DNA of 64,000 nt from Chthonomonas calidirosea T49 (GTDB lineage Bacteria; Armatimonadota; Chthonomonadetes; Chthonomonadales; Chthonomonadaceae): assembly GCF_000427095.1 (NCBI RefSeq), contig NC_021487.1, positions 806,001 through 870,000 of the forward strand. The letters are read 5' to 3'. The notes beneath the pieces are model-generated. The model was not told where the DNA came from. It searched no databases and saw only the letters and a list, made by a program, of their open reading frames with translations. Shown piece after piece: positions 1 through 64,000 of the stretch (positions are counted from its first letter, which is position 1; every line of letters starts with the position of its first letter). Made by a program: the position numbers and the translations under genes.

Positions 1-747
1 CACATCCTGCTGCGAGGCGTATGCTCGCCCGAAGAAATAGCTGTTTACGGTCCTATCATCCGTGAGGCAGCTTATCGCTACAACACCCAAAATCTGCCGA
101 TCGAACAACGTGACACCTATGGCAAAGCGTTCCTTCAAATTATGAATCTCTGGGTTCGAGACGAGCGGGTTCGTAAATATGTTCTCGCCCGTCGTTTTGC
201 GCGTATCGCCGCGGAGCTGATGGGCGTTGAGGGCGTGCGCCTCTATCACGATCAAGCCCTCTTTAAAGAGGCAGGTGGCGGCCCAACTCCATGGCATCAG
301 GATTTCTACTACTGGCCTCTCGATACCGAGAAAACGATTACGATGTGGATGCCACTTGTAGATGCCGACGAGACCATGGGCACCATGACCTTTGCTTCCG
401 GCTCTCACACCCAAGGTTTTCTCGGGCACTTCGAGATTAGCGATACCTCCGAGGAGTACTTTCGAAACTTCGTAGCCGAACATGGCTTTCCGCTTACCTC
501 GGCAGGCGCCATGAAAGCAGGCGATGCCACATTCCATGCCGGTGCTACTCTCCATTCCGCTCCTGGCAACAAAAGCGATCGCGTTCGAGAAGTCATGACG
601 ATCATCTACTTCGCCGACGGCGTTCGTGTGATGGAGAAGCCCGACAATAAAAATCGTTGGCTTGATCTTGAAACCTGGCTCCCCGGCGTGAAACCCGGAG
701 AGTTAGCTGTAAGCGAACTGAATCCCTTAGTCTATCGAAAGGAGTAA
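1..747 (+). CDS. Phytanoyl-CoA dioxygenase (PhyH) family protein, 5' end missing
   Basis: Open in frame from base 1, so the N-terminus lies outside the window; the first internal ATG at 142 is not the real start. The visible 248 codons match the Fe(II)/2-oxoglutarate dioxygenase fold of the PhyH family. WHQD at 292-303 supplies the His and Asp of the iron facial triad. The histidine in HAGATLHS, about 80 residues later, is a good candidate for the distal ligand, and the arginine a few residues on (NKSDRVRE) fits 2-oxoglutarate binding. Family members hydroxylate varied small molecules, so the substrate cannot be named. The downstream DUF1080 gene starts 28 bases after the stop, so the two are probably cotranscribed. 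PhyH and DUF1080 genes often occur together in Planctomycetes and Armatimonadota. Confidence 0.85.
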   Translation, partial: HILLRGVCSPEEIAVYGPIIREAAYRYNTQNLPIEQRDTYGKAFLQIMNLWVRDERVRKYVLARRFARIAAELMGVEGVRLYHDQALFKEAGGGPTPWHQDFYYWPLDTEKTITMWMPLVDADETMGTMTFASGSHTQGFLGHFEISDTSEEYFRNFVAEHGFPLTSAGAMKAGDATFHAGATLHSAPGNKSDRVREVMTIIYFADGVRVMEKPDNKNRWLDLETWLPGVKPGELAVSELNPLVYRKE

Positions 748-775
748 CAAACCTATTTCGGGAGTGAGTCTTTTT

Positions 776-1558
776 ATGAACAAAACACAGCTTGTACACG
801 TGGGATTACGACTTTTAGGTCCAGCTCTCCTATGTGGCCTGTTTTTGGCGACAATGCACGCCCATTCTCTACCGAAACAAGCCCCAGAGACGGCCCCCAA
901 ACCGGTAGAGAGTCCCCCAGTACCACCTCCACCAGGTGCAAAAAATGTGGTCTATCTCTTTACCGGCAAGCCTAACGAGATCGCTGAGAACTGGGTCTAC
1001 CGTGGTAGTCACCAACCCGCACAGTGGATCTTCGACCATGGCACCATGAGGCCTCGTGGTGGAGATATCATCTCGAAACAGACCTTTACCGACTTCCATC
1101 TCCACGTCGAGTTTTGGGAACCGTACATGCCCAATGCCCATGGACAGGAGAGAGGGAATAGCGGCGTTGCACCCTATGGCCTCTACGAAATTCAGGTGCT
1201 CGACTCCTATGGTATCCCCGACCCTGGTACCGGAGACTGCGGTGCTGTCTATGGTCAAACAGCCCCGCTACTGAACGCCTGCAAGCCTCCACTGCAATGG
1301 CAAACCTACGATATTATCTTTCGCGCGCCACGATGGGATACCAATGGGAAAAAGATCGAAGATGCCCGCGTTACCGTGCTGCAAAATGGGATTGTGGTAC
1401 AAAATAACACAATCATTCCAGAACCGACAGGCATTGCCTACGGGCGCAAGGAGCACCCCGGCCCAGGGCCCATTTTACTTCAAGACCATGGTTCACCAGT
1501 GCGTTTTCGCAACGTCTGGGTCATTCCTCTCCCGGAGCATGGAGCAACCCACTATTAA
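776..1558 (+). CDS. Secreted DUF1080 (3-keto-disaccharide hydrolase-like) protein
   Basis: The frame is open from a GTG at 764, but the ATG at 776 has a GGAGTGAG ribosome site about 8 bases upstream, and that GTG lies inside the site; I prefer 776. The N-terminus (MNKTQLVHVG, then a hydrophobic run ending THAHS-like) is a signal peptide, followed by a Pro-rich linker. The remaining 200 residues look like the DUF1080 jelly-roll fold: FTDFHLHVEFW, GNSGV, YEIQVLDSYG and the closing PVRFRNVWV strand are typical. Characterised family members cleave 3-keto-glycosides; most are described only as concanavalin-like extracellular proteins. It ends at a strong terminator shared with the converging histidine kinase gene. 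Confidence 0.85.
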   Translation: MNKTQLVHVGLRLLGPALLCGLFLATMHAHSLPKQAPETAPKPVESPPVPPPPGAKNVVYLFTGKPNEIAENWVYRGSHQPAQWIFDHGTMRPRGGDIISKQTFTDFHLHVEFWEPYMPNAHGQERGNSGVAPYGLYEIQVLDSYGIPDPGTGDCGAVYGQTAPLLNACKPPLQWQTYDIIFRAPRWDTNGKKIEDARVTVLQNGIVVQNNTIIPEPTGIAYGRKEHPGPGPILLQDHGSPVRFRNVWVIPLPEHGATHY

Positions 1559-1578
1559 TCAGGACCATCAAAACGTCT

Positions 1579-1614
1579 AAACCCCCTCCCTTATCGGTGC
1601 AAGGGAGGGGGTTT
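1579..1614. terminator. Bidirectional intrinsic terminator
   Basis: A 14-bp perfect stem (arms 1579-1592 and 1601-1614, CCCCCTCCC / GGGAGGGGG core) with an 8-base loop. It carries T-rich flanks on both strands and lies between the convergent DUF1080 (+) and histidine kinase (-) genes. Confidence 0.85.
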
Positions 1615-1653
1615 CTCTTGTCTCCCCATGCCTTCGTTGAAATGGAAGAGAGT

Positions 1654-3003
1654 CTAAGAAACCTGTTGGGCTTGTATAGGTAGACGTACAGTGAAGGTAC
1701 TTCCTTGCCCAGGTGCGCTCTCCACCGAGATCGTACCCTTGTGCAGGTCTACGAGGTGCTTTACCAAGTAAAGCCCTAAACCGGTTCCCTGAATGTTGCG
1801 AATCTCCTCTCGCTCAAGGCGCTCGTAGGGACGGAAGAGTCGAGCGCACTCTTCTCGCGTCATGCCGACCCCCTGATCGCTCACCCGCACTACGAGCATA
1901 TCCCCTTCTCTTCTCCCCGCAACACGCACCTCACCACCGTTGGGAGAGTATTTGAGGGCGTTACTGATGAGATTCGAAAAGATCATGGTGAGTTTGTCTT
2001 CGTCTGCCTCAATGGTACGAGGCACATCCTCAGCAACATCGAGAACAAGCTGATGACGATCGGTATAGAACTTATAATAGCGATAACGGTTCACCAATCG
2101 CTCTAGAATGGCGCGAATATCTACCTCGCGAATCGCTAGGGTCAGCGGTCGGCCTGCTTCAAGACGAGATACGTCGAGCAGCTCATTGATCATATCTAAC
2201 AAACGATCGGCATCTGCCTCAATAGCTCGATAAAACTCCTGTTTGGTCTCCTCATCCAGCGAGTGATCGGTGTCTGCCAAAATGGTCTGGATGTAGCCAC
2301 GAATAGTGGTCAGAGGGTTACGAAGCTCATGCGCCACGAAGCCGATGAAATCCGATTTCAGCCGATTGGCCTCTTCCATCGCCAAACGTCGAGTCTCTTG
2401 TTTATGGAGCTCGTCCTGCAAGCGCAAGCGCTCTTCTAAGGAACGGCGCAGATTTTCGTACAGGCGAGCATTTTCTAGAGCAGTGGCCGCTTGGTTGGAA
2501 AAAGCCTGCAACATATGAAGATGTTCTTCGGAAAATACCCCCGTTTTCAAACGATTGTCTAGATAAATAACACCGAGCAGCTTGTCACGTACCAGCAGAG
2601 GCACGCAAAGCACAGAGCGCAAGTTGTGAAACTGTACGCTTTGACGAGATGCAAAGCGCGGATCCTCCATCGCGTTGTAAGAGATCACCGGCTGTCGTGT
2701 CGTTAGAACGCTTTCGACGATGGTTTTGCTGATCTCCGCCTGGTCGCCTCCTTCTCTCCCAGAAAAAGCAGCCTCAAGCGCCGACCGATCAATCTGGTGC
2801 ATGGCCTCTCCCCACACCCTTCCGGTGGCCACATCTACCAAAAGAATAAACCCTCTTTCTGCCCCGACAAACTTGATCACCTGTTCCATCGCTATATCGA
2901 GAACCTGCTTGAGCTCGAGAGTTGAGTTCATGAGTTGACCAAGCTCAAGTAGCTTCTCTAAATAGCCCTCCTGTGAAGGCGATTTCGCTGTTGTCTCCGC
3001 CAT
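1654..3003 (-). CDS. Soluble GAF-domain sensor histidine kinase
   Basis: The frame extends to a GTG at 3012, but AAGGAG sits 8 bases before the ATG at 3003 and overlaps that GTG, so 3003 is the likelier start. Numbered from the GTG: a GAF domain at about 25-185, a short coiled coil at 185-220, HisKA with the phospho-accepting His228 (AHELRNP), then a HATPase with N box (NLISNALKYSPNGGE, about 347-361), G1 (DQGVGM, 379-384) and G2 (GTGLGLYLV, 409-417). No transmembrane segment is visible, so it is a cytosolic kinase sensing through GAF, perhaps a small ligand or redox state. No response regulator lies beside it, which makes it an orphan here. The C-terminus abuts a terminator. Confidence 0.9.
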   Translation of the reverse strand: MAETTAKSPSQEGYLEKLLELGQLMNSTLELKQVLDIAMEQVIKFVGAERGFILLVDVATGRVWGEAMHQIDRSALEAAFSGREGGDQAEISKTIVESVLTTRQPVISYNAMEDPRFASRQSVQFHNLRSVLCVPLLVRDKLLGVIYLDNRLKTGVFSEEHLHMLQAFSNQAATALENARLYENLRRSLEERLRLQDELHKQETRRLAMEEANRLKSDFIGFVAHELRNPLTTIRGYIQTILADTDHSLDEETKQEFYRAIEADADRLLDMINELLDVSRLEAGRPLTLAIREVDIRAILERLVNRYRYYKFYTDRHQLVLDVAEDVPRTIEADEDKLTMIFSNLISNALKYSPNGGEVRVAGRREGDMLVVRVSDQGVGMTREECARLFRPYERLEREEIRNIQGTGLGLYLVKHLVDLHKGTISVESAPGQGSTFTVRLPIQAQQVS

Positions 3004-3141
3004 TTCACTCACTCCTTATTTTGCCTGTCCCCAACGAATAAGACTACTAAGTTAAGAAACCGTATTCGTCCCCAGAAACGTTCCATCTCTTTGTGAACGC
3101 CGTAAGAGAAAAAGATCGCTCTAGCTTACTACGGAACCTAC

Positions 3142-4137
3142 CTACAACTTGGTTTCACCATGTATTTTGTGCCAGCGTCGGGCATAATCCAGCGCATGAT
3201 AGGTCAAGATGATGTCGGCCCCGGCGCGTTTGAAAGCCGTTAGAATCTCCTCTACAATGCGCTCCTCCTCTATCCAACCGTTCATCGCCGCCGCTTTCAC
3301 AAGGCTATACTCTCCTGAAACATTGTAGACGGCCAGAGGCACATCGAAACGCTCGCGTGCGACATGCAGCACATCAAGATAGGCCAGCCCAGGCTTCACC
3401 ATCACGATATCGGCGCCTTCTCGAATATCCAGCGCTATCTCCCGCATTGCCTCGCGAAGGTTGGGTGGGTCCATCTGATAGCTGCGTCGATCTCCAAACT
3501 GTGGAGCGCTTCCTGCAGCCTCACGAAAGGGACCATAGAATCCACTTGCATACTTCGCGCTATAGGCCATGATCCCTACCTGCGTAAAACCGTTCGCATC
3601 AAGCGCCTCACGAATCGCAGCCACACGACCATCCATCATATCTGAGGGGGCAACGATATCCGCACCGGCTTCCGCATAGCATACGGCTGCACGCGCTAAC
3701 AACTCCAGTGTGGCGTCGTTTTGCACTTCACCCTCTTTAACCACCCCACAATGTCCATGCGACGTATACTCACAAAGGCATACGTCGGGCACAATAAGAA
3801 GAGAATCGCCAAAATTTTTGCGCAAAGCACCAATGGCACGCGGTACAACACCTGTCGGCTGATAAGCTTGGCTTCCTACCTCATCCTTCTGCAAAGGAAT
3901 GCCAAATAGCATCACAGCTTTAAGACCTACACGAACTACTTCTTCGACTTTTCGACAAACGTCGTCTACGGTGTACCGCCAAATGCCAGGCATCGAAGGT
4001 ATTTCTCGGCTCTCCGACTCCTCTGTAACAAACATCGGGAAGAGAAGGTCGCTTGGCTGTACCCACGTTTCCCGCACAAGCTGTCGCAAGGCCTCCGTGC
4101 GTCGTAGCCGACGTGGACGCTCGATCAGTCTATCCAT
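3142..4137 (-). CDS. hemB: Delta-aminolevulinic acid dehydratase (porphobilinogen synthase)
   Basis: 331 residues, the normal family length. It condenses two 5-aminolevulinate molecules to porphobilinogen in haem, sirohaem and cobalamin synthesis. The two Schiff-base lysines are visible: Lys195 in YSAKYASGFYGP and Lys248 in VMVKPG. Cys120, Cys122 and Cys130 (VCLCEYTSHGHC) form the catalytic zinc site, so this is a zinc-type rather than purely Mg-dependent enzyme. The ATG lies 3 bases after the stop of the cobA-hemD fusion, so the two genes are almost certainly one transcript. The other early haem genes (hemA, hemL, hemC) are not in the window. Confidence 0.97.
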   Translation of the reverse strand: MDRLIERPRRLRRTEALRQLVRETWVQPSDLLFPMFVTEESESREIPSMPGIWRYTVDDVCRKVEEVVRVGLKAVMLFGIPLQKDEVGSQAYQPTGVVPRAIGALRKNFGDSLLIVPDVCLCEYTSHGHCGVVKEGEVQNDATLELLARAAVCYAEAGADIVAPSDMMDGRVAAIREALDANGFTQVGIMAYSAKYASGFYGPFREAAGSAPQFGDRRSYQMDPPNLREAMREIALDIREGADIVMVKPGLAYLDVLHVARERFDVPLAVYNVSGEYSLVKAAAMNGWIEEERIVEEILTAFKRAGADIILTYHALDYARRWHKIHGETKL

Positions 4138-4140
4138 CTT

Positions 4141-5733
4141 CTAGTCCCTCTGTGCAAAGTAGCTCTCTAAAGCTTTCACAAGCCCTGCTATTGTGTGCTC
4201 TTCAGCTACTATTGTCGGTTCAAAGCCATACTCTTTCAACGTCTGTCCGGTCACTGGGCCGATCGCTGCCAGGCATACCGAACGTAAACGCGCTCTGACT
4301 TCGAGGTCATCCGCCCCTCTAGAGAGGGCCTGCATGAGATTCTTTACGGTTGAAGAGGCGGTGAAGGTTATAGCGTCTATACTCCCCGTCATTAAATTCT
4401 CCACAACAGCCTCAGCTAGCTTCACAGCTACCGTCTCATAGACGGGAATAACATCCACAATAGCTCCCATGGCACGCAGCCGCTCTGGCAGTACCTCTCG
4501 CGCCTCTCGTGCCCGTGGCAACAACACTCTCTTGCCTCTCATCTCCGAATCGGGCCACTGGTCTATCAGCGCCTCAGCCACCGCTTCCGTGGGCACGAAA
4601 TCGGCACGTATTCCCAACTTCTCACGTAAAGCGTTCGCCGTCGCCGGCCCGATCGCAGCGACTTTAGTCATCGAGAAAGCACGTGCATCTAGCTGCAACG
4701 CCTCAAGGCGCTCGGCGATCACCGGAACCGTGTTCACGCTGGTGATAACTATCCAGGCATAGCCGTTTAAGCTCTGCAGGGCCTTATCCAGTTCGTTCGT
4801 ATCCTTTAATCTTTCGATACGAATAGTAGGATATTCCAACACCTCGGCGCCGCGTATCCTCAACAGCTCCACAAGGCTACTTGCCTGTTCCCGTGCTCTG
4901 GTAACCAAGATCCGCTTACCGAAAAGAGGTTGTCGCTGCGGATCGTCAAACCACCGCAGTCGCTCGCGTAGACGCACCACCTCACCCACCACACAAACGG
5001 CCGGAGGTCCTAAGCCCGCTTCACGGATGCGATCCACAATGTCTGCTAGCGTTCCGCTCACTACTCTTTGCTGGGGCCAAGTTCCCCATTGTACCAGCGC
5101 AACAGGAGTCTGTGGGTCTCGTCCATGCTCCTGCAAGCGCGCCACGATCTCGGGTAGCGCCTCGACCCCCATTAAAAAAATAAGAGTGTCCGCGGCATGC
5201 GCCAGACGCGCCCAGTCCCTACGTCCTTCAGCAGAACCTGTCGTGCGTCGGCCTGATTCCTTACCGTCATCCCTTTCATGGCCAGTGATCACACAGAAAG
5301 AGGAGGCAGCATCCCGATGCGTTACAGGAATTCCGGCATAGGCAGGCGCCGCAATGGCCGAAGTGATTCCAGGTACCACAATATACGGAACTCCTGCCGC
5401 TCGACAAGCCTCCGCCTCCTCTCCACCGCGCCCAAAGACAAAAGGATCGCCCCCCTTCAAACGAGCCACTCGCTTGCCTTCCTGGGCATGACGAATCAGC
5501 AACGCGTTAATCTCTTCCTGAGTTAGGGTATGCCTTGCACTGGCCTTCCCCACATAGATTCGCAACGCTTCCGGCCGCGCATAATCCAACACAGCCGGAT
5601 GTACTAATCTGTCGTAAACTACTATATCCGCCTGCATCAATAGCTCTCGTCCGCGCAGCGTCAATAAACCAGGGTCTCCAGGCCCTGCCCCAATCAGATA
5701 AACAACTCCTTGGTTCTCTTCTGCCTCTAACAC
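4141..5733 (-). CDS. cobA-hemD: Fused uroporphyrinogen-III C-methyltransferase / uroporphyrinogen-III synthase
   Basis: A 530-residue bifunctional protein. Residues about 8-260 are a SAM uroporphyrinogen methyltransferase ([14 protein letters not shown] near the start, then [12 protein letters not shown] and the VPGITSA motif), which makes precorrin-2 for sirohaem and B12. Residues about 270-525 are uroporphyrinogen-III synthase ([11 protein letters not shown] at the start, ITSVNTV and [10 protein letters not shown] loops). The fusion is known from Gram-positive and other bacteria. The start is a GTG with AAAGGA 9 bases upstream. The region around residues 150-170, between the VITGHE and LIFLMGV motifs, is longer and more hydrophilic than I would expect. 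It is followed at 3 bases by hemB, which feeds the same pathway. Confidence 0.95.
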
Positions 5734-5837
5734 CCCTCAATTCCTTTGTAGGACTATAAGCAGTATACCTCTCTCGCTCGAAGGAAGGTGGCCTCATCGA
5801 AGTGGAGCATTCCCCTCTCTCTGATGGAAGCAGGTAG

Positions 5838-5843
5838 TATAAT
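5838..5843 (+). promoter_or_regulatory. Likely -10 element of the HD-domain gene
   Basis: A perfect TATAAT 43 bases before the ATG at 5887. No good -35 hexamer is visible at 16-18 bases upstream. It sits between the divergent cobA-hemD and HD genes. Confidence 0.45.
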
Positions 5844-5886
5844 CATCTGAACAAACCACCATTCGCAGAGGGAGGAATCACTTTTT

Positions 5887-6441
5887 ATGCATGACCGACA
5901 GGCCGCTTGGCAACTTGTGACGGAATGGACGCAGAGCGAAAGCCTTCGCAAACATATGCTTGCTGTAGAAGCCGCCATGCGCTTTTATGCACGCAAATTC
6001 GGCGAGGATGAGGAACTTTGGGGCAATACCGGACTTCTGCACGATTTCGACTATGAAAAAAACCCTGATCCGCCCGATCATCCCACCGTCGGCATGAAAG
6101 TGCTTGCCGAACAGGGTTGGCCGCCGGAGATGATCGAGGCAATCGGGGGCCATGCGGAGTATCTGAACATTCCTCGTAACACCCTCCTAGCTAAAACGCT
6201 CTACGCCGTAGATGAGCTTTGCGGCTTCATTCTAGCCGTAGCCTACACTCGTCCCTCCCGCACTCTGGCCGAAGTCGAAGTGAGCTCCGTGCTCAAAAAG
6301 ATGCGCCAGAGCGGCTTTGCCCGAAACGTCAGCCGAGAAGATATCGTGCGGGGAGCAGACGAACTTGGCATTCCCCTTGAGGAGCATATCGCCAACTGCA
6401 TTGAGGCTCTTCAAGCTATCGCTCCCACCTTGGGACTGTGA
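5887..6441 (+). CDS. HD-domain metal-dependent phosphohydrolase-like protein
   Basis: 184 residues with a GGAGGAAT ribosome site. Candidate metal ligands follow the HD order: His23, His52-Asp53 (LLHDFDYE), His65, His89 (GGHAEY) and Asp109 (YAVDELCG). This pattern matches short stand-alone HD hydrolases of the type often annotated as HDIG or phosphohydrolase. The substrate is unknown; related proteins act on nucleotides. Nothing in the neighbourhood ties it to a pathway. It converges on the glycosidase gene with only two bases between stops, and no terminator is visible there. Confidence 0.8.
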   Translation: MHDRQAAWQLVTEWTQSESLRKHMLAVEAAMRFYARKFGEDEELWGNTGLLHDFDYEKNPDPPDHPTVGMKVLAEQGWPPEMIEAIGGHAEYLNIPRNTLLAKTLYAVDELCGFILAVAYTRPSRTLAEVEVSSVLKKMRQSGFARNVSREDIVRGADELGIPLEEHIANCIEALQAIAPTLGL

Positions 6442-6443
6442 GA

Positions 6444-9104
6444 CTAAGGAGGTGATAACAGCTTGTGCCGCTGCATGTCGTAAAGACAATGCACCGGCTG
6501 GGCCGTATGCAGTATCTGCTTGCCGTCTAAATAGACGGCAAACCCACGAAAGTCTCTTGCAATATGGCCCCCCTCCGCATCGTAGGCGATGGTAACATCG
6601 TGCCCTTTATAGGCCTGTCCATCTAATACCCACCAACTCCACGCTCCCTGCGGCAATAGAGGGTCAATTTCAAGAACCTCATCCGCACGCGGAACAAGCC
6701 CAATAAGGTCGCTAATCAACGGATCAAGCCAAGTGGAATGGAAGTAATCCCGCTGATCGGTCTTCCATTGCCCCGTCTCCCCATTGTAGAACTCGCCCGT
6801 CCATGGGTAGAGAGGGTTCTGGTTTTTATACTGCGCCCTTGTAAACGAGTAGAAAAGCTCGTAAAGCTTCTGGCGTGTAAGTGCACAAGGGGCATAGTGG
6901 CGCAAAGTATTGGCCATAGCCCGCATCACTAGACTATTGGCGTGAGGCCATGTTGGCCCGTTCCACATGCACCCACTTCCTCCAGGCCCAACCGGCCAGC
7001 CATCTTGAGAGTAGGCCGGACAACTCTTTGCCGTAGAGGCGATCGGCCATGGCGTCCAAAAGAGATTGGGGTTCAACGCCGTTTCCCAAACCGATTCATA
7101 GCCTTTACCCGCTGGAGGAAGATCAAATGCAAACGGATACAGCCCGATCACTTCCAAAGCCGACGAAGGCGCATCATCTGAGGCCCGTAGGTCTACAAAC
7201 CAATGGTCTTTCGAATCCCACATCTTTTCGATGACAGCCTTACGAATGGAATCCGCCAACTGCTCCATCCTCTCTGCCTGCGCATTACGCCCCAACAATC
7301 GGTCAATCTTGGCTACCGCTACTGCGTTCCCGTAGTTGTAAGCCGTAAGGTCTACCCGACGCAGCGGAGTCATGTATTTAGGGTCGGTGCCCGCTCCGCC
7401 CCCAGTCTCATAGTGGGCAAACGAAAAGAAGGCTGGCTGCCACTCCATTCCCGTCCACCAATGACTATCCACCACTAAGAGCGGACTGCCGCCCCAACCG
7501 TAAACCTTTTGCCATCCCTCTACATTGCGCTCTAGCATGGGGGCGATCCGCTCCAGAAGCGCCTTATTCGGATGCACCTTATTCAGTCCCCAAGCACAAG
7601 AGGTGATCCAGTCGGTGTATTGCCCTCCCTGCTGCCCTTGTAAGGTTACATGGCTTGGGTAGATGCCATCTGGCCGTGGATTGCTTACAAAGGTCAACAG
7701 ATGTCCCCAACAGTAGGAGGGGTCACGCAACCAGCGCGCCTCATACATCTGGTGCCCAGCTCCGTAAGAGATCACATTGGCGTACCAATCGGAAGTCCAA
7801 CGTCCTTCCGAGAAGGCACGATACATCAGGTGTCCCATGCGCGGGTTCATGCTGTTCTTCTTCAGCAAGTACCAACGATGGTAATACATTTTTGTTATGA
7901 GTGGGTCGCTACAAGCAAAGTAGGCGATATTGTTGTCAAACCATCCCTGATACGCTGCCACTTGCTGTGCTAAAGGATGAAGGGCGTGTAATTCAGCCTC
8001 TAGCTTCTCATGCGCACCAGCGGGCGAAGTTGCAAGCGCACAGACAAAAAGAAAACGTTGAGTTTTTTTAGCGGGGATTTTCTCCGCAAAACGAATCCCC
8101 TCTCGCCTTCCATCGAACCCAACGGCCTCCAACCATACCGGATAGCCATCTATTTTTCGCTCCTCTTGGAAGCGATCTGGGCCCGATTTTAAGCCGGATG
8201 ACATCACGATGGATACAGAATGCGCTGCTGCTGAAGGGTTTGTCACCCGAATTTCGGCAACGAGCAGATCGTTCTGAGTGATCCACTTATCCCCCTCGAT
8301 ATGCAATACAGGGCGAGACGCCTGTCGCTTCGTGTCTGGTGCATAGTGTGGATCAAAACCATATAGTCCCGTGTACCAGTTCGTTCCCCGATGATGAAAC
8401 ACCAGTTCCACCCTTTCAGCAAGCTGGGGTGGGTCGAAATGCAGGGTGTTTTTATCCGGCTTCAGATCGGTCAGCAGGTGCCCCCATGGAATCCATTGCC
8501 CATGCCGATAGAATAAGACCTCCATCTGTGCGGGCGGCGCACACCCGCCACCTTGCGGGACGTCGTTGTAAAAGTAGAGGTCTAAGCTTGTAAGCTTTCG
8601 TAAGCCTCCTAGATCTACCGTATAGGTGTCTACCCGGTGCCCACTCGACCAGCAAGTCCATCGCTTTTCCGGCACGAAGGGCGGGGTTAACGGATTCTGC
8701 GCATTGTCAATAATATAAGTGAACGAGGCCTTTGCTTTCAGCAACTGCCCAACGGCTCCCACCATATGCACATGGCTCGGAGCGTAAGCCGCCTTTTGTA
8801 CGATGTACGATTGACCGTCGGCGGCTATATCGAGGTCAAAAGCGTCTAAGTTGGTGATGTAGAGAAGATGAACCCCATCACGAAACGCCCATCCTTGCGG
8901 GCTTGTAGCCCAAACACGATCCCCAGAGGCTCCGAAGGGAACCGTGCTATCGTAAGGCCGCGCTAAAATCTTATCGATCGAAAAACGGCTGGTAGGAAAT
9001 ACGCGGTGAGCTAAAGGCTTTGACGGAACGCTGGCTTCTGCTTCCCACCCAAAACCGCCAATCAGAAGCAGTACAATAAAGCAAACAACCCCATATCGTT
9101 TCAA
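6444..9104 (-). CDS. Secreted glycoside hydrolase with MGH1/GH63-like (alpha/alpha)6 barrel
   Basis: 886 residues. The start is a TTG with TAGGAG 8 bases upstream, and it opens directly onto a signal peptide (MKRYGVVCF, then a hydrophobic run to GWEAEA). Residues about 135-260 resemble a discoidin/F5-8 type C carbohydrate-binding fold (WSSGHRVDTYTVDLG, LTSLDLYFYND). The C-terminal 500 residues carry helix-repeat glycosidase features: WTSDWYANVISYGAG, DWITSCAWGLNKV, MWNGPTWPHANSLVMRA and WPHAN-type loops, resembling the GH63, GH37 and mannosylglycerate hydrolase group. It probably acts outside the cytoplasm on an oligosaccharide. The substrate cannot be read from sequence. It lies 101 bases downstream of the M61 peptidase gene on the same strand and may be an operon tail. 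Confidence 0.75.
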   Translation of the reverse strand: MKRYGVVCFIVLLLIGGFGWEAEASVPSKPLAHRVFPTSRFSIDKILARPYDSTVPFGASGDRVWATSPQGWAFRDGVHLLYITNLDAFDLDIAADGQSYIVQKAAYAPSHVHMVGAVGQLLKAKASFTYIIDNAQNPLTPPFVPEKRWTCWSSGHRVDTYTVDLGGLRKLTSLDLYFYNDVPQGGGCAPPAQMEVLFYRHGQWIPWGHLLTDLKPDKNTLHFDPPQLAERVELVFHHRGTNWYTGLYGFDPHYAPDTKRQASRPVLHIEGDKWITQNDLLVAEIRVTNPSAAAHSVSIVMSSGLKSGPDRFQEERKIDGYPVWLEAVGFDGRREGIRFAEKIPAKKTQRFLFVCALATSPAGAHEKLEAELHALHPLAQQVAAYQGWFDNNIAYFACSDPLITKMYYHRWYLLKKNSMNPRMGHLMYRAFSEGRWTSDWYANVISYGAGHQMYEARWLRDPSYCWGHLLTFVSNPRPDGIYPSHVTLQGQQGGQYTDWITSCAWGLNKVHPNKALLERIAPMLERNVEGWQKVYGWGGSPLLVVDSHWWTGMEWQPAFFSFAHYETGGGAGTDPKYMTPLRRVDLTAYNYGNAVAVAKIDRLLGRNAQAERMEQLADSIRKAVIEKMWDSKDHWFVDLRASDDAPSSALEVIGLYPFAFDLPPAGKGYESVWETALNPNLFWTPWPIASTAKSCPAYSQDGWPVGPGGSGCMWNGPTWPHANSLVMRAMANTLRHYAPCALTRQKLYELFYSFTRAQYKNQNPLYPWTGEFYNGETGQWKTDQRDYFHSTWLDPLISDLIGLVPRADEVLEIDPLLPQGAWSWWVLDGQAYKGHDVTIAYDAEGGHIARDFRGFAVYLDGKQILHTAQPVHCLYDMQRHKLLSPP

Positions 9105-9205
9105 ACTTCTGAACTCCTAATACGCTTTTTAATTCTTCTGGGATGTTTCGTCAAACCGTTCCCTATTTCCTACCGATGCCGACAGCGATCGGCCGTAATA
9201 AATCT

Positions 9206-10729
9206 TTAACGCCCCTTTAGCCAGTCGTCACGAAGCTGGACGGCTGCTTCCGTAGCACCCAAGATCGGTTCACAATCCGTATCTAACCCCGCATAAGCAA
9301 GGCACGTTCCAAAGGGCATCTCCTCAGTCGTTTGAGTCAACTTATTATAGAAGTTAGATAAGTCCGTTCTAGCCACTTCGTTGACAGCGTCGCGCAGTTC
9401 GTCTGCCGTATAGCCAGCGTGCGGAGGAGCATAGCGACATAAAAGCAGTCGCATTACATCGGCTAGGCTCCGATCGTTGTGCGTCACATAACGCAACTCA
9501 AGATCGAGACAGAGACCTATGAGTGCACCCTTATCATAGTAGGATAGCCCCTCGTAGCCTTCACTGTTCCCGGCATCCCAGACATGCCAACTTGCCTGTT
9601 CAGCGCTTACCTGTAGATGAGCCGGATTGGCCAGATAGCTTTGAATAGCCCGCCGCCAATGGGCCAAAAACTGTTGGGGCGTTATGAGGCCTGCGCGTAA
9701 AATGGATAGCCAGGCGAAATAGTCCGTTACGCCCTCTACAAACCAGAGGCTGCGCGTGTGGGGTGGATGTATGTAGTCGAACGGGCCCAGCACTCGCGGA
9801 CGAATCCGCTTGACGTTCCATAAATGGAAAAACTCATGGGCGGCGAAAGCAGCGAAATCGGTTAGGGTCTCCTCAGGATAGTAGACTAAGCGCGCCGAGT
9901 TTCGATGCTCTAATCCTCCCCCGCGCCCATCTACATCGAAGTAGAAAATGTATTGTGCATAAGGAAGACCTCCCATTATCTCCCCTTCCGCTTGCACGAT
10001 GCGTTGCAAAATCCTGGTGAGCGTCTGAGGCTCCGACACCTCCTGTGGATGGTCAAAAAAGACCACGCGATGGACAATGCCATCCACCACGAACTGCTGC
10101 ACAAGCAGGTCAGCAGGCGTAGCGAGGAGAATCGGCGAATCGGCAAGCGCATCATAGTCCTCTGCACAGTAGACAATCCCTTCAGCTGTCTCATCAGATA
10201 CAAGCGGCACGATCACCTGCCATCCTTTTGGCGCCTCCACCTCGAGCCGTGTAGGATACTCTTTCTCTCCCACCACGTAGAGAAACGCCGCTGTTCCACT
10301 AACAAAAACTTGGTCGGGCTTTATCTGCACGTTCTCACAAAAAATGCCGGGTGGCTCTTGGGAAACCCGATAGGAGATAACAGTATCTTCCACGCCGTTG
10401 GTTTGCACCTGCCAGGTGTTTTCGTCGCTCCGTCTTACCGTTAAGGCGTTACCATGCTCATCCTCTGCCTGTAGATGAGAAACGTACTGGGCAAAATTCT
10501 GCACATGATAGTCTCCCGGACACCACACAGGCATCTGCAAACAGGGATTTTGTGCTTTGGGCACACGAAGAGTGACCTCCAAGTAGGGGTTGTTATCTAA
10601 AATCGGCCTTAGGCAGTAGGTAAGGGTTACCCGAGGGGAGGAAGGTGCCGCCGCATAAGCGCTCGCATTCATCCCTCCTACCAGCCCATAGCACAGTAAA
10701 ATCCCCCCGATAAGCCGACGGATGCGCAT
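9206..10729 (-). CDS. Secreted M61-family metallopeptidase lacking the usual PDZ domain
   Basis: 507 residues with a signal peptide (MRIRRLIGGILLC to about ASAYAAA). The zinc motif HEFFH is at 298-302, followed by WNVKR. WFVEGVTDYFA gives the third ligand, Glu333. This is the glycyl-aminopeptidase (M61) arrangement. Known members continue into a PDZ domain after the LAYAGL segment; this one stops about 25 residues past it, so the PDZ is missing. The ATG has AAGGAG upstream, inside the end of the preceding gene, and the gap is 4 bases. It therefore belongs to an operon with the propeller protein and the isomerase-like gene. Confidence 0.85.
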   Translation of the reverse strand: MRIRRLIGGILLCYGLVGGMNASAYAAAPSSPRVTLTYCLRPILDNNPYLEVTLRVPKAQNPCLQMPVWCPGDYHVQNFAQYVSHLQAEDEHGNALTVRRSDENTWQVQTNGVEDTVISYRVSQEPPGIFCENVQIKPDQVFVSGTAAFLYVVGEKEYPTRLEVEAPKGWQVIVPLVSDETAEGIVYCAEDYDALADSPILLATPADLLVQQFVVDGIVHRVVFFDHPQEVSEPQTLTRILQRIVQAEGEIMGGLPYAQYIFYFDVDGRGGGLEHRNSARLVYYPEETLTDFAAFAAHEFFHLWNVKRIRPRVLGPFDYIHPPHTRSLWFVEGVTDYFAWLSILRAGLITPQQFLAHWRRAIQSYLANPAHLQVSAEQASWHVWDAGNSEGYEGLSYYDKGALIGLCLDLELRYVTHNDRSLADVMRLLLCRYAPPHAGYTADELRDAVNEVARTDLSNFYNKLTQTTEEMPFGTCLAYAGLDTDCEPILGATEAAVQLRDDWLKGR

Positions 10730-10733
10730 CGCT

Positions 10734-12068
10734 CTACTCCTTCTTGATCAAAAGCCTCCCTAGCGGAACGCGCGTCGAAGCCACTTGCGTCGCAGCATAT
10801 AGCCCAGTTTCTAGCAGTTTCAACGTCGTTCCTCTCTCACCTAACAGACGGTTTTGTGCAGTGGCATAGACAATATAGGCCCGATCGGGTGACCAATCCA
10901 TGTCGGCGCTGTCTATCGTTCCTACAACCCAGTGCTGTCCTGTACTGAGATCAAATACGACCACGTCAAAGCGTGAGCCATGCGGTGACAGCGCTCCCAC
11001 CTTGTTGAGCCCGATCCACTCGGGCGCAAAATAGCCCCTGCCATCGCGTGGGCTAATGCGCCTTAGATGACGACCTTGTGCATCTACCGTCCATATCTCA
11101 TACCGATGGAAATCCAGAGCGTCAGGAGTAAGCGCAAAAGCTAGCGCACGTCCGTCTGGCCTCCACACGATGCCGCTGATCCGCAGAGCAATATTGGGAA
11201 AACGTTGCTTCGCTGGCAGTGTAGCCAGATAGTCTCGTGCGCGCACTCTCACGATCTCTGCAGCCGCACCTAGCTGAGCACTTCCGGGCTGAAGCCGGCG
11301 TATCGTTTCCGTGTTGGGCGCGGCAAGGGCATGCACGATCCCTTGACGAAAGGCCAAAACAGGTTGGGAGTTGGCATGCGAGGGCAGCATTGGGCGCCAA
11401 ACAGGCCAATCGCTTTGGGTATAGGCGTCGAAACGTGGGGGAATCTCCTGCGGTAGCTGATGGGCGTGGAGCGGATGCACGAAAATGGCTCTCTGTCCGT
11501 TGACCCCCTCCCCAACAAACGCCATATAACGGCCATCGGGCGACCATACGGGGGTATGGTAGAAGTAGAACAGGGAGTGATAAGGTGTTTTATGCAATGC
11601 AAGTGGGGTAAGGGCACCACTCGCAATATCCAGCAACCACAACCCAGTGCCAGGCATCCGTTCACCATCCTCAAATCGGAACCACTCCGTGCGCTCTATG
11701 GCCAGCCGACGGTCATCAGGCGACCATGCAAGCCCATCGGGGCTGCTGTAGCTCTCCCTACTTGCATTAAAAGGTCGGTCGGGATTGATAATCTCCGGCC
11801 GCAATAACGGAACGACATGGTGTAGCCTAGCATCCACCACGCACAACTGGTACTGCCCATTCGTTAGAGCTCGCAAAAAGGCGATGTACCGTCCGTCGTG
11901 TGACCAACGGGGTGCGATGTCGCGGAAACCCAAAGAGCTTAGCTTTGCCTTTTGGCTAGGAGATTTCGTAACGCCACATCCCACCCAACTGATGAGGAGG
12001 CAGAGCCAAATGAGCTGTCTGCCTCCTCTCTGTAACAGAGAATATCTCTGCATCGTTAGCCATCCCAT
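10734..12068 (-). CDS. TolB-like (PD40) beta-propeller protein, exported
   Basis: 444 residues; the start may instead be the ATG at 12053. A hydrophobic segment (LIWLCLLISWVGCG) is followed by a Cys, giving a possible but imperfect lipobox. The rest carries WD40-like PD40 repeats of the TolB type: APRWSHDGRYIAFLRA, LAWSPDDRRLAIER, PVWSPDGRYMAFVGEG, IVWRPDGRALAFAL and MDWSPDRAYIVYA. Each repeat couples a W(S/R)PDGR turn to a hydrophobic strand. Such proteins are scaffolds or accessory propellers of secreted peptidases. The location directly before an M61 peptidase gene (4-base gap) fits a partner role, which is inference. Confidence 0.8.
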   Translation of the reverse strand: MGWLTMQRYSLLQRGGRQLIWLCLLISWVGCGVTKSPSQKAKLSSLGFRDIAPRWSHDGRYIAFLRALTNGQYQLCVVDARLHHVVPLLRPEIINPDRPFNASRESYSSPDGLAWSPDDRRLAIERTEWFRFEDGERMPGTGLWLLDIASGALTPLALHKTPYHSLFYFYHTPVWSPDGRYMAFVGEGVNGQRAIFVHPLHAHQLPQEIPPRFDAYTQSDWPVWRPMLPSHANSQPVLAFRQGIVHALAAPNTETIRRLQPGSAQLGAAAEIVRVRARDYLATLPAKQRFPNIALRISGIVWRPDGRALAFALTPDALDFHRYEIWTVDAQGRHLRRISPRDGRGYFAPEWIGLNKVGALSPHGSRFDVVVFDLSTGQHWVVGTIDSADMDWSPDRAYIVYATAQNRLLGERGTTLKLLETGLYAATQVASTRVPLGRLLIKKE

Positions 12069-12079
12069 AACTGTCTCAA

Positions 12080-13201
12080 CTATTCGCAGGTAAGGATGCG
12101 CTTTACCACATCAATCACATTCGCCACCTCCCCCGATTCCTGCGCTTGCTGTAATTTATCACGTATGGAATAGATGGCAAGCGCCTTCTTCATGGCGTTC
12201 GCAAACAGCTCCTTGGAAAGCCGCATCGCTCGAACGGGATCCATGCGGTAGGTAAATTGATCCTCACCAAACCAACCCTCATAGCCCGTATCCACTGCAG
12301 CATAGCAGAACTCGGCAAGGCGCCAGATATCGTCGGTGCCCGTTACGCGATCCTCGTCGTTCGAATTGTACTTTGCGGCATTGATATGGAAGTTGGCGAT
12401 GGGCACTGCCATACGCTTCAACAGATAGAGGCTATCGGCGGGCTGGTTACCCACCATCTGCTCATGGCCATAGTCTATCACCACCCCCATAGCGGTTGTC
12501 CCCAAAGTCTCGTTCACGGTCTTAGCTACGAGCGCTGCTTTCGCAGTGGTATTGAGGATCATGTTGCCTTCGCGCGGCTCTTTTTGCTTGGCCTCGGTGC
12601 CGAATAGCAGACCGTAGCTGTTGGCTTTTCGTGCGATCTCCACGCACCCTTCGATAAACCAATCGAGCTGTTTTCCGTAGTTCACCTCAAAATGGTAGTC
12701 CCATCCATCCGAACCGGGCCACAGCTGCACGCTGCGCGTGCCGACTCGCTTGGCGATCTCCACCGTCTGCAGGCAATATTCCAGCGCCTCACGACGACGT
12801 CCGGGATCGGGGTTCGTAATGCTACCCATCCGGAAACGCGCTCTTGTCCAGATATTTGTGTTCATGTTGGTCGCGATCAGGCCATGTGCTTGCAACGCCT
12901 GTTGAACGGTACGGATGGCGTTATCGTCAATCTGCAGGTGCTCATCCAGGAACATCTCATTGTTCAGCTCAATCCCCTTAATGCCGGCTTCCGCTACACG
13001 CGCGATCTGCCCGACCGCGCTCTCATCGAGAGGGGTTTCGGCATAGGAACGGCAGAACCGATCGCTGAACCCGCCAGCACACCAATGGCCGGCCGAAAAC
13101 TGAATACCATAGGTCTCAAAAAACTGGTCTACCCGCTCACCTTCGAGATAGCCACGGAATTGAGAAGAGAGCAATGCAAGGTTCTCACTGTTAACGCGCA
13201 T
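12080..13201 (-). CDS. Xylose-isomerase-like TIM barrel sugar isomerase/epimerase
   Basis: 373 residues, first gene of the isomerase-propeller-M61 unit. GAAGGGA lies about 9 bases before the ATG. The fold is that of the AP-endonuclease-2/xylose isomerase superfamily: GIKGIELNNEMF, VGTRSVQLWPGSDG, LFGTEAKQKEP, GVVIDYGHEQMVG and a C-terminal YEGWFGEDQF strand. The Glu of TEAK and the Asp and His of DYGHE are in the positions of the metal ligands of D-xylose and L-rhamnose isomerases. It interconverts an aldose and a ketose in principle, but the substrate is not determined. It lacks the typical xylose isomerase N-terminal signature, so I give no symbol. Confidence 0.75.
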   Translation of the reverse strand: MRVNSENLALLSSQFRGYLEGERVDQFFETYGIQFSAGHWCAGGFSDRFCRSYAETPLDESAVGQIARVAEAGIKGIELNNEMFLDEHLQIDDNAIRTVQQALQAHGLIATNMNTNIWTRARFRMGSITNPDPGRRREALEYCLQTVEIAKRVGTRSVQLWPGSDGWDYHFEVNYGKQLDWFIEGCVEIARKANSYGLLFGTEAKQKEPREGNMILNTTAKAALVAKTVNETLGTTAMGVVIDYGHEQMVGNQPADSLYLLKRMAVPIANFHINAAKYNSNDEDRVTGTDDIWRLAEFCYAAVDTGYEGWFGEDQFTYRMDPVRAMRLSKELFANAMKKALAIYSIRDKLQQAQESGEVANVIDVVKRILTCE

Positions 13202-13547
13202 CGTGGAAGTTCCCTTCTATGGATTCTAGATTTTTGTATGTTTCGCGCTCTGCAAGAAGAGTTCCTGCTTAGCCCTTCGAGCCTTCGTTCAAGCAGATCG
13301 CAACCAAGCTTGCTCCCGTTAAGGGCAAGCCGGAAGATGACGTCGGCTCGCTCGATAATCAGCTTCATGGTACAACGCAGTAGGGGGTAAGAAGAAAGCA
13401 GGAATCTCACCATGCCGATGGTGAAATAGTGTTTTGTAAAGGGCGATCGTCATATTTTAACCTTGTGAAACCGAAAGAGCGTTTTTGCGATATTCTAAGT
13501 GAAGGACGCTAATCAGTGCGAGCGCTCTTGACAGCGAGGAAAGGCCC
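13202..13547. other. Intergenic region between divergent genes
   Basis: 346 bases between the isomerase-like gene (-) and the YqiJ-like gene (+). It must hold promoters for both, but I see only weak candidates, such as TATTCT near 13491 without a fitting -35. Open frames across it have poor codon character and no ribosome site. I see no RNA gene. Confidence 0.5.
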
Positions 13548-14162
13548 ATGTTTACCTTTATTGTGCTCATGTTTACGGGCTTGATCGGGCTTGTGTTCAT
13601 GGCGCTTCCGGGGTTCCTTCACCACGGCGGCCAGCTCTCTCATGCCATCCATACATCGCATGTATCGGCAGGTGCCCACCATGGAGTTCACCTGCATGCA
13701 CCAGCTGTCGCCAAAATCGCAGGTAAAATGGGCAATTCCAACTGGCTACGCCTCGTTCCATCTCCAAGGGCCATCTTTTCCCTTCTAGCAGCCTATGGCG
13801 CTTTCGGTGTGCTCTTCATGGCTGGTCTCCATCTCTCGAGCACGTTGGCCGCATGGAGCGCTGTTTTACCCGCTATTGCCTTTGAACGGTTTATTCTTCG
13901 GCCTTACTGGAACTGGCTCACCAGCTTTGGGGCCGCACCAGCCTCTCCTTTAACTGCGCTGGTGCTCACCGAGGCGGTGGCCGTGTCCAATTTTCAAAAC
14001 GGCCGAGGCATTGTGCAAGTAGAACACGATGGCCGCGCCGTGCAGATGATGGCCTATCTCATCCCAGAACAGTGCCGCATGCCCGTGCATGTTGGAGACC
14101 GCTTGCGCGTGGAGTCGGTGGATGAAAAGAAAGAGCTCCTCATCGTCTCGTTGTCGCAATGA
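13548..14162 (+). CDS. YqiJ/NfeD-like membrane protein with His-rich loop
   Basis: 204 residues starting after GAGGAAAGG. There is an N-terminal transmembrane helix, a loop very rich in His (residues about 25-60, with HH, HAIHTSH, AHHGVHLH), two or three further helices (about 80-125), and a C-terminal beta-rich OB-like domain (NGRGIVQVEHDG, VGDRLRVESVDE). This layout matches the OB-fold membrane proteins YqiJ and NfeD, which are encoded beside flotillins and assist their membrane assembly. The flotillin start lies 37 bases after this stop. The His-rich segment is not a standard feature of the family and could bind metal. Membrane microdomain or stress function is inferred from the partner. 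Confidence 0.75.
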   Translation: MFTFIVLMFTGLIGLVFMALPGFLHHGGQLSHAIHTSHVSAGAHHGVHLHAPAVAKIAGKMGNSNWLRLVPSPRAIFSLLAAYGAFGVLFMAGLHLSSTLAAWSAVLPAIAFERFILRPYWNWLTSFGAAPASPLTALVLTEAVAVSNFQNGRGIVQVEHDGRAVQMMAYLIPEQCRMPVHVGDRLRVESVDEKKELLIVSLSQ

Positions 14163-14199
14163 AAAGACTTCTTCACCCTTTGAAATGGAGATAGAACCT

Positions 14200-15570
14200 A
14201 TGGATAACTCAACAATGTGGATTATCATCGCCTGTGTCGTTCTCTTAGCGGTGATCATTCTTGTCCCCATCATCGTGAACGCCTTCTACCGCACCGTGGA
14301 AGCTGGCCAGATACTGCTGGTAAGCCGACCTGGAGGAGGACCTCCGCGTGTTCATCGCGGCCCCTGCAAGGCCTGGGTCATCCCCCTACTCACCGCGACC
14401 CAGGTGATCCCAGCCCAAGCCATCAATGTGGATATTGACATCACCGACCAAACCGCTGATGTGGATGCCAATGGCAGGCCAGCCCCTGTGAAGGTGAACG
14501 TGAAAGCTTCCGCCATTGTCAGCGTCGGTGAGAGCGATTCGATGGTGATTACGGCGGCAAATAAGTTCTTCTCGAAACCACCAGCAGACCAGCTCTCTAC
14601 TCTCACCGATGTGCTCTCCTCTGCTGGGCGGCGTGCCATCAACCTGCTGACGCTCGACCAGCTTTTTAACGCTCGAACCGCACCCTCCCCAGTGGCAAAC
14701 TCCTCGCTTGTGCCCGCGGGCGTCAGCGATGTCTTGGCACGCGGAGAGGACGACGCCTTGGCCGTGATCATCAAGGAAGCCTGCTCTCGTGAACTTCAAG
14801 ACCTCGGGCTCACGTTCAACAGCCTCAACATTAAGGCCGTGCTCAGCGACGTAGCCGAAGCGCGCAGGCGAGAATCGGCAGCACGTGCCAAAGCGAGCGC
14901 CGACGTGGTGCAGGCTCAGGAGGAACAACGCGCGCGCATTGCCCAACTAGTTGCTCAGCAGAAGATCAACGATCAGGAGCGTGAGCTGAACATGCAGATC
15001 GCCGCCAACGGTGCCGCGGTAGCCCGCGCCGAGGCCGAACGTATGCAGGCCGTGCGTGCCCAGCGCGAGGCCGAACTTGCCGCCACCCAGATCACTCAGG
15101 CTCGCGCCGATGCCGAGCAGACGGTCATTAAACAGGAGGCGGAAGGCCGTGCCCAAGCAGCTCGGATTCGTGCCGTGGCGGCAGCGGAGGCCGAATCCAT
15201 TCAAATGAAAGCGAAAGCTCTCGCCGAGGCCGGCCCTGCCTACCTTGAGTTGCGACGGCTTGAACTGGCTCCCGAACTAACGCGCCAGATATCCGCCGCT
15301 CTCGCTAATGGGCAGTTCATCAACTTCGGAACCGCCGGAAACGACGGCCATACGGCAGCCACTACGGCCTCTGACGACGTGATGCGCGTGGTGCAGACGC
15401 TTATGGCCGCCCAGGTCATCGCCAACAGCAATTTCGGCGGAAATCATAAAACTGAGGAGACGGCCGCACCCACTTCCCTTCCTCCGTCACAGTCTTCTAC
15501 GCCCTCTATAAGGCCGGCCGCTCAACCTGCCATTAAGCCCGATCAGAAACCGAATCAACCCAACGGATGA
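14200..15570 (+). CDS. Flotillin (YqiK/SPFH-domain) protein
   Basis: 456 residues. The frame is open from 14089, but that part overlaps the YqiJ-like gene; the ATG at 14200 has TGGAG 9 bases upstream and opens onto the membrane helix MWIIIACVVLLAVIILVPIIV. An SPFH/band-7 domain follows (about 30-215: VSRPGGGPPRVHRGP, VDIDITDQTADVDANG, LTDVLSSAGRRAI). Next comes an Ala/Glu/Arg-rich coiled coil (about 235-345) typical of flotillin, then a low-complexity Pro/Ser tail. It forms membrane-attached oligomers organising lipid domains. The upstream YqiJ/NfeD-like gene is its usual partner. Confidence 0.9.
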   Translation: MDNSTMWIIIACVVLLAVIILVPIIVNAFYRTVEAGQILLVSRPGGGPPRVHRGPCKAWVIPLLTATQVIPAQAINVDIDITDQTADVDANGRPAPVKVNVKASAIVSVGESDSMVITAANKFFSKPPADQLSTLTDVLSSAGRRAINLLTLDQLFNARTAPSPVANSSLVPAGVSDVLARGEDDALAVIIKEACSRELQDLGLTFNSLNIKAVLSDVAEARRRESAARAKASADVVQAQEEQRARIAQLVAQQKINDQERELNMQIAANGAAVARAEAERMQAVRAQREAELAATQITQARADAEQTVIKQEAEGRAQAARIRAVAAAEAESIQMKAKALAEAGPAYLELRRLELAPELTRQISAALANGQFINFGTAGNDGHTAATTASDDVMRVVQTLMAAQVIANSNFGGNHKTEETAAPTSLPPSQSSTPSIRPAAQPAIKPDQKPNQPNG

Positions 15571-15698
15571 TCCAGGAACAATGCCCAAAAACAATCGTCG
15601 CTCAAATAAGGTAAACTAAAAAGGAGGTAACCGTAGAAAGTCAAGAGAGACTCTTGCTGCACTGGTATACCTGGCTTTTACTGTAAGCAAGAGAGTTT

Positions 15699-16355
15699 AT
15701 GCATCCTGCTAATTTTGACTATCCGTCAGCACAGGCGCTCCTGTTGGGGGCTTGTGTGCTGGCGGTTTTACATGGGTTTTTACCCTCCCATTGGCTTACG
15801 TTTGTAGCCGTGGGGCGCCTACGGCGTTGGTCTGGGCGTCGCACGCTTGGTGTCGCTGCAGCCACTGGGTTTGCGCATCTCTTAGTAACGGTCGTTCTCG
15901 GCTTTTTGCTCGCGCTCTCTGGCAAGCAGGTTTGGGCTCATCTCCATCTGCCGCCGGAGCTAGAGAAAACAGCCATCTCGATCGTTATCATCAGCTTGGG
16001 AGTCGTCTTCGCGCTCCAAACGCTTGCGCCTCATAAAGGCCATCATCATGCAAAGATACCAGCGACACCTTCAGATGATAATGCCATTATCGCAACCCTC
16101 TTTATGGGCATGGTGCTATCTCCCTGTCTCGATCTGCTTCCTCTCTATGTGGTCGGGGCGAACTACTCTGTAGCCGTTTTGAGCTTTATGAGTCTGCTTT
16201 TCGTAGGAATCACTGTAGGAGTTATGCTCACTCTTATCTGGCTTACTCTACAGGGGATAAAACACCTAAACCTCGAACCACTCGAACACTATGAGGGCCT
16301 CATCATTGGATGTGTGCTCATTCTGCTAGGAATCATGGTCAATTTTCTAAAATAA
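15699..16355 (+). CDS. Polytopic membrane protein of NicO/RcnA-like type
   Basis: 218 residues with about six transmembrane helices. HGFLPSHWL in the first helix region and the cytoplasmic LAPHKGHHHAK loop are reminiscent of the NicO (nickel/cobalt exporter) and LysE-like families, whose ion path uses such His residues. LFMGMVLSPCLDLLPLY matches the usual second-half motif with a conserved Pro-Cys. It precedes a CDF metal exporter by 39 bases, which supports a metal-homeostasis role. The ribosome site before the ATG is weak, while a perfect AAGGAGGT at 15621 lies too far upstream to serve it. Metal identity is unknown. Confidence 0.6.
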   Translation: MHPANFDYPSAQALLLGACVLAVLHGFLPSHWLTFVAVGRLRRWSGRRTLGVAAATGFAHLLVTVVLGFLLALSGKQVWAHLHLPPELEKTAISIVIISLGVVFALQTLAPHKGHHHAKIPATPSDDNAIIATLFMGMVLSPCLDLLPLYVVGANYSVAVLSFMSLLFVGITVGVMLTLIWLTLQGIKHLNLEPLEHYEGLIIGCVLILLGIMVNFLK

Positions 16356-16394
16356 TCTCGTGGAGCATAATATAGTCATAGGAACCATACACAG

Positions 16395-17366
16395 ATGACA
16401 CATGGAAATGGCGGATGCACGCATCATAGCGCTGCGGGTATCGGAGAGAGACGGCTTGCCTTCTCTCTTATAGGGACGATTCTTTTTGTCGGTATCGAGA
16501 TCGGTGTTGGCTTGTGGGCTAACAGCTTAGCGCTTATCTCTGATGCGGGTCATAACTTTACCGACGCCATGGCGCTGGCCCTATCCTGGTATGGGCTTCG
16601 TGTGGCACGTCGTCCTGCCAATGCCATGCGAACCTACGGCTATCACCGCGTGGGCATCCTGGCAGCCTTTATCAACTCCGTTACGCTGTTTGTGCTTGCC
16701 GTTTGGCTCCTTAAAGAGGCTTTTCTACGTCTACTTCATCCGGAGCCGGTGGCCGGAATACCTATCATTATTGTGGCGACTATTGCACTTTTCGTGAACA
16801 CCGTCATCGCCGTGGGCCTCCATCGTGCGTCCCAACGGAGCCTCAATGTGCGTAGCGCCTTTCTGCATATGGTGGGAGATGCTGTGGCCTCTATCGGTGT
16901 GATCTTGGCCGGTGCCCTGATCGCCCTAACAAAATGGACTGTGATTGACCCGCTGGTCTCCATAGGTATTTCAGGGTTTATTGCCTGGTCTTCATGGGGC
17001 ATCATTCGTGACAGCCTAAACGTGCTTCTGGAAGGTACCCCGCGTGGGTTAGATGTGGAAGAGATGACCCAGCAGATGCTGGCCGTGCCTGGCGTCAGCG
17101 ATGTGCATGATCTCCATGTTTGGACTATCGGCGATGGCATGACAGCCCTTTCTTGTCATCTCATTGTGGATAAGGAGAAGATCGATCAAGCTCCCGATGT
17201 AGTTCGTGAGACCAAACAGATGTTGGCCTCGCGCTATTCGGTAGGCCATGCTACCATCGAGACGGAATGCGGGGGATGTGGACAGCCAGCTGAACCCTAC
17301 TGCCGCCTTGAAACGATGCACGGTGAGAACGCCCATGACCATCATGAATGCGATCACACGCACTAA
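16395..17366 (+). CDS. Cation diffusion facilitator metal exporter (CzcD/ZitB type)
   Basis: 323 residues: six transmembrane helices (about 22-210), then a cytoplasmic ferredoxin-like dimerisation domain (about 215-290, with DVHDLHVWTIGDGMTALSCHL). The transport site is formed by the HxxxD pair in helix 2 (GHNFTD) and helix 5 (HMVGD). His at the first position of both is typical of zinc/cadmium/cobalt exporters rather than manganese ones. Both termini are His-rich (THGNGGCTHH; NAHDHHECDHTH), as in zinc-type CDFs. It drives Zn2+ or similar ions out of the cytoplasm against protons. The NicO-like gene just upstream suggests one metal-efflux unit. Confidence 0.92.
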   Translation: MTHGNGGCTHHSAAGIGERRLAFSLIGTILFVGIEIGVGLWANSLALISDAGHNFTDAMALALSWYGLRVARRPANAMRTYGYHRVGILAAFINSVTLFVLAVWLLKEAFLRLLHPEPVAGIPIIIVATIALFVNTVIAVGLHRASQRSLNVRSAFLHMVGDAVASIGVILAGALIALTKWTVIDPLVSIGISGFIAWSSWGIIRDSLNVLLEGTPRGLDVEEMTQQMLAVPGVSDVHDLHVWTIGDGMTALSCHLIVDKEKIDQAPDVVRETKQMLASRYSVGHATIETECGGCGQPAEPYCRLETMHGENAHDHHECDHTH

Positions 17367-17510
17367 TTGTAACCACGGTTGTGTCCAGCACAATGTGCTT
17401 CTTCTTGCCAATTATAGGGTATATTTTGATGTTTGGGCTAAATAAGCATGTTTCGTGCCAGTAGAGTACGAAGATAGATAAATCTATTAAGTCGTGCAGT
17501 GAGGACATTC

Positions 17511-19604
17511 ATGTCAGACCTACAAACAAGTTCAAAAGAGCCAACACCACCGTTAGAACCGGTGCCTCCCCCGCAGCCATCGCTGCTCAAACGGTTTATA
17601 CGTGTTCTGCTTGGACGCCCACTCAGTTCCTCTCAAATGGAGCATACCTTACTGCCGAAGTTTCTTGCTCTTCCGGTGTTTTCCTCCGACGCGATCTCCT
17701 CCGTGGCCTACGCTACGCAGGAGATTCTTCTTGTGCTCGGTGGTGCCGGGCTTTGGATCAGCAGTGCCCAATCTCGCTATTCACACTACACCATGCTGAT
17801 CACTACCCTCATCGTCGTTCTCCTAGCGATCGTCGTTGCCTCCTACTGGCAAACCATCCATGGTTATCCTAATGGTGGAGGCTCCTATATCGTTGCTAAA
17901 GATAACCTCAAACCCCGCTTTATGCCCGATCTGCCGGGTCTCATTGCGGCCTCCGCCCTCCTCATAGACTATGTCCTCACCGTTGCAGTCTCCATTGCTT
18001 CTGGCGTTCAAAACCTCGAAAGCCTCCCTCTCCCACCATGGCTACAATGGCTGCATTTCGATCATCTCGTTCTTTGGTGCCTGCTCTTCATTGGCCTGCT
18101 CACTTTGGCCAATCTCCGTGGGCTCAAAGAATCTGGCTCGATGTTTGCCATCTTCACCTATGGGTTTGTGATCATGTGTTACCTCATGATCTTTCTTGGG
18201 GTGTTTGGGCATGCTTTCTTCGGTTGGCATATGCATACCGAGTATGCCAACCAACGCTGGTGGGATGGCTCTACCGCACAATCACCAGGAGCGCACACTG
18301 TGGGCACCATAGGCCTCTTCTTGCTGCTGAACGCCTTTGCGAACGGATGTTCTGCTATGACCGGCACCGAGGCGGTTAGCAACGGCATCCCAGCCTTCCG
18401 TGAACCTAAATCGCATAACGCAGCTTGGACACTGGTCTATATGGGCATTATTCTCGGCAGCATTCTTCTGGGCATCTCTTACCTGGCCGTGAATTTTCAC
18501 GTGGTCTACTGGGAACATGCGGGCCAAACCGCACCAGCCGTCATAGACCAGATATCCGGCACCGTTTTTGGCAAAACAGGACGCTGGCAGTTCCTCTATT
18601 GGGCGACCCAGGTCTTCACAGCGGCCATTTTGGTGCTAGCAGCCAACACAAGCTTTGCCGATTTCCCACGTCTCTCCTCCATTCTCGCTCGCGACCGCTA
18701 TATGCCCAAACAGATGTCTAATCTTGGCGATAAGCTGGTCTTCACCAATGGCATCCTGCTTTTAGGCCTCTTTGCTGCCTTGCTCATTATCTGGAAAGGC
18801 GGGAATGTAGACGCTCTTATTCCCCTCTACGCCATCGGCGTCTTCACTGCCTTCACCCTCTCTCAAGCTGGTATGGTCGTACACTGGTACCATCTTCGCA
18901 AGGTCGTGCGAGGTTGGCAAGTGAAGGCGTTTTTCAATGGTCTCGGAGCTATCGCTACCGGTTTGGTTTTTATTGACCTTATCATCGAAAAATCGCGCGA
19001 GGGTGCCTGGATCGTTGTCGTCCTTGTGCCCATTATGGTCTATCTTTTCAAAAGGATCCATGTCCACTACGAAGAAGTTGCCAAACTGTTGACCCTAGAT
19101 AACTACTGCCCTCCAAAAGAACCGCAGAAAAACATCGTTCTTGTGCTCGTCCCCACCCTGCATCGTGGCGTTATGCAAGCCCTAGAATATGCACGTTCTA
19201 TTTCGAGCGACTGTCGTGCTGTCCATGTCTGCATAGACCCTGAAGAGACTCCGCGACTCATTCAGCGTTGGGAGCAGTGGGTTCATGACGTGCCTCTGGT
19301 GATCCTCAACTCGCCCTACCGCACCCTCATAGAACCGATTATGCGTTATCTCGACGCCATTCACCTCGAACGCCCCAATACCACCATCACCGTCGTTATC
19401 CCAGAGTTCGTTCCCCCAAAATGGTGGCATGCGTTTTTACATGGGCAGTCAGCAGCCCGTCTCAAGCTAGCCCTGCTAGGCAGAGAGGACGTTGTGGTGA
19501 CCAATGTTCGCTACTTCCTTCATCCATGCGAAGAAAGTACACCGGCAAAAATGCAGCATAACCAAGCACCGCTCCCTCAACACCAGACAGGGGTCGTGAA
19601 ATGA
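17511..19604 (+). CDS. KimA-like APC-superfamily permease (probable potassium transporter)
   Basis: About 697 residues. The GTG at 17499 lies in the ribosome site AGTGAGGA of the ATG at 17511, so I choose 17511. The segment LLPKFLALPVFSSDAISSVAYATQE is the hallmark of the KimA/YdaO branch of the APC superfamily; Bacillus KimA is a high-affinity K+/H+ symporter. Twelve helices follow up to about residue 500, with GYPNGGGSYIVAK and NGCSAMTGTEAVSNGIPAF substrate-site loops. The C-terminal 170 residues form a cytoplasmic domain with a USP-like strand pattern. I do not see the ydaO c-di-AMP riboswitch in the 144 bases upstream. Its stop overlaps the start of a STAS-USP fusion gene (ATGA), so the two are translationally coupled. 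Confidence 0.8.
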   Translation: MSDLQTSSKEPTPPLEPVPPPQPSLLKRFIRVLLGRPLSSSQMEHTLLPKFLALPVFSSDAISSVAYATQEILLVLGGAGLWISSAQSRYSHYTMLITTLIVVLLAIVVASYWQTIHGYPNGGGSYIVAKDNLKPRFMPDLPGLIAASALLIDYVLTVAVSIASGVQNLESLPLPPWLQWLHFDHLVLWCLLFIGLLTLANLRGLKESGSMFAIFTYGFVIMCYLMIFLGVFGHAFFGWHMHTEYANQRWWDGSTAQSPGAHTVGTIGLFLLLNAFANGCSAMTGTEAVSNGIPAFREPKSHNAAWTLVYMGIILGSILLGISYLAVNFHVVYWEHAGQTAPAVIDQISGTVFGKTGRWQFLYWATQVFTAAILVLAANTSFADFPRLSSILARDRYMPKQMSNLGDKLVFTNGILLLGLFAALLIIWKGGNVDALIPLYAIGVFTAFTLSQAGMVVHWYHLRKVVRGWQVKAFFNGLGAIATGLVFIDLIIEKSREGAWIVVVLVPIMVYLFKRIHVHYEEVAKLLTLDNYCPPKEPQKNIVLVLVPTLHRGVMQALEYARSISSDCRAVHVCIDPEETPRLIQRWEQWVHDVPLVILNSPYRTLIEPIMRYLDAIHLERPNTTITVVIPEFVPPKWWHAFLHGQSAARLKLALLGREDVVVTNVRYFLHPCEESTPAKMQHNQAPLPQHQTGVVK

Positions 19605-20401
19605 TTATCGAAACGCAGGACGACGTTGTGCGCCTTTCGGGCTCGCTTCGCCAAAATCAATGGCCGACCATCCGAGCCGTGGCTGGCATGTTACTTCACG
19701 ACCACCCGGAAGGAATTATCATAGATTGCGCTAACCTTCAAGATATCTCTGAGGAAGGCGCCAAGACTTTTCTAGAGGCCATGCGCGATATCGAGGCTGC
19801 CGGAAAACGCATTATTGTGGCAAATCTTCCGGAACACGTGCTGAACGTTATCAAAAGCGTGCCCGGCATCCGCTCCCAACTCCCCATCGCGAACTCGGTT
19901 GAGGAGGCGCGTGCCTCCTTGCACAGATTGCCTCAAAATGTTTCCCCAACAGCCCTAGCACCAAAAGGCCGGTCACTTCTGGTGCTACTTGTTCCGGGAA
20001 TTGACCTAACTCCTGGAGCATGGCTTGCTACTCAAATGGCACGCGCACGTCGTTCGGAGGTCGCATTTGTCTTTCTTCTAGAAGTACCTCGTGACCTGCC
20101 ACTTAACACCCCCCTTGGAGAACAAGAGGATGAAGCACAACACGCCTTAGAGGTCGCTATGGGATTCGCAAAAAATGCCGGTGTCACCGCTACCCCCCAT
20201 ATTGAACGCGTTCGCGATCTCATTGACGGCGCCCTTGCGATGATTCGGCAGTATGAGGTAGAACGTGTCGTGTTTGCCACAAGCCAACAAAGCCTCGATA
20301 CAGGCAATGAAGAGACCTTTTACCGCCTTGTAGATGCGCTGCTGCATCGAGCCCCCAGTGAAGTGATCGTCGGACGATTGAAGGCAGAAAAGATCCTATG
20401 A
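19601..20401 (+). CDS. STAS domain fused to a universal-stress-protein-like domain
   Basis: 266 residues. The first 105 residues have STAS/anti-sigma-antagonist character: a strand at VVRLSGSL, GIIIDCANLQDISEEGAKTFLEAM (a DCxxLxxIS-like phosphorylation-site loop) and KRIIVANL. Residues about 122-266 form a USP-like alpha/beta domain (SLLVLLVPGID, SEVAFVFLLEVP, ALAMIRQYEVERVVFATS). The start codon overlaps the stop of the KimA-like gene, and its own stop overlaps the nadC start (ATGA). STAS domains regulate SulP-type anion transporters as C-terminal extensions. Here one sits on a separate, coupled protein beside a potassium-type permease. A regulatory role for the permease is inference. Confidence 0.7.
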   Translation: MIIETQDDVVRLSGSLRQNQWPTIRAVAGMLLHDHPEGIIIDCANLQDISEEGAKTFLEAMRDIEAAGKRIIVANLPEHVLNVIKSVPGIRSQLPIANSVEEARASLHRLPQNVSPTALAPKGRSLLVLLVPGIDLTPGAWLATQMARARRSEVAFVFLLEVPRDLPLNTPLGEQEDEAQHALEVAMGFAKNAGVTATPHIERVRDLIDGALAMIRQYEVERVVFATSQQSLDTGNEETFYRLVDALLHRAPSEVIVGRLKAEKIL

Positions 20402-21291
20402 ACGCCTTTTCCACTAACCCCAAGAGTGCTCCTTCCTATACTGTGTTCAGAGACCTGCCAGGCCTAACCTCCATCGTGCAACAGGCTCTTAGGGAAGATA
20501 TAGGCACGGGAGATATCACCACGCAAATCGTTATCCCCTCCACTGCCCGTGCAAAGGCCAATATCACCACACGGGTTCCAGGCGTTATCGCAGGCCTACC
20601 CGTCGTACAGGAGGTCTATCGGCAGCTCGATCCGACCGTGCAGGTACAGCCTATCGTACAGGATGGCGACTCGGTAGAGGCAAATACCCCGCTTGCGACC
20701 CTCTCCGGCAGCGCCCAAAGCCTTCTCACCGGCGAGCGAGTGGCGCTTAATTTCCTCCAACGTCTTAGCGGTATCGCCACACTTACCGCCAAGTTCGTGG
20801 CGGCCGCCCGCCGAGAGGACGTTCGAATTGTAGACACACGGAAGACGACGCCTGGGCTTCGTCTCTTAGAAAAGTATGCGGTGCGAGTGGGAGGCGGTCA
20901 TAACCATCGTTTTGGCCTCTACGATGCCGTCCTAATTAAAGATAACCATATCGCCGCTTGCGGTTCCATCACCGAAGCTGTGCGCACCGCTCTCAGCAGT
21001 GCCCCTCACGTTATGAGCGTTACCGTAGAATGCGATACGCTCGATCAGGTGAGAGAGGCACTTGCAGCCGGTGCCGACGTCATTCTCCTGGATAACATGT
21101 CACCAGACCAACTGCGTGAAGCGGTCTCACTTGTTAACGGTCAGGCGATGATCGAGGCTAGTGGTGGAATCACCCTGGAAAACGTCGCAGAAGTGGCCGC
21201 CACAGGGGTGGACATCATCTCAATCGGCGCCCTCACGCACTCTGCGCCTGCCCTCGACATCGGCATGGACTTCATCGTGACTAGTCTCTAA
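20398..21291 (+). CDS. nadC: Nicotinate-nucleotide pyrophosphorylase (quinolinate phosphoribosyltransferase)
   Basis: 297 residues, the full family length. It converts quinolinate and PRPP to nicotinate mononucleotide in de novo NAD synthesis. Diagnostic segments are LREDIGTGDITT at the N-terminus, ALNFLQRLSGIATLT, VDTRKTTPGLRLLEKYAV, GGGHNHRFGL and the phosphate-binding VLIKDNH. The C-terminal barrel shows VECDTLDQ, ILLDNM and EASGGITLENV. It overlaps the preceding STAS-USP gene by 4 bases and is followed after 5 bases by birA, giving a cofactor pair. nadA and nadB are not present here. Confidence 0.97.
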   Translation: MNAFSTNPKSAPSYTVFRDLPGLTSIVQQALREDIGTGDITTQIVIPSTARAKANITTRVPGVIAGLPVVQEVYRQLDPTVQVQPIVQDGDSVEANTPLATLSGSAQSLLTGERVALNFLQRLSGIATLTAKFVAAARREDVRIVDTRKTTPGLRLLEKYAVRVGGGHNHRFGLYDAVLIKDNHIAACGSITEAVRTALSSAPHVMSVTVECDTLDQVREALAAGADVILLDNMSPDQLREAVSLVNGQAMIEASGGITLENVAEVAATGVDIISIGALTHSAPALDIGMDFIVTSL

Positions 21292-21296
21292 TCACC

Positions 21297-22115
21297 ATGG
21301 CTCTATACCATCTTTCAAGCGTTCCCTCCACGATGGATGCTGCACGGGAACTGCTTCTCTCCGATCCCGCCGCCCTACAGCGTTGGGATGGCGTTCTGGC
21401 CGACGAACAGACCCAAGGGCGCGGCCAACGTGGTCGTACCTGGTTTGCCCGTGCTGGCGAGAGCCTTTGTGCAACCTACTTCTTTCCTCAGAAGCTCATC
21501 ATGCCCTCTCGCCCTCAAGAAGAACCACTTCAAGTCGTTGCCATGCTCTCATTATTGGCCGGTGTCGCTGTTGCCGAGTCGATCTATCGCGCTCTTCTTA
21601 AGGTACTAGGCATCCCGCTGTCCGGCCGACCTGCTCCGCCCAAACCCGATGTTGGCCTTAAATGGCCTAACGATCTACTCCTCAACCATAAAAAGACCGG
21701 AGGGATTTTGATAGAGCTAGCGCAACTGCCGACAGGCGAACATATTCCTCTTATCGGCGTGGGCATAAATCTGCAAGTGATGGAGTTCCCACCGGAGCTC
21801 TCCTCACGCGCCACCTCCCTTCTACGGGAAGGCATTCAAGGCATAACCCCTACGTGGTTGGGTGCCCAGATAGCGACCTCTCTCAAGCTGTGGGCTGAAC
21901 GCTATGCCACAGGAGGGCCAGAGAGCGTGATGCGCCGGTGGCGCCACTACGATCGAACGAAAGGCACTCTCTACACCGTTATCATAAGTGGCCAACCGGT
22001 TCGTGGCACCGCTGTTGGGGTCGCCTCCGACGGCGCTCTCCTGCTTCAGCTTGAGGATGGAACACTCTATCCCTGTTTTACGGCAAGTCATACCATCGAA
22101 AGTAGAGAGGCATAG
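21297..22115 (+). CDS. birA: Biotin--[acetyl-CoA-carboxylase] ligase, class I
   Basis: 272 residues. STMDAARELL opens the catalytic domain, GRGQRGRTWFA is the biotinyl-AMP binding loop, and GLKWPNDLLL with the KTGGILIEL lysine loop completes the active site. The last 50 residues are the small SH3-like C-terminal domain. There is no N-terminal winged helix, so this is a class I ligase that biotinylates carboxylases but does not act as a repressor. It follows nadC closely, with a poor ribosome site (the ATG is 5 bases after the nadC stop), so it is probably translated by coupling. Confidence 0.93.
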   Translation: MALYHLSSVPSTMDAARELLLSDPAALQRWDGVLADEQTQGRGQRGRTWFARAGESLCATYFFPQKLIMPSRPQEEPLQVVAMLSLLAGVAVAESIYRALLKVLGIPLSGRPAPPKPDVGLKWPNDLLLNHKKTGGILIELAQLPTGEHIPLIGVGINLQVMEFPPELSSRATSLLREGIQGITPTWLGAQIATSLKLWAERYATGGPESVMRRWRHYDRTKGTLYTVIISGQPVRGTAVGVASDGALLLQLEDGTLYPCFTASHTIESREA

Positions 22116-22126
22116 CGCTACTGCCC

Positions 22127-22640
22127 CCTCTACGTCGGAACAGGTTTCTGGAACCAGCCGCCCTCCATGACCCGTGGGCCGAGATCCACATATCTCCAGT
22201 TGTCACCCTGCGAAACAGGTGCGAACATGTTGCACCACTCATTCACGTAGAAACGTCCGCCGTTCCATCCCTTAAGATTTCGGATCTTGCTCGCCAACCT
22301 CCCCGCGCGATCCGCCCCAATCGTAGCGCTTAGGGTCACTTCCCGTGCAACTTGCGGTCGAATCTCCACTCGTAGTAGATGTCCATTCCACCGGCCTTAA
22401 GCACATAGAGAATACGGGGCTGCGGTTCCTCCCACTCGTCGCCTGGCTTAAGTCGTCGGTCTTCCAGGTCAACTGCGTCGCCAGTCAGCTTTTTACCTTC
22501 GAACTCAAACTCAAGCGGACGATCGTACTCACCCGTTAGATAGTAACAGGGCTTCTGCCCCACCGGATATGCGAACAGGGCGGCCACTCTTCCACCATAG
22601 AACCTTGTCTTCCCGAACAAGCGTGTAGAGCGACAATTAG
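22127..22640 (-). pseudogene. Frameshifted remnant of an unrecognised gene
   Basis: Two minus-strand frames read as two parts of one protein. The first (22336-22620) is a globular sequence ending near GGMDIYYEWRFD. The second (22130-22369) starts near EIRPQVAREV and ends with WNGGRFYVNEW and a TAG at 22130. They overlap around 22336-22369 in different registers, which implies an indel there. The upstream part also looks disturbed: no ribosome site precedes the TTG at 22620, and another frame reads sensibly at LYTLVREDKVLWW. I do not recognise the family. It sits alone in an 825-base gap. Either the gene is dying or the assembly has an error. Confidence 0.5.
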
Positions 22641-22940
22641 GCCTTCGAGGAAGAGCAGATCACTAGACGAGGTCAGAACGACGTCGCCTGTGTTTCATCT
22701 GCTAGGAGCTTCCTGTTTGCAGTAAGGTAGCTCTTGCGTTATTTTTATCTACTTCATGAGGGCTATGTTACAGCGACTGAGAGTTGCAATATCTCTAGAG
22801 GAATGTAGGGCATCCTGCCGGCGAACAATAGCCCTCCATAGAGGGTATAATGCCAAACACGGCACGACTAAAAGCTAGAACCTTTTGGGAAACAGGCTAT
22901 TGTAGCCACCACGATGACTGCGTAAGGAGATCTATCGTTT
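22641..22940. other. Gene-free stretch upstream of the Gfo/Idh/MocA gene
   Basis: AT-richer than its surroundings. Apart from a -10-like TATAAT at 22846 and the ribosome site AAGGAGAT at 22923-22930, I see nothing recognisable. It may contain decayed 5' sequence of the neighbouring pseudogene. Confidence 0.45.
22846..22851 (+). promoter_or_regulatory. Possible -10 element of the Gfo/Idh/MocA gene
   Basis: A perfect TATAAT 89 bases before the start at 22941. The hexamer 17 bases upstream (GAACAA) matches the -35 consensus at only three positions, so the promoter is tentative. Confidence 0.4.
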
Positions 22941-24008
22941 ATGGGAACCCCGTCTCGCGTTGGCATCGGCATTCTCTCTTTTGCTCACGGGCACGTGAAC
23001 GCCTATGCAGAACGCATCCGTCAATTTGACGACGCTCAACTCATTGCCTGCTGGGATAGCGACGAGGCCCGAGGAGAGCGCCAAGCAGCTCACTTTGGCA
23101 TCCCCTTCTCTCCGCATCTGGAAGATGTGCTCCATCGCAAAGATATTGACTGCGTGATCATCGCTTCTGAAACCAATCGGCATGCCGATCTGGCCATCGC
23201 GGCCCTCGAAGCGGGCAAAGCGGTGTTTCTGCAGAAACCGATGGCCATTACTTTAGCAGATTGTGATCGGATCATCGCCGCCGTCGAGCGGACGGGGTGC
23301 TGGTTTAGTATGGCCTTCCAAATGCGCTGCGACCCTCAAAACATCCGCATGAAACAGCTTGTTGAGGAAGGAGCGGTTGGCCGTGTCGGAACCATCCGAC
23401 GTCGTCACTGCATACCGGTGCTCTTCGACAAAAACTTTGTGGAAGGCCCCACTCGCTGGCATATCATGCGCGAAACCAACTTTGGGATGTTTTTCGATGA
23501 CGCTATTCACGCCCTAGATTGGCTTGTCTGGATGTTGGGGAAACGTCCTGTTTCCGTCATCGCCGAAATAGATAACGTGCTCACCAACGTAGCCCCTGAC
23601 GACACGGGAGTGGCCATCTACCGCTATGAGGATGGGTTATTTGCCGAGGTCTATAACTCAAGTGTGACTCTCGCAGGAGAGAATACCACCGAGATATATG
23701 GTGACAGAGGAGTCATTATTCAAAACCACGGCGATGCCCCCTCCGCAATGATCAAGCCCCCGCATCCCATCGGAGTGAAACTCTATCAGCGAGATAAGGC
23801 TGAGCTTGGTTGGCAAGACCTTGGGCTTCCCATTCCAGCCTCTCAAGGGGAGCGGATCGCGGGCGTAGCGCGTCCATTTATAGACGCCTTCAAACGAGGT
23901 AAGCCCCTCTGCACGGCGCAGGAAGGGCGCCTCTCGGTAGAGATGTGCCTCGCAGCCTATAAAGCGGCAGAGACAGGCCAACGGGTCTTCTTCCCCTTTT
24001 CCGGTTAG
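22941..24008 (+). CDS. Gfo/Idh/MocA-family NAD(P)-dependent oxidoreductase
   Basis: 355 residues with AAGGAGAT before the ATG. The N-terminal Rossmann domain (about 5-130) has VGIGILSFAHGHV in place of a classical GxGxxG, then CVIIASETNRH and AVFLQKPMAITLADCD. The lysine of QKP is the usual catalytic-site lysine of the family. The C-terminal alpha/beta domain carries FGMFFDDAIHALDWLVWMLG, which matches the GG-x-x-x-D-x-x-x-H region with Asp and His present, and VFFPFSG at the end. Such enzymes oxidise or reduce sugars, inositols or their derivatives. The substrate is not visible. It is probably a single-gene transcript ending at the stem-loop at 24035. Confidence 0.88.
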   Translation: MGTPSRVGIGILSFAHGHVNAYAERIRQFDDAQLIACWDSDEARGERQAAHFGIPFSPHLEDVLHRKDIDCVIIASETNRHADLAIAALEAGKAVFLQKPMAITLADCDRIIAAVERTGCWFSMAFQMRCDPQNIRMKQLVEEGAVGRVGTIRRRHCIPVLFDKNFVEGPTRWHIMRETNFGMFFDDAIHALDWLVWMLGKRPVSVIAEIDNVLTNVAPDDTGVAIYRYEDGLFAEVYNSSVTLAGENTTEIYGDRGVIIQNHGDAPSAMIKPPHPIGVKLYQRDKAELGWQDLGLPIPASQGERIAGVARPFIDAFKRGKPLCTAQEGRLSVEMCLAAYKAAETGQRVFFPFSG

Positions 24009-24034
24009 ATCAATGCCCTCATACCTCCGCGCCA

Positions 24035-24070
24035 AGAGGTGTAGAAGCTTTTTTGTGCTTTTACACCTCT
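24035..24070 (+). terminator. Stem-loop downstream of the Gfo/Idh/MocA gene
   Basis: A 14-bp stem (arms 24035-24048 and 24057-24070, one G-T pair) with a T-rich 8-base loop. It starts 27 bases after the stop at 24008. No T-run follows the stem, so it may be a weak terminator or an RNA-stabilising hairpin. Confidence 0.5.
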
Positions 24071-24138
24071 CCCCCGTCAACATCGCTCCACCTCTCTTGC
24101 GTATATTCTAACAGAATAGGTAAACTCCCTTCGAGAAC

Positions 24139-26016
24139 ATGGTGCACACGGAAATCTCCACAAAAGCCCCCCCACACAAAATCGGCTCGTTCCCGCTTGC
24201 TGAAATAGGTTTGCTTCTTTTTTGCCTGCTCCTCTTCTTCTGGCGACTTGGTTCTGTGCCTCTCTTTGATCTCGACGAGGGCCTCTATGTGGCGTGTGCC
24301 CGCCAAATGGTTCTGCATGGAGACTGGATTACCCCACGCCTTAATAGCCACCCTCCCCTAAACCCTGCTGCATCCACAACCCCCTTTTTCGAAAAACCTA
24401 TTCTCATCTATTGGCTTGGAGCGCTCTCCATGCGCCTCTTTGGGCTTACACCGTTCGCTGCCCGACTTCCTTCGGCTCTTGCAAGTCTGCTTACAACGCT
24501 CCTCGTCTGGTGGTTTGCTAAAATTACCTTTGGACGCCGTGCTGCTGCGCTAGCGGCTCTTACCTATATGCTGGCTCCTCTCACCCTCCTCGATGCTCGC
24601 CAACTCACTACCGATGCCCTGCTCACTTTCTGGTTTACCACCATGATGTTAAGCGCTTATCTCTGCCTTGAACCGCCCTCTTCAATCACCCCAAAAACTC
24701 GGTTTGGCCTCGCCATGGTCTTTTGGGTATCTCTTGCCTTCTCTGTGCTCACCAAGGGGGCGGCAGGCGCTCTGCCTCTTTTTGTTCTAGCCATCTTCCT
24801 TCTCCTTAAACGCCTTACACTACGTATCAAGGCACGAGGAGGCTTTCGATTCTATCTCTCCTCGCAGTTCGAGTCGCCTCATACGCTCCTTACTGCATGG
24901 CGTTGCTTGTGTCCCCTCCTCGGTATCCTTCTCTGTTTCGCGATAGCCGCTCCATGGCACTACCTTATCTGGAAAGCTGGCGGCAGGGACGAACTTGGAC
25001 ACACCTGGTTTCAAGAGTATATTTTGCGACAACATCTAGGGCGCTTCCGTGGCCTTGATAAAGTGCATGACATGCCGTTGCCAACCTACTTCGTCTTTTT
25101 CCTCATTGGTTTTTTCCCCTGGGCCTGTTTTGCACCGGCCGCTTTCTCTATTCACGATCTATGGGCTCCGTACCGACGACACGAGCGCTTCCTCATCGTC
25201 TGGTTCTGGGCGGTGTTCGTCCTCTTTTCCCTTGCTTCCGCTAAACTCCCCTCTTATATCGCTCCCCTCTACCCGGCAGCGGCCATTCTCACTGGGAGGT
25301 GGTTCGATATTGGCTTCGCATACCCAAACGCCTCTTTTGCTAAAACTCTCCGACGTGGTGCTGCAGCCGCCTTCATTACCACCTTCGTTCTCTTCATCGT
25401 TGCCTTCTTGGGCCCTCACTTCGTTCCTCGCAATGCCCCCATAGCACCTCCAATTGCAACGCTTGCGCGGCAGCTAACCGCCCTATGGATGATAGGAGCT
25501 CTTCTCGCTCTTTTGTGCTTTCGTAAGCAGGCCTATCGCCTCGGTATTACAGCTCTCGCGCTTACCACCACGCTCATGGTGTTACTAGGCTACACGGTGG
25601 GCTACCAAGATGCCGCGCGTTATGTTCAAGACCCCTACCAGCAACTCGCCAAAGACGCCAACAAAGATGCCATCCTCGGCATTCCCATTGTCTACTATCA
25701 CATTATCCCCAGACGTCCCTCCATGCTTTTCTATGCCAACTACTCGCCCTATGAGCACAAAGAGTTACCCCTTCTCCCATGGCTCACAAAAACGGTGCCG
25801 TTAAACAAGGGGTGGGTGGATGTGATCACCTCCGCCGACACATGGCAACATCATCTACAACCCGAACTGCAGCAATACAAGATCCCTGTACACATTTTGA
25901 AGTGGCGTGGCGGCCCACCGGGAGGATGGTTACTGCTTCAACTGCATATCGTCGCCTCCAAAATGGGGAAGGTTAGAGAAGGAAAGGGATCGGACAGTGT
26001 GTTAACCGGAGTTTAG
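24139..26016 (+). CDS. ArnT/PMT-family membrane glycosyltransferase (GT83-like)
   Basis: 625 residues with about 11-12 transmembrane helices. The first extracytoplasmic loop carries FDLDEGLYVACARQM and then FFEKPILIYWLGAL. The Asp-Glu pair and the EKP motif are those of ArnT-type transferases, which move a sugar from undecaprenyl phosphate to lipid A or another acceptor; PMT enzymes use proteins. APWHYLIWKAGG is a later conserved loop. The ribosome site is weak. The stop overlaps the stop of the convergent outer-membrane barrel gene (TTAG at 26013-26016). Acceptor and donor are unknown, but an envelope glycan role is likely. Confidence 0.85.
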   Translation: MVHTEISTKAPPHKIGSFPLAEIGLLLFCLLLFFWRLGSVPLFDLDEGLYVACARQMVLHGDWITPRLNSHPPLNPAASTTPFFEKPILIYWLGALSMRLFGLTPFAARLPSALASLLTTLLVWWFAKITFGRRAAALAALTYMLAPLTLLDARQLTTDALLTFWFTTMMLSAYLCLEPPSSITPKTRFGLAMVFWVSLAFSVLTKGAAGALPLFVLAIFLLLKRLTLRIKARGGFRFYLSSQFESPHTLLTAWRCLCPLLGILLCFAIAAPWHYLIWKAGGRDELGHTWFQEYILRQHLGRFRGLDKVHDMPLPTYFVFFLIGFFPWACFAPAAFSIHDLWAPYRRHERFLIVWFWAVFVLFSLASAKLPSYIAPLYPAAAILTGRWFDIGFAYPNASFAKTLRRGAAAAFITTFVLFIVAFLGPHFVPRNAPIAPPIATLARQLTALWMIGALLALLCFRKQAYRLGITALALTTTLMVLLGYTVGYQDAARYVQDPYQQLAKDANKDAILGIPIVYYHIIPRRPSMLFYANYSPYEHKELPLLPWLTKTVPLNKGWVDVITSADTWQHHLQPELQQYKIPVHILKWRGGPPGGWLLLQLHIVASKMGKVREGKGSDSVLTGV

Positions 26017-28022
26017 AAATGGATGCCGAGCTGCGCCTGAGCGGTATATTGTGGCTGTGGCTGTGTCCCTAACGCACCATTGTAAGAGATAGAGCCGGAG
26101 AGGGAGAAATCGAATACCGAGTTGAAGTGATGTGTGAAACTTAGCAGATAGGTGCGTGTCCAATTCGGCCCCCCGAAAAGGTTCTGAGCTTGCAAACCCG
26201 TCGTTAGACTATCCCAAGGGGTGAAGTTGAAACCTAAACTGAAGTTGGCCGTATCGGAACGGCTCGGACTCAGTAGATTGTGCAATAGACCTAGTTGTGC
26301 CTGCAACATCAAGAGACCGACTCGCGTCTGCAAACCAAAATCTTCGCGCTGAACCTTCTGTAGCTGCCCGTTCTGCTCTGGATTGTAGTAGAGATCGCTG
26401 GTAAACTGTAGCTGAGGAAGGGGTGCATAGCTCAACTGAACTCCATAGGTGTTCACATCGTCGGGCGCTGGAGCCCCTGTGTTGAGGCGCATATCCCTTA
26501 GACGCACCGTTCCGGTTAACTGTAATCCCTTTGTAGGTTGCGTAGAGAGATCGAACAGCCCAACTAGCGCCCTGTTTGTAGGAGTGCCCGCATACTGTAC
26601 CCCGCTAGAAAGCTGTGCACGCAGCCCTTGCAGTGGGGTTTGGAACAAGAGAGAGCGATTGCGTTGTGCCCCCATGTTCCCTAAAACATCCTCGTAGAGC
26701 GTGTCTACTTTGACCGCTTGGCTCTTGTCAATCGGTATGCTTGCGGTTAGGCTCATCTTTTGATCGTTGGCAAAGCCTGCAGGGGTTAACCGATTGGTAA
26801 AAGCAGTGTCAAAATGGATTCCGGGATTCAGGCTCCCCGTAACATCTATCCCTGCACTTTGCGTATAGGTTGTGTCGCCCGATTCCTTTAACGGAGCCGT
26901 CGCGAGGGCATCGAAATTAAGGGTTGCGTCTATATGCGGTGCCAGAGGATGAGATAGCGACACCATATCGTGCTGAGTTGCGGTTCCCCCTTGAGGGTTC
27001 GCCACAGTTTCTAAAGCGCTCCCCGCCGTCAGCTGGCCATTTTGTGGGAGTTTAGCACTTAGGGTGGCAGAGAGCGTTCGATCGGTAGTACCAACACGAT
27101 CTGTCAGGCTGTTTGCATTTTGGGCAGTAAGTTGATCAGTCTGACGAGCCACCAACTGAATGGCCAGCGATTGCAGCGGTGTCAGCGTACCGGTTAACCC
27201 TATGATCTCTTGCCCTGGGCTCAAACCGGCAATCCCCTGTTGCGCAAAAAGGGTTCCTGCACGATGGTAAGAAAGCCCGAAAGAGGCCCCACGCATGGTG
27301 GCCATGCTATCGAGTAGAAATCCGCTACGACGAAGCCAATCTTGCCCGTGCATGTCTAAAAATAGGCCTGTTGTGAGATCAGAGGTGGGCAGAAGATGAA
27401 AACGATCTTGAAACTGCAGAGCACTGTAAGTCCGAGGGTCAGAAGCATTTGGCGATGTGGGGCTATCGGAAGCACGTAGCAAGGAAGAGATTCGAAGAAA
27501 CCCGTTGTCGTTTTGCCAGAAATTCCACTGCAGCGGCACATAACTCGCCGAAAGCACGCGTTCTGCTGTCGGCGTGTTCACGCTATAACTTACCCTCGCA
27601 AGCTCTCCACTCGGCAACGGCACGCTAAAGCGAATGACCCCTGAAGACCAGTCTATGGTATAGTCACGCCCCGCCTGTAACAGGCGACCATCGACAACCA
27701 CCATCTCGGAGCCTTGCACCGCATTCCGCCAAGAGAGCCGGTAAGGCCCTACGGTGTTTTGCCCAACAATAAGGTCGGTCTGCAGATCGTTTTTCGCATC
27801 AAACTGAGAACCTGCAGGCAGAATGGCTCCTGAAGCATCCATAATCCGAACCGAGAGAGGGCTCGTTGGTGGGATAGAGGTTTGGGCAAACGCCTTTGAC
27901 CCTACTACCGCCAGGCAAACCCCACTAGCCAAGGCAGCAACAACAGTTCGCCTTAAACTTTGTATTGTGAACGGTAAGTGCAGTTTTAGGACGAATCGGC
28001 ACATGGCTCTAAGTGGAGGCAA
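26013..28022 (-). CDS. Putative outer-membrane beta-barrel protein
   Basis: 669 residues from a TTG, or about 663 from the ATG at 28004; no strong ribosome site decides. A signal peptide (TVVAALASGVCLAVVGSKAFA) is followed by an Ig-like N-terminal domain at about 50-150 (SVRIMDASGAIL, GPYRLSWRNAV, DYTIDWSSGVIRF). After it comes a long series of alternating amphipathic strands ending in an aromatic-terminal strand (AQAQLGIHF), as expected for a C-terminal beta-signal. I see roughly 20 or more strand candidates. I do not recognise a named family. It supports a diderm envelope. It converges on the glycosyltransferase gene with overlapping stops. Confidence 0.65.
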   Translation of the reverse strand: MPPLRAMCRFVLKLHLPFTIQSLRRTVVAALASGVCLAVVGSKAFAQTSIPPTSPLSVRIMDASGAILPAGSQFDAKNDLQTDLIVGQNTVGPYRLSWRNAVQGSEMVVVDGRLLQAGRDYTIDWSSGVIRFSVPLPSGELARVSYSVNTPTAERVLSASYVPLQWNFWQNDNGFLRISSLLRASDSPTSPNASDPRTYSALQFQDRFHLLPTSDLTTGLFLDMHGQDWLRRSGFLLDSMATMRGASFGLSYHRAGTLFAQQGIAGLSPGQEIIGLTGTLTPLQSLAIQLVARQTDQLTAQNANSLTDRVGTTDRTLSATLSAKLPQNGQLTAGSALETVANPQGGTATQHDMVSLSHPLAPHIDATLNFDALATAPLKESGDTTYTQSAGIDVTGSLNPGIHFDTAFTNRLTPAGFANDQKMSLTASIPIDKSQAVKVDTLYEDVLGNMGAQRNRSLLFQTPLQGLRAQLSSGVQYAGTPTNRALVGLFDLSTQPTKGLQLTGTVRLRDMRLNTGAPAPDDVNTYGVQLSYAPLPQLQFTSDLYYNPEQNGQLQKVQREDFGLQTRVGLLMLQAQLGLLHNLLSPSRSDTANFSLGFNFTPWDSLTTGLQAQNLFGGPNWTRTYLLSFTHHFNSVFDFSLSGSISYNGALGTQPQPQYTAQAQLGIHF

Positions 28023-28101
28023 CGGAGTTTTCTATAAAATTAATACGCTTTTTTGAGACGCTCTGTGACCCCAAAAGTTACATCATAGCCTATGTACCGC
28101 T

Positions 28102-29463
28102 CTAGAACTGCGCGGCGGCTGCCTCAATCGCCTCAGGGAAGCTGGGATAGGCGTGCATCGTTTGGGTGATGGCCTGAATCGGCAGGTGGTTGCGCATGCA
28201 AACGGCGATTTCAGCGATCACGCTTGATGCGTGCTCTCCGAAGATATGCCCACCTAAAATACGTCCACTTGCCTCCTCAACAATGAGTTTCACCAAGCCC
28301 TCAGGCGCATTACTCAAAACGGCCCGATCGAGATCAGCATAGTCATAGCGGCTCACTCTGATCTTCAAACCAGCAGCAAGAGCCTCTTGTTCGGTGAGGC
28401 CAACGCTCGCCACCTCAGGATCAATGTAGGTACAGCGTGGAGTCACCGAATAGTCTACCGGTTCGTTCGCATTGGCAAATGCGTTGCGCACCATTACACC
28501 CCCCGCATAGCTAGCCACATGGGTAAATAGAGGGCTTCCAGTGACATCGCCTGCCGCCCAAATAGAGGGAACGCGAGTTCGTAAATAGGCATCTACGGGC
28601 AAAGCGTTTCGCTCAATCGCAAGCCCGGCGGCCTCCAAGTTCAGCTCCCCGACAGCGGGCCATCGTCCAGCTGCCACGAGAATCTCATCACAAGCTATCT
28701 TTTCCACACCGCTTGGGGAGGAAAGATGCAGGCATTTGGAACCGTTACATCGTTCAACGCACTCCACGTGAGCCGATAGAATCAGGCGAATCCCCTCCTG
28801 CTGCATCGAAGCCGCTACGCGTTCTGCAATCTCGACATCTTCCCGTGGCAACACCTGAGGCAGACGTTCCAGCACGGTGACCTCGGCCCCGAATCTTCTG
28901 AAGAGAAGAGCAAACTCAAGACCGATCGGCCCTGCCCCAATGACAGCGAGCCGCTTTGGCAGGCTCGTTAACATCACAGCCTCTCGATTGGTGATGAAGC
29001 CGGCTTCTTTCAGGCCCGATATCGGTGGAATGGCGGGAACGGTTCCGGTCGCGATAAGCACCTGCTCCGCATGAATCACCTTTTTCCCTACGCGAATTTT
29101 GTGAGGTTCTTCAAAGGAGGCGTACTCTGGGAAAAAGGCTGCACCCCACTTAGAAAGTCCAGCATCTGGTGGCCCATTTCCGCCAACCTCGCGCATCTTG
29201 CGGGCTTTGTAGGCCATTGCTTCCGCAAAGTCGGCTCGATCTACGGTCACATGAATGCCGTAAGGCGCAGTTTGAGTAACTTGCTTCCAAACCTGTGCCG
29301 CCCGAAGCAGCGCTTTTGTGGGAACGCATCCAGCCCAAAAACACTCACCACCGGTCTCACGCGCTTCGGCAACCGCAACGTGTTTACCCATCTGTGCCGC
29401 AAGGCGCGCCGCCTTCAGCCCTGCAGAACCGCCTCCAATAACGACCAAATCGTACGATTCCAA
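28102..29463 (-). CDS. FAD-dependent pyridine-nucleotide disulfide oxidoreductase (MerA/RclA-like)
   Basis: The frame begins at a TTG at 29484, but AAAGGA lies 6 bases before the TTG at 29463, which opens at ESYDLVVIGGGSAG; I choose 29463 (about 453 residues). The redox pair is in GECFWAGCVPTKALL (Cys-x4-Cys). Also visible are VIGAGPIGLEFA (NAD site) and WAAGDVTGSPLFTHVA (second FAD motif). The C-terminal active-site motif reads HAYPSFPE, whereas lipoamide dehydrogenases have HAHPTxxE. A Tyr thus replaces the catalytic His, as in mercuric-reductase-like enzymes. There is no N-terminal HMA domain and no C-terminal vicinal Cys pair. The substrate (metal, reactive chlorine or other oxidant) cannot be decided. 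Confidence 0.8.
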   Translation of the reverse strand: MESYDLVVIGGGSAGLKAARLAAQMGKHVAVAEARETGGECFWAGCVPTKALLRAAQVWKQVTQTAPYGIHVTVDRADFAEAMAYKARKMREVGGNGPPDAGLSKWGAAFFPEYASFEEPHKIRVGKKVIHAEQVLIATGTVPAIPPISGLKEAGFITNREAVMLTSLPKRLAVIGAGPIGLEFALLFRRFGAEVTVLERLPQVLPREDVEIAERVAASMQQEGIRLILSAHVECVERCNGSKCLHLSSPSGVEKIACDEILVAAGRWPAVGELNLEAAGLAIERNALPVDAYLRTRVPSIWAAGDVTGSPLFTHVASYAGGVMVRNAFANANEPVDYSVTPRCTYIDPEVASVGLTEQEALAAGLKIRVSRYDYADLDRAVLSNAPEGLVKLIVEEASGRILGGHIFGEHASSVIAEIAVCMRNHLPIQAITQTMHAYPSFPEAIEAAAAQF

Positions 29464-29539
29464 GCTCGTTCCTTTCCAACCCAACTCTCTGCTTTAGTTA
29501 TTATACGTGCAAGGCGAGGCGAATGGCTAACCAGTCCTG

Positions 29540-30343
29540 TTAGACACCCTTCGCTGTATACGCCACGAGAATCGAAACTCGTCGATTCACGTAACTGTAA
29601 GGGTGCGCTGGGTCTAGCAACTTGCGGTCGGCATAGCCCCTTACGGCCAAAACCTGCCGAGGACGCAATCCATTTTCCTCCATAGCACGGCGGGCCGCAT
29701 TAGCTCTATCAGTGGAAAGCTCCCAGTTTGAGTAGCCGTAGGGTGTGCCGTAGGGGCGTGCGTCGGTATGCCCCTCAACGATGATCGGATTGCTGAGCTT
29801 CCGCAACTGATGGGCGATAATTCGCAGCAGCTCTATGGTTCGGGGCTTTAAGCGGGCGCTGCCCGTGTCGAAAAAGAGCGCAGGGGTCTTCTCCATTAAC
29901 TCGATGCGCAACCCTTCTGGAGTCAGATGAATTTCGATGCTATCTCGCAATCCTTTTAGTTCAGGCGTACGCATGATCTGGCTCAGGATGGCCTGTTTTA
30001 CTTTTTGAAAATCTACATTAACGGTTGCATTCGCCGCGAACCCACCATCCTGCGGGATGAGCGGTGCCGGTTTGCCCTGTTTTATTTGCGTCTGATCGGC
30101 CAAAGGGCTTTTGCCGCCGTGTGCCGTTTTCATAAAGCCGGTAGGGTCACGAAAATAGGCGGCGATGGCGTCCCGAATAGGCTTACTAAGTCCTACAATC
30201 CACATCACGAGGAAGAAAGCCATCATGGCCGTTACAAAGTCGGCGTAGGCCACCTTCCATGCCCCTCCGTGATGCCCTCCACTGCGTTTTTTCTTCACAA
30301 TGCGAATGACAATGGGATTGGCGTCGTTCTCATTCAAGGCCAT
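29540..30343 (-). CDS. motB: Flagellar motor stator protein MotB
   Basis: 267 residues. The N-terminal cytoplasmic KKKRSGGHHGGAWKVAYADF leads into the single transmembrane helix, with the proton-carrying Asp35 (AYADFVTAMMAFFLVMW). A plug and linker follow, then an OmpA-like peptidoglycan-binding domain at about 140-260 (VEGHTDARPYG, NWELSTDRANAARRAM, RVSILV). With MotA it forms the H+-driven stator. It lies 21 bases after motA. No other flagellar gene is in the window, so the stator pair is separate from any flagellar cluster nearby. Confidence 0.95.
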   Translation of the reverse strand: MALNENDANPIVIRIVKKKRSGGHHGGAWKVAYADFVTAMMAFFLVMWIVGLSKPIRDAIAAYFRDPTGFMKTAHGGKSPLADQTQIKQGKPAPLIPQDGGFAANATVNVDFQKVKQAILSQIMRTPELKGLRDSIEIHLTPEGLRIELMEKTPALFFDTGSARLKPRTIELLRIIAHQLRKLSNPIIVEGHTDARPYGTPYGYSNWELSTDRANAARRAMEENGLRPRQVLAVRGYADRKLLDPAHPYSYVNRRVSILVAYTAKGV

Positions 30344-30364
30344 GTTGCATCTCCGTTTCCAGCC

Positions 30365-31243
30365 TTAGGCGGCCAAGCGCTGCTCTTCGCCGCCCAAATT
30401 CTTCACATACTGCTCCATCTCCGTGAAGGAGGGGCGTAAGGACGGCTCGATGTTGCGTCGCGCAAACTCCACCGCCGTTAGTGGTGCATCGCCGCGCGCA
30501 AACGACAACAGGGCGCATTTAATACAGGCCATATAGGCACTCTCACCTCGAACACGCGCCTCTAACGCCGCAGAGAGAGGTGCGAAGATGCCATAGGCCA
30601 AAAGGATGCCCATGAAAGTGCCCACCAGAGCAGCCGCCACTTTATGCCCTATCTCCTCCGGAGGCCCTCCTATCGCAGCCATCGTTACAACGACTCCAAG
30701 CACCGCCGCCACAATTCCAAATCCGGGCATCGCATCGCCTAGTTTGGCCAAAATATGCGCCGGCTGAACGAGCTCCTCATGAGCGGTCTCCAAATCAATA
30801 TCCATCATTTCGGCCAAATCATGACTGGCCACCGTTCCGGTGACGATCACTTTCATGGTATCGGCCAAAAACAGAAGCGCATGGTGATTTGCCATGAAAT
30901 TGGGGTACTGTGCAAAAAACTCGCTCTCCTCTGGATGCTCCACGTGTTTATCTAACGCCACCAACCCCTCCTTGCGAGCCATCATAAAGAGGTCGTAGAG
31001 CATCTTGAGCAGCTCCATGTAACGCTCTCGCGTAAATGGACTTGGCTTGAGCAAGGAGAGCACGCTCCGCAAGATGGTCATTACCATGGAAAAAGGGTTT
31101 GCAATGAGCAGGCTACTTAAGGCAGCTCCTCCTATAATGACCAGCTCGTTCGGCTGGATCAAAGCCCCTATCTTCCCCCCATCCATGATAAACCCAACAA
31201 GAATGCTCGCAAAGAGCAAGCCGATCCCCACTAGAACGAACAT
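30365..31243 (-). CDS. motA: Flagellar motor stator protein MotA
   Basis: 292 residues with GAAGGAG before the ATG. Four transmembrane helices are arranged as in MotA: two near the N-terminus (VLVGIGLLFASILVGFIMDGG; LVIIGGAALSSLLIANPF), a large cytoplasmic loop with ERYMELLKMLYDLFMMARKEG, and two in MPGFGIVAAVLGVVVTMAAIGGP and AALVGTFMGILLAYGIFAPL. The proline of the PGFG segment and the charged loop residues are the torque-generating features. It is cotranscribed with motB. Confidence 0.95.
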   Translation of the reverse strand: MFVLVGIGLLFASILVGFIMDGGKIGALIQPNELVIIGGAALSSLLIANPFSMVMTILRSVLSLLKPSPFTRERYMELLKMLYDLFMMARKEGLVALDKHVEHPEESEFFAQYPNFMANHHALLFLADTMKVIVTGTVASHDLAEMMDIDLETAHEELVQPAHILAKLGDAMPGFGIVAAVLGVVVTMAAIGGPPEEIGHKVAAALVGTFMGILLAYGIFAPLSAALEARVRGESAYMACIKCALLSFARGDAPLTAVEFARRNIEPSLRPSFTEMEQYVKNLGGEEQRLAA

Positions 31244-31632
31244 CGCATCTCCTTCGCCAAAAGGTAGTCTCCGTACCGGTTATCCCTGTGTAACCTACAG
31301 AGCCCAAGCGCTCTGATTTTTGGATGGAGAACGGCATTTCGTGAGAACAGAGGTGCGCAAATCACCGAAAACAGGTATTTTTACCGAGATCGCACCTTCG
31401 CCCTGTACTCGCACGTCATTACAGAGGGCACAGGCGAGCAGAAAGGCCTAAATTTCCTGAAATGCCGTGCTTGCTATGCCAACAGGTAAAATGTAAATGA
31501 GGAGGGGTTCTACTCAATATAAGCTTTTGCGGAAACCCGGCCGATAATGCAGAAGAAACGGACACCCTCCTCTGAACGTTCTCGCTACTGCTAGGAAAGA
31601 CGAACCTATCGTCAGGGAGGAAAGGAACTTTT
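31244..31632. other. Divergent intergenic region between motA and ugd
   Basis: 389 bases without a convincing gene. It contains a short hairpin (CAGAGC / GCTCTG around 31301-31318 with a following T-run on the plus strand). It also holds a pair of inverted 8-base arms (GAGGAGGG at 31499 and CCCTCCTC at 31565) enclosing a sigma-28-like site, and the AGGGAGGAAAGG ribosome site of ugd. I found no match to a c-di-GMP riboswitch on the motA side. Confidence 0.45.
31520..31547 (+). promoter_or_regulatory. Sigma-28-like promoter pointing at ugd
   Basis: TAAGCTTT at 31520-31527 and a perfect GCCGATAA at 31540-31547, separated by 12 bases. The enterobacterial sigma-28 (FliA) consensus is TAAAGTTT-N11-GCCGATAA. 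The start would fall about 80 bases before the ugd ATG. This is a sequence match only; whether the organism's flagellar sigma uses this consensus is unknown. Confidence 0.35.
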
Positions 31633-32955
31633 ATGAACATCTGCGTTGTAGGCACTGGCTATGTGGGGCTGGTAACCGGCTCCGTTTTCAGCGACCTCGG
31701 TAACGAGGTGATCTGCGTTGATAACAATGCGGAAAAGATCGCCATGCTCGAGCGCGGCGAAATGCCCATCTATGAGCCTGGGCTCGAAGAGATGGTGAAA
31801 CGAAACCGAGAAGACCACCGGCTTTTCTTCACTACCGATCTCACCTATGCCGTTGAGCGATCGGATGTCGTTTTCATCTGTGTGGGAACGCCGCCAACGG
31901 AAACCGGTGACCCCGATATGCGTGCCATTCAGGAGGTCGCTCGCGGCATCGCCCGTGCCCTCAACCGCTATAAAGTCATCGTAAATAAATCCACAGTGCC
32001 GGTAGGAACTGGCGATATGGTGCGTGAAATCATCGAAACCAACCGGGTTCGAAATGTGGACTTCGATGTGGTATCCAATCCCGAATTTCTGCGAGAAGGC
32101 AGCGCCATAAAGGATACCCTTGAGCCTGACCGCATCGTCATCGGCGCCCCAAACCACGTGGTCGCCATGAAGATACTGGAGCTTTATGCGCCTCTCGAGC
32201 GCCCCATGATTATCACGGATGTCGCCAGCGCCGAGATGATCAAATACGCCTCCAACGCCTTCCTCGCCACGAAAATCAGTTTCGCTAACACCATCGCCAA
32301 TATCTGCGATCAGGTGGGGGCCGACGTAGCGCAAGTGGTGAAAGGAATGGGTCTCGATAGCCGAATCGGGCCAGCTTTTCTAAACCCTGGGCTTGGCTAT
32401 GGCGGCTCCTGCTTTCCAAAGGACACCGCTGCCCTCGTACGTACTGCCGAGAAGGTAGGCGTTGACTTTAAAATCCTTCGTGCGGTTATGGATGTTAACG
32501 CCGAGCAACCCATTCGCTTTCTCGATAGGCTGCGGGCTGCCCTCGATGGCAGTTTTGATGGCAAGACCATTGGTATTTTAGGGCTGGCTTTTAAACCCAA
32601 TACTGACGACATGCGCGACGCGAAAAGCGTGGAGATCATCGCCCGCCTGCTTGCCGAAAACGCTGAGGTTAAGGCCTACGATCCTATCGCCATGGATAAC
32701 GCAAGGCGTATTTTTCCGCAGATCTGTTATGGGAAGAACGCCTATGATGTGGCGCAAGATGCCGATGCTCTCGTGATCGTTACCGAATGGAACGAGTTTA
32801 AGCTGCTCGACATGGAGCGAATTAAAAGCTCCATGCGACGTCCTATCCTCTTCGATGGACGCAACATCTATGATCCCATTCGCATGAGGCGTCTCGGTTT
32901 CGAATATCAGTGCGTTGGGCGCACCCGAGCCACTATCCCTAACCACCGCCATTAA
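31633..32955 (+). CDS. ugd: UDP-glucose 6-dehydrogenase family protein
   Basis: 440 residues with GGGAGGAAAGG before the ATG. The NAD-binding motif is VVGTGYVGLVTG at the N-terminus; the catalytic cysteine is Cys260 in GYGGSCFPKD; VNKSTVPVGTG, SNPEFLREGSA and the C-terminal ILGLAFKPNTDDMRDAKS are all standard. It oxidises UDP-glucose to UDP-glucuronate for exopolysaccharide or lipopolysaccharide. GDP-mannose dehydrogenases share the fold; the sequence reads as the UDP-glucose type. The TPR gene begins 23 bases after the stop, so the two likely share a transcript. Confidence 0.92.
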   Translation: MNICVVGTGYVGLVTGSVFSDLGNEVICVDNNAEKIAMLERGEMPIYEPGLEEMVKRNREDHRLFFTTDLTYAVERSDVVFICVGTPPTETGDPDMRAIQEVARGIARALNRYKVIVNKSTVPVGTGDMVREIIETNRVRNVDFDVVSNPEFLREGSAIKDTLEPDRIVIGAPNHVVAMKILELYAPLERPMIITDVASAEMIKYASNAFLATKISFANTIANICDQVGADVAQVVKGMGLDSRIGPAFLNPGLGYGGSCFPKDTAALVRTAEKVGVDFKILRAVMDVNAEQPIRFLDRLRAALDGSFDGKTIGILGLAFKPNTDDMRDAKSVEIIARLLAENAEVKAYDPIAMDNARRIFPQICYGKNAYDVAQDADALVIVTEWNEFKLLDMERIKSSMRRPILFDGRNIYDPIRMRRLGFEYQCVGRTRATIPNHRH

Positions 32956-32977
32956 GTGTTGTAAGGAGTGAAAAGCT

Positions 32978-33919
32978 ATGTCGCTGTTAAGAAAAGTGCT
33001 TGGCCTTGGCCGCAACGAACACTACGATGAGGGCCTCCGCCTCTTCGATGAGGCGCGTTACGAAAAAGCGCTCGAAGCGTTTGAGAGAGCACGCGACGAT
33101 CTCCATAAACGTCCCTCTACCCTATTAAGCCGCCTTACCAACTTTTATATCGCGGAGACCCATACCCATTTAGGCCAAGAGCGAATGCGACAGGGGCAAT
33201 GGGCGACCGCAGCCGACCACTTTTCAAAGGCGCTCGCCATTCACCCAAACTATGCCGACCTTCATTTTCAGCTCGCACAAGCTCTCCGTGCTATGGGCAA
33301 CAAACAAGAGGCACTCGAGGCTCTCCAAAAAGCGCTCACCATCAACCCGCGCTACGCGCGTGCTCATCTGCTTATGGGGCTCATTCGGTATGAACAGGGG
33401 TGCCATCAAGAGGGTTTAGAGGCCATTTGTCAGGCAACCCTCCTAGAGCCAGCATTTCATTCTGAGGCCTACCGTAATGGGATCGCCTGTCACGAACGAG
33501 GAGACACCCTCGCCGCCCTCCAATGGTTTGAACAGGTTCATCACACCCAAATTGATGACATTCTCTTTCACTTCCAACTCGGAGACGACCTCTATCGTAA
33601 AGCGCTCTATCAGGAAGCCATTGCAGAATACCAAAAAGCGCTTACCCTTAACCCCGACTATGCGGATATACGTCATCATCTTGGCATGGCCTACAAAGCC
33701 TCAGGGCTTTATCAAGAGGCAATGGCCGAGTTCCGTTATGCCCTTCGCCTCAACCCTCGCTTCGTAGACGCACATATCAACCTAGGTTTAACCCTTCGTG
33801 AGGTCGGCCAAAGCCAAGAGGCTTTCACACATTTCCGCAAAGCACTCGACCTTGAGCCGGATAACCCCATTGCAGCCGAGAATCTAAAGGAACTCGCAAT
33901 GGTCGTGAAAGCAGCCTAG
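32978..33919 (+). CDS. Tetratricopeptide repeat protein
   Basis: 313 residues starting after AAGGAGTG. It consists of about seven TPR units, the clearest being HPNYADLHFQLAQALRAMG, NPRYARAHLLMGLIRYEQG, NPDYADIRHHLGMAYKASG, NPRFVDAHINLGLTLREVG and a final PDNPIAAENLKEL. There is no signal peptide and no catalytic domain, so it is a cytosolic scaffold. It follows ugd at 23 bases and may support polysaccharide assembly, which is inference. It ends before a terminator at 33949. Confidence 0.9.
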   Translation: MSLLRKVLGLGRNEHYDEGLRLFDEARYEKALEAFERARDDLHKRPSTLLSRLTNFYIAETHTHLGQERMRQGQWATAADHFSKALAIHPNYADLHFQLAQALRAMGNKQEALEALQKALTINPRYARAHLLMGLIRYEQGCHQEGLEAICQATLLEPAFHSEAYRNGIACHERGDTLAALQWFEQVHHTQIDDILFHFQLGDDLYRKALYQEAIAEYQKALTLNPDYADIRHHLGMAYKASGLYQEAMAEFRYALRLNPRFVDAHINLGLTLREVGQSQEAFTHFRKALDLEPDNPIAAENLKELAMVVKAA

Positions 33920-33948
33920 CTTTTCATAGATATCCTGCTACGGAGAAC

Positions 33949-33980
33949 AGGGAGAGAGTGGGACAAGGCACTCTCTCCCT
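33949..33980. terminator. Intrinsic terminator between TPR and Cys-rich peptide genes
   Basis: A perfect 12-bp stem (arms 33949-33960 and 33969-33980, AGGGAGAGAGTG) with an 8-base loop, followed on the plus strand by CGTGTTGTTT. It lies between two convergent genes and can serve both. Confidence 0.75.
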
Positions 33981-34011
33981 CGTGTTGTTTACTTCACGCC
34001 CCGCAAGGAGT

Positions 34012-34215
34012 TTAGCTTGGGCGCTTTGCTGTGGGTGTACAGCACGGACACGGCCGTACACAAGGCGATGGACATAAGGGGCAGCTTTTGTTGCCTTGTG
34101 CTGTCACAGCTGCTTTTTTAATCGCTGGCCTCGCCGTCCGTGCGTGTGTTGGCTCTGCCAGTACAGCTACAGGCAACAATACCGTCAGGGCAACGAACGC
34201 TTTTTGTAGGGCCAT
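34012..34215 (-). CDS. Small secreted Cys-rich peptide
   Basis: 67 residues from the ATG at 34215, which has a near-perfect AAAGGAGGTGAG ribosome site; the longer frame from GTG 34224 would start inside that site. A signal peptide (ALQKAFVALTVLLPVAVLA) is followed by a basic linker and a C-terminal Cys/Pro cluster, CPLCPSPCVRPCPCC, with six cysteines in 15 residues. No family is recognised. A MerR-type promoter nearly identical to that of the nearby MerR gene lies upstream (34301-34332). Together this suggests an inducible extracytoplasmic metal-binding or redox peptide. Function is inference. Confidence 0.7.
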   Translation of the reverse strand: MALQKAFVALTVLLPVAVLAEPTHARTARPAIKKAAVTAQGNKSCPLCPSPCVRPCPCCTPTAKRPS

Positions 34216-34300
34216 TTTCCTCACCTCCTTTCCTTAAATAGAGCAATTCAGGAGGAGAACGGCTTAGGAGCATTCCTCTCCTTCGTCTGCCTCCAACCCC

Positions 34301-34332
34301 AGTGTACAACCTAAAGTCGACTTCAGAGTCAA
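34301..34332 (-). promoter_or_regulatory. MerR-type promoter/operator of the Cys-rich peptide gene
   Basis: Read on the minus strand: -35 TTGACT (34327-34332), then a 20-base spacer, then -10 TACACT (34301-34306). The over-long spacer contains the near-perfect palindrome CTGAAGTCGACTTTAG, the arrangement on which MerR regulators act by twisting the DNA. 34 of 43 bases match the MerR gene's own promoter region (34307-34349 against 35125-35167). Confidence 0.65.
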
Positions 34333-34669
34333 CATCGAAACCCTGCAACCGAGCCTTCCATGTTCGTGATGGAATGGATCGACGACGTACGCTGGCGCAA
34401 GAGCGACCCTACACCACTCGCCCCAAAGCCTATCAGCAACATGATGATTTTATAATCTTAGTTAGTCGCATGAATTTTCCAGGAGAAACAAACATTATAT
34501 GCAACTGAACTCATCTCATTTCTTTTGACAGAGCTACCGTTTCTAAGGCTGGATAGGTATAGCCTAACGCAAACCTTGTGTTTCCAACGATGCAAGACTG
34601 CAGTAACCTCTGCTTCTGTGAGCGTGTCAACACAGCTTATCTGGTGATAATCTTCATCATTCTATCCAT
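34333..34669. other. Gene-free stretch between the peptide promoter and merR
   Basis: About 340 AT-rich bases with no ribosome site joined to a plausible frame and no clear hairpin terminator for the merR gene, whose stop is at 34670. Nothing else is recognised. Confidence 0.45.
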
Positions 34670-35098
34670 TTACACTCTATCCATGTTGCTTTCTGACGTT
34701 TGTACCAGAGTGCTATGTGAGATAATAGAACAGAAGGAAGCATCAGTACGTCCGTGATTCTGCCACAAGAACAGACCTTCTTGTAACGCGGTTCGACGTG
34801 CCTGCAGTTGAGCGATTCGATTATCGAGGCGCTCAATCTTTTTCTGTATCATCTTACTAACTCTGTCGCATGGAGCAATACCCCTGTCGTGCAGCGCTAA
34901 TACAACACGGATCTCCTTTAGAGAGAAACCCAACTCCTTAGCCCGAACAATAAAACGGATACGTTCTATCACATCCGTATCAAAATCACGGTAACCTGAT
35001 TCTGTTCTCCTCGGTTCGGCTAGTAAACCAATCTTCTCATAGTAGCGTATGGCCGTGACGCTTTTGCCAGTTCGTTTGGCTAATTCACCAATTCTCAT
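34670..35098 (-). CDS. MerR-family transcriptional regulator, metal-sensor type
   Basis: 142 residues from the ATG at 35098, which has GAGGTG about 7 bases upstream; the GTG at 35107 lies in that site. An N-terminal winged helix (RIGELAKRTGKSVTAIRYYEKIGLL, with ESGYRDF) is followed by the long dimerisation helix. Cys77 (GIAPCDRV) and Cys123 (ASFCSII) sit where the first and third metal ligands of MerR, ZntR and CadR lie. The middle Cys is absent (LFLWQ there), though His residues are near. A metal or thiol-reactive ligand is likely. It has its own MerR-type promoter, and the same element controls the Cys-rich peptide gene downstream. Confidence 0.88.
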   Translation of the reverse strand: MRIGELAKRTGKSVTAIRYYEKIGLLAEPRRTESGYRDFDTDVIERIRFIVRAKELGFSLKEIRVVLALHDRGIAPCDRVSKMIQKKIERLDNRIAQLQARRTALQEGLFLWQNHGRTDASFCSIISHSTLVQTSESNMDRV

Positions 35099-35118
35099 TC
35101 TACCCACCTCAGACCTTC

Positions 35119-35150
35119 AGTCTACAGTTTGAAGCCGACTTTAGAGTCAA
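35119..35150 (-). promoter_or_regulatory. MerR-type promoter/operator of the merR gene
   Basis: Minus strand: -35 TTGACT (35145-35150), a 20-base spacer with the imperfect dyad CTAAAGTCGGCTTCAA, and -10 TAGACT (35119-35124). The geometry and sequence match the site at 34301-34332, which suggests autoregulation. Confidence 0.65.
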
Positions 35151-35331
35151 CTTCGAAACCGCGCAACTATTGTTACATTCAACCTGTTCACATGCGTTAA
35201 AGATGGTGATCTCCGATACTAATACGCTCTGGGCACGATGCTTTTTGCAAATCGTGGTCATAGCAACTTTCCCAATGTCAAAAGAGGGTACAATAGTCAA
35301 CAAGAGAACGCGAAAAGGGGGGTATCGCAAG

Positions 35332-36054
35332 ATGGACTTAGATGTCCGCTTGGCAGAGACTGTGCAGGAGTATGCCGACTATCTCGAGACATGGCATACC
35401 CAACTGGCCATCGTTCCCTTTGAACAGATCGTCCAAGAGGCCAAAGGCCCTGAACATGTCGGCATTTTCTGTGTGGACGTGATCAACGGCTTTTGCTATG
35501 AAGGCCCTCTTCATAGCGATCGCATTGCCTCTATCGTTCCTCCTATCGTCGCTCTCTTTCAAAAGGCCTACACCATGGGCGTGCGTAACTACGTGCTCAC
35601 TCACGATGCTCACGATCCGGCCGCCGTGGAGTTCAACGACTACCCACCTCACTGTATCCGCGGTACCAGCGAATCGGAGATCGTAGCAGAGCTTATGAAG
35701 CTTCCCTGCGCATCCCACTACCGTCTTCTTCCCAAAAACTCCATCAGTTCGGCTATCGGAACCGGTCTGGACGACTGGCTCGACACTCATCCCCAAGTAA
35801 CCCATCGCATCGTCGTAGGCGACTGCACTGATCTCTGTACCTACCAACTTGCCATGCACCTTAAACTTCGTGCAAACGCGGCCAATCGTCTCGACCCCGT
35901 GATTCTTCCGGCCAACTGTGTCCAAACCTACGATATTCCTGTGGAAGTGGCTAAAAAAGAAAAGATACCCGCGCACCCCGGCGATCTTCTGCACCTTATC
36001 TTCCTTTACAATATGGCCTCTAACGGCGTTCAGGTCGTCTCCGAAATCGCTTAG
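35332..36054 (+). CDS. Isochorismatase/nicotinamidase-family cysteine hydrolase
   Basis: 240 residues from the ATG at 35332, which follows a GGGGGGT ribosome site; the frame is open upstream to 35170 but that part runs through the promoter area. The catalytic triad is visible: Asp49 (CVDVINGF), Lys135 (LPKNSISS) and Cys169 (GDCTDLCTYQLA). HDAHDP (Asp92, His94) plus His107 resemble the nicotinamidase metal site, so nicotinamide is a possible substrate, but other amides fit. A TACAAT at 35289-35294 may be the -10. The gene diverges from merR without sharing its operator geometry. Confidence 0.85.
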   Translation: MDLDVRLAETVQEYADYLETWHTQLAIVPFEQIVQEAKGPEHVGIFCVDVINGFCYEGPLHSDRIASIVPPIVALFQKAYTMGVRNYVLTHDAHDPAAVEFNDYPPHCIRGTSESEIVAELMKLPCASHYRLLPKNSISSAIGTGLDDWLDTHPQVTHRIVVGDCTDLCTYQLAMHLKLRANAANRLDPVILPANCVQTYDIPVEVAKKEKIPAHPGDLLHLIFLYNMASNGVQVVSEIA

Positions 36055-36082
36055 AGGCCGCTTGTAACTGCCCCCCCTAGCT

Positions 36083-37156
36083 TCATGGCACCCAACGCAC
36101 CCCAAAGGAAAAAGAGATGTCGGGGCCGATGTTGCTGAGCCAAGGCAGAGTGTAGTTATGAATGTCGCCGTTTTCGGAATACGAGGCGTAAAACTCGGTG
36201 TGGCGATCCATAATCCGTCGGTATCCAAACGTGGCAGTAACATTGGCCTGATCCACAAACGTGTTACCGGTTCGCATAACAGGGCTTGACGCATCTATCT
36301 GCAACACAAAGCTATCCCTATTGTTCGCACGATACTCAATGGCAATCGCGCCCTGCCCCACCCCACCAAGCGGATGCGGGAGATGCCGAGGATGCCCTAG
36401 AAGAACCCCGCCCATGTTCATATAGACAATGGCGTTTCTCCCTAAAATGTAGCGGGCATCCAAAGAGAGACCTACATCCACGTTGCCACTTCCTAAAAGC
36501 AGAGCCGTGTTACCCGTGGGCAGCTTTATCCCGAATCGCATCGCCATGGTGCCACGCGACGTAACAGGCAAAAGACCTCTCTTTACAATGAACGTGGTCT
36601 CTCCTAACCCGAAGGCATTTCCCTGATTCAACAGCACATGGCCTTGCGCATCTATGATCTGCCAAATGCTTCGGTACATTGGCCAGTGATCGCGTCCGAG
36701 CGGATCATCTTCGGCGTTGGCCGGTAACCCAAAGAGACGATGATAAGCGCGGATGATTCCATCCAAAATGCCCCCATTGCGCCACTCTACGGGTATATAA
36801 ACCGACAGCTCGGTGTTATGGAAATACCCACGATGCCAAGAAAACAGGAGGCGTTGATACTCGTTGTCCTCAACTACCGTCGCCCCAAAGCGTGGACTGG
36901 GAATCAATAGATTATTGATGAGGTCAAGCTGTAACCCTATCCGGACCTCACCGTTGCGCAGCGGCACCGCGTTGTCGGGCAAAAACTGAAGAAAGAGCAG
37001 ATTTGCTGGACGAGGATCTCGGAGGGGAATAGGCCCTTGTGGTTGTCCGTAGTCCGGATTCTGTGGGCCAGACTGAGCCGCACTCCGCCCGATACAGGCT
37101 CCCCACAGTAGTAGCAGCACGGGAGGCAGGGAGATCAGCTTTCTAAGATTTCCCAA
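36083..37156 (-). CDS. DUF3187-like outer-membrane protein
   Basis: 357 residues: a signal peptide (LPPVLLLLWGACIGRSAA) followed by PIPLRDPRPANLLFLQF, the start of the DUF3187 pattern. After it come many amphipathic strands (GEVRIGLQLDLIN, ELSVYIPVEW, GTMAMRFGIKLPTG, VTATFGYRRI) ending with ISFSFGVRWVP. This is a beta-barrel-like envelope protein with no known activity. It begins 3 bases after the stop of the GHMP kinase and is probably cotranscribed, although no functional link is obvious. Confidence 0.7.
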   Translation of the reverse strand: MGNLRKLISLPPVLLLLWGACIGRSAAQSGPQNPDYGQPQGPIPLRDPRPANLLFLQFLPDNAVPLRNGEVRIGLQLDLINNLLIPSPRFGATVVEDNEYQRLLFSWHRGYFHNTELSVYIPVEWRNGGILDGIIRAYHRLFGLPANAEDDPLGRDHWPMYRSIWQIIDAQGHVLLNQGNAFGLGETTFIVKRGLLPVTSRGTMAMRFGIKLPTGNTALLLGSGNVDVGLSLDARYILGRNAIVYMNMGGVLLGHPRHLPHPLGGVGQGAIAIEYRANNRDSFVLQIDASSPVMRTGNTFVDQANVTATFGYRRIMDRHTEFYASYSENGDIHNYTLPWLSNIGPDISFSFGVRWVP

Positions 37157-37159
37157 TGC

Positions 37160-38695
37160 CTATCCTCTCATGATCTGTCTCGCTCCAAACATCACGGCAC
37201 CATGCGAGCTACCCACAATAGGCCGTGGAATAAGCCCCGTCTTCCTCTGGTACTCCTCGCAGACCTCTTGCAGCGCCTTGTCAACCTCAGACCCCTCACG
37301 ACATAGCACCACGACAGTACCGCCTGACCCACCGCCGCTCACTCGCGCCCCATAAAGTCCACGCTCTGGCCCGCGCTCGCGTACCAACTCCACAAGTAGG
37401 TCTGTCTCCGGTGAGCCGAGATCGAGACGAGTGCTGTAGGACTCATGAGTGGCATACATAAGCTTGCCGGCTTCTTCCATGAGATAGGTTTCTACCTTAG
37501 GGGTTGCCTCCTCTTCGCCCTTCCCATGCCTCTCTACCCACTTCCGTCTCTCCTCATACCGAAGCGAGGCAAGGTGCATAATCGCAATAAAGGCGTGAAC
37601 TCGCTCATTATCTAAAATCGGATGCTCTGCACAGGCCCGTGGATGATAGGTCTGCTCAGGATCTACCCGCGTTACACGATCGGGCAACATGCCGTAAAGC
37701 CTTTGAAACTCCGCTCCAGTCAGCGTTTCTGGTATTAGGTCTCGGTATCGGGCAAACTCTTCCGAAGACATGCGTACCAAATAGTTCTCCAAAAGCTTAC
37801 CCCCGCTCTCCAACTGGATGATCTTCAACCCCATGAAGGCTCCTACGCGAGCACGTACATAGTGATCGCCGCCCACAGAATGCTTTACCCGCGAATCGAT
37901 CCCCACAAAGCGCCATCCTGGAGGTATCTGTTGATTGCCCAATAGGTCGTGTGGCTGACATCGCAGCACGAGCAGCGCGTTCTCCCGTCCCAGAGCCGAT
38001 GTCACCTGATCCATAATGCCGCAAGGTGCCCCCACAACCAGATTCTCAACGCGCTGACACCAGGCCGCTAGTGTGAGATCGCTGGGATGGATACCTGTCG
38101 CCTCGCTGAGAGCATGCATGGTGGCCACTTCGATGGCCGCCGAAGAGGAGACTCCAGCTCCAGGCGGCACATCGCTCTGAATCAAAATGTTGGCCCCTTG
38201 CAGCCCCAGACGCTCATCTACCACACCTTCCGTAAACTTGCTGTAGGCTGCCAGCATAATGTAGAAACAACCGGCAATGTAGGCCGCCCACTTCGTCTCT
38301 GGATCGTGGGTAAGTGCTGCATGAACCTCCTCCACTGGTCGCGGCCGCCCCTGTTCGTCTACCAAGAGATCCAGGGAGAGCGTTACTTCTGGTTTTAAAC
38401 CCTCCTGCTCTATCCCCAAGCTGCGAATACGTAAAAGCCTATCCGATCGCCACTGCCATGCTGCGTAGGCCGCTTGGGCTATCGGCATCTCCAACACGGT
38501 GCCGCCCGAGTAATCTCCAACCCCGCCCATTACATCGAGGCGGCCAGGGGCACGTGCGCCCGCAATCGGCCCGACGCCATCAAAAAAATCGGCCTCTTCT
38601 TCACGAACGAGACGCTCGAACTCCGCCCATCTTGTCTCCGCATCCGCCGGTGGAGTAAAAGAGTAGGACGCTATGTTCATTCTATCTGTTTCCAT
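37160..38695 (-). CDS. GHMP-family sugar kinase, L-arabinokinase/galactokinase-like
   Basis: 511 residues with AGGAG 5 bases before the ATG. The N-terminal sugar-binding motif is RAPGRLDVMGGVGDYSGG, not the GRVNLIGEHTDY of true galactokinases. As I recall, it is close to the motif of plant L-arabinokinase. The ATP loop is VPPGAGVSSSAAIE, the catalytic region GAPCGIMDQVTSA, and the third GHMP motif GARVSGGGSGGTVVVL. It probably phosphorylates a pentose or galactose-like sugar at C1. The protein is about 100 residues longer than E. coli GalK, with the extra sequence in the middle (YHPRACAEHP region). No other Leloir genes are nearby. Confidence 0.8.
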   Translation of the reverse strand: METDRMNIASYSFTPPADAETRWAEFERLVREEEADFFDGVGPIAGARAPGRLDVMGGVGDYSGGTVLEMPIAQAAYAAWQWRSDRLLRIRSLGIEQEGLKPEVTLSLDLLVDEQGRPRPVEEVHAALTHDPETKWAAYIAGCFYIMLAAYSKFTEGVVDERLGLQGANILIQSDVPPGAGVSSSAAIEVATMHALSEATGIHPSDLTLAAWCQRVENLVVGAPCGIMDQVTSALGRENALLVLRCQPHDLLGNQQIPPGWRFVGIDSRVKHSVGGDHYVRARVGAFMGLKIIQLESGGKLLENYLVRMSSEEFARYRDLIPETLTGAEFQRLYGMLPDRVTRVDPEQTYHPRACAEHPILDNERVHAFIAIMHLASLRYEERRKWVERHGKGEEEATPKVETYLMEEAGKLMYATHESYSTRLDLGSPETDLLVELVRERGPERGLYGARVSGGGSGGTVVVLCREGSEVDKALQEVCEEYQRKTGLIPRPIVGSSHGAVMFGARQIMRG

Positions 38696-38813
38696 CCGTT
38701 CTCCTCATGCTATTAGTTTAATCTCTTTGCAGCGCTCACGTCAAATAGAGTAGACACTTTCTCCTAATATTTTTAAGTTTGGCTTTCCTTCAACCGATAT
38801 AGCAACGAATCGC

Positions 38814-38843
38814 TTGACTTACACCACAAGGTTATAGGACAAT
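38814..38843 (+). promoter_or_regulatory. Probable sigma-70 promoter of hflX
   Basis: TTGACT (38814-38819), 18-base spacer, GACAAT (38838-38843). Transcription would start near 38850, four bases before the hflX ATG at 38854. No ribosome site precedes that ATG, so the mRNA may be leaderless. Confidence 0.45.
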
Positions 38844-38853
38844 AATGTAGCAT

Positions 38854-40134
38854 ATGCCCACAAGAACTCTGACATCCTCTAGCCAACTTGAACGCGCAGT
38901 GCTAGTCTCCGTCGAACCGGATGAAGTGCTGCGCCCCTACGCACTGGCGGAACTGGCAGCACTCGCGCGCACCGCCGGTGCTGAAGTCGTTGGTGAGTTC
39001 TACCAACGACGCCTCCGACCTGATGCCGCCTTCTTCATCGGCCCGGGCAAAGTGGAAGAGCTGCTCGCCGGCATTCATGCGAGCCAGGCCAACCTTGTGA
39101 TCGTAGATAGCGAGCTTTCCCCTGTGCAAGCTCGCAACCTTGAGGAGGCCCTGCACTGCCGCGTTATTGACCGCACCCAGCTTATCCTCGACATCTTTGC
39201 CCAACGAGCACGCAGCCGAGAGGGAAAGTTGCAGGTAGAGCTGGCACAGCTTACCTACTTACTACCACGTCTGTCAGACCTCTACACGCGTTTCGAGCGT
39301 CAGCAGGGTGGTATTGGGGTACGTGGAGGCCCCGGAGAAACCAAGCTTGAAACCGATAGGCGTCGTGTGCGCGATACCATTCGTGATCTTCAAGCACGCC
39401 TTGCCGAAATTCGCAAAAATCGTCAGAATCAACGCGCCCATCGCCGACGCCTGCCTTTCCCTACCGCAGCTCTTGTAGGCTACACAAGCGCCGGTAAATC
39501 CACCCTGCTAAATGTGCTCTCCGGTAGCGATGTCTACGCCGACCCCATGCTGTTTGCCACACTTGACCCCACCACCCGGCGCATGGAACTACCTGACGGC
39601 TGGGGCATTCTACTTACCGACACCGTTGGCTTCATTCGCAACCTGCCCGCACACCTCATCGCAGCCTTTCGGGCGACACTCGAAGAGGTTGCCGAGGCCG
39701 ACTTTCTCATCCATGTTGTGGATGCGAGCCACCCCCACCGGGACATTCAGATACAGGCCGTTCTTCAGACACTCGAAGAGCTTGAGTTAGACGAAAAGCC
39801 ACTTCTTACGGTCTTTAACAAGGCCGACTTAGTAGGCGATCAGTTTGCTTTGCGCAAACTTGTGTCGCAGACCCCTCATGCTGTCTACATCTCCGCCCAA
39901 AAACGAGAGGGGTTGGAGCATCTTATCGCCCTTATCTTCAAAACCATTCAAAGCCTTCTCGTACCGGTACACGCCAAACTACCCTTTGACAAAGGTGACC
40001 TCCTCGCTGAATGCTACTCTTTTGGCCGTGTCACCTCCGTAGAGTATGGCACTGATGGTATCTACTTAAACGCCTGCGTTACGAAAGAGATGCAGGGGCG
40101 CCTACAGCCCTACATCCTTTCCAATCCGACCTGA
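38854..40134 (+). CDS. hflX: Ribosome-associated GTPase HflX
   Basis: 426 residues. An N-terminal HflX domain ([31 protein letters not shown], with [11 protein letters not shown]) is followed by a coiled-coil linker ([18 protein letters not shown]) and the GTPase: P-loop [22 protein letters not shown] (G3), FNKADL (G4) and YISAQK (G5). It splits stalled or hibernating 70S ribosomes, and in many bacteria it is heat-induced. It stands alone on the plus strand, converging on the GH-A gene with 3 bases between stops. Confidence 0.96.
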
Positions 40135-40137
40135 GCT

Positions 40138-42123
40138 TCAACGCTCCTGTAGAATCAGCAGGCGCGGATAGTCCTCTGCAGGCATGGCCACTGTGATGCT
40201 GCTTACATCACGCGCTATCACGTGCACGGGAATGGTGTTATCGGAAAAAGGATCATAGACAAAAGCTTGTGTCTGTACTCCTTCTACTCCACCAATCTTT
40301 ACGACAAATGTCTCCTGTTTAAAGGGTGCAACGACATCATAAGTCATGACATAGTAAGGGATCACAAAACGATGCTGATTCACCTGATAAGGCAAGAAAG
40401 TAAACAGATCATGATAGGTTAGATCCGGGTGTGCAGGACTGCCATCCCCGACAAACACTTTTTGTTGCTCCCCGCCCTTCCACGAGAGCACCGCAAGAGG
40501 ACGAGTTTTCACAAGAGAAGGGTCTAAACCCTCTTGCATTTTCATAACGATTCGATGAACCACTTGCAATGCAGGCGATACATAGGCCCTGTCGTCTGCC
40601 GGATAGGCCGTATGGGTGTTGGCGTAAGCGAGAAAATTGTCCTGCAGCAGACCTAAACCTAAGTCGCCTCCTAATGCGGCGAAAAAATAGATTCGCTGTA
40701 TCCCCTTATTTAGTAGGAAACAGAGGTATCGCGCTGTGGTTTTGGCTTTCAGCATCAAAGCTTGACGACGGTCTGTTATCCCTTGCTCATTTGGCGCCAT
40801 GTTGACCTCGGTGATCCAGGTATAACAAGGCACAATATGGCCGTCTATCACGCGCGCGTAGCGCCCATGGGCGACACGATAGATATCGTTGGTAATCGGT
40901 CCCGCATCACGCTCCAAACACTCCGTTTGCAACGCCGTAGCAAAGTATTCTGGGAACAGTGCGGAAAAGTGGGGTTTAAAAGCACCGACAGGCTCCTGTT
41001 GGCCGAGCGCATTGACCAGTACACCGTGCTGTTCATCCTGAGGATAGGTGCTTCGTCCATGATAGGGATGTTTTGAAAGCGCTATCACGCGAGCCGGCTC
41101 CTGCGATGAGGCCGGCCAGGGAATCGTGTTGGAAAATCCATCGCATAAGGCGACGCCCTGAAACTCTGCAGGGTGCTGCTCGGCGTAGTCCGCCGTTGCT
41201 CTTACCACGTCCCCCCAAACAGCACCTTCGTTATAATGATAAATCGGTGGATCATAATACTGATTGATATAAAGAAAATTCGAACCAAAACTCAATTCAT
41301 TCCATATCTCCATGTCGAAACCGAGGTCTTTGGTACCCACCGTTCCAAGCGTCTGAGCGACAAATCGAGCCACCGTTCCAACATAGTGCTGCCATCCCGC
41401 CAACGTCCTTCTATCGTCATCGCTTCCCGGAACCGAAAACGGACGGTATTTCAGCGTGGCCATAGAAATAGACGCCCCGCTATCACCGAGATCTTTCGGT
41501 AGCGGTTTTGACAGCACCAGCGTGTGGCCATGGATCTCGGTCACTAAAGCCTCCGCTGCCCAATAACCGGTCAGGTTGCTAATGCCGCTATAGCCCGGCA
41601 TTATCCCATCCACATCGGTCACCTGAACCTCCCGATCTCCTTTATGGGCTGGTGCTGCAAGCACCTTCTTGAAGAAACGTACCGGGCAAGGAGCACCACT
41701 ATTGCCGTTGAGAAGTATCAGAGGACGGATATTGTACTTTTTGCAAGCGAGCAATATCTTCCGATAGTTGTTAGCAACCGCTGGGGGTATCTGCTCCGTA
41801 TCGTAGTCGAGGCTCGACCAGCCGATCTCGATTCGCAGATGGCGAAAGCCGTATTTGGCTAGCATCTCCGCGATTAAATCGGGATTTTTCACTGAGCCAC
41901 CAAGATTAATACCAACCCCCTTCACAAAATCCACCGCTGGCACTGTTTCCATATAGGCGCGCCAAGGCTGTAACCAGTAGGAGTGAGCACCAAAAGGGAT
42001 GGAGGTGAAGTAGCTTCTAGAGATGTAGGGATCGACCTTCGGAGGATCTGCTTTTAGGAGCATAGGGGAACAGAAGATTGTGAGAAACAACATCAGCCGT
42101 CTGAGCAAAACGTGGCAGCTCAT
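40138..42123 (-). CDS. Exported clan GH-A glycoside hydrolase-like protein
   Basis: 661 residues with AAGGAG before the ATG and a signal peptide (LLRRLMLFLTIFCSPMLLKA). The core is a TIM barrel: FRHLRIEIGWSSLDYD, IRPLILLNG, FDMEIWNELSFG with Asn275-Glu276 as probable acid/base, and TWITEVNMAP with Glu439 as probable nucleophile. An Asn-Glu on strand 4 and a Glu on strand 7 define clan GH-A; the spacing resembles GH39 or GH5. A 65-residue insertion (about 150-215, VLAAPAHKGDREVQVTD) lies between strands, and a beta-sandwich C-terminal domain follows residue 560. Substrate unknown. Confidence 0.7.
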   Translation of the reverse strand: MSCHVLLRRLMLFLTIFCSPMLLKADPPKVDPYISRSYFTSIPFGAHSYWLQPWRAYMETVPAVDFVKGVGINLGGSVKNPDLIAEMLAKYGFRHLRIEIGWSSLDYDTEQIPPAVANNYRKILLACKKYNIRPLILLNGNSGAPCPVRFFKKVLAAPAHKGDREVQVTDVDGIMPGYSGISNLTGYWAAEALVTEIHGHTLVLSKPLPKDLGDSGASISMATLKYRPFSVPGSDDDRRTLAGWQHYVGTVARFVAQTLGTVGTKDLGFDMEIWNELSFGSNFLYINQYYDPPIYHYNEGAVWGDVVRATADYAEQHPAEFQGVALCDGFSNTIPWPASSQEPARVIALSKHPYHGRSTYPQDEQHGVLVNALGQQEPVGAFKPHFSALFPEYFATALQTECLERDAGPITNDIYRVAHGRYARVIDGHIVPCYTWITEVNMAPNEQGITDRRQALMLKAKTTARYLCFLLNKGIQRIYFFAALGGDLGLGLLQDNFLAYANTHTAYPADDRAYVSPALQVVHRIVMKMQEGLDPSLVKTRPLAVLSWKGGEQQKVFVGDGSPAHPDLTYHDLFTFLPYQVNQHRFVIPYYVMTYDVVAPFKQETFVVKIGGVEGVQTQAFVYDPFSDNTIPVHVIARDVSSITVAMPAEDYPRLLILQER

Positions 42124-42148
42124 AGATCAGAACTCCTTTGCTGAGAAC

Positions 42149-42181
42149 AAAAAAGCGCACCCTAGTAAAGTGAGGATGCGC
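42149..42181 (-). terminator. Intrinsic terminator of the HNH-repeat/DnaA-like operon
   Basis: Minus strand: a 9-bp stem with one mismatch (arms 42173-42181 and 42155-42163, GCGCATCCT / AGGGTGCGC) and a 9-base loop, followed directly by six T residues (42149-42154). It begins 34 bases after the stop at 42215. Confidence 0.8.
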
Positions 42182-42214
42182 CTATAAGTATACCAAAAGT
42201 TTTCTTGAGATGCG

Positions 42215-42871
42215 TTAGGTCTCCTCTGCCGATTTGAGGTAGGTTCGAAGCCTCTCCAATTCAAACGCTACCATGGCAGCAGGGACATCTGCAGCGCTCG
42301 CGATGCGATCGATAATACGGGCTAGACTACGCTCGGTGACCTCATCCGGCTCCTCTGGGTAGAGCTTATCCATCGCCTCGGCGAGCACATAGAGCGCATC
42401 GCTTAGGTAGCGTGCTTTTCCTTGAGGAAGCGCACGCAGCGGGGTCTGTACATAGAGACGCGCGATATATTCATACACGCCATCCCATCCCTCGCTCACA
42501 GCGGCCTGCGCGATCTGCCGTTGCGTGGTAGCATGTTGCATGGCAGCGACTCGGGCATCGCGCTCCTTTGTGGCTTCCCAGTCCGCCAAGGTGGTCCCCT
42601 CGATAATTCGGATATTCAGCGGCTGGTTGAAGAGAGCACGCACCACTTCTAGGGTCGGCTGCAGGTGCCCTGGTTGCTGAATATGATTTGCAAGGTTGTA
42701 TCTCGTCTCTTCAAAACCGAGAACAAGTGTATTGTTCTCGATAGTGATGGGACGGGCGTTCTCGAGGGCTTCCCAGTAGGAGCGGTTATTGATGCGGTCT
42801 TTGAGCCGTTCCACACAGTTTGCCCAAAGGGTTGTAAGGGCTGCAGATGTCATTCCGATATCCGTTGTCAT
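42215..42871 (-). CDS. Protein with a DnaA domain-I-like N-terminus
   Basis: 218 residues after GGAGGAGGA. Residues about 11-92 read like DnaA domain I (a KH-like protein-interaction domain): LWANCVERLKDRINNRSYWEAL, then ENNTLVLGFEETRYNLANHIQ and NIRIIEGT. There is no AAA+ ATPase or DNA-binding domain IV. Instead, residues about 105-215 form an all-helical tail (RDARVAAMQHAT, ALPQGKARYLSDALYVLAEAMDKLY). This is not replication initiator DnaA. It may bind DnaA partners or helicase, or use the fold for another assembly. It is cotranscribed after the HNH-repeat gene (36-base gap). Confidence 0.6.
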   Translation of the reverse strand: MTTDIGMTSAALTTLWANCVERLKDRINNRSYWEALENARPITIENNTLVLGFEETRYNLANHIQQPGHLQPTLEVVRALFNQPLNIRIIEGTTLADWEATKERDARVAAMQHATTQRQIAQAAVSEGWDGVYEYIARLYVQTPLRALPQGKARYLSDALYVLAEAMDKLYPEEPDEVTERSLARIIDRIASAADVPAAMVAFELERLRTYLKSAEET

Positions 42872-42907
42872 TCCTCCTCCAAGAGAATAGTTGCCTCACT
42901 CGGTCGT

Positions 42908-43624
42908 TTATTGCTGTTTGGTAGGCGGATTCTCGTTGGAGTCTGTCGAAGTGGCTTTTGTACGGCGCTTGAAGGGAGCTCTCAGCACGATCTGCTTGTA
43001 GTCGAGACCGGCAGCCGTAAGCGCCTTATCCCAGCTTTCGAAGCGACGTCGAGCGGCAGTGATGAGCGTGATGTCGTGCGCCTCAACGCTCTTTGCATTG
43101 AGAGGCACTCCTTTAGCATGCAGATCGCGCAGGCGCTGCAGAATCCGCTCTTCATTCCACTCTTGATAGCGTCTGATCATACTGTAGTCGAGCCCTGCAG
43201 CTTCAATGGCACTGCGCCAGGAACCGAAATGCTTTGGCTTCGTGGCGGCAGCCGCCAGCTGCGGATCAAGCGTGAGACTGACATGGCGCCAACTTAAATC
43301 CTCGCCCATCTCATACAGCTCGCGAATTCGCTCGATAATGCGCTCTTTGTCCCAGGTGCGATAGCGCCGTACATCCTCGTAGCTAAGACCTGCATACTCG
43401 ATGGCCTCTCGCCAGGAACCGAAGTAGCGCATAGCGGCCCGTAACAGGGCTAAATGATACTTGAAAACGGCAGAATAGTTTAGATCTTCACCTGCCTCAT
43501 GAAGAGCGCGTATCTCTTGCGCTATAGACTCTTTGCTCCACTTTCGCACTAGTGTACCTTCCTTCTCGAGTGTGCTGAAGGGAGCGCGCTTAACGAACGG
43601 CTTCACGGGGAAGTTGGCACCCAC
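42908..43624 (-). CDS. Tandem HNH-repeat-like DNA-binding protein
   Basis: The open frame runs from 43819, but a strong promoter at 43715-43744 lies inside it, so the start must be downstream. Candidates are GTG at 43699, 43624 or 43549; the last has AAGGAAGG 7 bases upstream. I give 43624 as a compromise. The product carries three repeats of about 62-65 residues, each opening with W(S/D/N)xE and closing with GSWRxAIEAAGLxY (third: ESWDKALTAAGLDY). This matches the homing-endonuclease-associated HNH_repeat pattern, but no nuclease HNH core is present. The tail is basic and low complexity. A DNA-binding role is inferred from the repeat type. Confidence 0.65.
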   Translation of the reverse strand: MGANFPVKPFVKRAPFSTLEKEGTLVRKWSKESIAQEIRALHEAGEDLNYSAVFKYHLALLRAAMRYFGSWREAIEYAGLSYEDVRRYRTWDKERIIERIRELYEMGEDLSWRHVSLTLDPQLAAAATKPKHFGSWRSAIEAAGLDYSMIRRYQEWNEERILQRLRDLHAKGVPLNAKSVEAHDITLITAARRRFESWDKALTAAGLDYKQIVLRAPFKRRTKATSTDSNENPPTKQQ

Positions 43625-43714
43625 GGAGGGAATACCTATTCGGCCACTCTCTTTGGGGCACGATTCTGGATTCGGAAACGCCGAACGTCCATAGCGCACA
43701 TCCTTCTTGCCTAA

Positions 43715-43744
43715 ATAATAGCGAATCGAACTCTGTTTTGTCAA
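43715..43744 (-). promoter_or_regulatory. Strong sigma-70 promoter of the HNH-repeat operon
   Basis: Minus strand: consensus -35 TTGACA (43739-43744), 18-base spacer, -10 TATTAT (43715-43720, five of six). It is the best housekeeping promoter I see in the window, with transcription starting near 43708. Confidence 0.75.
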
Positions 43745-43970
43745 GCTTTTACTCTTTACTGCGGCTACAGTAATGCCTCTGCAATCGGATTGGTGCCCAT
43801 CAGATGCAGATCGAGACATCCAATGCTTGGCCTCTAAAGACTACCAATCCCTAAGTGAACCTTCCAAAATTTCCTTATCATGTGCGATCACGTCAAGCTG
43901 AGGCGTTTGGTAGCCGGCGTGTTACCCCTTCCATTGCCTGAAGGAAATAACCTACACTATTGGTGGTCTC

Positions 43971-44729
43971 TTAGCGTAACAACGGAAAGGTCAGTAAGTC
44001 CCCAAGGCTGTCAAATACAGCCAGCGCCTCCTCTGCTATAGGCTCCGCTAAAGAGCGTCGCAACCGTACCTGAATCGATCGAGCACCCGCTTTCCAAGCC
44101 CATTGAATGCTCGCAGCGTCATTATCAATAACAAGCGCCTGAGATGGCTCAATGCCGAGATCTTCAAAGATCGCACGATAGAACTCCGGCCCCTCTTTCG
44201 CGCAATCCACAAGATCGGCTCCGTATAGCTTCTCGAAATAGGGTCTTAAACCGCATCCCACCAAAGCATGGTGAAGGGTTCGAGAATCGTTGCCCGAGGC
44301 GATGGACATACGGAATCCCCGCAGTTGTAGCCCTCTCACCACCTCACGTGCTCTTGGGAAGAGAGCTGCGCTCCTATGCAAGGCAACCTTCTGCCCTTTC
44401 AGCGCAAGTTGACGCGCGTTGGCCGGCGGCTCTAAACCTGCTTCTTCATAAAGCCAATGAACTGCCCTTGTCTGTGCCTCCTGAAACCACCTCCTATAGC
44501 CAAAGGGTGACATACCTACCGGTGGGCAAAATTGGGCGATATAGCTATTCTCCAAACGCATCATCATCCTCTGAACGCTTTCTGCCCAGCGCTCTACAAC
44601 CCCGCCATGGAAAGTCCACATCGCGAAAGCCATCGTGCCAACAAGCCTTTGGCTAAATAGCCTATGCTCGCTTAGGGTATCGTCGAAATCAAACAGCACC
44701 ACAGAGGGCCTTTGGCTGAAGTTTTTCAT
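43971..44729 (-). CDS. HAD-superfamily hydrolase
   Basis: 252 residues. Motif I is LFDFDDTLSEH with the nucleophile and acid/base aspartates; motif II is the serine in MSIASGNDS; the lysine of DCAKEGPEFY is motif III; ALVIDNDAASIQWAWKAG is motif IV. A helical cap lies between about residues 20 and 110. It matches phosphoglycolate phosphatase-like and nucleotidase-like HADs of subfamily IA. The substrate is not determinable. The ribosome site is weak. There is no operon partner on this strand. Confidence 0.85.
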   Translation of the reverse strand: MKNFSQRPSVVLFDFDDTLSEHRLFSQRLVGTMAFAMWTFHGGVVERWAESVQRMMMRLENSYIAQFCPPVGMSPFGYRRWFQEAQTRAVHWLYEEAGLEPPANARQLALKGQKVALHRSAALFPRAREVVRGLQLRGFRMSIASGNDSRTLHHALVGCGLRPYFEKLYGADLVDCAKEGPEFYRAIFEDLGIEPSQALVIDNDAASIQWAWKAGARSIQVRLRRSLAEPIAEEALAVFDSLGDLLTFPLLR

Positions 44730-44882
44730 CGCTAGGCCACATTATGACTTAAAACATCTTCGAGAACGACACCGCACTAAAATAGATTTTTCAACTCGCA
44801 TCACTGCATCTTCTGATGCTGTTGAAAATTACGAACCACGATAATTCGCCAAAATATCTATGGCGGATATGGTGGTCGGTCG

Positions 44883-45305
44883 GTGTTACAACGACAAAGC
44901 ATGAAACCGTCCGCTCCACCTTCCGTATTACTTTTGATAACCGCTTTCCACATAGACCATAGTAAGGAGACAGTAGCCTCTGTGATAGTCGCTATTAACT
45001 TTTTTCTCGGTATTCTATGCGCGGCGCTCGCTATCCCTCTGATCCAACGCCGCGTCCCACCGAACCGTCTGTATGGCTTTCGCACCCCAAAAACCCTTCG
45101 CAATGAATCCATCTGGTACCAGGCAAACGCGTATGCGGGAAAAACTCTTCTTCTTTATGGCCTGACACTCTCTCTCACTAGCCTTGTGCTCTCACCGATC
45201 TATCTTTGGCAGCCAAAGCTCTATATCCTCTTTATAACGATGGTCGCTCTGCTTGGAATAGGGGTTATACTTTATTTTGATTTTTGCTATCTTAACAGAC
45301 TTTAG
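44883..45305 (+). CDS. SdpI-family small membrane protein
   Basis: At most 140 residues. The start is uncertain: the GTG at 44883 has no ribosome site, and a GTG at 44982 has AAGGAG 12 bases upstream. The conserved part is VPPNRLYGFRTPKTLRNESIWYQAN, the SdpI/YhfL motif, flanked by three transmembrane helices (INFFLGILCAALAIPLI; LLLYGLTLSLTSLVLSPIY; LFITMVALLGIGVILYF). B. subtilis SdpI gives immunity to the SdpC toxin; most homologues are uncharacterised. Its end overlaps the open frame of the next gene but not that gene's likely start. Confidence 0.75.
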   Translation: MLQRQSMKPSAPPSVLLLITAFHIDHSKETVASVIVAINFFLGILCAALAIPLIQRRVPPNRLYGFRTPKTLRNESIWYQANAYAGKTLLLYGLTLSLTSLVLSPIYLWQPKLYILFITMVALLGIGVILYFDFCYLNRL

Positions 45306-45339
45306 AAGCTTACATCAAAGGGGGAAAAGAACCTTGAAG

Positions 45340-46758
45340 ATGTCTCTTTTCTATCTACTTGTAGGGCTTCTCGCGATCTACCCTGCTTTCGGCGCCATGC
45401 AAATGCCACCGCCAAATCCCCTCGTCGGCAATTGGGAGGGACAAATTGCCCTGCCGAACAACCAAAAGCTCACGATTATCCTCCACATCTCCGCCGATAA
45501 CACTCAACAGCTTGTTGCTAAAATGGATGTGCCCCAGCAGGCCGCCTATGGTGTCTCGGCAAGTCGCGTCGCTTTGCAAGGCACAAACGTAGAAATTGAC
45601 TTCGACGTTATCCAAGCTCACTTTACTGGCACGCTCAGCTCCGACAATAAGCAGATTGTAGGGCATTGGCAACAAAGTGGTGCAGACTTACCGCTCACCC
45701 TTAACAAAACAGATAAGCCCACTTCCATCACTCCAAAACGCCCTCAAGAGCCCAAACCACCCTATCCCTACGAGGTACACAATGTCTCTATCCCTAACCC
45801 AAATGCGCCCAGCGTGATACTCGCTGGCACCTTAACTTTGCCAAAAGGAAACGGCCCCTTTCCCGCAGCCCTACTGATCGCAGGCTCAGGCCCTCACGAT
45901 CGCGATGAGGACGTCTTTGGGCATAAGATCTTCCTCGTTCTCGCCGACTATCTAACGCGTCACCACATTGCCGTGTTGCGCTACGATAAACGTGGAGTTG
46001 GTCAATCCACAGGTAATTTTAAGACCGCTACCCTCCAGGACTTTGCCTCGGATGCCCTCGCCGCAGTAAAGTTCCTAATGCACCAGCCCGGCATAGACCC
46101 CAAACAGGTCGGACTGATAGGGCATAGTGAAGGAGGAATTGTGGCACCTCTCGTGGCCTCTCAGATGCCGAATATCGCCTATGTTGTGCTATTGGCTGGC
46201 CCCGGAATAAAAGGAGCCGATCTGCTTGCTCTCCAAGAAGAACGAATCGCCCAGGTTCAGGGAGTCCCTTCAGCCGAGATCCACAAGATGCTAGAGATCA
46301 ATAGGCAGCTCTACCAGATCGTCTTGGAGGAGAAAGACCCTCAAAAAGCCCAAACCCTTATGCAGAACGTCCTCCACAAAGCGCAGCCTAAAATGCAACA
46401 GCAGGCTATGGATCAGATCATAGCCTCTCTCAATACCCCGTGGATGCGCAGCTTTCTCGCTTACGACCCCGCAAAAGCGTTGCGCCAAGTGCACTGCCCT
46501 GTACTGGCTGTTGGTGGTGATAAAGACTTGCAAGTTCCCGCGAAAGAGGATCTTCCATTGATTCAGAAAGCCCTCCGGCAAGGTGGAAACCGACAAGTTA
46601 CTACAAAAGTCTTTCCTGGACTGAACCATCTCTTCCAACCTTGTCAAACCGGCTCTCCTCTGGAATATGCTGAAATCGAGACGACTTTCGACCCTAAAGT
46701 GCTCGCTTACATCTCCCACTGGATACAGCAACAACTGGGTCTACGCTCCTCACCCTAA
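45340..46758 (+). CDS. Exported alpha/beta hydrolase with N-terminal lipocalin-like domain
   Basis: About 472 residues. The frame opens at 45277, but the ribosome site GGGGGA at 45319-45325 fits a TTG at 45334 or the ATG at 45340, which opens the signal peptide SLFYLLVGLLAIYPAFGA. Residues about 25-125 form a beta-rich domain (LVGNWEGQIAL, GTNVEIDFDV, IVGHWQQSG). The hydrolase follows with nucleophile GHSEGG, Asp in VGGDKDLQVP and His in PGLNHLFQ. The domain order is that of secreted esterase/peptidase-like proteins with a DUF-type lipocalin front. It ends at the terminator at 46778. Substrate unknown. Confidence 0.8.
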   Translation: MSLFYLLVGLLAIYPAFGAMQMPPPNPLVGNWEGQIALPNNQKLTIILHISADNTQQLVAKMDVPQQAAYGVSASRVALQGTNVEIDFDVIQAHFTGTLSSDNKQIVGHWQQSGADLPLTLNKTDKPTSITPKRPQEPKPPYPYEVHNVSIPNPNAPSVILAGTLTLPKGNGPFPAALLIAGSGPHDRDEDVFGHKIFLVLADYLTRHHIAVLRYDKRGVGQSTGNFKTATLQDFASDALAAVKFLMHQPGIDPKQVGLIGHSEGGIVAPLVASQMPNIAYVVLLAGPGIKGADLLALQEERIAQVQGVPSAEIHKMLEINRQLYQIVLEEKDPQKAQTLMQNVLHKAQPKMQQQAMDQIIASLNTPWMRSFLAYDPAKALRQVHCPVLAVGGDKDLQVPAKEDLPLIQKALRQGGNRQVTTKVFPGLNHLFQPCQTGSPLEYAEIETTFDPKVLAYISHWIQQQLGLRSSP

Positions 46759-46777
46759 GATAAGATCGGTAAAAAGC

Positions 46778-46810
46778 AGCCCCGTCCCTTTTTGGGAATC
46801 GGGGCTTTTA
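46778..46810 (+). terminator. Intrinsic terminator after the alpha/beta hydrolase gene
   Basis: Stem arms 46778-46788 and 46794-46806 (AGCCCCG-TCCC / GGGA-AT-CGGGGCT, with a two-base bulge), a T5 loop, then TTTTATAAT. It lies 20 bases after the stop. Confidence 0.85.
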
Positions 46811-46971
46811 TAATTACAGCCTATGCGTAAGCAGAGAGCCCATCGCCTTGGAGCCGTTCTCCAGATGAGAAGAAATGGCTTTGCTCCTTATGAATAGATA
46901 CAAGGAAAATGAGACTGTGCGGCGAAATTTATGCAGTGAGATCTTACTCCAATGCTAGAGGAGTTATCACG

Positions 46972-49695
46972 GTGCAGCACAGGCTCATTCTTTTGCCATT
47001 GACGATCTTAAACCTCCTCCTGCTTTCCTGCCTTCTCATATACGCTCAACAACCGCTTCCCAACGGTCGAAAGCTCCCTCCTTCAGCATACTATACGCCT
47101 GTTGGGAACATGCCGGCGAACCTGATTCTCAGCTCTGACGGGCGCTACGTTCTCTGCAACTGTATTGGCCACGAAGCGGGACTTTGGTGTCTGCGCCTTT
47201 CAGACGGTAGAATCATGTCGCACCTCGCCTTTCCCAATACACCCCCTTTTCCGTCTACTTACGGCCTCTACTATGGCCTTGCCGGTACACCCGACAACAC
47301 TCTCTATCTCTCAGAAGGTTGCAACAGTGCCATCGCGGTGGTGAAATTGAAAACCGACGGCAGCCTTAGCCTCATAAAAACTCTGGACATGCCCGTCAAA
47401 GGTGACGTTCCCGCAGGAATCGCGCTTGATCAAAGAGGCTATCTCTATGTGGCCGTCAACATGTTTTGGGGACAAAACGATCCCCGCCTGATGAGGAACC
47501 CAGGCCAACTCGCTATCTATAATCTCAAAACACATCAATGGGTTAGTACCACGAACCTCAATACCCAACTGTCCAATTTCCCTCTTGCGGTGGCAGTTAC
47601 CCCGCGAGGAGATAGGGTTTTCGTGAGCAGCGAACGTGACAGCGCCGTCTACGTGTTCAACGCCTCTCGACCTACCCACCCGATGCTCCTGAAAAAGATT
47701 ATCACCGGAGACCACCCCGATGCCTTATGCCTTAATCACAAAGCAACACGATGCTACGTAGCCAACGCACACAGCGATACCATCTCCGTACTCGATGTGG
47801 CCTCCTGCCGAGTGCTAGCTACGATCTCCCTCCGCCCGGAAAGCCTTCGCGGCCTCCCTGGCATAACGCCCACAGGGCTTGCGCTCAGCCCAGACGAGAC
47901 CATCCTCTATGCAACTCTCGCTGACCTCGATGCCGTGGCCGTCATCTCCACACACTCAAACCGCCTTTTAGGGCTTATACCCACCGGCTGGTACCCCACG
48001 TCCATCGCCACCTCGACCGACGGCAAACATCTGGTGGTGGCGAACGGCATGGGCAACACCGCTCAAAACCCGAATCCATTACATATCAGCGGACGCCCTG
48101 ATGCCGACGACTACTATATTCTCAATCTCATTCACGGCTCTGTTCAGCGAATCCCCGTTCCTACGCCTAGGATGCTCACTACGCTCACACGTACCGTTTT
48201 GGCCGACGCCCATATTCCCTCCAGGTCCCCCCAAACAAATCCGTTAGCGGCCATTAGCCTCCAAGCCGGTAAAATCCAACATGTGATCTATGTCATTAAA
48301 GAAAACCGTACCTTCGACCAGGTGCTTGGCGACCTGCCAAACGCCAACGGTGACCCAAACCTCTGCCTCTTTGGGAAAGAGATCACTCCCAACATGCACG
48401 CCCTCGCCCAACGTTTCGTGCTGCTAGATAACTTCTACTGTTGCGGCGAGGTCTCCGGTTCGGGCTGGACATGGTCTACCCAAGGAATGAGTAATGAATA
48501 CGTACAGCGCAACGTGCCCTATACTTACAGCGGACGAGGACGGCTCTATGACTATGAGGGACAGAACAACGGCTACTTGGTGGGTGGCCATCCGGCGCTA
48601 GGACCTGACGGTAAACCTCTACCCGACCTTCTCTTTCCCAAAGGGGCGAAACCTGTTCCCGACGTGGCCGGCATCCCAACCGGTAGAATCTGGGATAGGG
48701 TGCGCCAAGCGGGCCTTTCTTATCGAAACTACGGATTCTTTCTTTCTGAAGGCCCAAAACTTCCCGGCTTTGGACAGGTTCTACCGGATAACTACCCTGA
48801 TGTGGCCGGCTTACAGCCGCCCGGACATGATCTAGCTGGTAAAACCGATGCGGATTACCGTCGCTTCGACCTCGATTACCCGGATAGCGACGCTCCTGAA
48901 ATCTGGTACAACCGCACGCACGACCCCAATTGCCTCTATCCAGAAAGAGCTTACGGCAAATATAGCATGCCTAGCCGCATCGCAGAATGGAAACGAGAGT
49001 TCCACCAGATGTTGGCGAAAGACCCGACTGGTAAGGCCGTACCGGCCTTCATGACCATTCGCCTTATGATGGATCATACTGCAGGACTTCGCAGCGGTGC
49101 TCACTCCCCGGCCTCCGATGTTGCCGATAACGACTATGCGGTCGGCGAACTTGTGGAGACGATCAGTCACAGCCCTATCTGGCAATCGTCGGCTATTTTC
49201 ATTATTGAAGACGATGCCCAAGACGGCCCTGACCATGTGGATGCGCACCGCTCCCCTTGTTTGGTCATTAGCCCCTGGATAAAAGCACACTCAGTAGACC
49301 ATCGTTTCTACAACACCGACAGCGTGCTTCGCACTATTGAGTTGCTGCTCGGTTTGCAACCTATGAGCGAGTACGATGCCTTGGCCAATCCCATTCTCGA
49401 CTGGGATACAGCTCCCCACAACAATGCGCCCTACACGGCTCTCTTGCCGCCAAAGCGAATCATCGCCGAGCACAATCCCTCCAAAAGCGCCCTTAAACCC
49501 GGAAGCGTGCTCTATCGGCTAGTTGCAGAAGCCGATCATCTCGATCTTTCCCATGCCGATGCAGCGCCGGTGCAACAGCTTAATAAAATGATCTGGGTTA
49601 GCGTGCGTGGCCTCAAGAGTCCTATGCCACCTCCCCGCTACACATTGCCGCTGCCTCTTATCCGACAACAGCTCGGCCGTGATGAAGATAAATAG
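46972..49695 (+). CDS. Exported beta-propeller (YncE-like) / phosphoesterase fusion
   Basis: About 907 residues. The frame opens at 46909; I choose the GTG at 46972, with GAGGAG about 9 bases upstream, because it opens directly onto the signal peptide LILLPLTILNLLLLSCLLIYA. Residues about 40-410 form a seven-bladed-type propeller (AVAVTPRGDRVFVSSERDSAVYVF, GLALSPDETILYATLADLDAVAVI, DGKHLVVANGMG). Residues about 440-880 are a PF04185-type phosphoesterase of the alkaline-phosphatase superfamily: VIYVIKENRTFDQVLGDL, SAIFIIEDDAQDGPDHVDAHRSP and LVISPWIK supply metal ligands. Similar fusions are annotated as bifunctional YncE/alkaline phosphatase proteins. Substrate unknown. Confidence 0.88.
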   Translation: MQHRLILLPLTILNLLLLSCLLIYAQQPLPNGRKLPPSAYYTPVGNMPANLILSSDGRYVLCNCIGHEAGLWCLRLSDGRIMSHLAFPNTPPFPSTYGLYYGLAGTPDNTLYLSEGCNSAIAVVKLKTDGSLSLIKTLDMPVKGDVPAGIALDQRGYLYVAVNMFWGQNDPRLMRNPGQLAIYNLKTHQWVSTTNLNTQLSNFPLAVAVTPRGDRVFVSSERDSAVYVFNASRPTHPMLLKKIITGDHPDALCLNHKATRCYVANAHSDTISVLDVASCRVLATISLRPESLRGLPGITPTGLALSPDETILYATLADLDAVAVISTHSNRLLGLIPTGWYPTSIATSTDGKHLVVANGMGNTAQNPNPLHISGRPDADDYYILNLIHGSVQRIPVPTPRMLTTLTRTVLADAHIPSRSPQTNPLAAISLQAGKIQHVIYVIKENRTFDQVLGDLPNANGDPNLCLFGKEITPNMHALAQRFVLLDNFYCCGEVSGSGWTWSTQGMSNEYVQRNVPYTYSGRGRLYDYEGQNNGYLVGGHPALGPDGKPLPDLLFPKGAKPVPDVAGIPTGRIWDRVRQAGLSYRNYGFFLSEGPKLPGFGQVLPDNYPDVAGLQPPGHDLAGKTDADYRRFDLDYPDSDAPEIWYNRTHDPNCLYPERAYGKYSMPSRIAEWKREFHQMLAKDPTGKAVPAFMTIRLMMDHTAGLRSGAHSPASDVADNDYAVGELVETISHSPIWQSSAIFIIEDDAQDGPDHVDAHRSPCLVISPWIKAHSVDHRFYNTDSVLRTIELLLGLQPMSEYDALANPILDWDTAPHNNAPYTALLPPKRIIAEHNPSKSALKPGSVLYRLVAEADHLDLSHADAAPVQQLNKMIWVSVRGLKSPMPPPRYTLPLPLIRQQLGRDEDK

Positions 49696-49733
49696 ACAAG
49701 GAAAATCTGCAAGAGAGGATGCCATCCAATATG

Positions 49734-49774
49734 TAGGGGTAACTACGTAGGGGCAACTCATGGAGTTGCCCCTA
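49734..49774. repeat. Short GTAGGGG repeat with perfect hairpin
   Basis: A half-copy (GTAGGGGTAACT at about 49733) is followed by a full palindrome: 12-bp arms TAGGGGCAACTC (49748-49759) and GAGTTGCCCCTA (49763-49774) around ATG. No T-run follows. It resembles dispersed REP-like palindromes, and lies between the convergent phosphoesterase and cysS genes. Confidence 0.5.
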
Positions 49775-49808
49775 ATGGAATGGATGTCTCCGCTAAGGAA
49801 AGAACGGT

Positions 49809-51179
49809 TTAAACCGGCCGTTTCCGCACCGTGGTGCCTTGAGGGCCATCCCCTACTTCGTAGCCCATGGCGATCAGCTTCGCTCGAATGGCGTCGGATT
49901 CAGCCCAGCGTTTCTCTCTACGTGCCGCATTCCGCTGTTCGATGAGCTGCTTGACCTCTTCCGGAAGCTCCTCCTCGCCACGTTGCGCACGCTCGGCTAT
50001 TTTCAAGCCGAGAATCGCATCAAACGTAGTCCAAAGCCGGTAGCTATCGTACGTGTTCAATAGGCCCACCGCTTCTGGTATCCCAAGGTCGTCGTTGATG
50101 GCCTCATGTACCCGCTGTTTAGCCTCCTCAAAAGCTGCCTCATCGTTGCGCAACGGGTCATCGTCGGGACGGAGAGAGTAGATGCGTCGCAGCCCGGAAC
50201 GGGCAGCATCGAGAGCCTCCAACGAAAAGTTTAACTCAGCTCGATAATGAGCCTGTAAGCAGAAGTAACGATAGACCAGTGGATCGTAGCCCTCATCAAT
50301 CAGTGATTGCAGCGTGTTGATAGAGCCCCCCTTGGATTTAGATATCTTCTCCCGATTCATCAACAAAAACTCACCATGAAGCCAGTAGTGAACAAAGGTA
50401 TGCCCGGTAGCGCACTCGCTTTGGGCGATCTCATTCGTATGATGCACAGGGATATGGTCTACTCCCCCACAATGAATGTCGAACTCTTCACCAAGATACT
50501 TCATAGACATTGCCGAGCACTCGATATGCCACCCCGGATATCCTCTTCCCCAAGGGCTTTCCCACTGCATAATATGATTAGGCTTATTCGTAAACCAGAG
50601 CATAAAATCAGAGGGATTTCGTTTCGTTTCGTCCTCTACTACTTCAGGCCGTGCTGTCCGCTGGCTGCTGAGGTCTAGGCGAGCCAATTTGCCGTAGTCG
50701 GGGCATTTGGAGGTGTCAAAGTAGACTCCTTCCTTTGTGCGATAGGTGTAACCGGCGGCCTCTAGACGCTGAATGAGTGCGATCATTTCAGGGATATGCT
50801 CGGTAGCGCGTGGAGTAATGTGGGGTCGCAGGATATTAAGTCGCTCTGTGTCCTTAAAAAAGGCTGCCTCATAAAATCGGGCGATCTCCCAGGGAGAGCG
50901 GTTCTCGCGCCGAGCCGCCACCTCCATCTTATCATCTCCGGCATCGGCATCGGTGGTCATATGCCCCACATCAGTGATGTTCATCACATGGAGTACCTGA
51001 TAGCCGTTGAATTCCAAGGTGCGCCGCAAAATATCTTCGAAGATATAGGTGCGCAAGTTACCGATATGGGCGTAGTTGTAGACCGTAGGGCCACAACAAT
51101 ACATACCTACTTTGGGCGGCGCAATGGGGATAAACTCCTCCTTTCGCCGCGACATGGTGTTAAACAAAAACAGTTTCAT
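49809..51179 (-). CDS. cysS: Cysteinyl-tRNA synthetase
   Basis: 456 residues from the ATG at 51179 (MKLFLFNTM); the frame is open nine codons further to a TTG without a ribosome site. It charges tRNA-Cys. Signature motifs: the zinc cysteine and GPTVYNYAHIGNLRTY (HIGH motif as HIGN), HIECSAMS and HCGGVDHIPVHHTNE with zinc ligands, and KISKSKGGS (KMSKS). The anticodon-binding helical tail is present. It is a single gene here, transcribed from the promoter at 51231. Confidence 0.97.
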   Translation of the reverse strand: MKLFLFNTMSRRKEEFIPIAPPKVGMYCCGPTVYNYAHIGNLRTYIFEDILRRTLEFNGYQVLHVMNITDVGHMTTDADAGDDKMEVAARRENRSPWEIARFYEAAFFKDTERLNILRPHITPRATEHIPEMIALIQRLEAAGYTYRTKEGVYFDTSKCPDYGKLARLDLSSQRTARPEVVEDETKRNPSDFMLWFTNKPNHIMQWESPWGRGYPGWHIECSAMSMKYLGEEFDIHCGGVDHIPVHHTNEIAQSECATGHTFVHYWLHGEFLLMNREKISKSKGGSINTLQSLIDEGYDPLVYRYFCLQAHYRAELNFSLEALDAARSGLRRIYSLRPDDDPLRNDEAAFEEAKQRVHEAINDDLGIPEAVGLLNTYDSYRLWTTFDAILGLKIAERAQRGEEELPEEVKQLIEQRNAARREKRWAESDAIRAKLIAMGYEVGDGPQGTTVRKRPV

Positions 51180-51230
51180 CGCCTTTCTTGACTTGGTCAC
51201 TTCCAAACGTTTCTGTGCGTTTGTTAGGAG

Positions 51231-51236
51231 ATTATA
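51231..51236 (-). promoter_or_regulatory. Likely -10 element of cysS
   Basis: A perfect TATAAT on the minus strand in a GGGGTATAAT context; the -35 region is poor. The start would lie about 45 bases before the cysS ATG. No T-box leader is visible. Confidence 0.5.
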
Positions 51237-51370
51237 CCCCGCTGTTCTACCTCAAAGATGAGACGAAACCACAGATTGTGTCTCTGGGATAAGGCTTTTA
51301 TCGGTAACGACTTCCTCTATCCCTTCTCATCAGCAGAAGGATAACGCCGATACACAGTAAGTTCCCTAAT

Positions 51371-52360
51371 CTAGTATCCACGCTGCGGTTCGTATCCGTT
51401 CAACAGCGACTTGCCTTCCAGATAGCGCTCCAAATTCGCCACAAACAGTTGGGCAAAACGCACGAAGTAGTGGGGAGTTACTCCGCTTACATGGGGAGTA
51501 AGGAACACGTTCGCCATCGTCCACAAAGGGCTATCTGCAGGGAGTGGCTCTTCTTCAAACACATCTAACCCAGCTCCCGCAATAGTGCCCTGTTGTAACG
51601 CCTCGATCAAAGCGACCTCGTCTACGATCTTTCCCCGAGCGATATTGTATAGGTAGGCTGAGGAGCGCATCTGCGACAATCGCTCCCGATCTATTAAGTG
51701 ATGCGTCTGCTCTGTATAAGGCAAAGCCACACAAACGTGATCGGCCTCGGAGAGCACTTCGGGAAGCCCTTCTAGCCCATACAGCCTATCTGGCTGGACT
51801 GTGGCATCATAACGCCTGTTCGGATCGCGTTTTACCGCTATAACCCGCATTCCAAAGGCATGGGCACGTACTGCTAGCGCCTCTCCGATACGCCCAAACC
51901 CTAGAATGCCCAGTGTCTGCCCACTCAGTTCCCCCGGTAGCCTATTGGGTGGAGTTCGCTCCCAACGTCGAGACCATTGGGCGCGGAGGTAAAAATCGAA
52001 GCGACGCGTAAAGTAGATCATCATGCCCAGAACATGCTCAGCGATGTTAGGGCCGTGCACGCCGCTCGCATTGGTAATCTGCACCCCGCGTTTTAACAAC
52101 CATGAAGGTACTTTGCCGTCGAGTCCAGCACTCCAAAAACTCACCCAACGCAATCGCTCTGCACGTTTTAGAGTATCTTCTGGAACTCCGCCGCAAACAA
52201 ACACCTCTGCCTCATGCACCACCGACTCTGGCACGTTCGTGCGTCCAAAGACAAGCTCTATTCTCTTTTGGATATCGGAATAGGGCTCCAAGGCGTGCCA
52301 AAAGGCCTGTGCATCGGCATCATCAGGCTCTAAATAGATCCAAATGAGGGTTCGGCTCAC
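51371..52360 (-). CDS. D-2-hydroxyacid dehydrogenase (NAD-binding)
   Basis: 329 residues. The GTG start overlaps the upstream stop (GTGA). The NAD-binding motif is GQTLGILGFGRIGEALAVRA. Catalytic Arg (NIARGKIVDEVALIEAL), Glu (DVFEEEPLP) and His (FLTPHVSG) are all present, as in 2-ketoacid reductases and phosphoglycerate dehydrogenases. There is no ACT domain, so it is not a full SerA. The family reduces a 2-keto acid with NAD(P)H. It is the last gene of the long operon. A link with the enzyme I-like gene ahead is positional only. Confidence 0.9.
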   Translation of the reverse strand: MSRTLIWIYLEPDDADAQAFWHALEPYSDIQKRIELVFGRTNVPESVVHEAEVFVCGGVPEDTLKRAERLRWVSFWSAGLDGKVPSWLLKRGVQITNASGVHGPNIAEHVLGMMIYFTRRFDFYLRAQWSRRWERTPPNRLPGELSGQTLGILGFGRIGEALAVRAHAFGMRVIAVKRDPNRRYDATVQPDRLYGLEGLPEVLSEADHVCVALPYTEQTHHLIDRERLSQMRSSAYLYNIARGKIVDEVALIEALQQGTIAGAGLDVFEEEPLPADSPLWTMANVFLTPHVSGVTPHYFVRFAQLFVANLERYLEGKSLLNGYEPQRGY

Positions 52361-53571
52361 TCGAGGTTCTGCTTCAACAGTTCACTGAGATTTTCACGGC
52401 ACTCCGAGTAGGTGAGCGTGCGGAGCAACGCTTTAGTAGACTGTACCTCTGCCGGAGAGACCACCATTCCTGCCACACCAGAGCCTAACAACAGCTCTAT
52501 CTCATTCAGCTCTAAGCGATCCATTCTTACAAACACCGGCAGCATCGCCGCCGTAGCTACTGCCACGAAGGTATCGAGAAAAGGAAGGTTTATGGAACCT
52601 ATTCCTCCTCCAAAGCGCGGACAGTCAATGAGAATGCGCGTCGCCCCATACATCGCCAGCTTATCGGCGAAGATAGCTAGGCGCTCCGGCTCGAGAGGCG
52701 GAATAGCCTCTTCGCTAAGTCGAGCCGCTAAACGTGGCAAGGCACAACGCGCCTGGTTGATCAAACACTCCGCGTGTGCCTCCTGCAACTCCTCCATAAA
52801 CTCCCCTATGCCCAACCCGTTGAGATAGTCCCGTACGGGCTCCGCTAAAGTGATATCTGCACGCAAGCAGGCTTCTAGCAGTAGCATAGGAGGTAACGCA
52901 TAATCATCTGCAATGAGCAAAGCTTTTCCAGCGCATCGCAACGTGAGGTCGAGCAAAGCCGAACGCTGTTCTTGGGGTTCGGTATTGAGGGGTAGTAGCT
53001 CTGCGTCCAGCGGAACATAGAGCATGTCGGCTCCGGCCTCCAACGCGTCGGTTAGCTCCTCTTCGGAGCCCGCTACTGCGATCACAAGGACCATGTGGCC
53101 ATCTAGGGTCTCTGCGGGCAGATGCGATTCATCGAGGTAGAGGCGGATGCGCGGCGCGAGATGCTCTCGCTCGGCTTGGTACTGAGCGATCACCGCCCCA
53201 TCCGGGTCGGCGATCACGACGCCCTGCTCCGCATCCACTAATACCAACATATCGTCGGGAATGGCATCCACCACCCCCGGAATATCCACCACAGCCGGTA
53301 CAACAGTGGCCCGCGCCTCCGTAATTGGACTTGAGGCGACTATTCCCACCACTCGCCCCCATCGCAGCGACCGAGCGACCGTGAGCGCCATATCGAGGTC
53401 ATCGGCTACCAAAACCACATCAGGGGTCTCGTTGAGGCGCTTCTTGGCGAGAAGCTCCATAATGCGCTGGGGTATGGTGGGCACTTGGGGAAACCCGTTA
53501 CGCATGCGCACAACCGCCGAAGTGCCTAAAGCCACCCCCGTTCCTATGCCGACCCCTCTCAGATATCCCAT
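52357..53571 (-). CDS. PTS enzyme I-like protein without the catalytic histidine
   Basis: 404 residues with AGGAAC before the ATG. The start (MGYLRGVGIGTGVALGTSAVV) matches the opening of enzyme I and PEP-utilising enzymes. Next comes a phosphohistidine-like domain (VVLVADDLDMALTVARSLRWGRVVGIV, then VPAVVDIPGVVDAIPDDMLVLVDAEQGVVI). The GGxTSH-type loop reads ASSPITEARAT, so the phospho-accepting His is absent. The C-terminal 230 residues suggest a degenerate barrel. It is shorter than enzyme I (about 570) and lacks the HPr-binding helical insertion. It cannot transfer phosphate by the known chemistry and may be a structural or regulatory relic. Confidence 0.6.
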   Translation of the reverse strand: MGYLRGVGIGTGVALGTSAVVRMRNGFPQVPTIPQRIMELLAKKRLNETPDVVLVADDLDMALTVARSLRWGRVVGIVASSPITEARATVVPAVVDIPGVVDAIPDDMLVLVDAEQGVVIADPDGAVIAQYQAEREHLAPRIRLYLDESHLPAETLDGHMVLVIAVAGSEEELTDALEAGADMLYVPLDAELLPLNTEPQEQRSALLDLTLRCAGKALLIADDYALPPMLLLEACLRADITLAEPVRDYLNGLGIGEFMEELQEAHAECLINQARCALPRLAARLSEEAIPPLEPERLAIFADKLAMYGATRILIDCPRFGGGIGSINLPFLDTFVAVATAAMLPVFVRMDRLELNEIELLLGSGVAGMVVSPAEVQSTKALLRTLTYSECRENLSELLKQNLE

Positions 53572-53584
53572 TTTAGCGTTCCTC

Positions 53585-54328
53585 TTAAAGCTCCTGGCCC
53601 ACGCCCTCTAGCTCTCCAACGCTCACTTTCACGTCAGCGCGTTCCTCGATCTTAGATATTTTACCGTCCCTAATCCAGACGATTCTATCGGAAACATCTA
53701 TCATTTTATAGTCATGTGTCGCCGAGATGATCGTTACCCCTTCTTTTTGGTTCAGCTCCCGTAATAGATGAATGATCTCCTCTCCCGTCTTTAGGTCAAG
53801 ATTGCCCGTTGGCTCGTCGGCTAGAACAATGGAGGGGTTGTTCACCAAGGCACGCGCAATGGCAACACGCTGCTGCTGGCCACCCGATAGCTGTGAAGGC
53901 CTGTGGTGCAAACGATGCCCTAGCCCCACCTTGTTAAGCATCTCAATGGCCCGTTCGATGCCCTCATCAGTGGTCATACCCGCAAACACGGTGGGTAGAG
54001 CAACATTCTCCAAGGCGGTCATAGAAGGAAGCAAGTTAAATGTCTGAAAAATATAACCTATCGTGTGGCAGCGTAAGTAGGCTAGCTCGCGGGCGTCTAA
54101 TTGGGCCATATCCACGTCGTTGATAAAAACAGAGCCGCTATCGGGCTTATCCAACCCTCCTATCGCGTTAAATAGCGTGGATTTACCGGACCCTGAAGGC
54201 CCCATAATGGAGAGATACTCCCCTCGTCGAATATCGAGGTCCACGCCATTCAGCGCCCTAACTACCTCATCGCCCATACGAAACTCTTTCACCAAACCTC
54301 GTGTTCGCACGACATACTCATGTGCCAT
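53585..54328 (-). CDS. ABC transporter ATPase, LolD/MacB type
   Basis: 247 residues. Walker [11 protein letters not shown]-loop [21 protein letters not shown], signature [15 protein letters not shown], Walker B VLADEPTG, and the H-loop histidine in [15 protein letters not shown] and the NLLP helix are typical of the MacB/LolD/FtsE group, which work with FtsX-fold permeases. The last 25 residues form an extra acidic/Val tail ([17 protein letters not shown]). It is preceded at 57 bases by the mini-FtsX gene, its likely partner. Confidence 0.93.
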
Positions 54329-54385
54329 GATTCCCGATCCTCTATCTGTTGTAGTTTTTGACAGCCTATAAAGAAACTTGCCAAA

Positions 54386-55009
54386 CTAAACTTCTGTGCG
54401 TAAAGCCACCGCCGGAGGCATTCCAGCTGCACGCACTGAGGGCCATATGGCCGCGACGAGCGTAATACCCACTCCAAGCGCGATGGTTAGCAGGGCCTGC
54501 TTTACAGTGCCGCTCCAAAAGCCCATGCCAAACGCGTGCACGCCATCCGTCACAAGGTGCACTAAAACAATGGAAACCCAGCCGAGAAACCACCCTAGAA
54601 CGGAAGCGCCTATGCCCATTAAGGCCGCTTCGATCATGAAAATGGTAATAATGAACCGATTGAGGGCGCCAAGACACTTCATTGTGCCGATCTCTTTAAA
54701 GCGCTCCGTCACCGACATCAACATGCTGTTCATGATCCCTACAAAACAGACTAAAAGCGCCATGATAGCCAACCATATTTGGCGGTCGCGTGCGGCAACG
54801 GCAGCAGCTCCCTGCTCGTGCATTGGGAAAAGACGCCCCGTGATCACCGCACTGAAGAACGCTATCCCTAGGAGAATACCACTAGCCGTGATCATCGTGC
54901 GTCCCAAACGGGTACGAATGGATTGTAAACTGATATGCCATGCCGTACTAAACGGCAGATGAACCTGCTTTTGTACCGTCCCTTCCATACTGGCAATCTG
55001 TATGCTCAT
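54386..55009 (-). CDS. Miniature FtsX-fold ABC permease
   Basis: 207 residues. The ATG at 55009 overlaps the PqqD-like stop (ATGA) and follows GAGGGA. Four transmembrane helices: RTMITASGILLGIAFFSAVI, IWLAIMALLVCFVGIMNSMLM, IITIFMIEAALMGIGASVLGWFLGWV, and ALLTIALGVGITLVAAIWPSVRAA. The SVTERFKEIGTMKCLGA coupling helix is classical FtsX/MacB. The loop between helices 1 and 2, which in MacB-type permeases holds a periplasmic domain of some 200 residues, is only about 25 residues. It may pair with the giant FtsX protein of the same operon, which has that domain. Confidence 0.85.
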   Translation of the reverse strand: MSIQIASMEGTVQKQVHLPFSTAWHISLQSIRTRLGRTMITASGILLGIAFFSAVITGRLFPMHEQGAAAVAARDRQIWLAIMALLVCFVGIMNSMLMSVTERFKEIGTMKCLGALNRFIITIFMIEAALMGIGASVLGWFLGWVSIVLVHLVTDGVHAFGMGFWSGTVKQALLTIALGVGITLVAAIWPSVRAAGMPPAVALRTEV

Positions 55010-55545
55010 CTTCCCTCCGCTGTGTGCTTCGTGAGTTCTGCTTCTGGCTTCTCTGCCATACCTACGTCCTTCGGCGTCGGGGTGCCCCCACGACGTACAA
55101 GCTTATAGAAACCGATAAAGTTGCGCTCGTGCAGCATCTGTAAAAACATCGTTACCGAAACTTCAGCTTCGCGACGGTTCATTTTGAACTGTTTGGCCGT
55201 CTTTTGCACGATCATCTCAATCGTGTGTTGGCCATTACATAGCTCCCATACAAAACCGCCCACTTCATCTAGCTCTACCTTGCGTTCTTTGGGTGGGCGC
55301 AAAAGTTTCATCATCACAGCCCCTAACCTACCAGGGTTTTGATTGATGGGAACATGCAGCAACACACTTCCATCCTCTTGCTTCTCCCACGTAATGACGC
55401 TGTTCTGACAGGGACGCAGCGTCATCACCGCCTTGCGCTCCGGCTTAGGTGGTCCTATCTTTAAAAACGGCAGATAACGCCCCACACCATACTTTATGCG
55501 CTGTGTCAGCGGTAAACTCAAATCGGTCCTCCTCAACGATGGCAT
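55006..55545 (-). CDS. PqqD-like protein
   Basis: 179 residues, overlapping both neighbours. Residues about 75-150 have the PqqD pattern: VELDEVGGFVWELCNGQHTIEMIVQKTAKQFK followed by EAEVSVTMFLQMLHERNFI. PqqD folds bind leader peptides in several RiPP pathways. Here there is an N-terminal extension of 70 residues (including LRPCQNSVITWEKQEDGSVLLHVP) and a polar C-terminal tail. No radical SAM enzyme or precursor is recognisable in the window, so a RiPP role is not supported directly. Confidence 0.75.
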   Translation of the reverse strand: MPSLRRTDLSLPLTQRIKYGVGRYLPFLKIGPPKPERKAVMTLRPCQNSVITWEKQEDGSVLLHVPINQNPGRLGAVMMKLLRPPKERKVELDEVGGFVWELCNGQHTIEMIVQKTAKQFKMNRREAEVSVTMFLQMLHERNFIGFYKLVRRGGTPTPKDVGMAEKPEAELTKHTAEGR

Positions 55546-56579
55546 AGGCAGCGCGAAGCTACCTCATACCACAAATCTCTATTGACACGTTCATTATAAA
55601 ATAACTGTAGGCTGTAGATGCGATTCGTAGCCTCGCAAACCCAACCTCCTCCTGCATAGTGCGTCGCAGCGCGCAAGGGCTTCCCCATAGCGCTTTTTAA
55701 CCCCCCGATTCGATTTAGCATCGGCAACCGGAAATGGTAAAATACGGCCTCATGCCCCATCGGAAGCCCTACTGAAAGAGGCTGTTGTTTTTTTAGTCCA
55801 ATGAGCGCCTGGTTGCAAAACCATTCGTTGAGTGTAAAGCGCCTCAAAGTTGTGCTTGCTAGCCCCCATCGCTCTACCACTAAACGCTCTCCATGGCGGC
55901 TAAAGACGAGCTTAAGATGGCCTGCATAGAGCTGTTGTTCCTTCAGACGAAACGTATTTGGCACCTCAACCTGCAGATCGTAAAGGGCCCAAAGGTCTCG
56001 TCCGTCCACACTGTGGTCTTGCAGCGTCCCAAAAAGTTTGGCAGCCACAGAAGCGATCGCCGCGTGGTCCTTATTAAGACCGGCAACCTGCGCCATTACC
56101 ACGCGGTTACACTGAGCACAGTACCAAATTTTGCCCTGTCCACGTCCATCACCTATCCACTGAAAGTTAATTGCCCTCCGATCTCCTTCGATATGCTCCG
56201 GTTTCAGGTGACACTCAAAACGTACATGCTCTTTCCGCGCACGTTTCTCAGTCTCCTTCAATAACCTTTCTAGGCTCGCTTTAAGGTCTGGACCGGCGGT
56301 GGCACGCGGCGTGGGACGTCCACGCTTTTGCAAAAACCGCATTAGATAGCCATAGATCGAGTTCGGTTCTTGGGAGCGTCCGGCATCTAACCAGCGAATC
56401 TGCACCGTTAGTGCGTTATCAGCCGGAGCATCCACACGCAGGTAGCCGCTATCGCGCTCTAAAGAAAAACTAACCAGATTCCAATCTGGCGGCAGCACAC
56501 ACCGTATTCCCTGCCACCCGATCACTGTGGCTGCAGGTTGTTCTTCTTCCCTCAACGACGAAACGCCTTGACTAGCCAT
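55533..56579 (-). CDS. Uncharacterised operon protein, 348 residues
   Basis: No family recognised. The N-terminal half starts with VIGWQGIRCVLPPDWNLVSFSLERDSGYLRVDAP, a beta-rich fold resembling small lipoprotein-like or PsbP-like domains, and includes a CxxC pair (WYCAQCNRVV) that could bind zinc. The C-terminal half is rich in strands and aromatic residues and ends EVASRCLCHR. There is no signal peptide and no membrane helix. Its stop overlaps the PqqD-like start by 13 bases, so expression is coupled. It lies between the pseudopilin-like membrane protein and the PqqD-like protein. Confidence 0.6.
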   Translation of the reverse strand: MASQGVSSLREEEQPAATVIGWQGIRCVLPPDWNLVSFSLERDSGYLRVDAPADNALTVQIRWLDAGRSQEPNSIYGYLMRFLQKRGRPTPRATAGPDLKASLERLLKETEKRARKEHVRFECHLKPEHIEGDRRAINFQWIGDGRGQGKIWYCAQCNRVVMAQVAGLNKDHAAIASVAAKLFGTLQDHSVDGRDLWALYDLQVEVPNTFRLKEQQLYAGHLKLVFSRHGERLVVERWGLASTTLRRFTLNEWFCNQALIGLKKQQPLSVGLPMGHEAVFYHFRLPMLNRIGGLKSAMGKPLRAATHYAGGGWVCEATNRIYSLQLFYNERVNRDLWYEVASRCLCHR

Positions 56580-56622
56580 ATCCTCTATTATCAGTACGTA
56601 AAAAACGACCTACCGTATAGCC

Positions 56623-57471
56623 CTACTTCGGTTTCACCGCACCGACATGTCCATCTAAGTAGAGCACGTAATCTATGCCATTATGGCGCCCCGGTTTGGG
56701 CAGACTTGTGAAACGATCGGTAGCATTTTTTGCCAAATCGGTTGAGTCGTAGATTAAAGGCGTGTTGGCAGCATTCGATAGCTGTTTCAGACTCGTCTTC
56801 TGCCCCAACGATTGACCTGCAATCTCTTCGTTGTAGGCGTAGCCATATCGATCATCATGCCCATTCGACACGGCCGGGCAGTGAAAATCCGCATTATGCG
56901 GCACCTTAGAGACGATCTCTTGGTTATCCATCCACCCTGCTGCTGGTGGCAGCGCATCCCAATCCTGTGCATACAGGTTGAAAGCGTTCCACAGCGCCCT
57001 TAGGTGATCGGGGCAGCTCTCAGCACTCTGCTTGTCTGTCGCCTCTGACGGTGGAGCGATCTCCTGCCAGATATGAACCAACTGTTGCAAGCGCTGCAGA
57101 AAAGCGCTGCGTATGCCAGCAGTGAACACTAGAACCAACACCACCGATACCAGCGCATTGCCTACTTTACGTCGTTCCCCTTTGGCTCGCTGAAAAGCTA
57201 GCCCACATAGGGCTCCTAAAACAACCCCTCCGCCTATTCCTAGCCCCAGCACGAGCGCTTGGTGCGTTATAATAGGCCCGTGCTGGGCAGCGAGGGGCCG
57301 TGTGCCTAACCAAAGCGCGAGTACCACCGCAAGCCCAAACAGCGCGCTATTGCGCAGCGTGCGCTGCATATCGCGGCTTTGATAGCCCACCGCAAATCCC
57401 ACGGCAGCTGCTACCACAACCCCAATTGTGATCAACAGACCGATGATGCCTAAAATCTGCCCTACCTGCAT
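56623..57471 (-). CDS. Polytopic membrane protein with H-X9-DG pseudopilin-type C-terminus
   Basis: 282 residues. Four transmembrane helices (ILGIIGLLITIGVVVAAAVGFAVGY, SALFGLAVVLALWLG, ALVLGLGIGGGVVLGALCGLAF, NALVSVVLVLVFTAGI) precede an extracytoplasmic domain from about residue 125. That domain carries YGYAYNEEIAGQSL and ends with His-x9-Asp-Gly (KPGRHNGIDYVLYLDGHV), the motif of prepilin-like DUF1559 proteins abundant in Planctomycetes and Armatimonadota. Those proteins have a single prepilin helix with a methylation site; this one has a polytopic front instead, so the domain seems to have been transplanted. It follows the OPT gene by 26 bases. Confidence 0.7.
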   Translation of the reverse strand: MQVGQILGIIGLLITIGVVVAAAVGFAVGYQSRDMQRTLRNSALFGLAVVLALWLGTRPLAAQHGPIITHQALVLGLGIGGGVVLGALCGLAFQRAKGERRKVGNALVSVVLVLVFTAGIRSAFLQRLQQLVHIWQEIAPPSEATDKQSAESCPDHLRALWNAFNLYAQDWDALPPAAGWMDNQEIVSKVPHNADFHCPAVSNGHDDRYGYAYNEEIAGQSLGQKTSLKQLSNAANTPLIYDSTDLAKNATDRFTSLPKPGRHNGIDYVLYLDGHVGAVKPK

Positions 57472-57497
57472 CCCTGCTCCCTTCCTCGCGATTCCTG

Positions 57498-59556
57498 CTA
57501 GAAGGGCAGGTAGTTAACCGATTTGGCGATGAGCGCTAAGGCAATGGCCGCCATAGCGACCAGACCCGTACCGCAAGCGAAACCTGCCAACAGCACGGGC
57601 GTGTACATCTGCCACTGCGTCACTCCAAACCGTTTGGCAAAATAGCGTTTTCCCAACCATGCTCCTAAGAAGGTCATAATAGCGTAGTTGGGGTAGGCTC
57701 CACTGCCTCCAATAAAGCCATAGTAAGTGAGCGTAGACCACCCAAACAGCCGAAAGAGGCCGAAGAGCGCCATTCCCGCAAGGAACCCGTATCCAATGCG
57801 TCGGTAAATCGATCGCCTCGCGCACATAGGCCATAGCCCCATGTTTCAAGTTAATCTGCTGGAAAATGGCCTGGAACGTCGCATTGATGGGCCAGAACTT
57901 AGCCGCATAAGGAAACTGAGAGGAGGGAATTTGGCTGGTATGCCACAAGAAAGCCCAGAAGATAAAGCTCGCTGAAAGAATAACTACCAACATCACCATT
58001 TCAGCATAGAAGAGGCTAGTGAAGCGAGTACCTGTGAGCTCAAGTTCGCGGAAGCGTTGCGCAATGCCACCAAAATCGTTCAACGGAATGGGGGCATACC
58101 AGATATCCACATAGGGATAGCCCGACTTAAGAATTGCCACCTGCTGCAGATAAGGCACCGAAACTCCCGAACCGGTCAGACCTATCATGCGTGCCGAGAT
58201 GTAGGAGTTGAACGGCGACCAGATAAGTCCAAAAAAGACCAGCCAGAGGGGATTGATGAAGTGAGGTTGCCCAGGCTTAGAATCGAGACTGAGCAGATAC
58301 TCCACCAAGAAGATATAAAAGATCGTAATTCCAATCCAGATCACCAACGGCAGCCACATGGGCAACTTCTCATCGCCACGCCCTTTGGGAATAGCAAAGC
58401 TACGTTGCTGCAGGCCGCGATTTTTACGCTCTCTCTGCGCCTCGATAACGGCTTTTCCAACACTCCAGATCCCTATGACCGCCACCGCCGCGTTTAGGCC
58501 GATACCAACGGATATCCAGAATTTGATGTTGGTAACCTGCATGGTGATAATGGCATTCATGCCAGGAGTCCAGCCACTATTGGTGGCGTTACCAAAGAGA
58601 CCAAAGTGGTAGAGAACGGGCGCCAACACAATACGACAGATGATCGAGCCCCAAAAACTGCCAAATACGATGGGATACGGGATAACGAAGCCGGCCATCG
58701 CAGAGCCCAGGTCCGCAGTTATCCCCGTGATGGCCGCAGGAAGAATGTTTTCCGTGTTGGTGGTGAAATCGAAGAAAGGAATGGGCAGCAACTGAAACGC
58801 TTTTCCAAAGGCCACACTGCTAAACACGGGAATAGCGATATAGAGAAATCCGAAAACTAACCCCACCATGGTACCGATGGAGAAGATGCGCCAGCGCCAC
58901 GACTCCTCCTTGCTGGCTGCGTCGGCTAGCGCCGTAGCCCCTGACGCTGCTACTGGAGCCATAGGGAAAGGAAGCCGCTCGATATCGGAGGTGATACGAA
59001 ACAGATAGTACCCTGCGCTCATCCATTGGAACCGGCCAAGCACCTGACCAATCAACAACAGCACAATAGGCACCAACCATGCCGTATCTAAAAAGGTGCG
59101 ATGAATAAGCGCCGGAGACCCGATAGGCGGAACGACCCAACGCGGTATGTCGTGGGCAATAGGGGCCGCTTGCGGCGACTGCTCAAAATACTGATTCCAA
59201 ACAAGGTAGCCAAAAGGACCGCCGGATATGCTTAGGTTGGGATCGAGACCGGTTAAGGAGGCCGCAACATAGTAGAGAATATATATCTCTTGCCGCTTCA
59301 TGGGGAGGAAGGAGCGGCGCATGATCTCAGAGAAGAGCACGATCGTGACCCACTCGGCAGCAGGGCCGAGCCCTTGCCCCGCAACAAGCCCTAAATAGAT
59401 GGCTCCCGGCAACATCACAAACGCCACAAAGAGAGTGCCAAAGAAGACCTTCCACGTATAGCCTTCTTCAAACTTTATCTCGCCGGTACTTCCTTCCTCA
59501 CTCGATTCGACCTCTATCTGATGTCGAAGTTGAGCGAACTCGCTCTGTTCCGCCAC
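57498..59556 (-). CDS. OPT-family-like transporter, frameshifted near the 3' end
   Basis: From the GTG at 59556, one frame runs to 57514 and another ends at 57498. The protein is polytopic, with EEGYTWKVFFGTLFVAFVMLPGAIYLGLVAGQGLGP, RLPFPMAPVAA and GWTPGMNAIITM, features of the OPT (oligopeptide/metal-chelate) type. The main frame stays membrane-like to about residue 575 (NLKHGAMAYVREAI) and then turns into polar nonsense. The +1 frame continues as real membrane sequence (RRIGYGFLAGMALFGLFRLF to LIAKSVNYLPF). A one-base indel or shift between about 57785 and 57842 is required. Sequencing error, recent mutation and programmed frameshift are all possible. Confidence 0.75.
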
Positions 59557-59610
59557 GCCTGTTGTATTCCTCCGAAACAGTATTTCCTACACGATATTTT
59601 CACAAAGGCC

Positions 59611-62600
59611 TTAAGCTGGCTGGGAGGCCTCACTCTCCGCCCCCATTACATTTCCCTGTAGATAGCGCTCGCGCTCAGCCTGCTTGAGGGTACGCCAAAT
59701 AAGAAACTGCTTGCGCAAGGTGTTCAGGAATCGCCTATTGACCCGTTTCCAGTTCGATATGTCACCTGATACTCGATCGATGATAAGATGTATCTCAAAG
59801 ACATCGGGGGTCTCCGTAGGCGTCGTTTCAATGGTGATACGTTGAGAGACGCCCAAGTCAAACGGTGCTAACCACACCATACAGCGTATGCTGTACTGCG
59901 TACCGTACACGTGAGGGCTCTCTTCCGTCTGCACTCCCTGCGTCACGAAATCGCCGATACTGTACTCCTCGTAAGCTTGAAGCCACTCGCTAAGGAAGGA
60001 GTTGAGCGCGGTGGCCTGATCGCCGGTAACTGCAAATGGCAATGGAATTACCCAGTGGTCGCCATCGGGATTGGGCACCTTCCACGAGCGATCCACTGCC
60101 GGTGTGGCCACCTCAGCAGCCTTCCGGGCGGGATAGATAGTGGAAAGCAGCACCACACCTACAACAATAAGGGTTGTGCCCACAGCGCTCACACTCGAAA
60201 AGTTGAGATAGAGCCCTGGCAACCATCCCGTTTTCACCAAGAGAATGCTCGTTAACTGCCCCAAAAGATACCCGGCAACCGAGCCGAGAATAGCGTAGAC
60301 CATCGCCTCGGCAATGAACAACATGCCGATATGCGTGGGGGCAAGCCCAATAGAGGAGAAGATATAGATCTCTCGAATGCGCTCATAGACCGAGTTTAAC
60401 ATGGTATTGAGCACGATAAGAGCCGCAATGATGATGGGAATAACCACCAGCTCCAGTCCGCGTGAGGAGGTGGTTGCAATGGAAGAGTAGCGATAGATAA
60501 TTCCTCGCTTGGCAGGATCGGGATTGTTCGGGTCGGTAACTTGGCCGGCATACAGGTTCAGCTCAAGCCGACGCATAAGCGGCTCCAGCTGATGAATCAC
60601 CTGTTCGGGATTGTTGAAATCTATGGCGATCGAGCGCAACTGGGCGCCCAGATCGATAGCCGTCTGATAGGGTATGAAAAACACCATATCGGGGTCAAGA
60701 TGAATGTACTCCTGAAACCCCTGGCTTGCAGCACTGCCCCCGCTGTTCGACTGGGACTGCTTGTTCATCGCGATCCAATCTACAGGGGTCAGCATCTCGT
60801 TATCGAGGTCGTAATAGCGCTTCAATTTCTGCGAATTGAGGATGCCGATAACGCGGAACTGGAGACCGCTAAAGTTTACTGTGGCCGTGCCCACATCTTT
60901 TAAGCTAATGTGGAGCGCCTCAGCGATTCCGTCTGGCAAGATGATAGCGTACCGATCGCCTGGCCTAAACCATCGTCCCACAGTGTTACCGTTGGCATCT
61001 TTCAAGAGAGCATCTTGAGGCCGCATAATTTGAGCCTCTTGCGGCGATAACCCGCATAGGGCACGAGCATCGTAGGAGAGATCGGCCCGCTGAAGTGTTA
61101 AGAACGACTGTTCTCCCATTGAAGTACCGTAGAACCAAGCCCTCGGAGCGACCGCGTACTTCTTCCCGTACTCATCCGCCAAAATACGGTAGGCTGGCTC
61201 CTGCAGAGGGTCCCACATAGGCGTACGGATCATAATGCCGTTGTAGCGCGGGCCGTAGTCGCTAGGGGCGCGCACCTTGTTAAACCGCATCACCTGCACC
61301 ACCGAAGTAAACGAAAGCACGGTAAAAGTGAGCAATACGAGCGTAGTACAGGTAAGGAACGTGCGGGTCTTTCGACGCCGCATGTTGGAGACGCCAAGGT
61401 TAAATGCTGCAAAAGCCACTGACACACGCCCAATATCGGCGCGATGCACCCCACTAACGCTCTTGCTCATCTGCTTGAGCTGTTCCTCAAACTTGCCGGT
61501 GACGAAGGCAATGACAATGGCTGATAGAGCTAGCATCACAAACGCAAGCAGCACGATGACAGGGTTCATCGTGATCTCAAACGCCGGGTGAATATAGCGG
61601 AAGATGGCGAAAATAAGTAAGAAGATAGCGGATGCCGTTAGCAGTTGGCGCTTGAGATCGAAGAAGCCAAAGAACAGCCGCTCACAGAAATAGGCAAACG
61701 GCATGAGGAGAGCCAAGTAGAAAAGTACCCCCTCCACCACATCCATCGCCGTGTGCTGTACATCGGGATAGGCACGGCTTTCTAACCCCCAGGCCTCGCG
61801 TGAAAGGGCATCGAAATCTTCCCAATCTTTCTTATCGCGGGCAAGCTTGGCCTCCTGTAGCGTTTTATAAGCCATATTGTGCAGGCCCGGCGTGCCCTCC
61901 ATGCTCTTCATATCCAAAATGCGGAATCGGGCTAGGCGCCTCATACGGAAGTCATCCAACTTCCACATATCCTCCGCCACATGAAGCGCTGTATCGTAAA
62001 TGGCGCCGGAACGTGCGATCTCCTCCCCCTGCTCGGCCATATCCGGCGAAGCCGAATCAGGCAGTGCCCCTGCCCCCTCTTGGTCAGCAGGATTCCCCGC
62101 TACCAAGTAACCTATTCCCTCCGGTGCAGGCGAACGTCCGTGTTCATTGAACGGGTCTGTGGGATCATAAAGAGAGTTGATCAACAACAAACGAATATCC
62201 CCAGGTCCGCTGGTCATCGTAATCTTTAGACGCTCTCCCGGCTGGGCAAAGATCACGGCAACATCCTCTACGTAAGAGGTCGCCGTTCCGTTGGACTGTG
62301 GGTTAATCGCATAACCGTACATGCGCGGCGTTCCGTTCGTAGCCCCATCGTATATGTTAATGCCCGTTAAAGCCTGCAAAGACTGCTGATCCACCAAATC
62401 GTAGATGGCCGTCGGAACACAATGGAAAACGATGATCGGTGTGGAACGCGTTGCCGTTGTAATAGCAACATCCAGGGGCACCTGCTCAGCTCCCTCCGGC
62501 CCCATATCCGGCGCAAAATCTATATTGCCACGATCAGGGTTGGGAATCTGCACGGATGGATTGTTCGGATCAGAAACCGTGCTCGCCTCATCAATATGAT

Positions 62601-64000
62601 AGGCCGCAAGCGACACCGTGCGGTTATAACCATAGGCTGTAAGCGGCGCGACTCCGTGAAAGGCGAAGAAGTCTTGACAGGGCACGGGATGTCCTTGAGC
62701 ATCCAGGGCATCGCCATTAGGCGCGTAACGTAGCGGGTTTCCCTCACTATCGGTAGGGATATCGGCCATCTTGTCGGGCGTCGTCCACTGCACCATCTGA
62801 ATCATGTTGCCGCGCACGCCCATAAAGCTCTTTGTGTTGCTTCGAACGACAACCAGCGAGCCTAAAAGCCGCTTAGCTGAAGTCGCAATAAACGACTTAT
62901 GGGGGTCAAATATCTGCACACGTCCCTCAAGAGTGGCAAACCCGCCCTGGAGCGCTAGGCGAGACCATTGAGAGGGATCGGTTATCGGCATTCGCTGGGC
63001 ATCTACATCGCTGATGTTGTTAGGGTCGGTAACAATATGCCACATCAAACACTCCAGCAACCTTTGCTGGGTCGCCAAATTGGCGATATTCACATGATCG
63101 GGCGTATCGAAGGGAGTATCCACCAAAGCACGACTGTCATTTGTGGTCGCAAAGGTTACCCCATTCCCCCCAGCCATCGTTACTACTTCTGAATCGAACG
63201 CCGGCTGACCAGGAATATAGTTGCGCCAGTTCTTCCCATTCACCGGGTTTACCCCGTCGTTGAAGAACTGGGTTGAGTCGAATCCCATGGTTTGCCCCAC
63301 TTTGTCGGCATTTTCACGACACACGCGGGCAATGTCGCTAAAGCGACCCTGAATATCCTCCCGATAGTCGTAGAACCAGCCCTTGTAGAAGATGCCGAAA
63401 GAGGGGCTTTGGCTCGACATATCGAGACCTGCCCACAGGTAGATTCGTGGCGGATTAGGCAACGTTGGCGCATGGGGCGCTAGGTAGTAACCGATATTCA
63501 GGCCTATCATCACCAGGAGGGAGATGCCGTTTGTGATGAGCATCGGCGTGACTTTCGGTCCAGTCTGCGGACGGTTTCGCCATGCTAGCACCAATAAAAC
63601 AAGAAACAGAACCAGAAAAGCACCTAACCAAAGCCGCACTTTTAACGCGTTTGGCTGCGCCAATGCCGACTGCACAATGCCTGGCGGCATCCAAGCATCC
63701 ATATGTTGGTTCAGATATTCACGGATGCCTTGAAGCGCCTGAAAATGGGCACTGGTAGCAACAAACCACATTGTTCTCTTGGGTGGGTGCGCCTTAAAGG
63801 CACGCATCAACTCTAGCAGAGAGGCCATGCTACAGGCACTTTCTGCCCCCGGTGCCAAAGCCGGAACGATGGAGGTAGAGTCGTAAAAACTCTCAACAAC
63901 GATAATCTGGTTGCGAAGTTTGGGGTCTGTTCCAGGCAGAATGCCGGTAAAATTACGCACCGTCTCCATGCGCCAGGGCATATCACAGTGCAGTTGTACC
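59611..64000 (-). CDS. Giant FtsX-domain permease fused to an M28-like domain, 5' end missing
   Basis: More than 1460 codons; the frame is open to the right edge, so the ATG at 63981 is internal. Visible order: a peptidase-M28-like segment (NFTGILPGTDPKLRNQIIVVESFYDS, with PGAESACSMASLLELMRAF) whose usual metal residues are replaced; two membrane helices; a large extracytoplasmic region of about 500 residues with MWHIVTDPNN and PVPCQDFFAFHG; three helices (VEGVLFYLALLMPFAYF and others); then an FtsX permease (TFLTCTTLVLLTFTVLSF; a periplasmic loop of about 270 residues; LELVVIPIIIAALIVLNTMLNSVYERIREIYIFSSIG; two further helices). A cytoplasmic tail of 170 residues ends it. It heads the visible part of the operon and probably works with the ATPase at 53585. 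Confidence 0.8.
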   Translation of the reverse strand, partial: VQLHCDMPWRMETVRNFTGILPGTDPKLRNQIIVVESFYDSTSIVPALAPGAESACSMASLLELMRAFKAHPPKRTMWFVATSAHFQALQGIREYLNQHMDAWMPPGIVQSALAQPNALKVRLWLGAFLVLFLVLLVLAWRNRPQTGPKVTPMLITNGISLLVMIGLNIGYYLAPHAPTLPNPPRIYLWAGLDMSSQSPSFGIFYKGWFYDYREDIQGRFSDIARVCRENADKVGQTMGFDSTQFFNDGVNPVNGKNWRNYIPGQPAFDSEVVTMAGGNGVTFATTNDSRALVDTPFDTPDHVNIANLATQQRLLECLMWHIVTDPNNISDVDAQRMPITDPSQWSRLALQGGFATLEGRVQIFDPHKSFIATSAKRLLGSLVVVRSNTKSFMGVRGNMIQMVQWTTPDKMADIPTDSEGNPLRYAPNGDALDAQGHPVPCQDFFAFHGVAPLTAYGYNRTVSLAAYHIDEASTVSDPNNPSVQIPNPDRGNIDFAPDMGPEGAEQVPLDVAITTATRSTPIIVFHCVPTAIYDLVDQQSLQALTGINIYDGATNGTPRMYGYAINPQSNGTATSYVEDVAVIFAQPGERLKITMTSGPGDIRLLLINSLYDPTDPFNEHGRSPAPEGIGYLVAGNPADQEGAGALPDSASPDMAEQGEEIARSGAIYDTALHVAEDMWKLDDFRMRRLARFRILDMKSMEGTPGLHNMAYKTLQEAKLARDKKDWEDFDALSREAWGLESRAYPDVQHTAMDVVEGVLFYLALLMPFAYFCERLFFGFFDLKRQLLTASAIFLLIFAIFRYIHPAFEITMNPVIVLLAFVMLALSAIVIAFVTGKFEEQLKQMSKSVSGVHRADIGRVSVAFAAFNLGVSNMRRRKTRTFLTCTTLVLLTFTVLSFTSVVQVMRFNKVRAPSDYGPRYNGIMIRTPMWDPLQEPAYRILADEYGKKYAVAPRAWFYGTSMGEQSFLTLQRADLSYDARALCGLSPQEAQIMRPQDALLKDANGNTVGRWFRPGDRYAIILPDGIAEALHISLKDVGTATVNFSGLQFRVIGILNSQKLKRYYDLDNEMLTPVDWIAMNKQSQSNSGGSAASQGFQEYIHLDPDMVFFIPYQTAIDLGAQLRSIAIDFNNPEQVIHQLEPLMRRLELNLYAGQVTDPNNPDPAKRGIIYRYSSIATTSSRGLELVVIPIIIAALIVLNTMLNSVYERIREIYIFSSIGLAPTHIGMLFIAEAMVYAILGSVAGYLLGQLTSILLVKTGWLPGLYLNFSSVSAVGTTLIVVGVVLLSTIYPARKAAEVATPAVDRSWKVPNPDGDHWVIPLPFAVTGDQATALNSFLSEWLQAYEEYSIGDFVTQGVQTEESPHVYGTQYSIRCMVWLAPFDLGVSQRITIETTPTETPDVFEIHLIIDRVSGDISNWKRVNRRFLNTLRKQFLIWRTLKQAERERYLQGNVMGAESEASQPA

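Follow-up and report, generated by a model that had tools for sequence, protein, structure and literature searches.

In the window, as we call the whole 64-kb stretch of DNA analysed here, two small genes follow one another on the minus strand. The first (34670..35098) encodes a MerR-family regulator of 142 aa, with its best start at ATG 35098 behind an SD of gaggtg; the second (34012..34215) is a predicted ORF for a Cys-rich peptide of 67 aa (MALQKAFVALTVLLPVAVLAEPTHARTARPAIKKAAVTAQGNKSCPLCPSPCVRPCPCCTPTAKRPS) with a signal-like N-terminus. Chthonomonas calidirosea, from which the window comes, is a soil bacterium. A TPR gene on the plus strand (32978-33919) is convergent with the peptide gene, and between the two lies a strong 12-bp hairpin (33949..33980) with a T-rich tail on the plus strand, which probably closes both transcription units. 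On the other side of the pair, an isochorismatase/nicotinamidase-like gene (35335-36054, plus strand) is divergent from merR. The merR operator described below is located about 185 bp upstream of this gene, so that MerR binding could also affect its expression.

Two promoter sites and their rarity

Each of the two genes is preceded by a predicted MerR-type promoter/operator on the minus strand. That of the peptide gene spans 34301..34332 and reads TTGACT (34332-34327)-CTGAAGTCGACTTTAGGTTG-TACACT (34306-34301), with the dyad CTGAAGTCGACTTTAG; the peptide ATG follows about 85 nt 3' of the -10 element. That of merR, which would place the regulator under its own control, spans 35119..35150 and reads TTGACT (35150-35145)-CTAAAGTCGGCTTCAAACTG-TAGACT (35124-35119), with 20 nt from the -10 element to the merR ATG. 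Both spacers are 20 bp long and hold a dyad, as is characteristic of the overlong promoters of the MerR family (19-20 bp, central dyad). The initial annotation had named these elements, i.e. two sites 818 bases apart with TTGACT, a 20-base spacer with a dyad and a TAnACT-like -10, and we found all of them again at both sites; its count of 34 identical bases out of 43 between 34307-34349 and 35125-35167 proved exact on recount. A repeat finder extends the likeness to a 50-nt unit on the minus strand (34300..34349 and 35118..35167), the copies of which are 80% identical at a spacing of 818 and have GGTTTCGA in common 5' of the -35 element.

The next best ungapped match to either 43-mer within the window reaches 25/43, and the consensus common to both sites, with up to three mismatches, has two window matches as compared to a mean of 0.00 in shuffled sequence. 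With the same tolerance, a search for further copies across the single-contig genome of 3,437,861 bp, which the initial annotation had suggested, returned only these two. Across 291 Armatimonadota genomes, a stricter consensus (TTGACTCTNNAGTCGACTNNAGNGTGTANACT) yielded seven matches, namely the two of the window and a single one in each of the genomes G159, G163, G172, G175 and G178, while a reversed control pattern had none in the same genomes. The context of the matches in G159, G175 and G178 was examined, and in all three (three of the five matches from other genomes) the site lies directly 5' of a MerR relative from the protein search. Furthermore, the 32-nt sites are identical to the Escherichia coli zntA operator at 25 (peptide gene) and 24 (merR) of 32 positions; a genome search confirmed that TTGACTCTGGAGTCGACTCCAGAGTGTATCCT, the sequence taken for this operator, lies upstream of zntA in genomes of E. 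coli. As the sites precede MerR relatives and resemble the zntA operator, the motif can be read as a MerR operator, and in the Chthonomonas genome this predicted operator belongs to merR and the peptide gene only.

The regulator, its fused relatives and the mercury genes

The regulator matches PF09278 (E 3.2e-19), PF13411 (E 9.3e-19) and PF00376 (1.2e-15), in each case exceeding the curated cut-off, and is thus a member of the MerR family; it is also the sole PF09278 (MerR-DNA-bind) protein of the genome. More specific models score lower than their cut-offs throughout: 103 vs 150.85 bits for the NCBIfam MerR (Hg-responsive) equivalog, 98 vs 143 for NF007069 (Zn-responsive), 90.9 vs 167.95 for TIGR02043 (ZntR), 95.9 vs 151.45 for CadR-PbrR and 94 vs 147 for CueR. 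The labels ZntR, CueR and MerR in the sense of equivalogs were therefore rejected. Likewise, no mer gene adjoins the window merR. In an alignment with the solved CadR, whose site is built from three cysteines (Cys77, Cys112 and Cys119), the equivalents of Cys77 and Cys119 are kept as Cys77 and Cys123 (numbering from ATG 35098), and Cys112 pairs with Gly116. The initial annotation had labelled the protein a metal sensor and pointed to Cys77 and Cys123; these residues are present as claimed, but the label holds only in part, because one of the three CadR-site cysteines is missing. The neighbouring His115 could complete the regulator's metal site.

The nearest relatives of this regulator within the phylum are L051 (53% identity) and L069 (48%), in both of which MerR is fused to a thioredoxin_3 domain. 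In our tree, the window protein groups with these two at 99/94, in a clade whose other members are all fused, and it stops where the thioredoxin_3 domain of its relatives starts. No match to this domain was found anywhere in the Chthonomonas genome and no trace of a degenerate one in the three frames of 34330-34690, 3' of merR; a decayed domain downstream of merR was therefore rejected. Given the fused clade, the end of the protein at the domain start and the absence of the domain, its loss is the simplest reading, and the window MerR has probably lost the domain that its nearest relatives carry. Fusions of this kind are widespread in Armatimonadota (L051, L069, L052-L056, L060, L062, L064), and in many of them Cys77 and Cys123 are kept and an aromatic residue is found close to where the middle cysteine would be. 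Cysteines for metal or redox purposes may thus come from their CPLC domain.

It is these relatives, with their fused thioredoxin-like CPLC domain, that lend some weight to a different signal: a genuine MerR regulon might sense redox or electrophile (thiol) stress, with the exported peptide acting as a disulfide or redox buffer. The two remaining cysteines of the three in the CadR metal site and the lack of any NCBIfam metal equivalog at cut-off would fit this as well. However, the operator belongs to the zntA type, the neighbouring His115 could complete a metal site, and the relatives and comparable peptides adjoin MerTP, CzcA/CusA or metal-sensing repressors, for which reasons we hold a redox signal to be unlikely, albeit deserving of serious attention.

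The genome also encodes mercury functions elsewhere. A MerA protein (L127; G000:C1:1473595-1475010 with flanks) scores 512 bits, which exceeds the TIGR02053 cut-off, and features a C-terminal CC. Its gene has a MerTP-like gene downstream, an ArsR-type regulator upstream and no MerR operator, and the merA-merTP operon lies about 0.63 Mb from the window merR. Control of this operon by the window MerR was rejected, as there is no operator and an ArsR-type gene stands beside it. For the same reasons, mercury is not specifically indicated as the signal, and the window regulon would either add to the mer operon or answer another metal. Within the window, a second, intact flavoprotein (28102-29484, minus strand), MerA-like or dihydrolipoamide-dehydrogenase-like, scores 375 bits with the MerA model, under the cut-off, and has no C-terminal CC.

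The peptide gene and similar peptides elsewhere

The best start of the peptide gene is ATG 34215, which is preferred over an upstream GTG at 34224 and is preceded by a strong and properly spaced SD (aaggaggtga). The N-terminus is hydrophobic and resembles a Sec signal; it is from this feature that the peptide was called secreted, a term that we use for putative export to either the periplasm or the extracellular space. The probable mature peptide comprises 47 aa with six cysteines in the arrangement CxxC-x3-C-x3-C-x-CC, all within 15 residues (CPLCPSPCVRPCPCC). Of all ORFs in the window, it alone passed a filter that asked for four or more cysteines, a CC pair, a strong SD and a hydrophobic N-terminus. 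A search of Pfam and NCBIfam assigned it to no family. As a protein query against the 291 Armatimonadota genomes, it retrieved, besides itself, weak matches only, which we judged to be due to chance, the best (1.8e-5) having an internal stop.

Codon statistics are uninformative and give the frame no support. Together with the lack of a convincing ORF homolog in this single-sequence search of 291 genomes and the placement of both sites within one 50-nt repeat, this would be compatible with an untranslated 67-codon ORF, behind a second promoter that is a duplicated operator, acting only as a decoy or driving a non-coding RNA. Such a scenario is quite improbable in our view: it is at odds with the strong, properly spaced SD and the signal-like N-terminus, with the singularity of the ORF in 64 kb and with its position, which matches that of independent MerR-peptide pairs.

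One of these pairs is found in another Armatimonadota family (L080, genome G061), where a MerR gene is followed by the dyad operator TTACCTCTCAAGCCGACTTGAGAGTGCAAAAT and a gene for a putative exported peptide of 53 aa, with the SD aaggaggtg and the C-terminus ...ATECPGKIVCPLIGEEICRCCCPLNGK. In a Bacteroidetes MAG (L019), merR, a putative exported peptide of 54 aa (...GNCPLCSGQRPSCSNSNCITSCCK), merTP and a thioredoxin-like gene occur in this order. Among 296 sampled Bacteroidota genomes, CPLRGTPECPEYPxCCK-type peptides come directly after merR at four loci (L100, L101, L103, L105), in the first three of which they precede a merT-type gene (MerT, PF02411); at four others (L098, L099, L102, L104), merTP follows merR directly, with no peptide between. 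A profile search added three loci: in L150, the peptide is accompanied by a CsoR-type repressor, and an upstream HMA protein resembles the C-terminal part of MerTP, while in L151 and L153 the CPLxGTPxCP unit is doubled and adjoins MerTP-like genes, and L153 also has an ArsR-type gene and a CsoR-like one. Furthermore, Hymenobacter plasmids carry CPLxGTPxCP-type peptides in the vicinity of CusA/CzcA efflux genes, where they follow a metal-sensing (CsoR-type) repressor and a ‘glutaredoxin’; the L019 peptide, searched against plasmids, had no match. The plasmid ‘glutaredoxin’ is 45% identical to the thioredoxin_3 domain fused to MerR in L051; given this match and the shared neighborhoods, regulator, thioredoxin_3 and peptide appear to belong to a single set of parts that recurs. 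In the tree, the peptide-carrying MerR proteins are found on separate branches, so their pairing with a peptide arose or moved more than once.

The place of the Bacteroidota peptide gene between merR and merTP is reminiscent of yet another type of Cys-rich ORF, since exported Cys-rich leader peptides of the translational-arrest kind are known for copper genes. By this analogy, the window ORF could encode a leader peptide that senses metal and regulates a gene downstream by translational arrest, instead of a product with a function of its own. Here, however, there is no next gene on the minus strand: the convergent TPR gene and the strong hairpin in between bring the unit to its end, which makes a leader function highly improbable.

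The anatomy of the CPLxGTPxCP peptides, i.e. a signal-like N-terminus, CPL, CC, a strong SD and an adjoining metal regulator, is also that of the window peptide. Against a profile of the mature parts built without it, the window peptide scores 9.0 bits (E 0.095), and 306 of about 2,995 composition-preserving shuffles (~10%) score at least as high; the G061 peptide reaches 10.0 bits, with about 2% of shuffles as high. Bacteroidota-only profiles were thus rejected as proof of homology for the window peptide, their matches not being significant. The likeness is one of anatomy, for which both common descent and convergence are possible origins.

Peptides of this type are annotated as ‘hypothetical protein’, if at all. 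On a Hymenobacter radiodurans plasmid (L155), for instance, a ‘hypothetical protein’ at 3485-3745 (minus strand) is annotated opposite the Cys-rich peptide frame at 3501-3695 (plus strand) and is probably a wrong call. The peptide profile also brought up a different putative exported protein of 84 aa in the Armatimonadota genome G177 (L134:1393-1647, minus strand), with CPVRGEKI...YFCCSACVQPFKDHPEKY and a YHS/TRASH-like metal motif. Among open-licence papers, we found none on such peptides in mer operons; in a mer-gene survey (PMC8261052), the word ‘peptide’ was not found, and the Chthonomonas genome paper (PMC4959169) mentions neither metals nor MerR. This type of peptide in metal-resistance loci is apparently undescribed.

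A putative minimal regulon among known systems

Taken together, we regard it as probable that the locus constitutes a minimal autoregulated MerR regulon, the output of which is a putative exported soft-metal-binding peptide. The small regulon of regulator and Cys-rich peptide that had been read from the window sequence is supported by the genome-wide analysis, because its two sites are exclusive, its operators are near-identical to that of zntA, and MerR-peptide pairings recur independently in an armatimonadote and in Bacteroidota. Observed directly are the two sites and the fact that the genome has no others, together with the type of operator, the anatomy of the genes and an association that recurs across genomes; from these, we propose a course of events that would include DNA binding, activation, export and the binding of a metal of a certain class.

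Ligand loading makes a MerR-family dimer bend the overlong spacer of its promoter and untwist it. In Chthonomonas, MerR would bind the dyad in the 20-bp spacer of both promoters, and a thiophilic metal ion, or a thiol signal equivalent to it, would occupy Cys77 and Cys123 from opposite subunits of the dimer, perhaps aided by His115. The loaded protein would untwist the DNA and thereby activate merR together with the peptide gene. The peptide would then be exported by Sec and, with its six closely spaced cysteines, could bind soft metals (Hg, Cu/Ag/Au, Cd or Zn class) outside the cytoplasm in the manner of a small metallothionein. It may represent a stand-alone form of the small-peptide part in mercury- and copper-type operons of Bacteroidota.

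Pumps, transporters or reductases are the usual targets of MerR-type regulons. While the regulatory logic found here is that of an ordinary MerR system, it is unusual that its visible output is a putative exported thiol peptide alone. The occurrence of such unnamed peptide genes in mercury- and copper-type operons suggests an overlooked form of metal trapping at the level of the envelope, an idea that is directly testable, as the genes are very small and easily synthesised and assayed. More tentatively, and with somewhat less than even confidence, we propose that exported ‘mini-metallothioneins’, a class as yet without a name, provide Bacteroidota and Armatimonadota with a layer of soft-metal resistance that is distinct and located in the envelope, which would be run by whichever regulator is at hand (MerR, CsoR or ArsR) and charged or reduced by the linked thioredoxin_3; the window would then be its most reduced version, with the peptide as sole output.

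Among known systems, the operator most resembles that of ZntR/zntA in E. coli, with TTGACT, the 20-bp spacer, the dyad around AGTCGACT and a TA--CT -10 element in common. There, however, the target is a P-type ATPase instead of a 67-aa putative exported peptide, and the regulator studied here scores under the ZntR and Zn-responsive models. With the divalent soft-metal sensors MerR, CadR and PbrR, this regulator shares the MerR fold, Cys77 and a cysteine in the C-terminal loop; it differs from them in lacking a cysteine where CadR has Cys112 and in scoring under every equivalog cut-off. Its closest kin are the MerR-Thioredoxin_3 fusions of Armatimonadota (L051, L069, L052, L055, L056), of which L052, L055 and L056 have near-identical operators before merR, as in the window; by contrast, the window protein does not carry the domain. 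On the side of the output, the bacterial metallothioneins and periplasmic binders SmtA, MymT, MerP and CusF are likewise small, thiol-rich or metal-induced binding proteins. SmtA and MymT, however, are cytoplasmic, and MerP and CusF are folded domains, whereas the window peptide is putatively exported and without a Pfam or NCBIfam match. Lastly, the window peptide is set apart from the CPLxGTPxCP...CC peptides of the Bacteroidota mer and Hymenobacter plasmid operons by an operator of its own, by the lack of a MerTP or efflux partner and by a sequence without significant similarity to theirs, but it resembles these in being short, with a signal-like N-terminus, CPL, a CC near the C-terminus and a strong SD.
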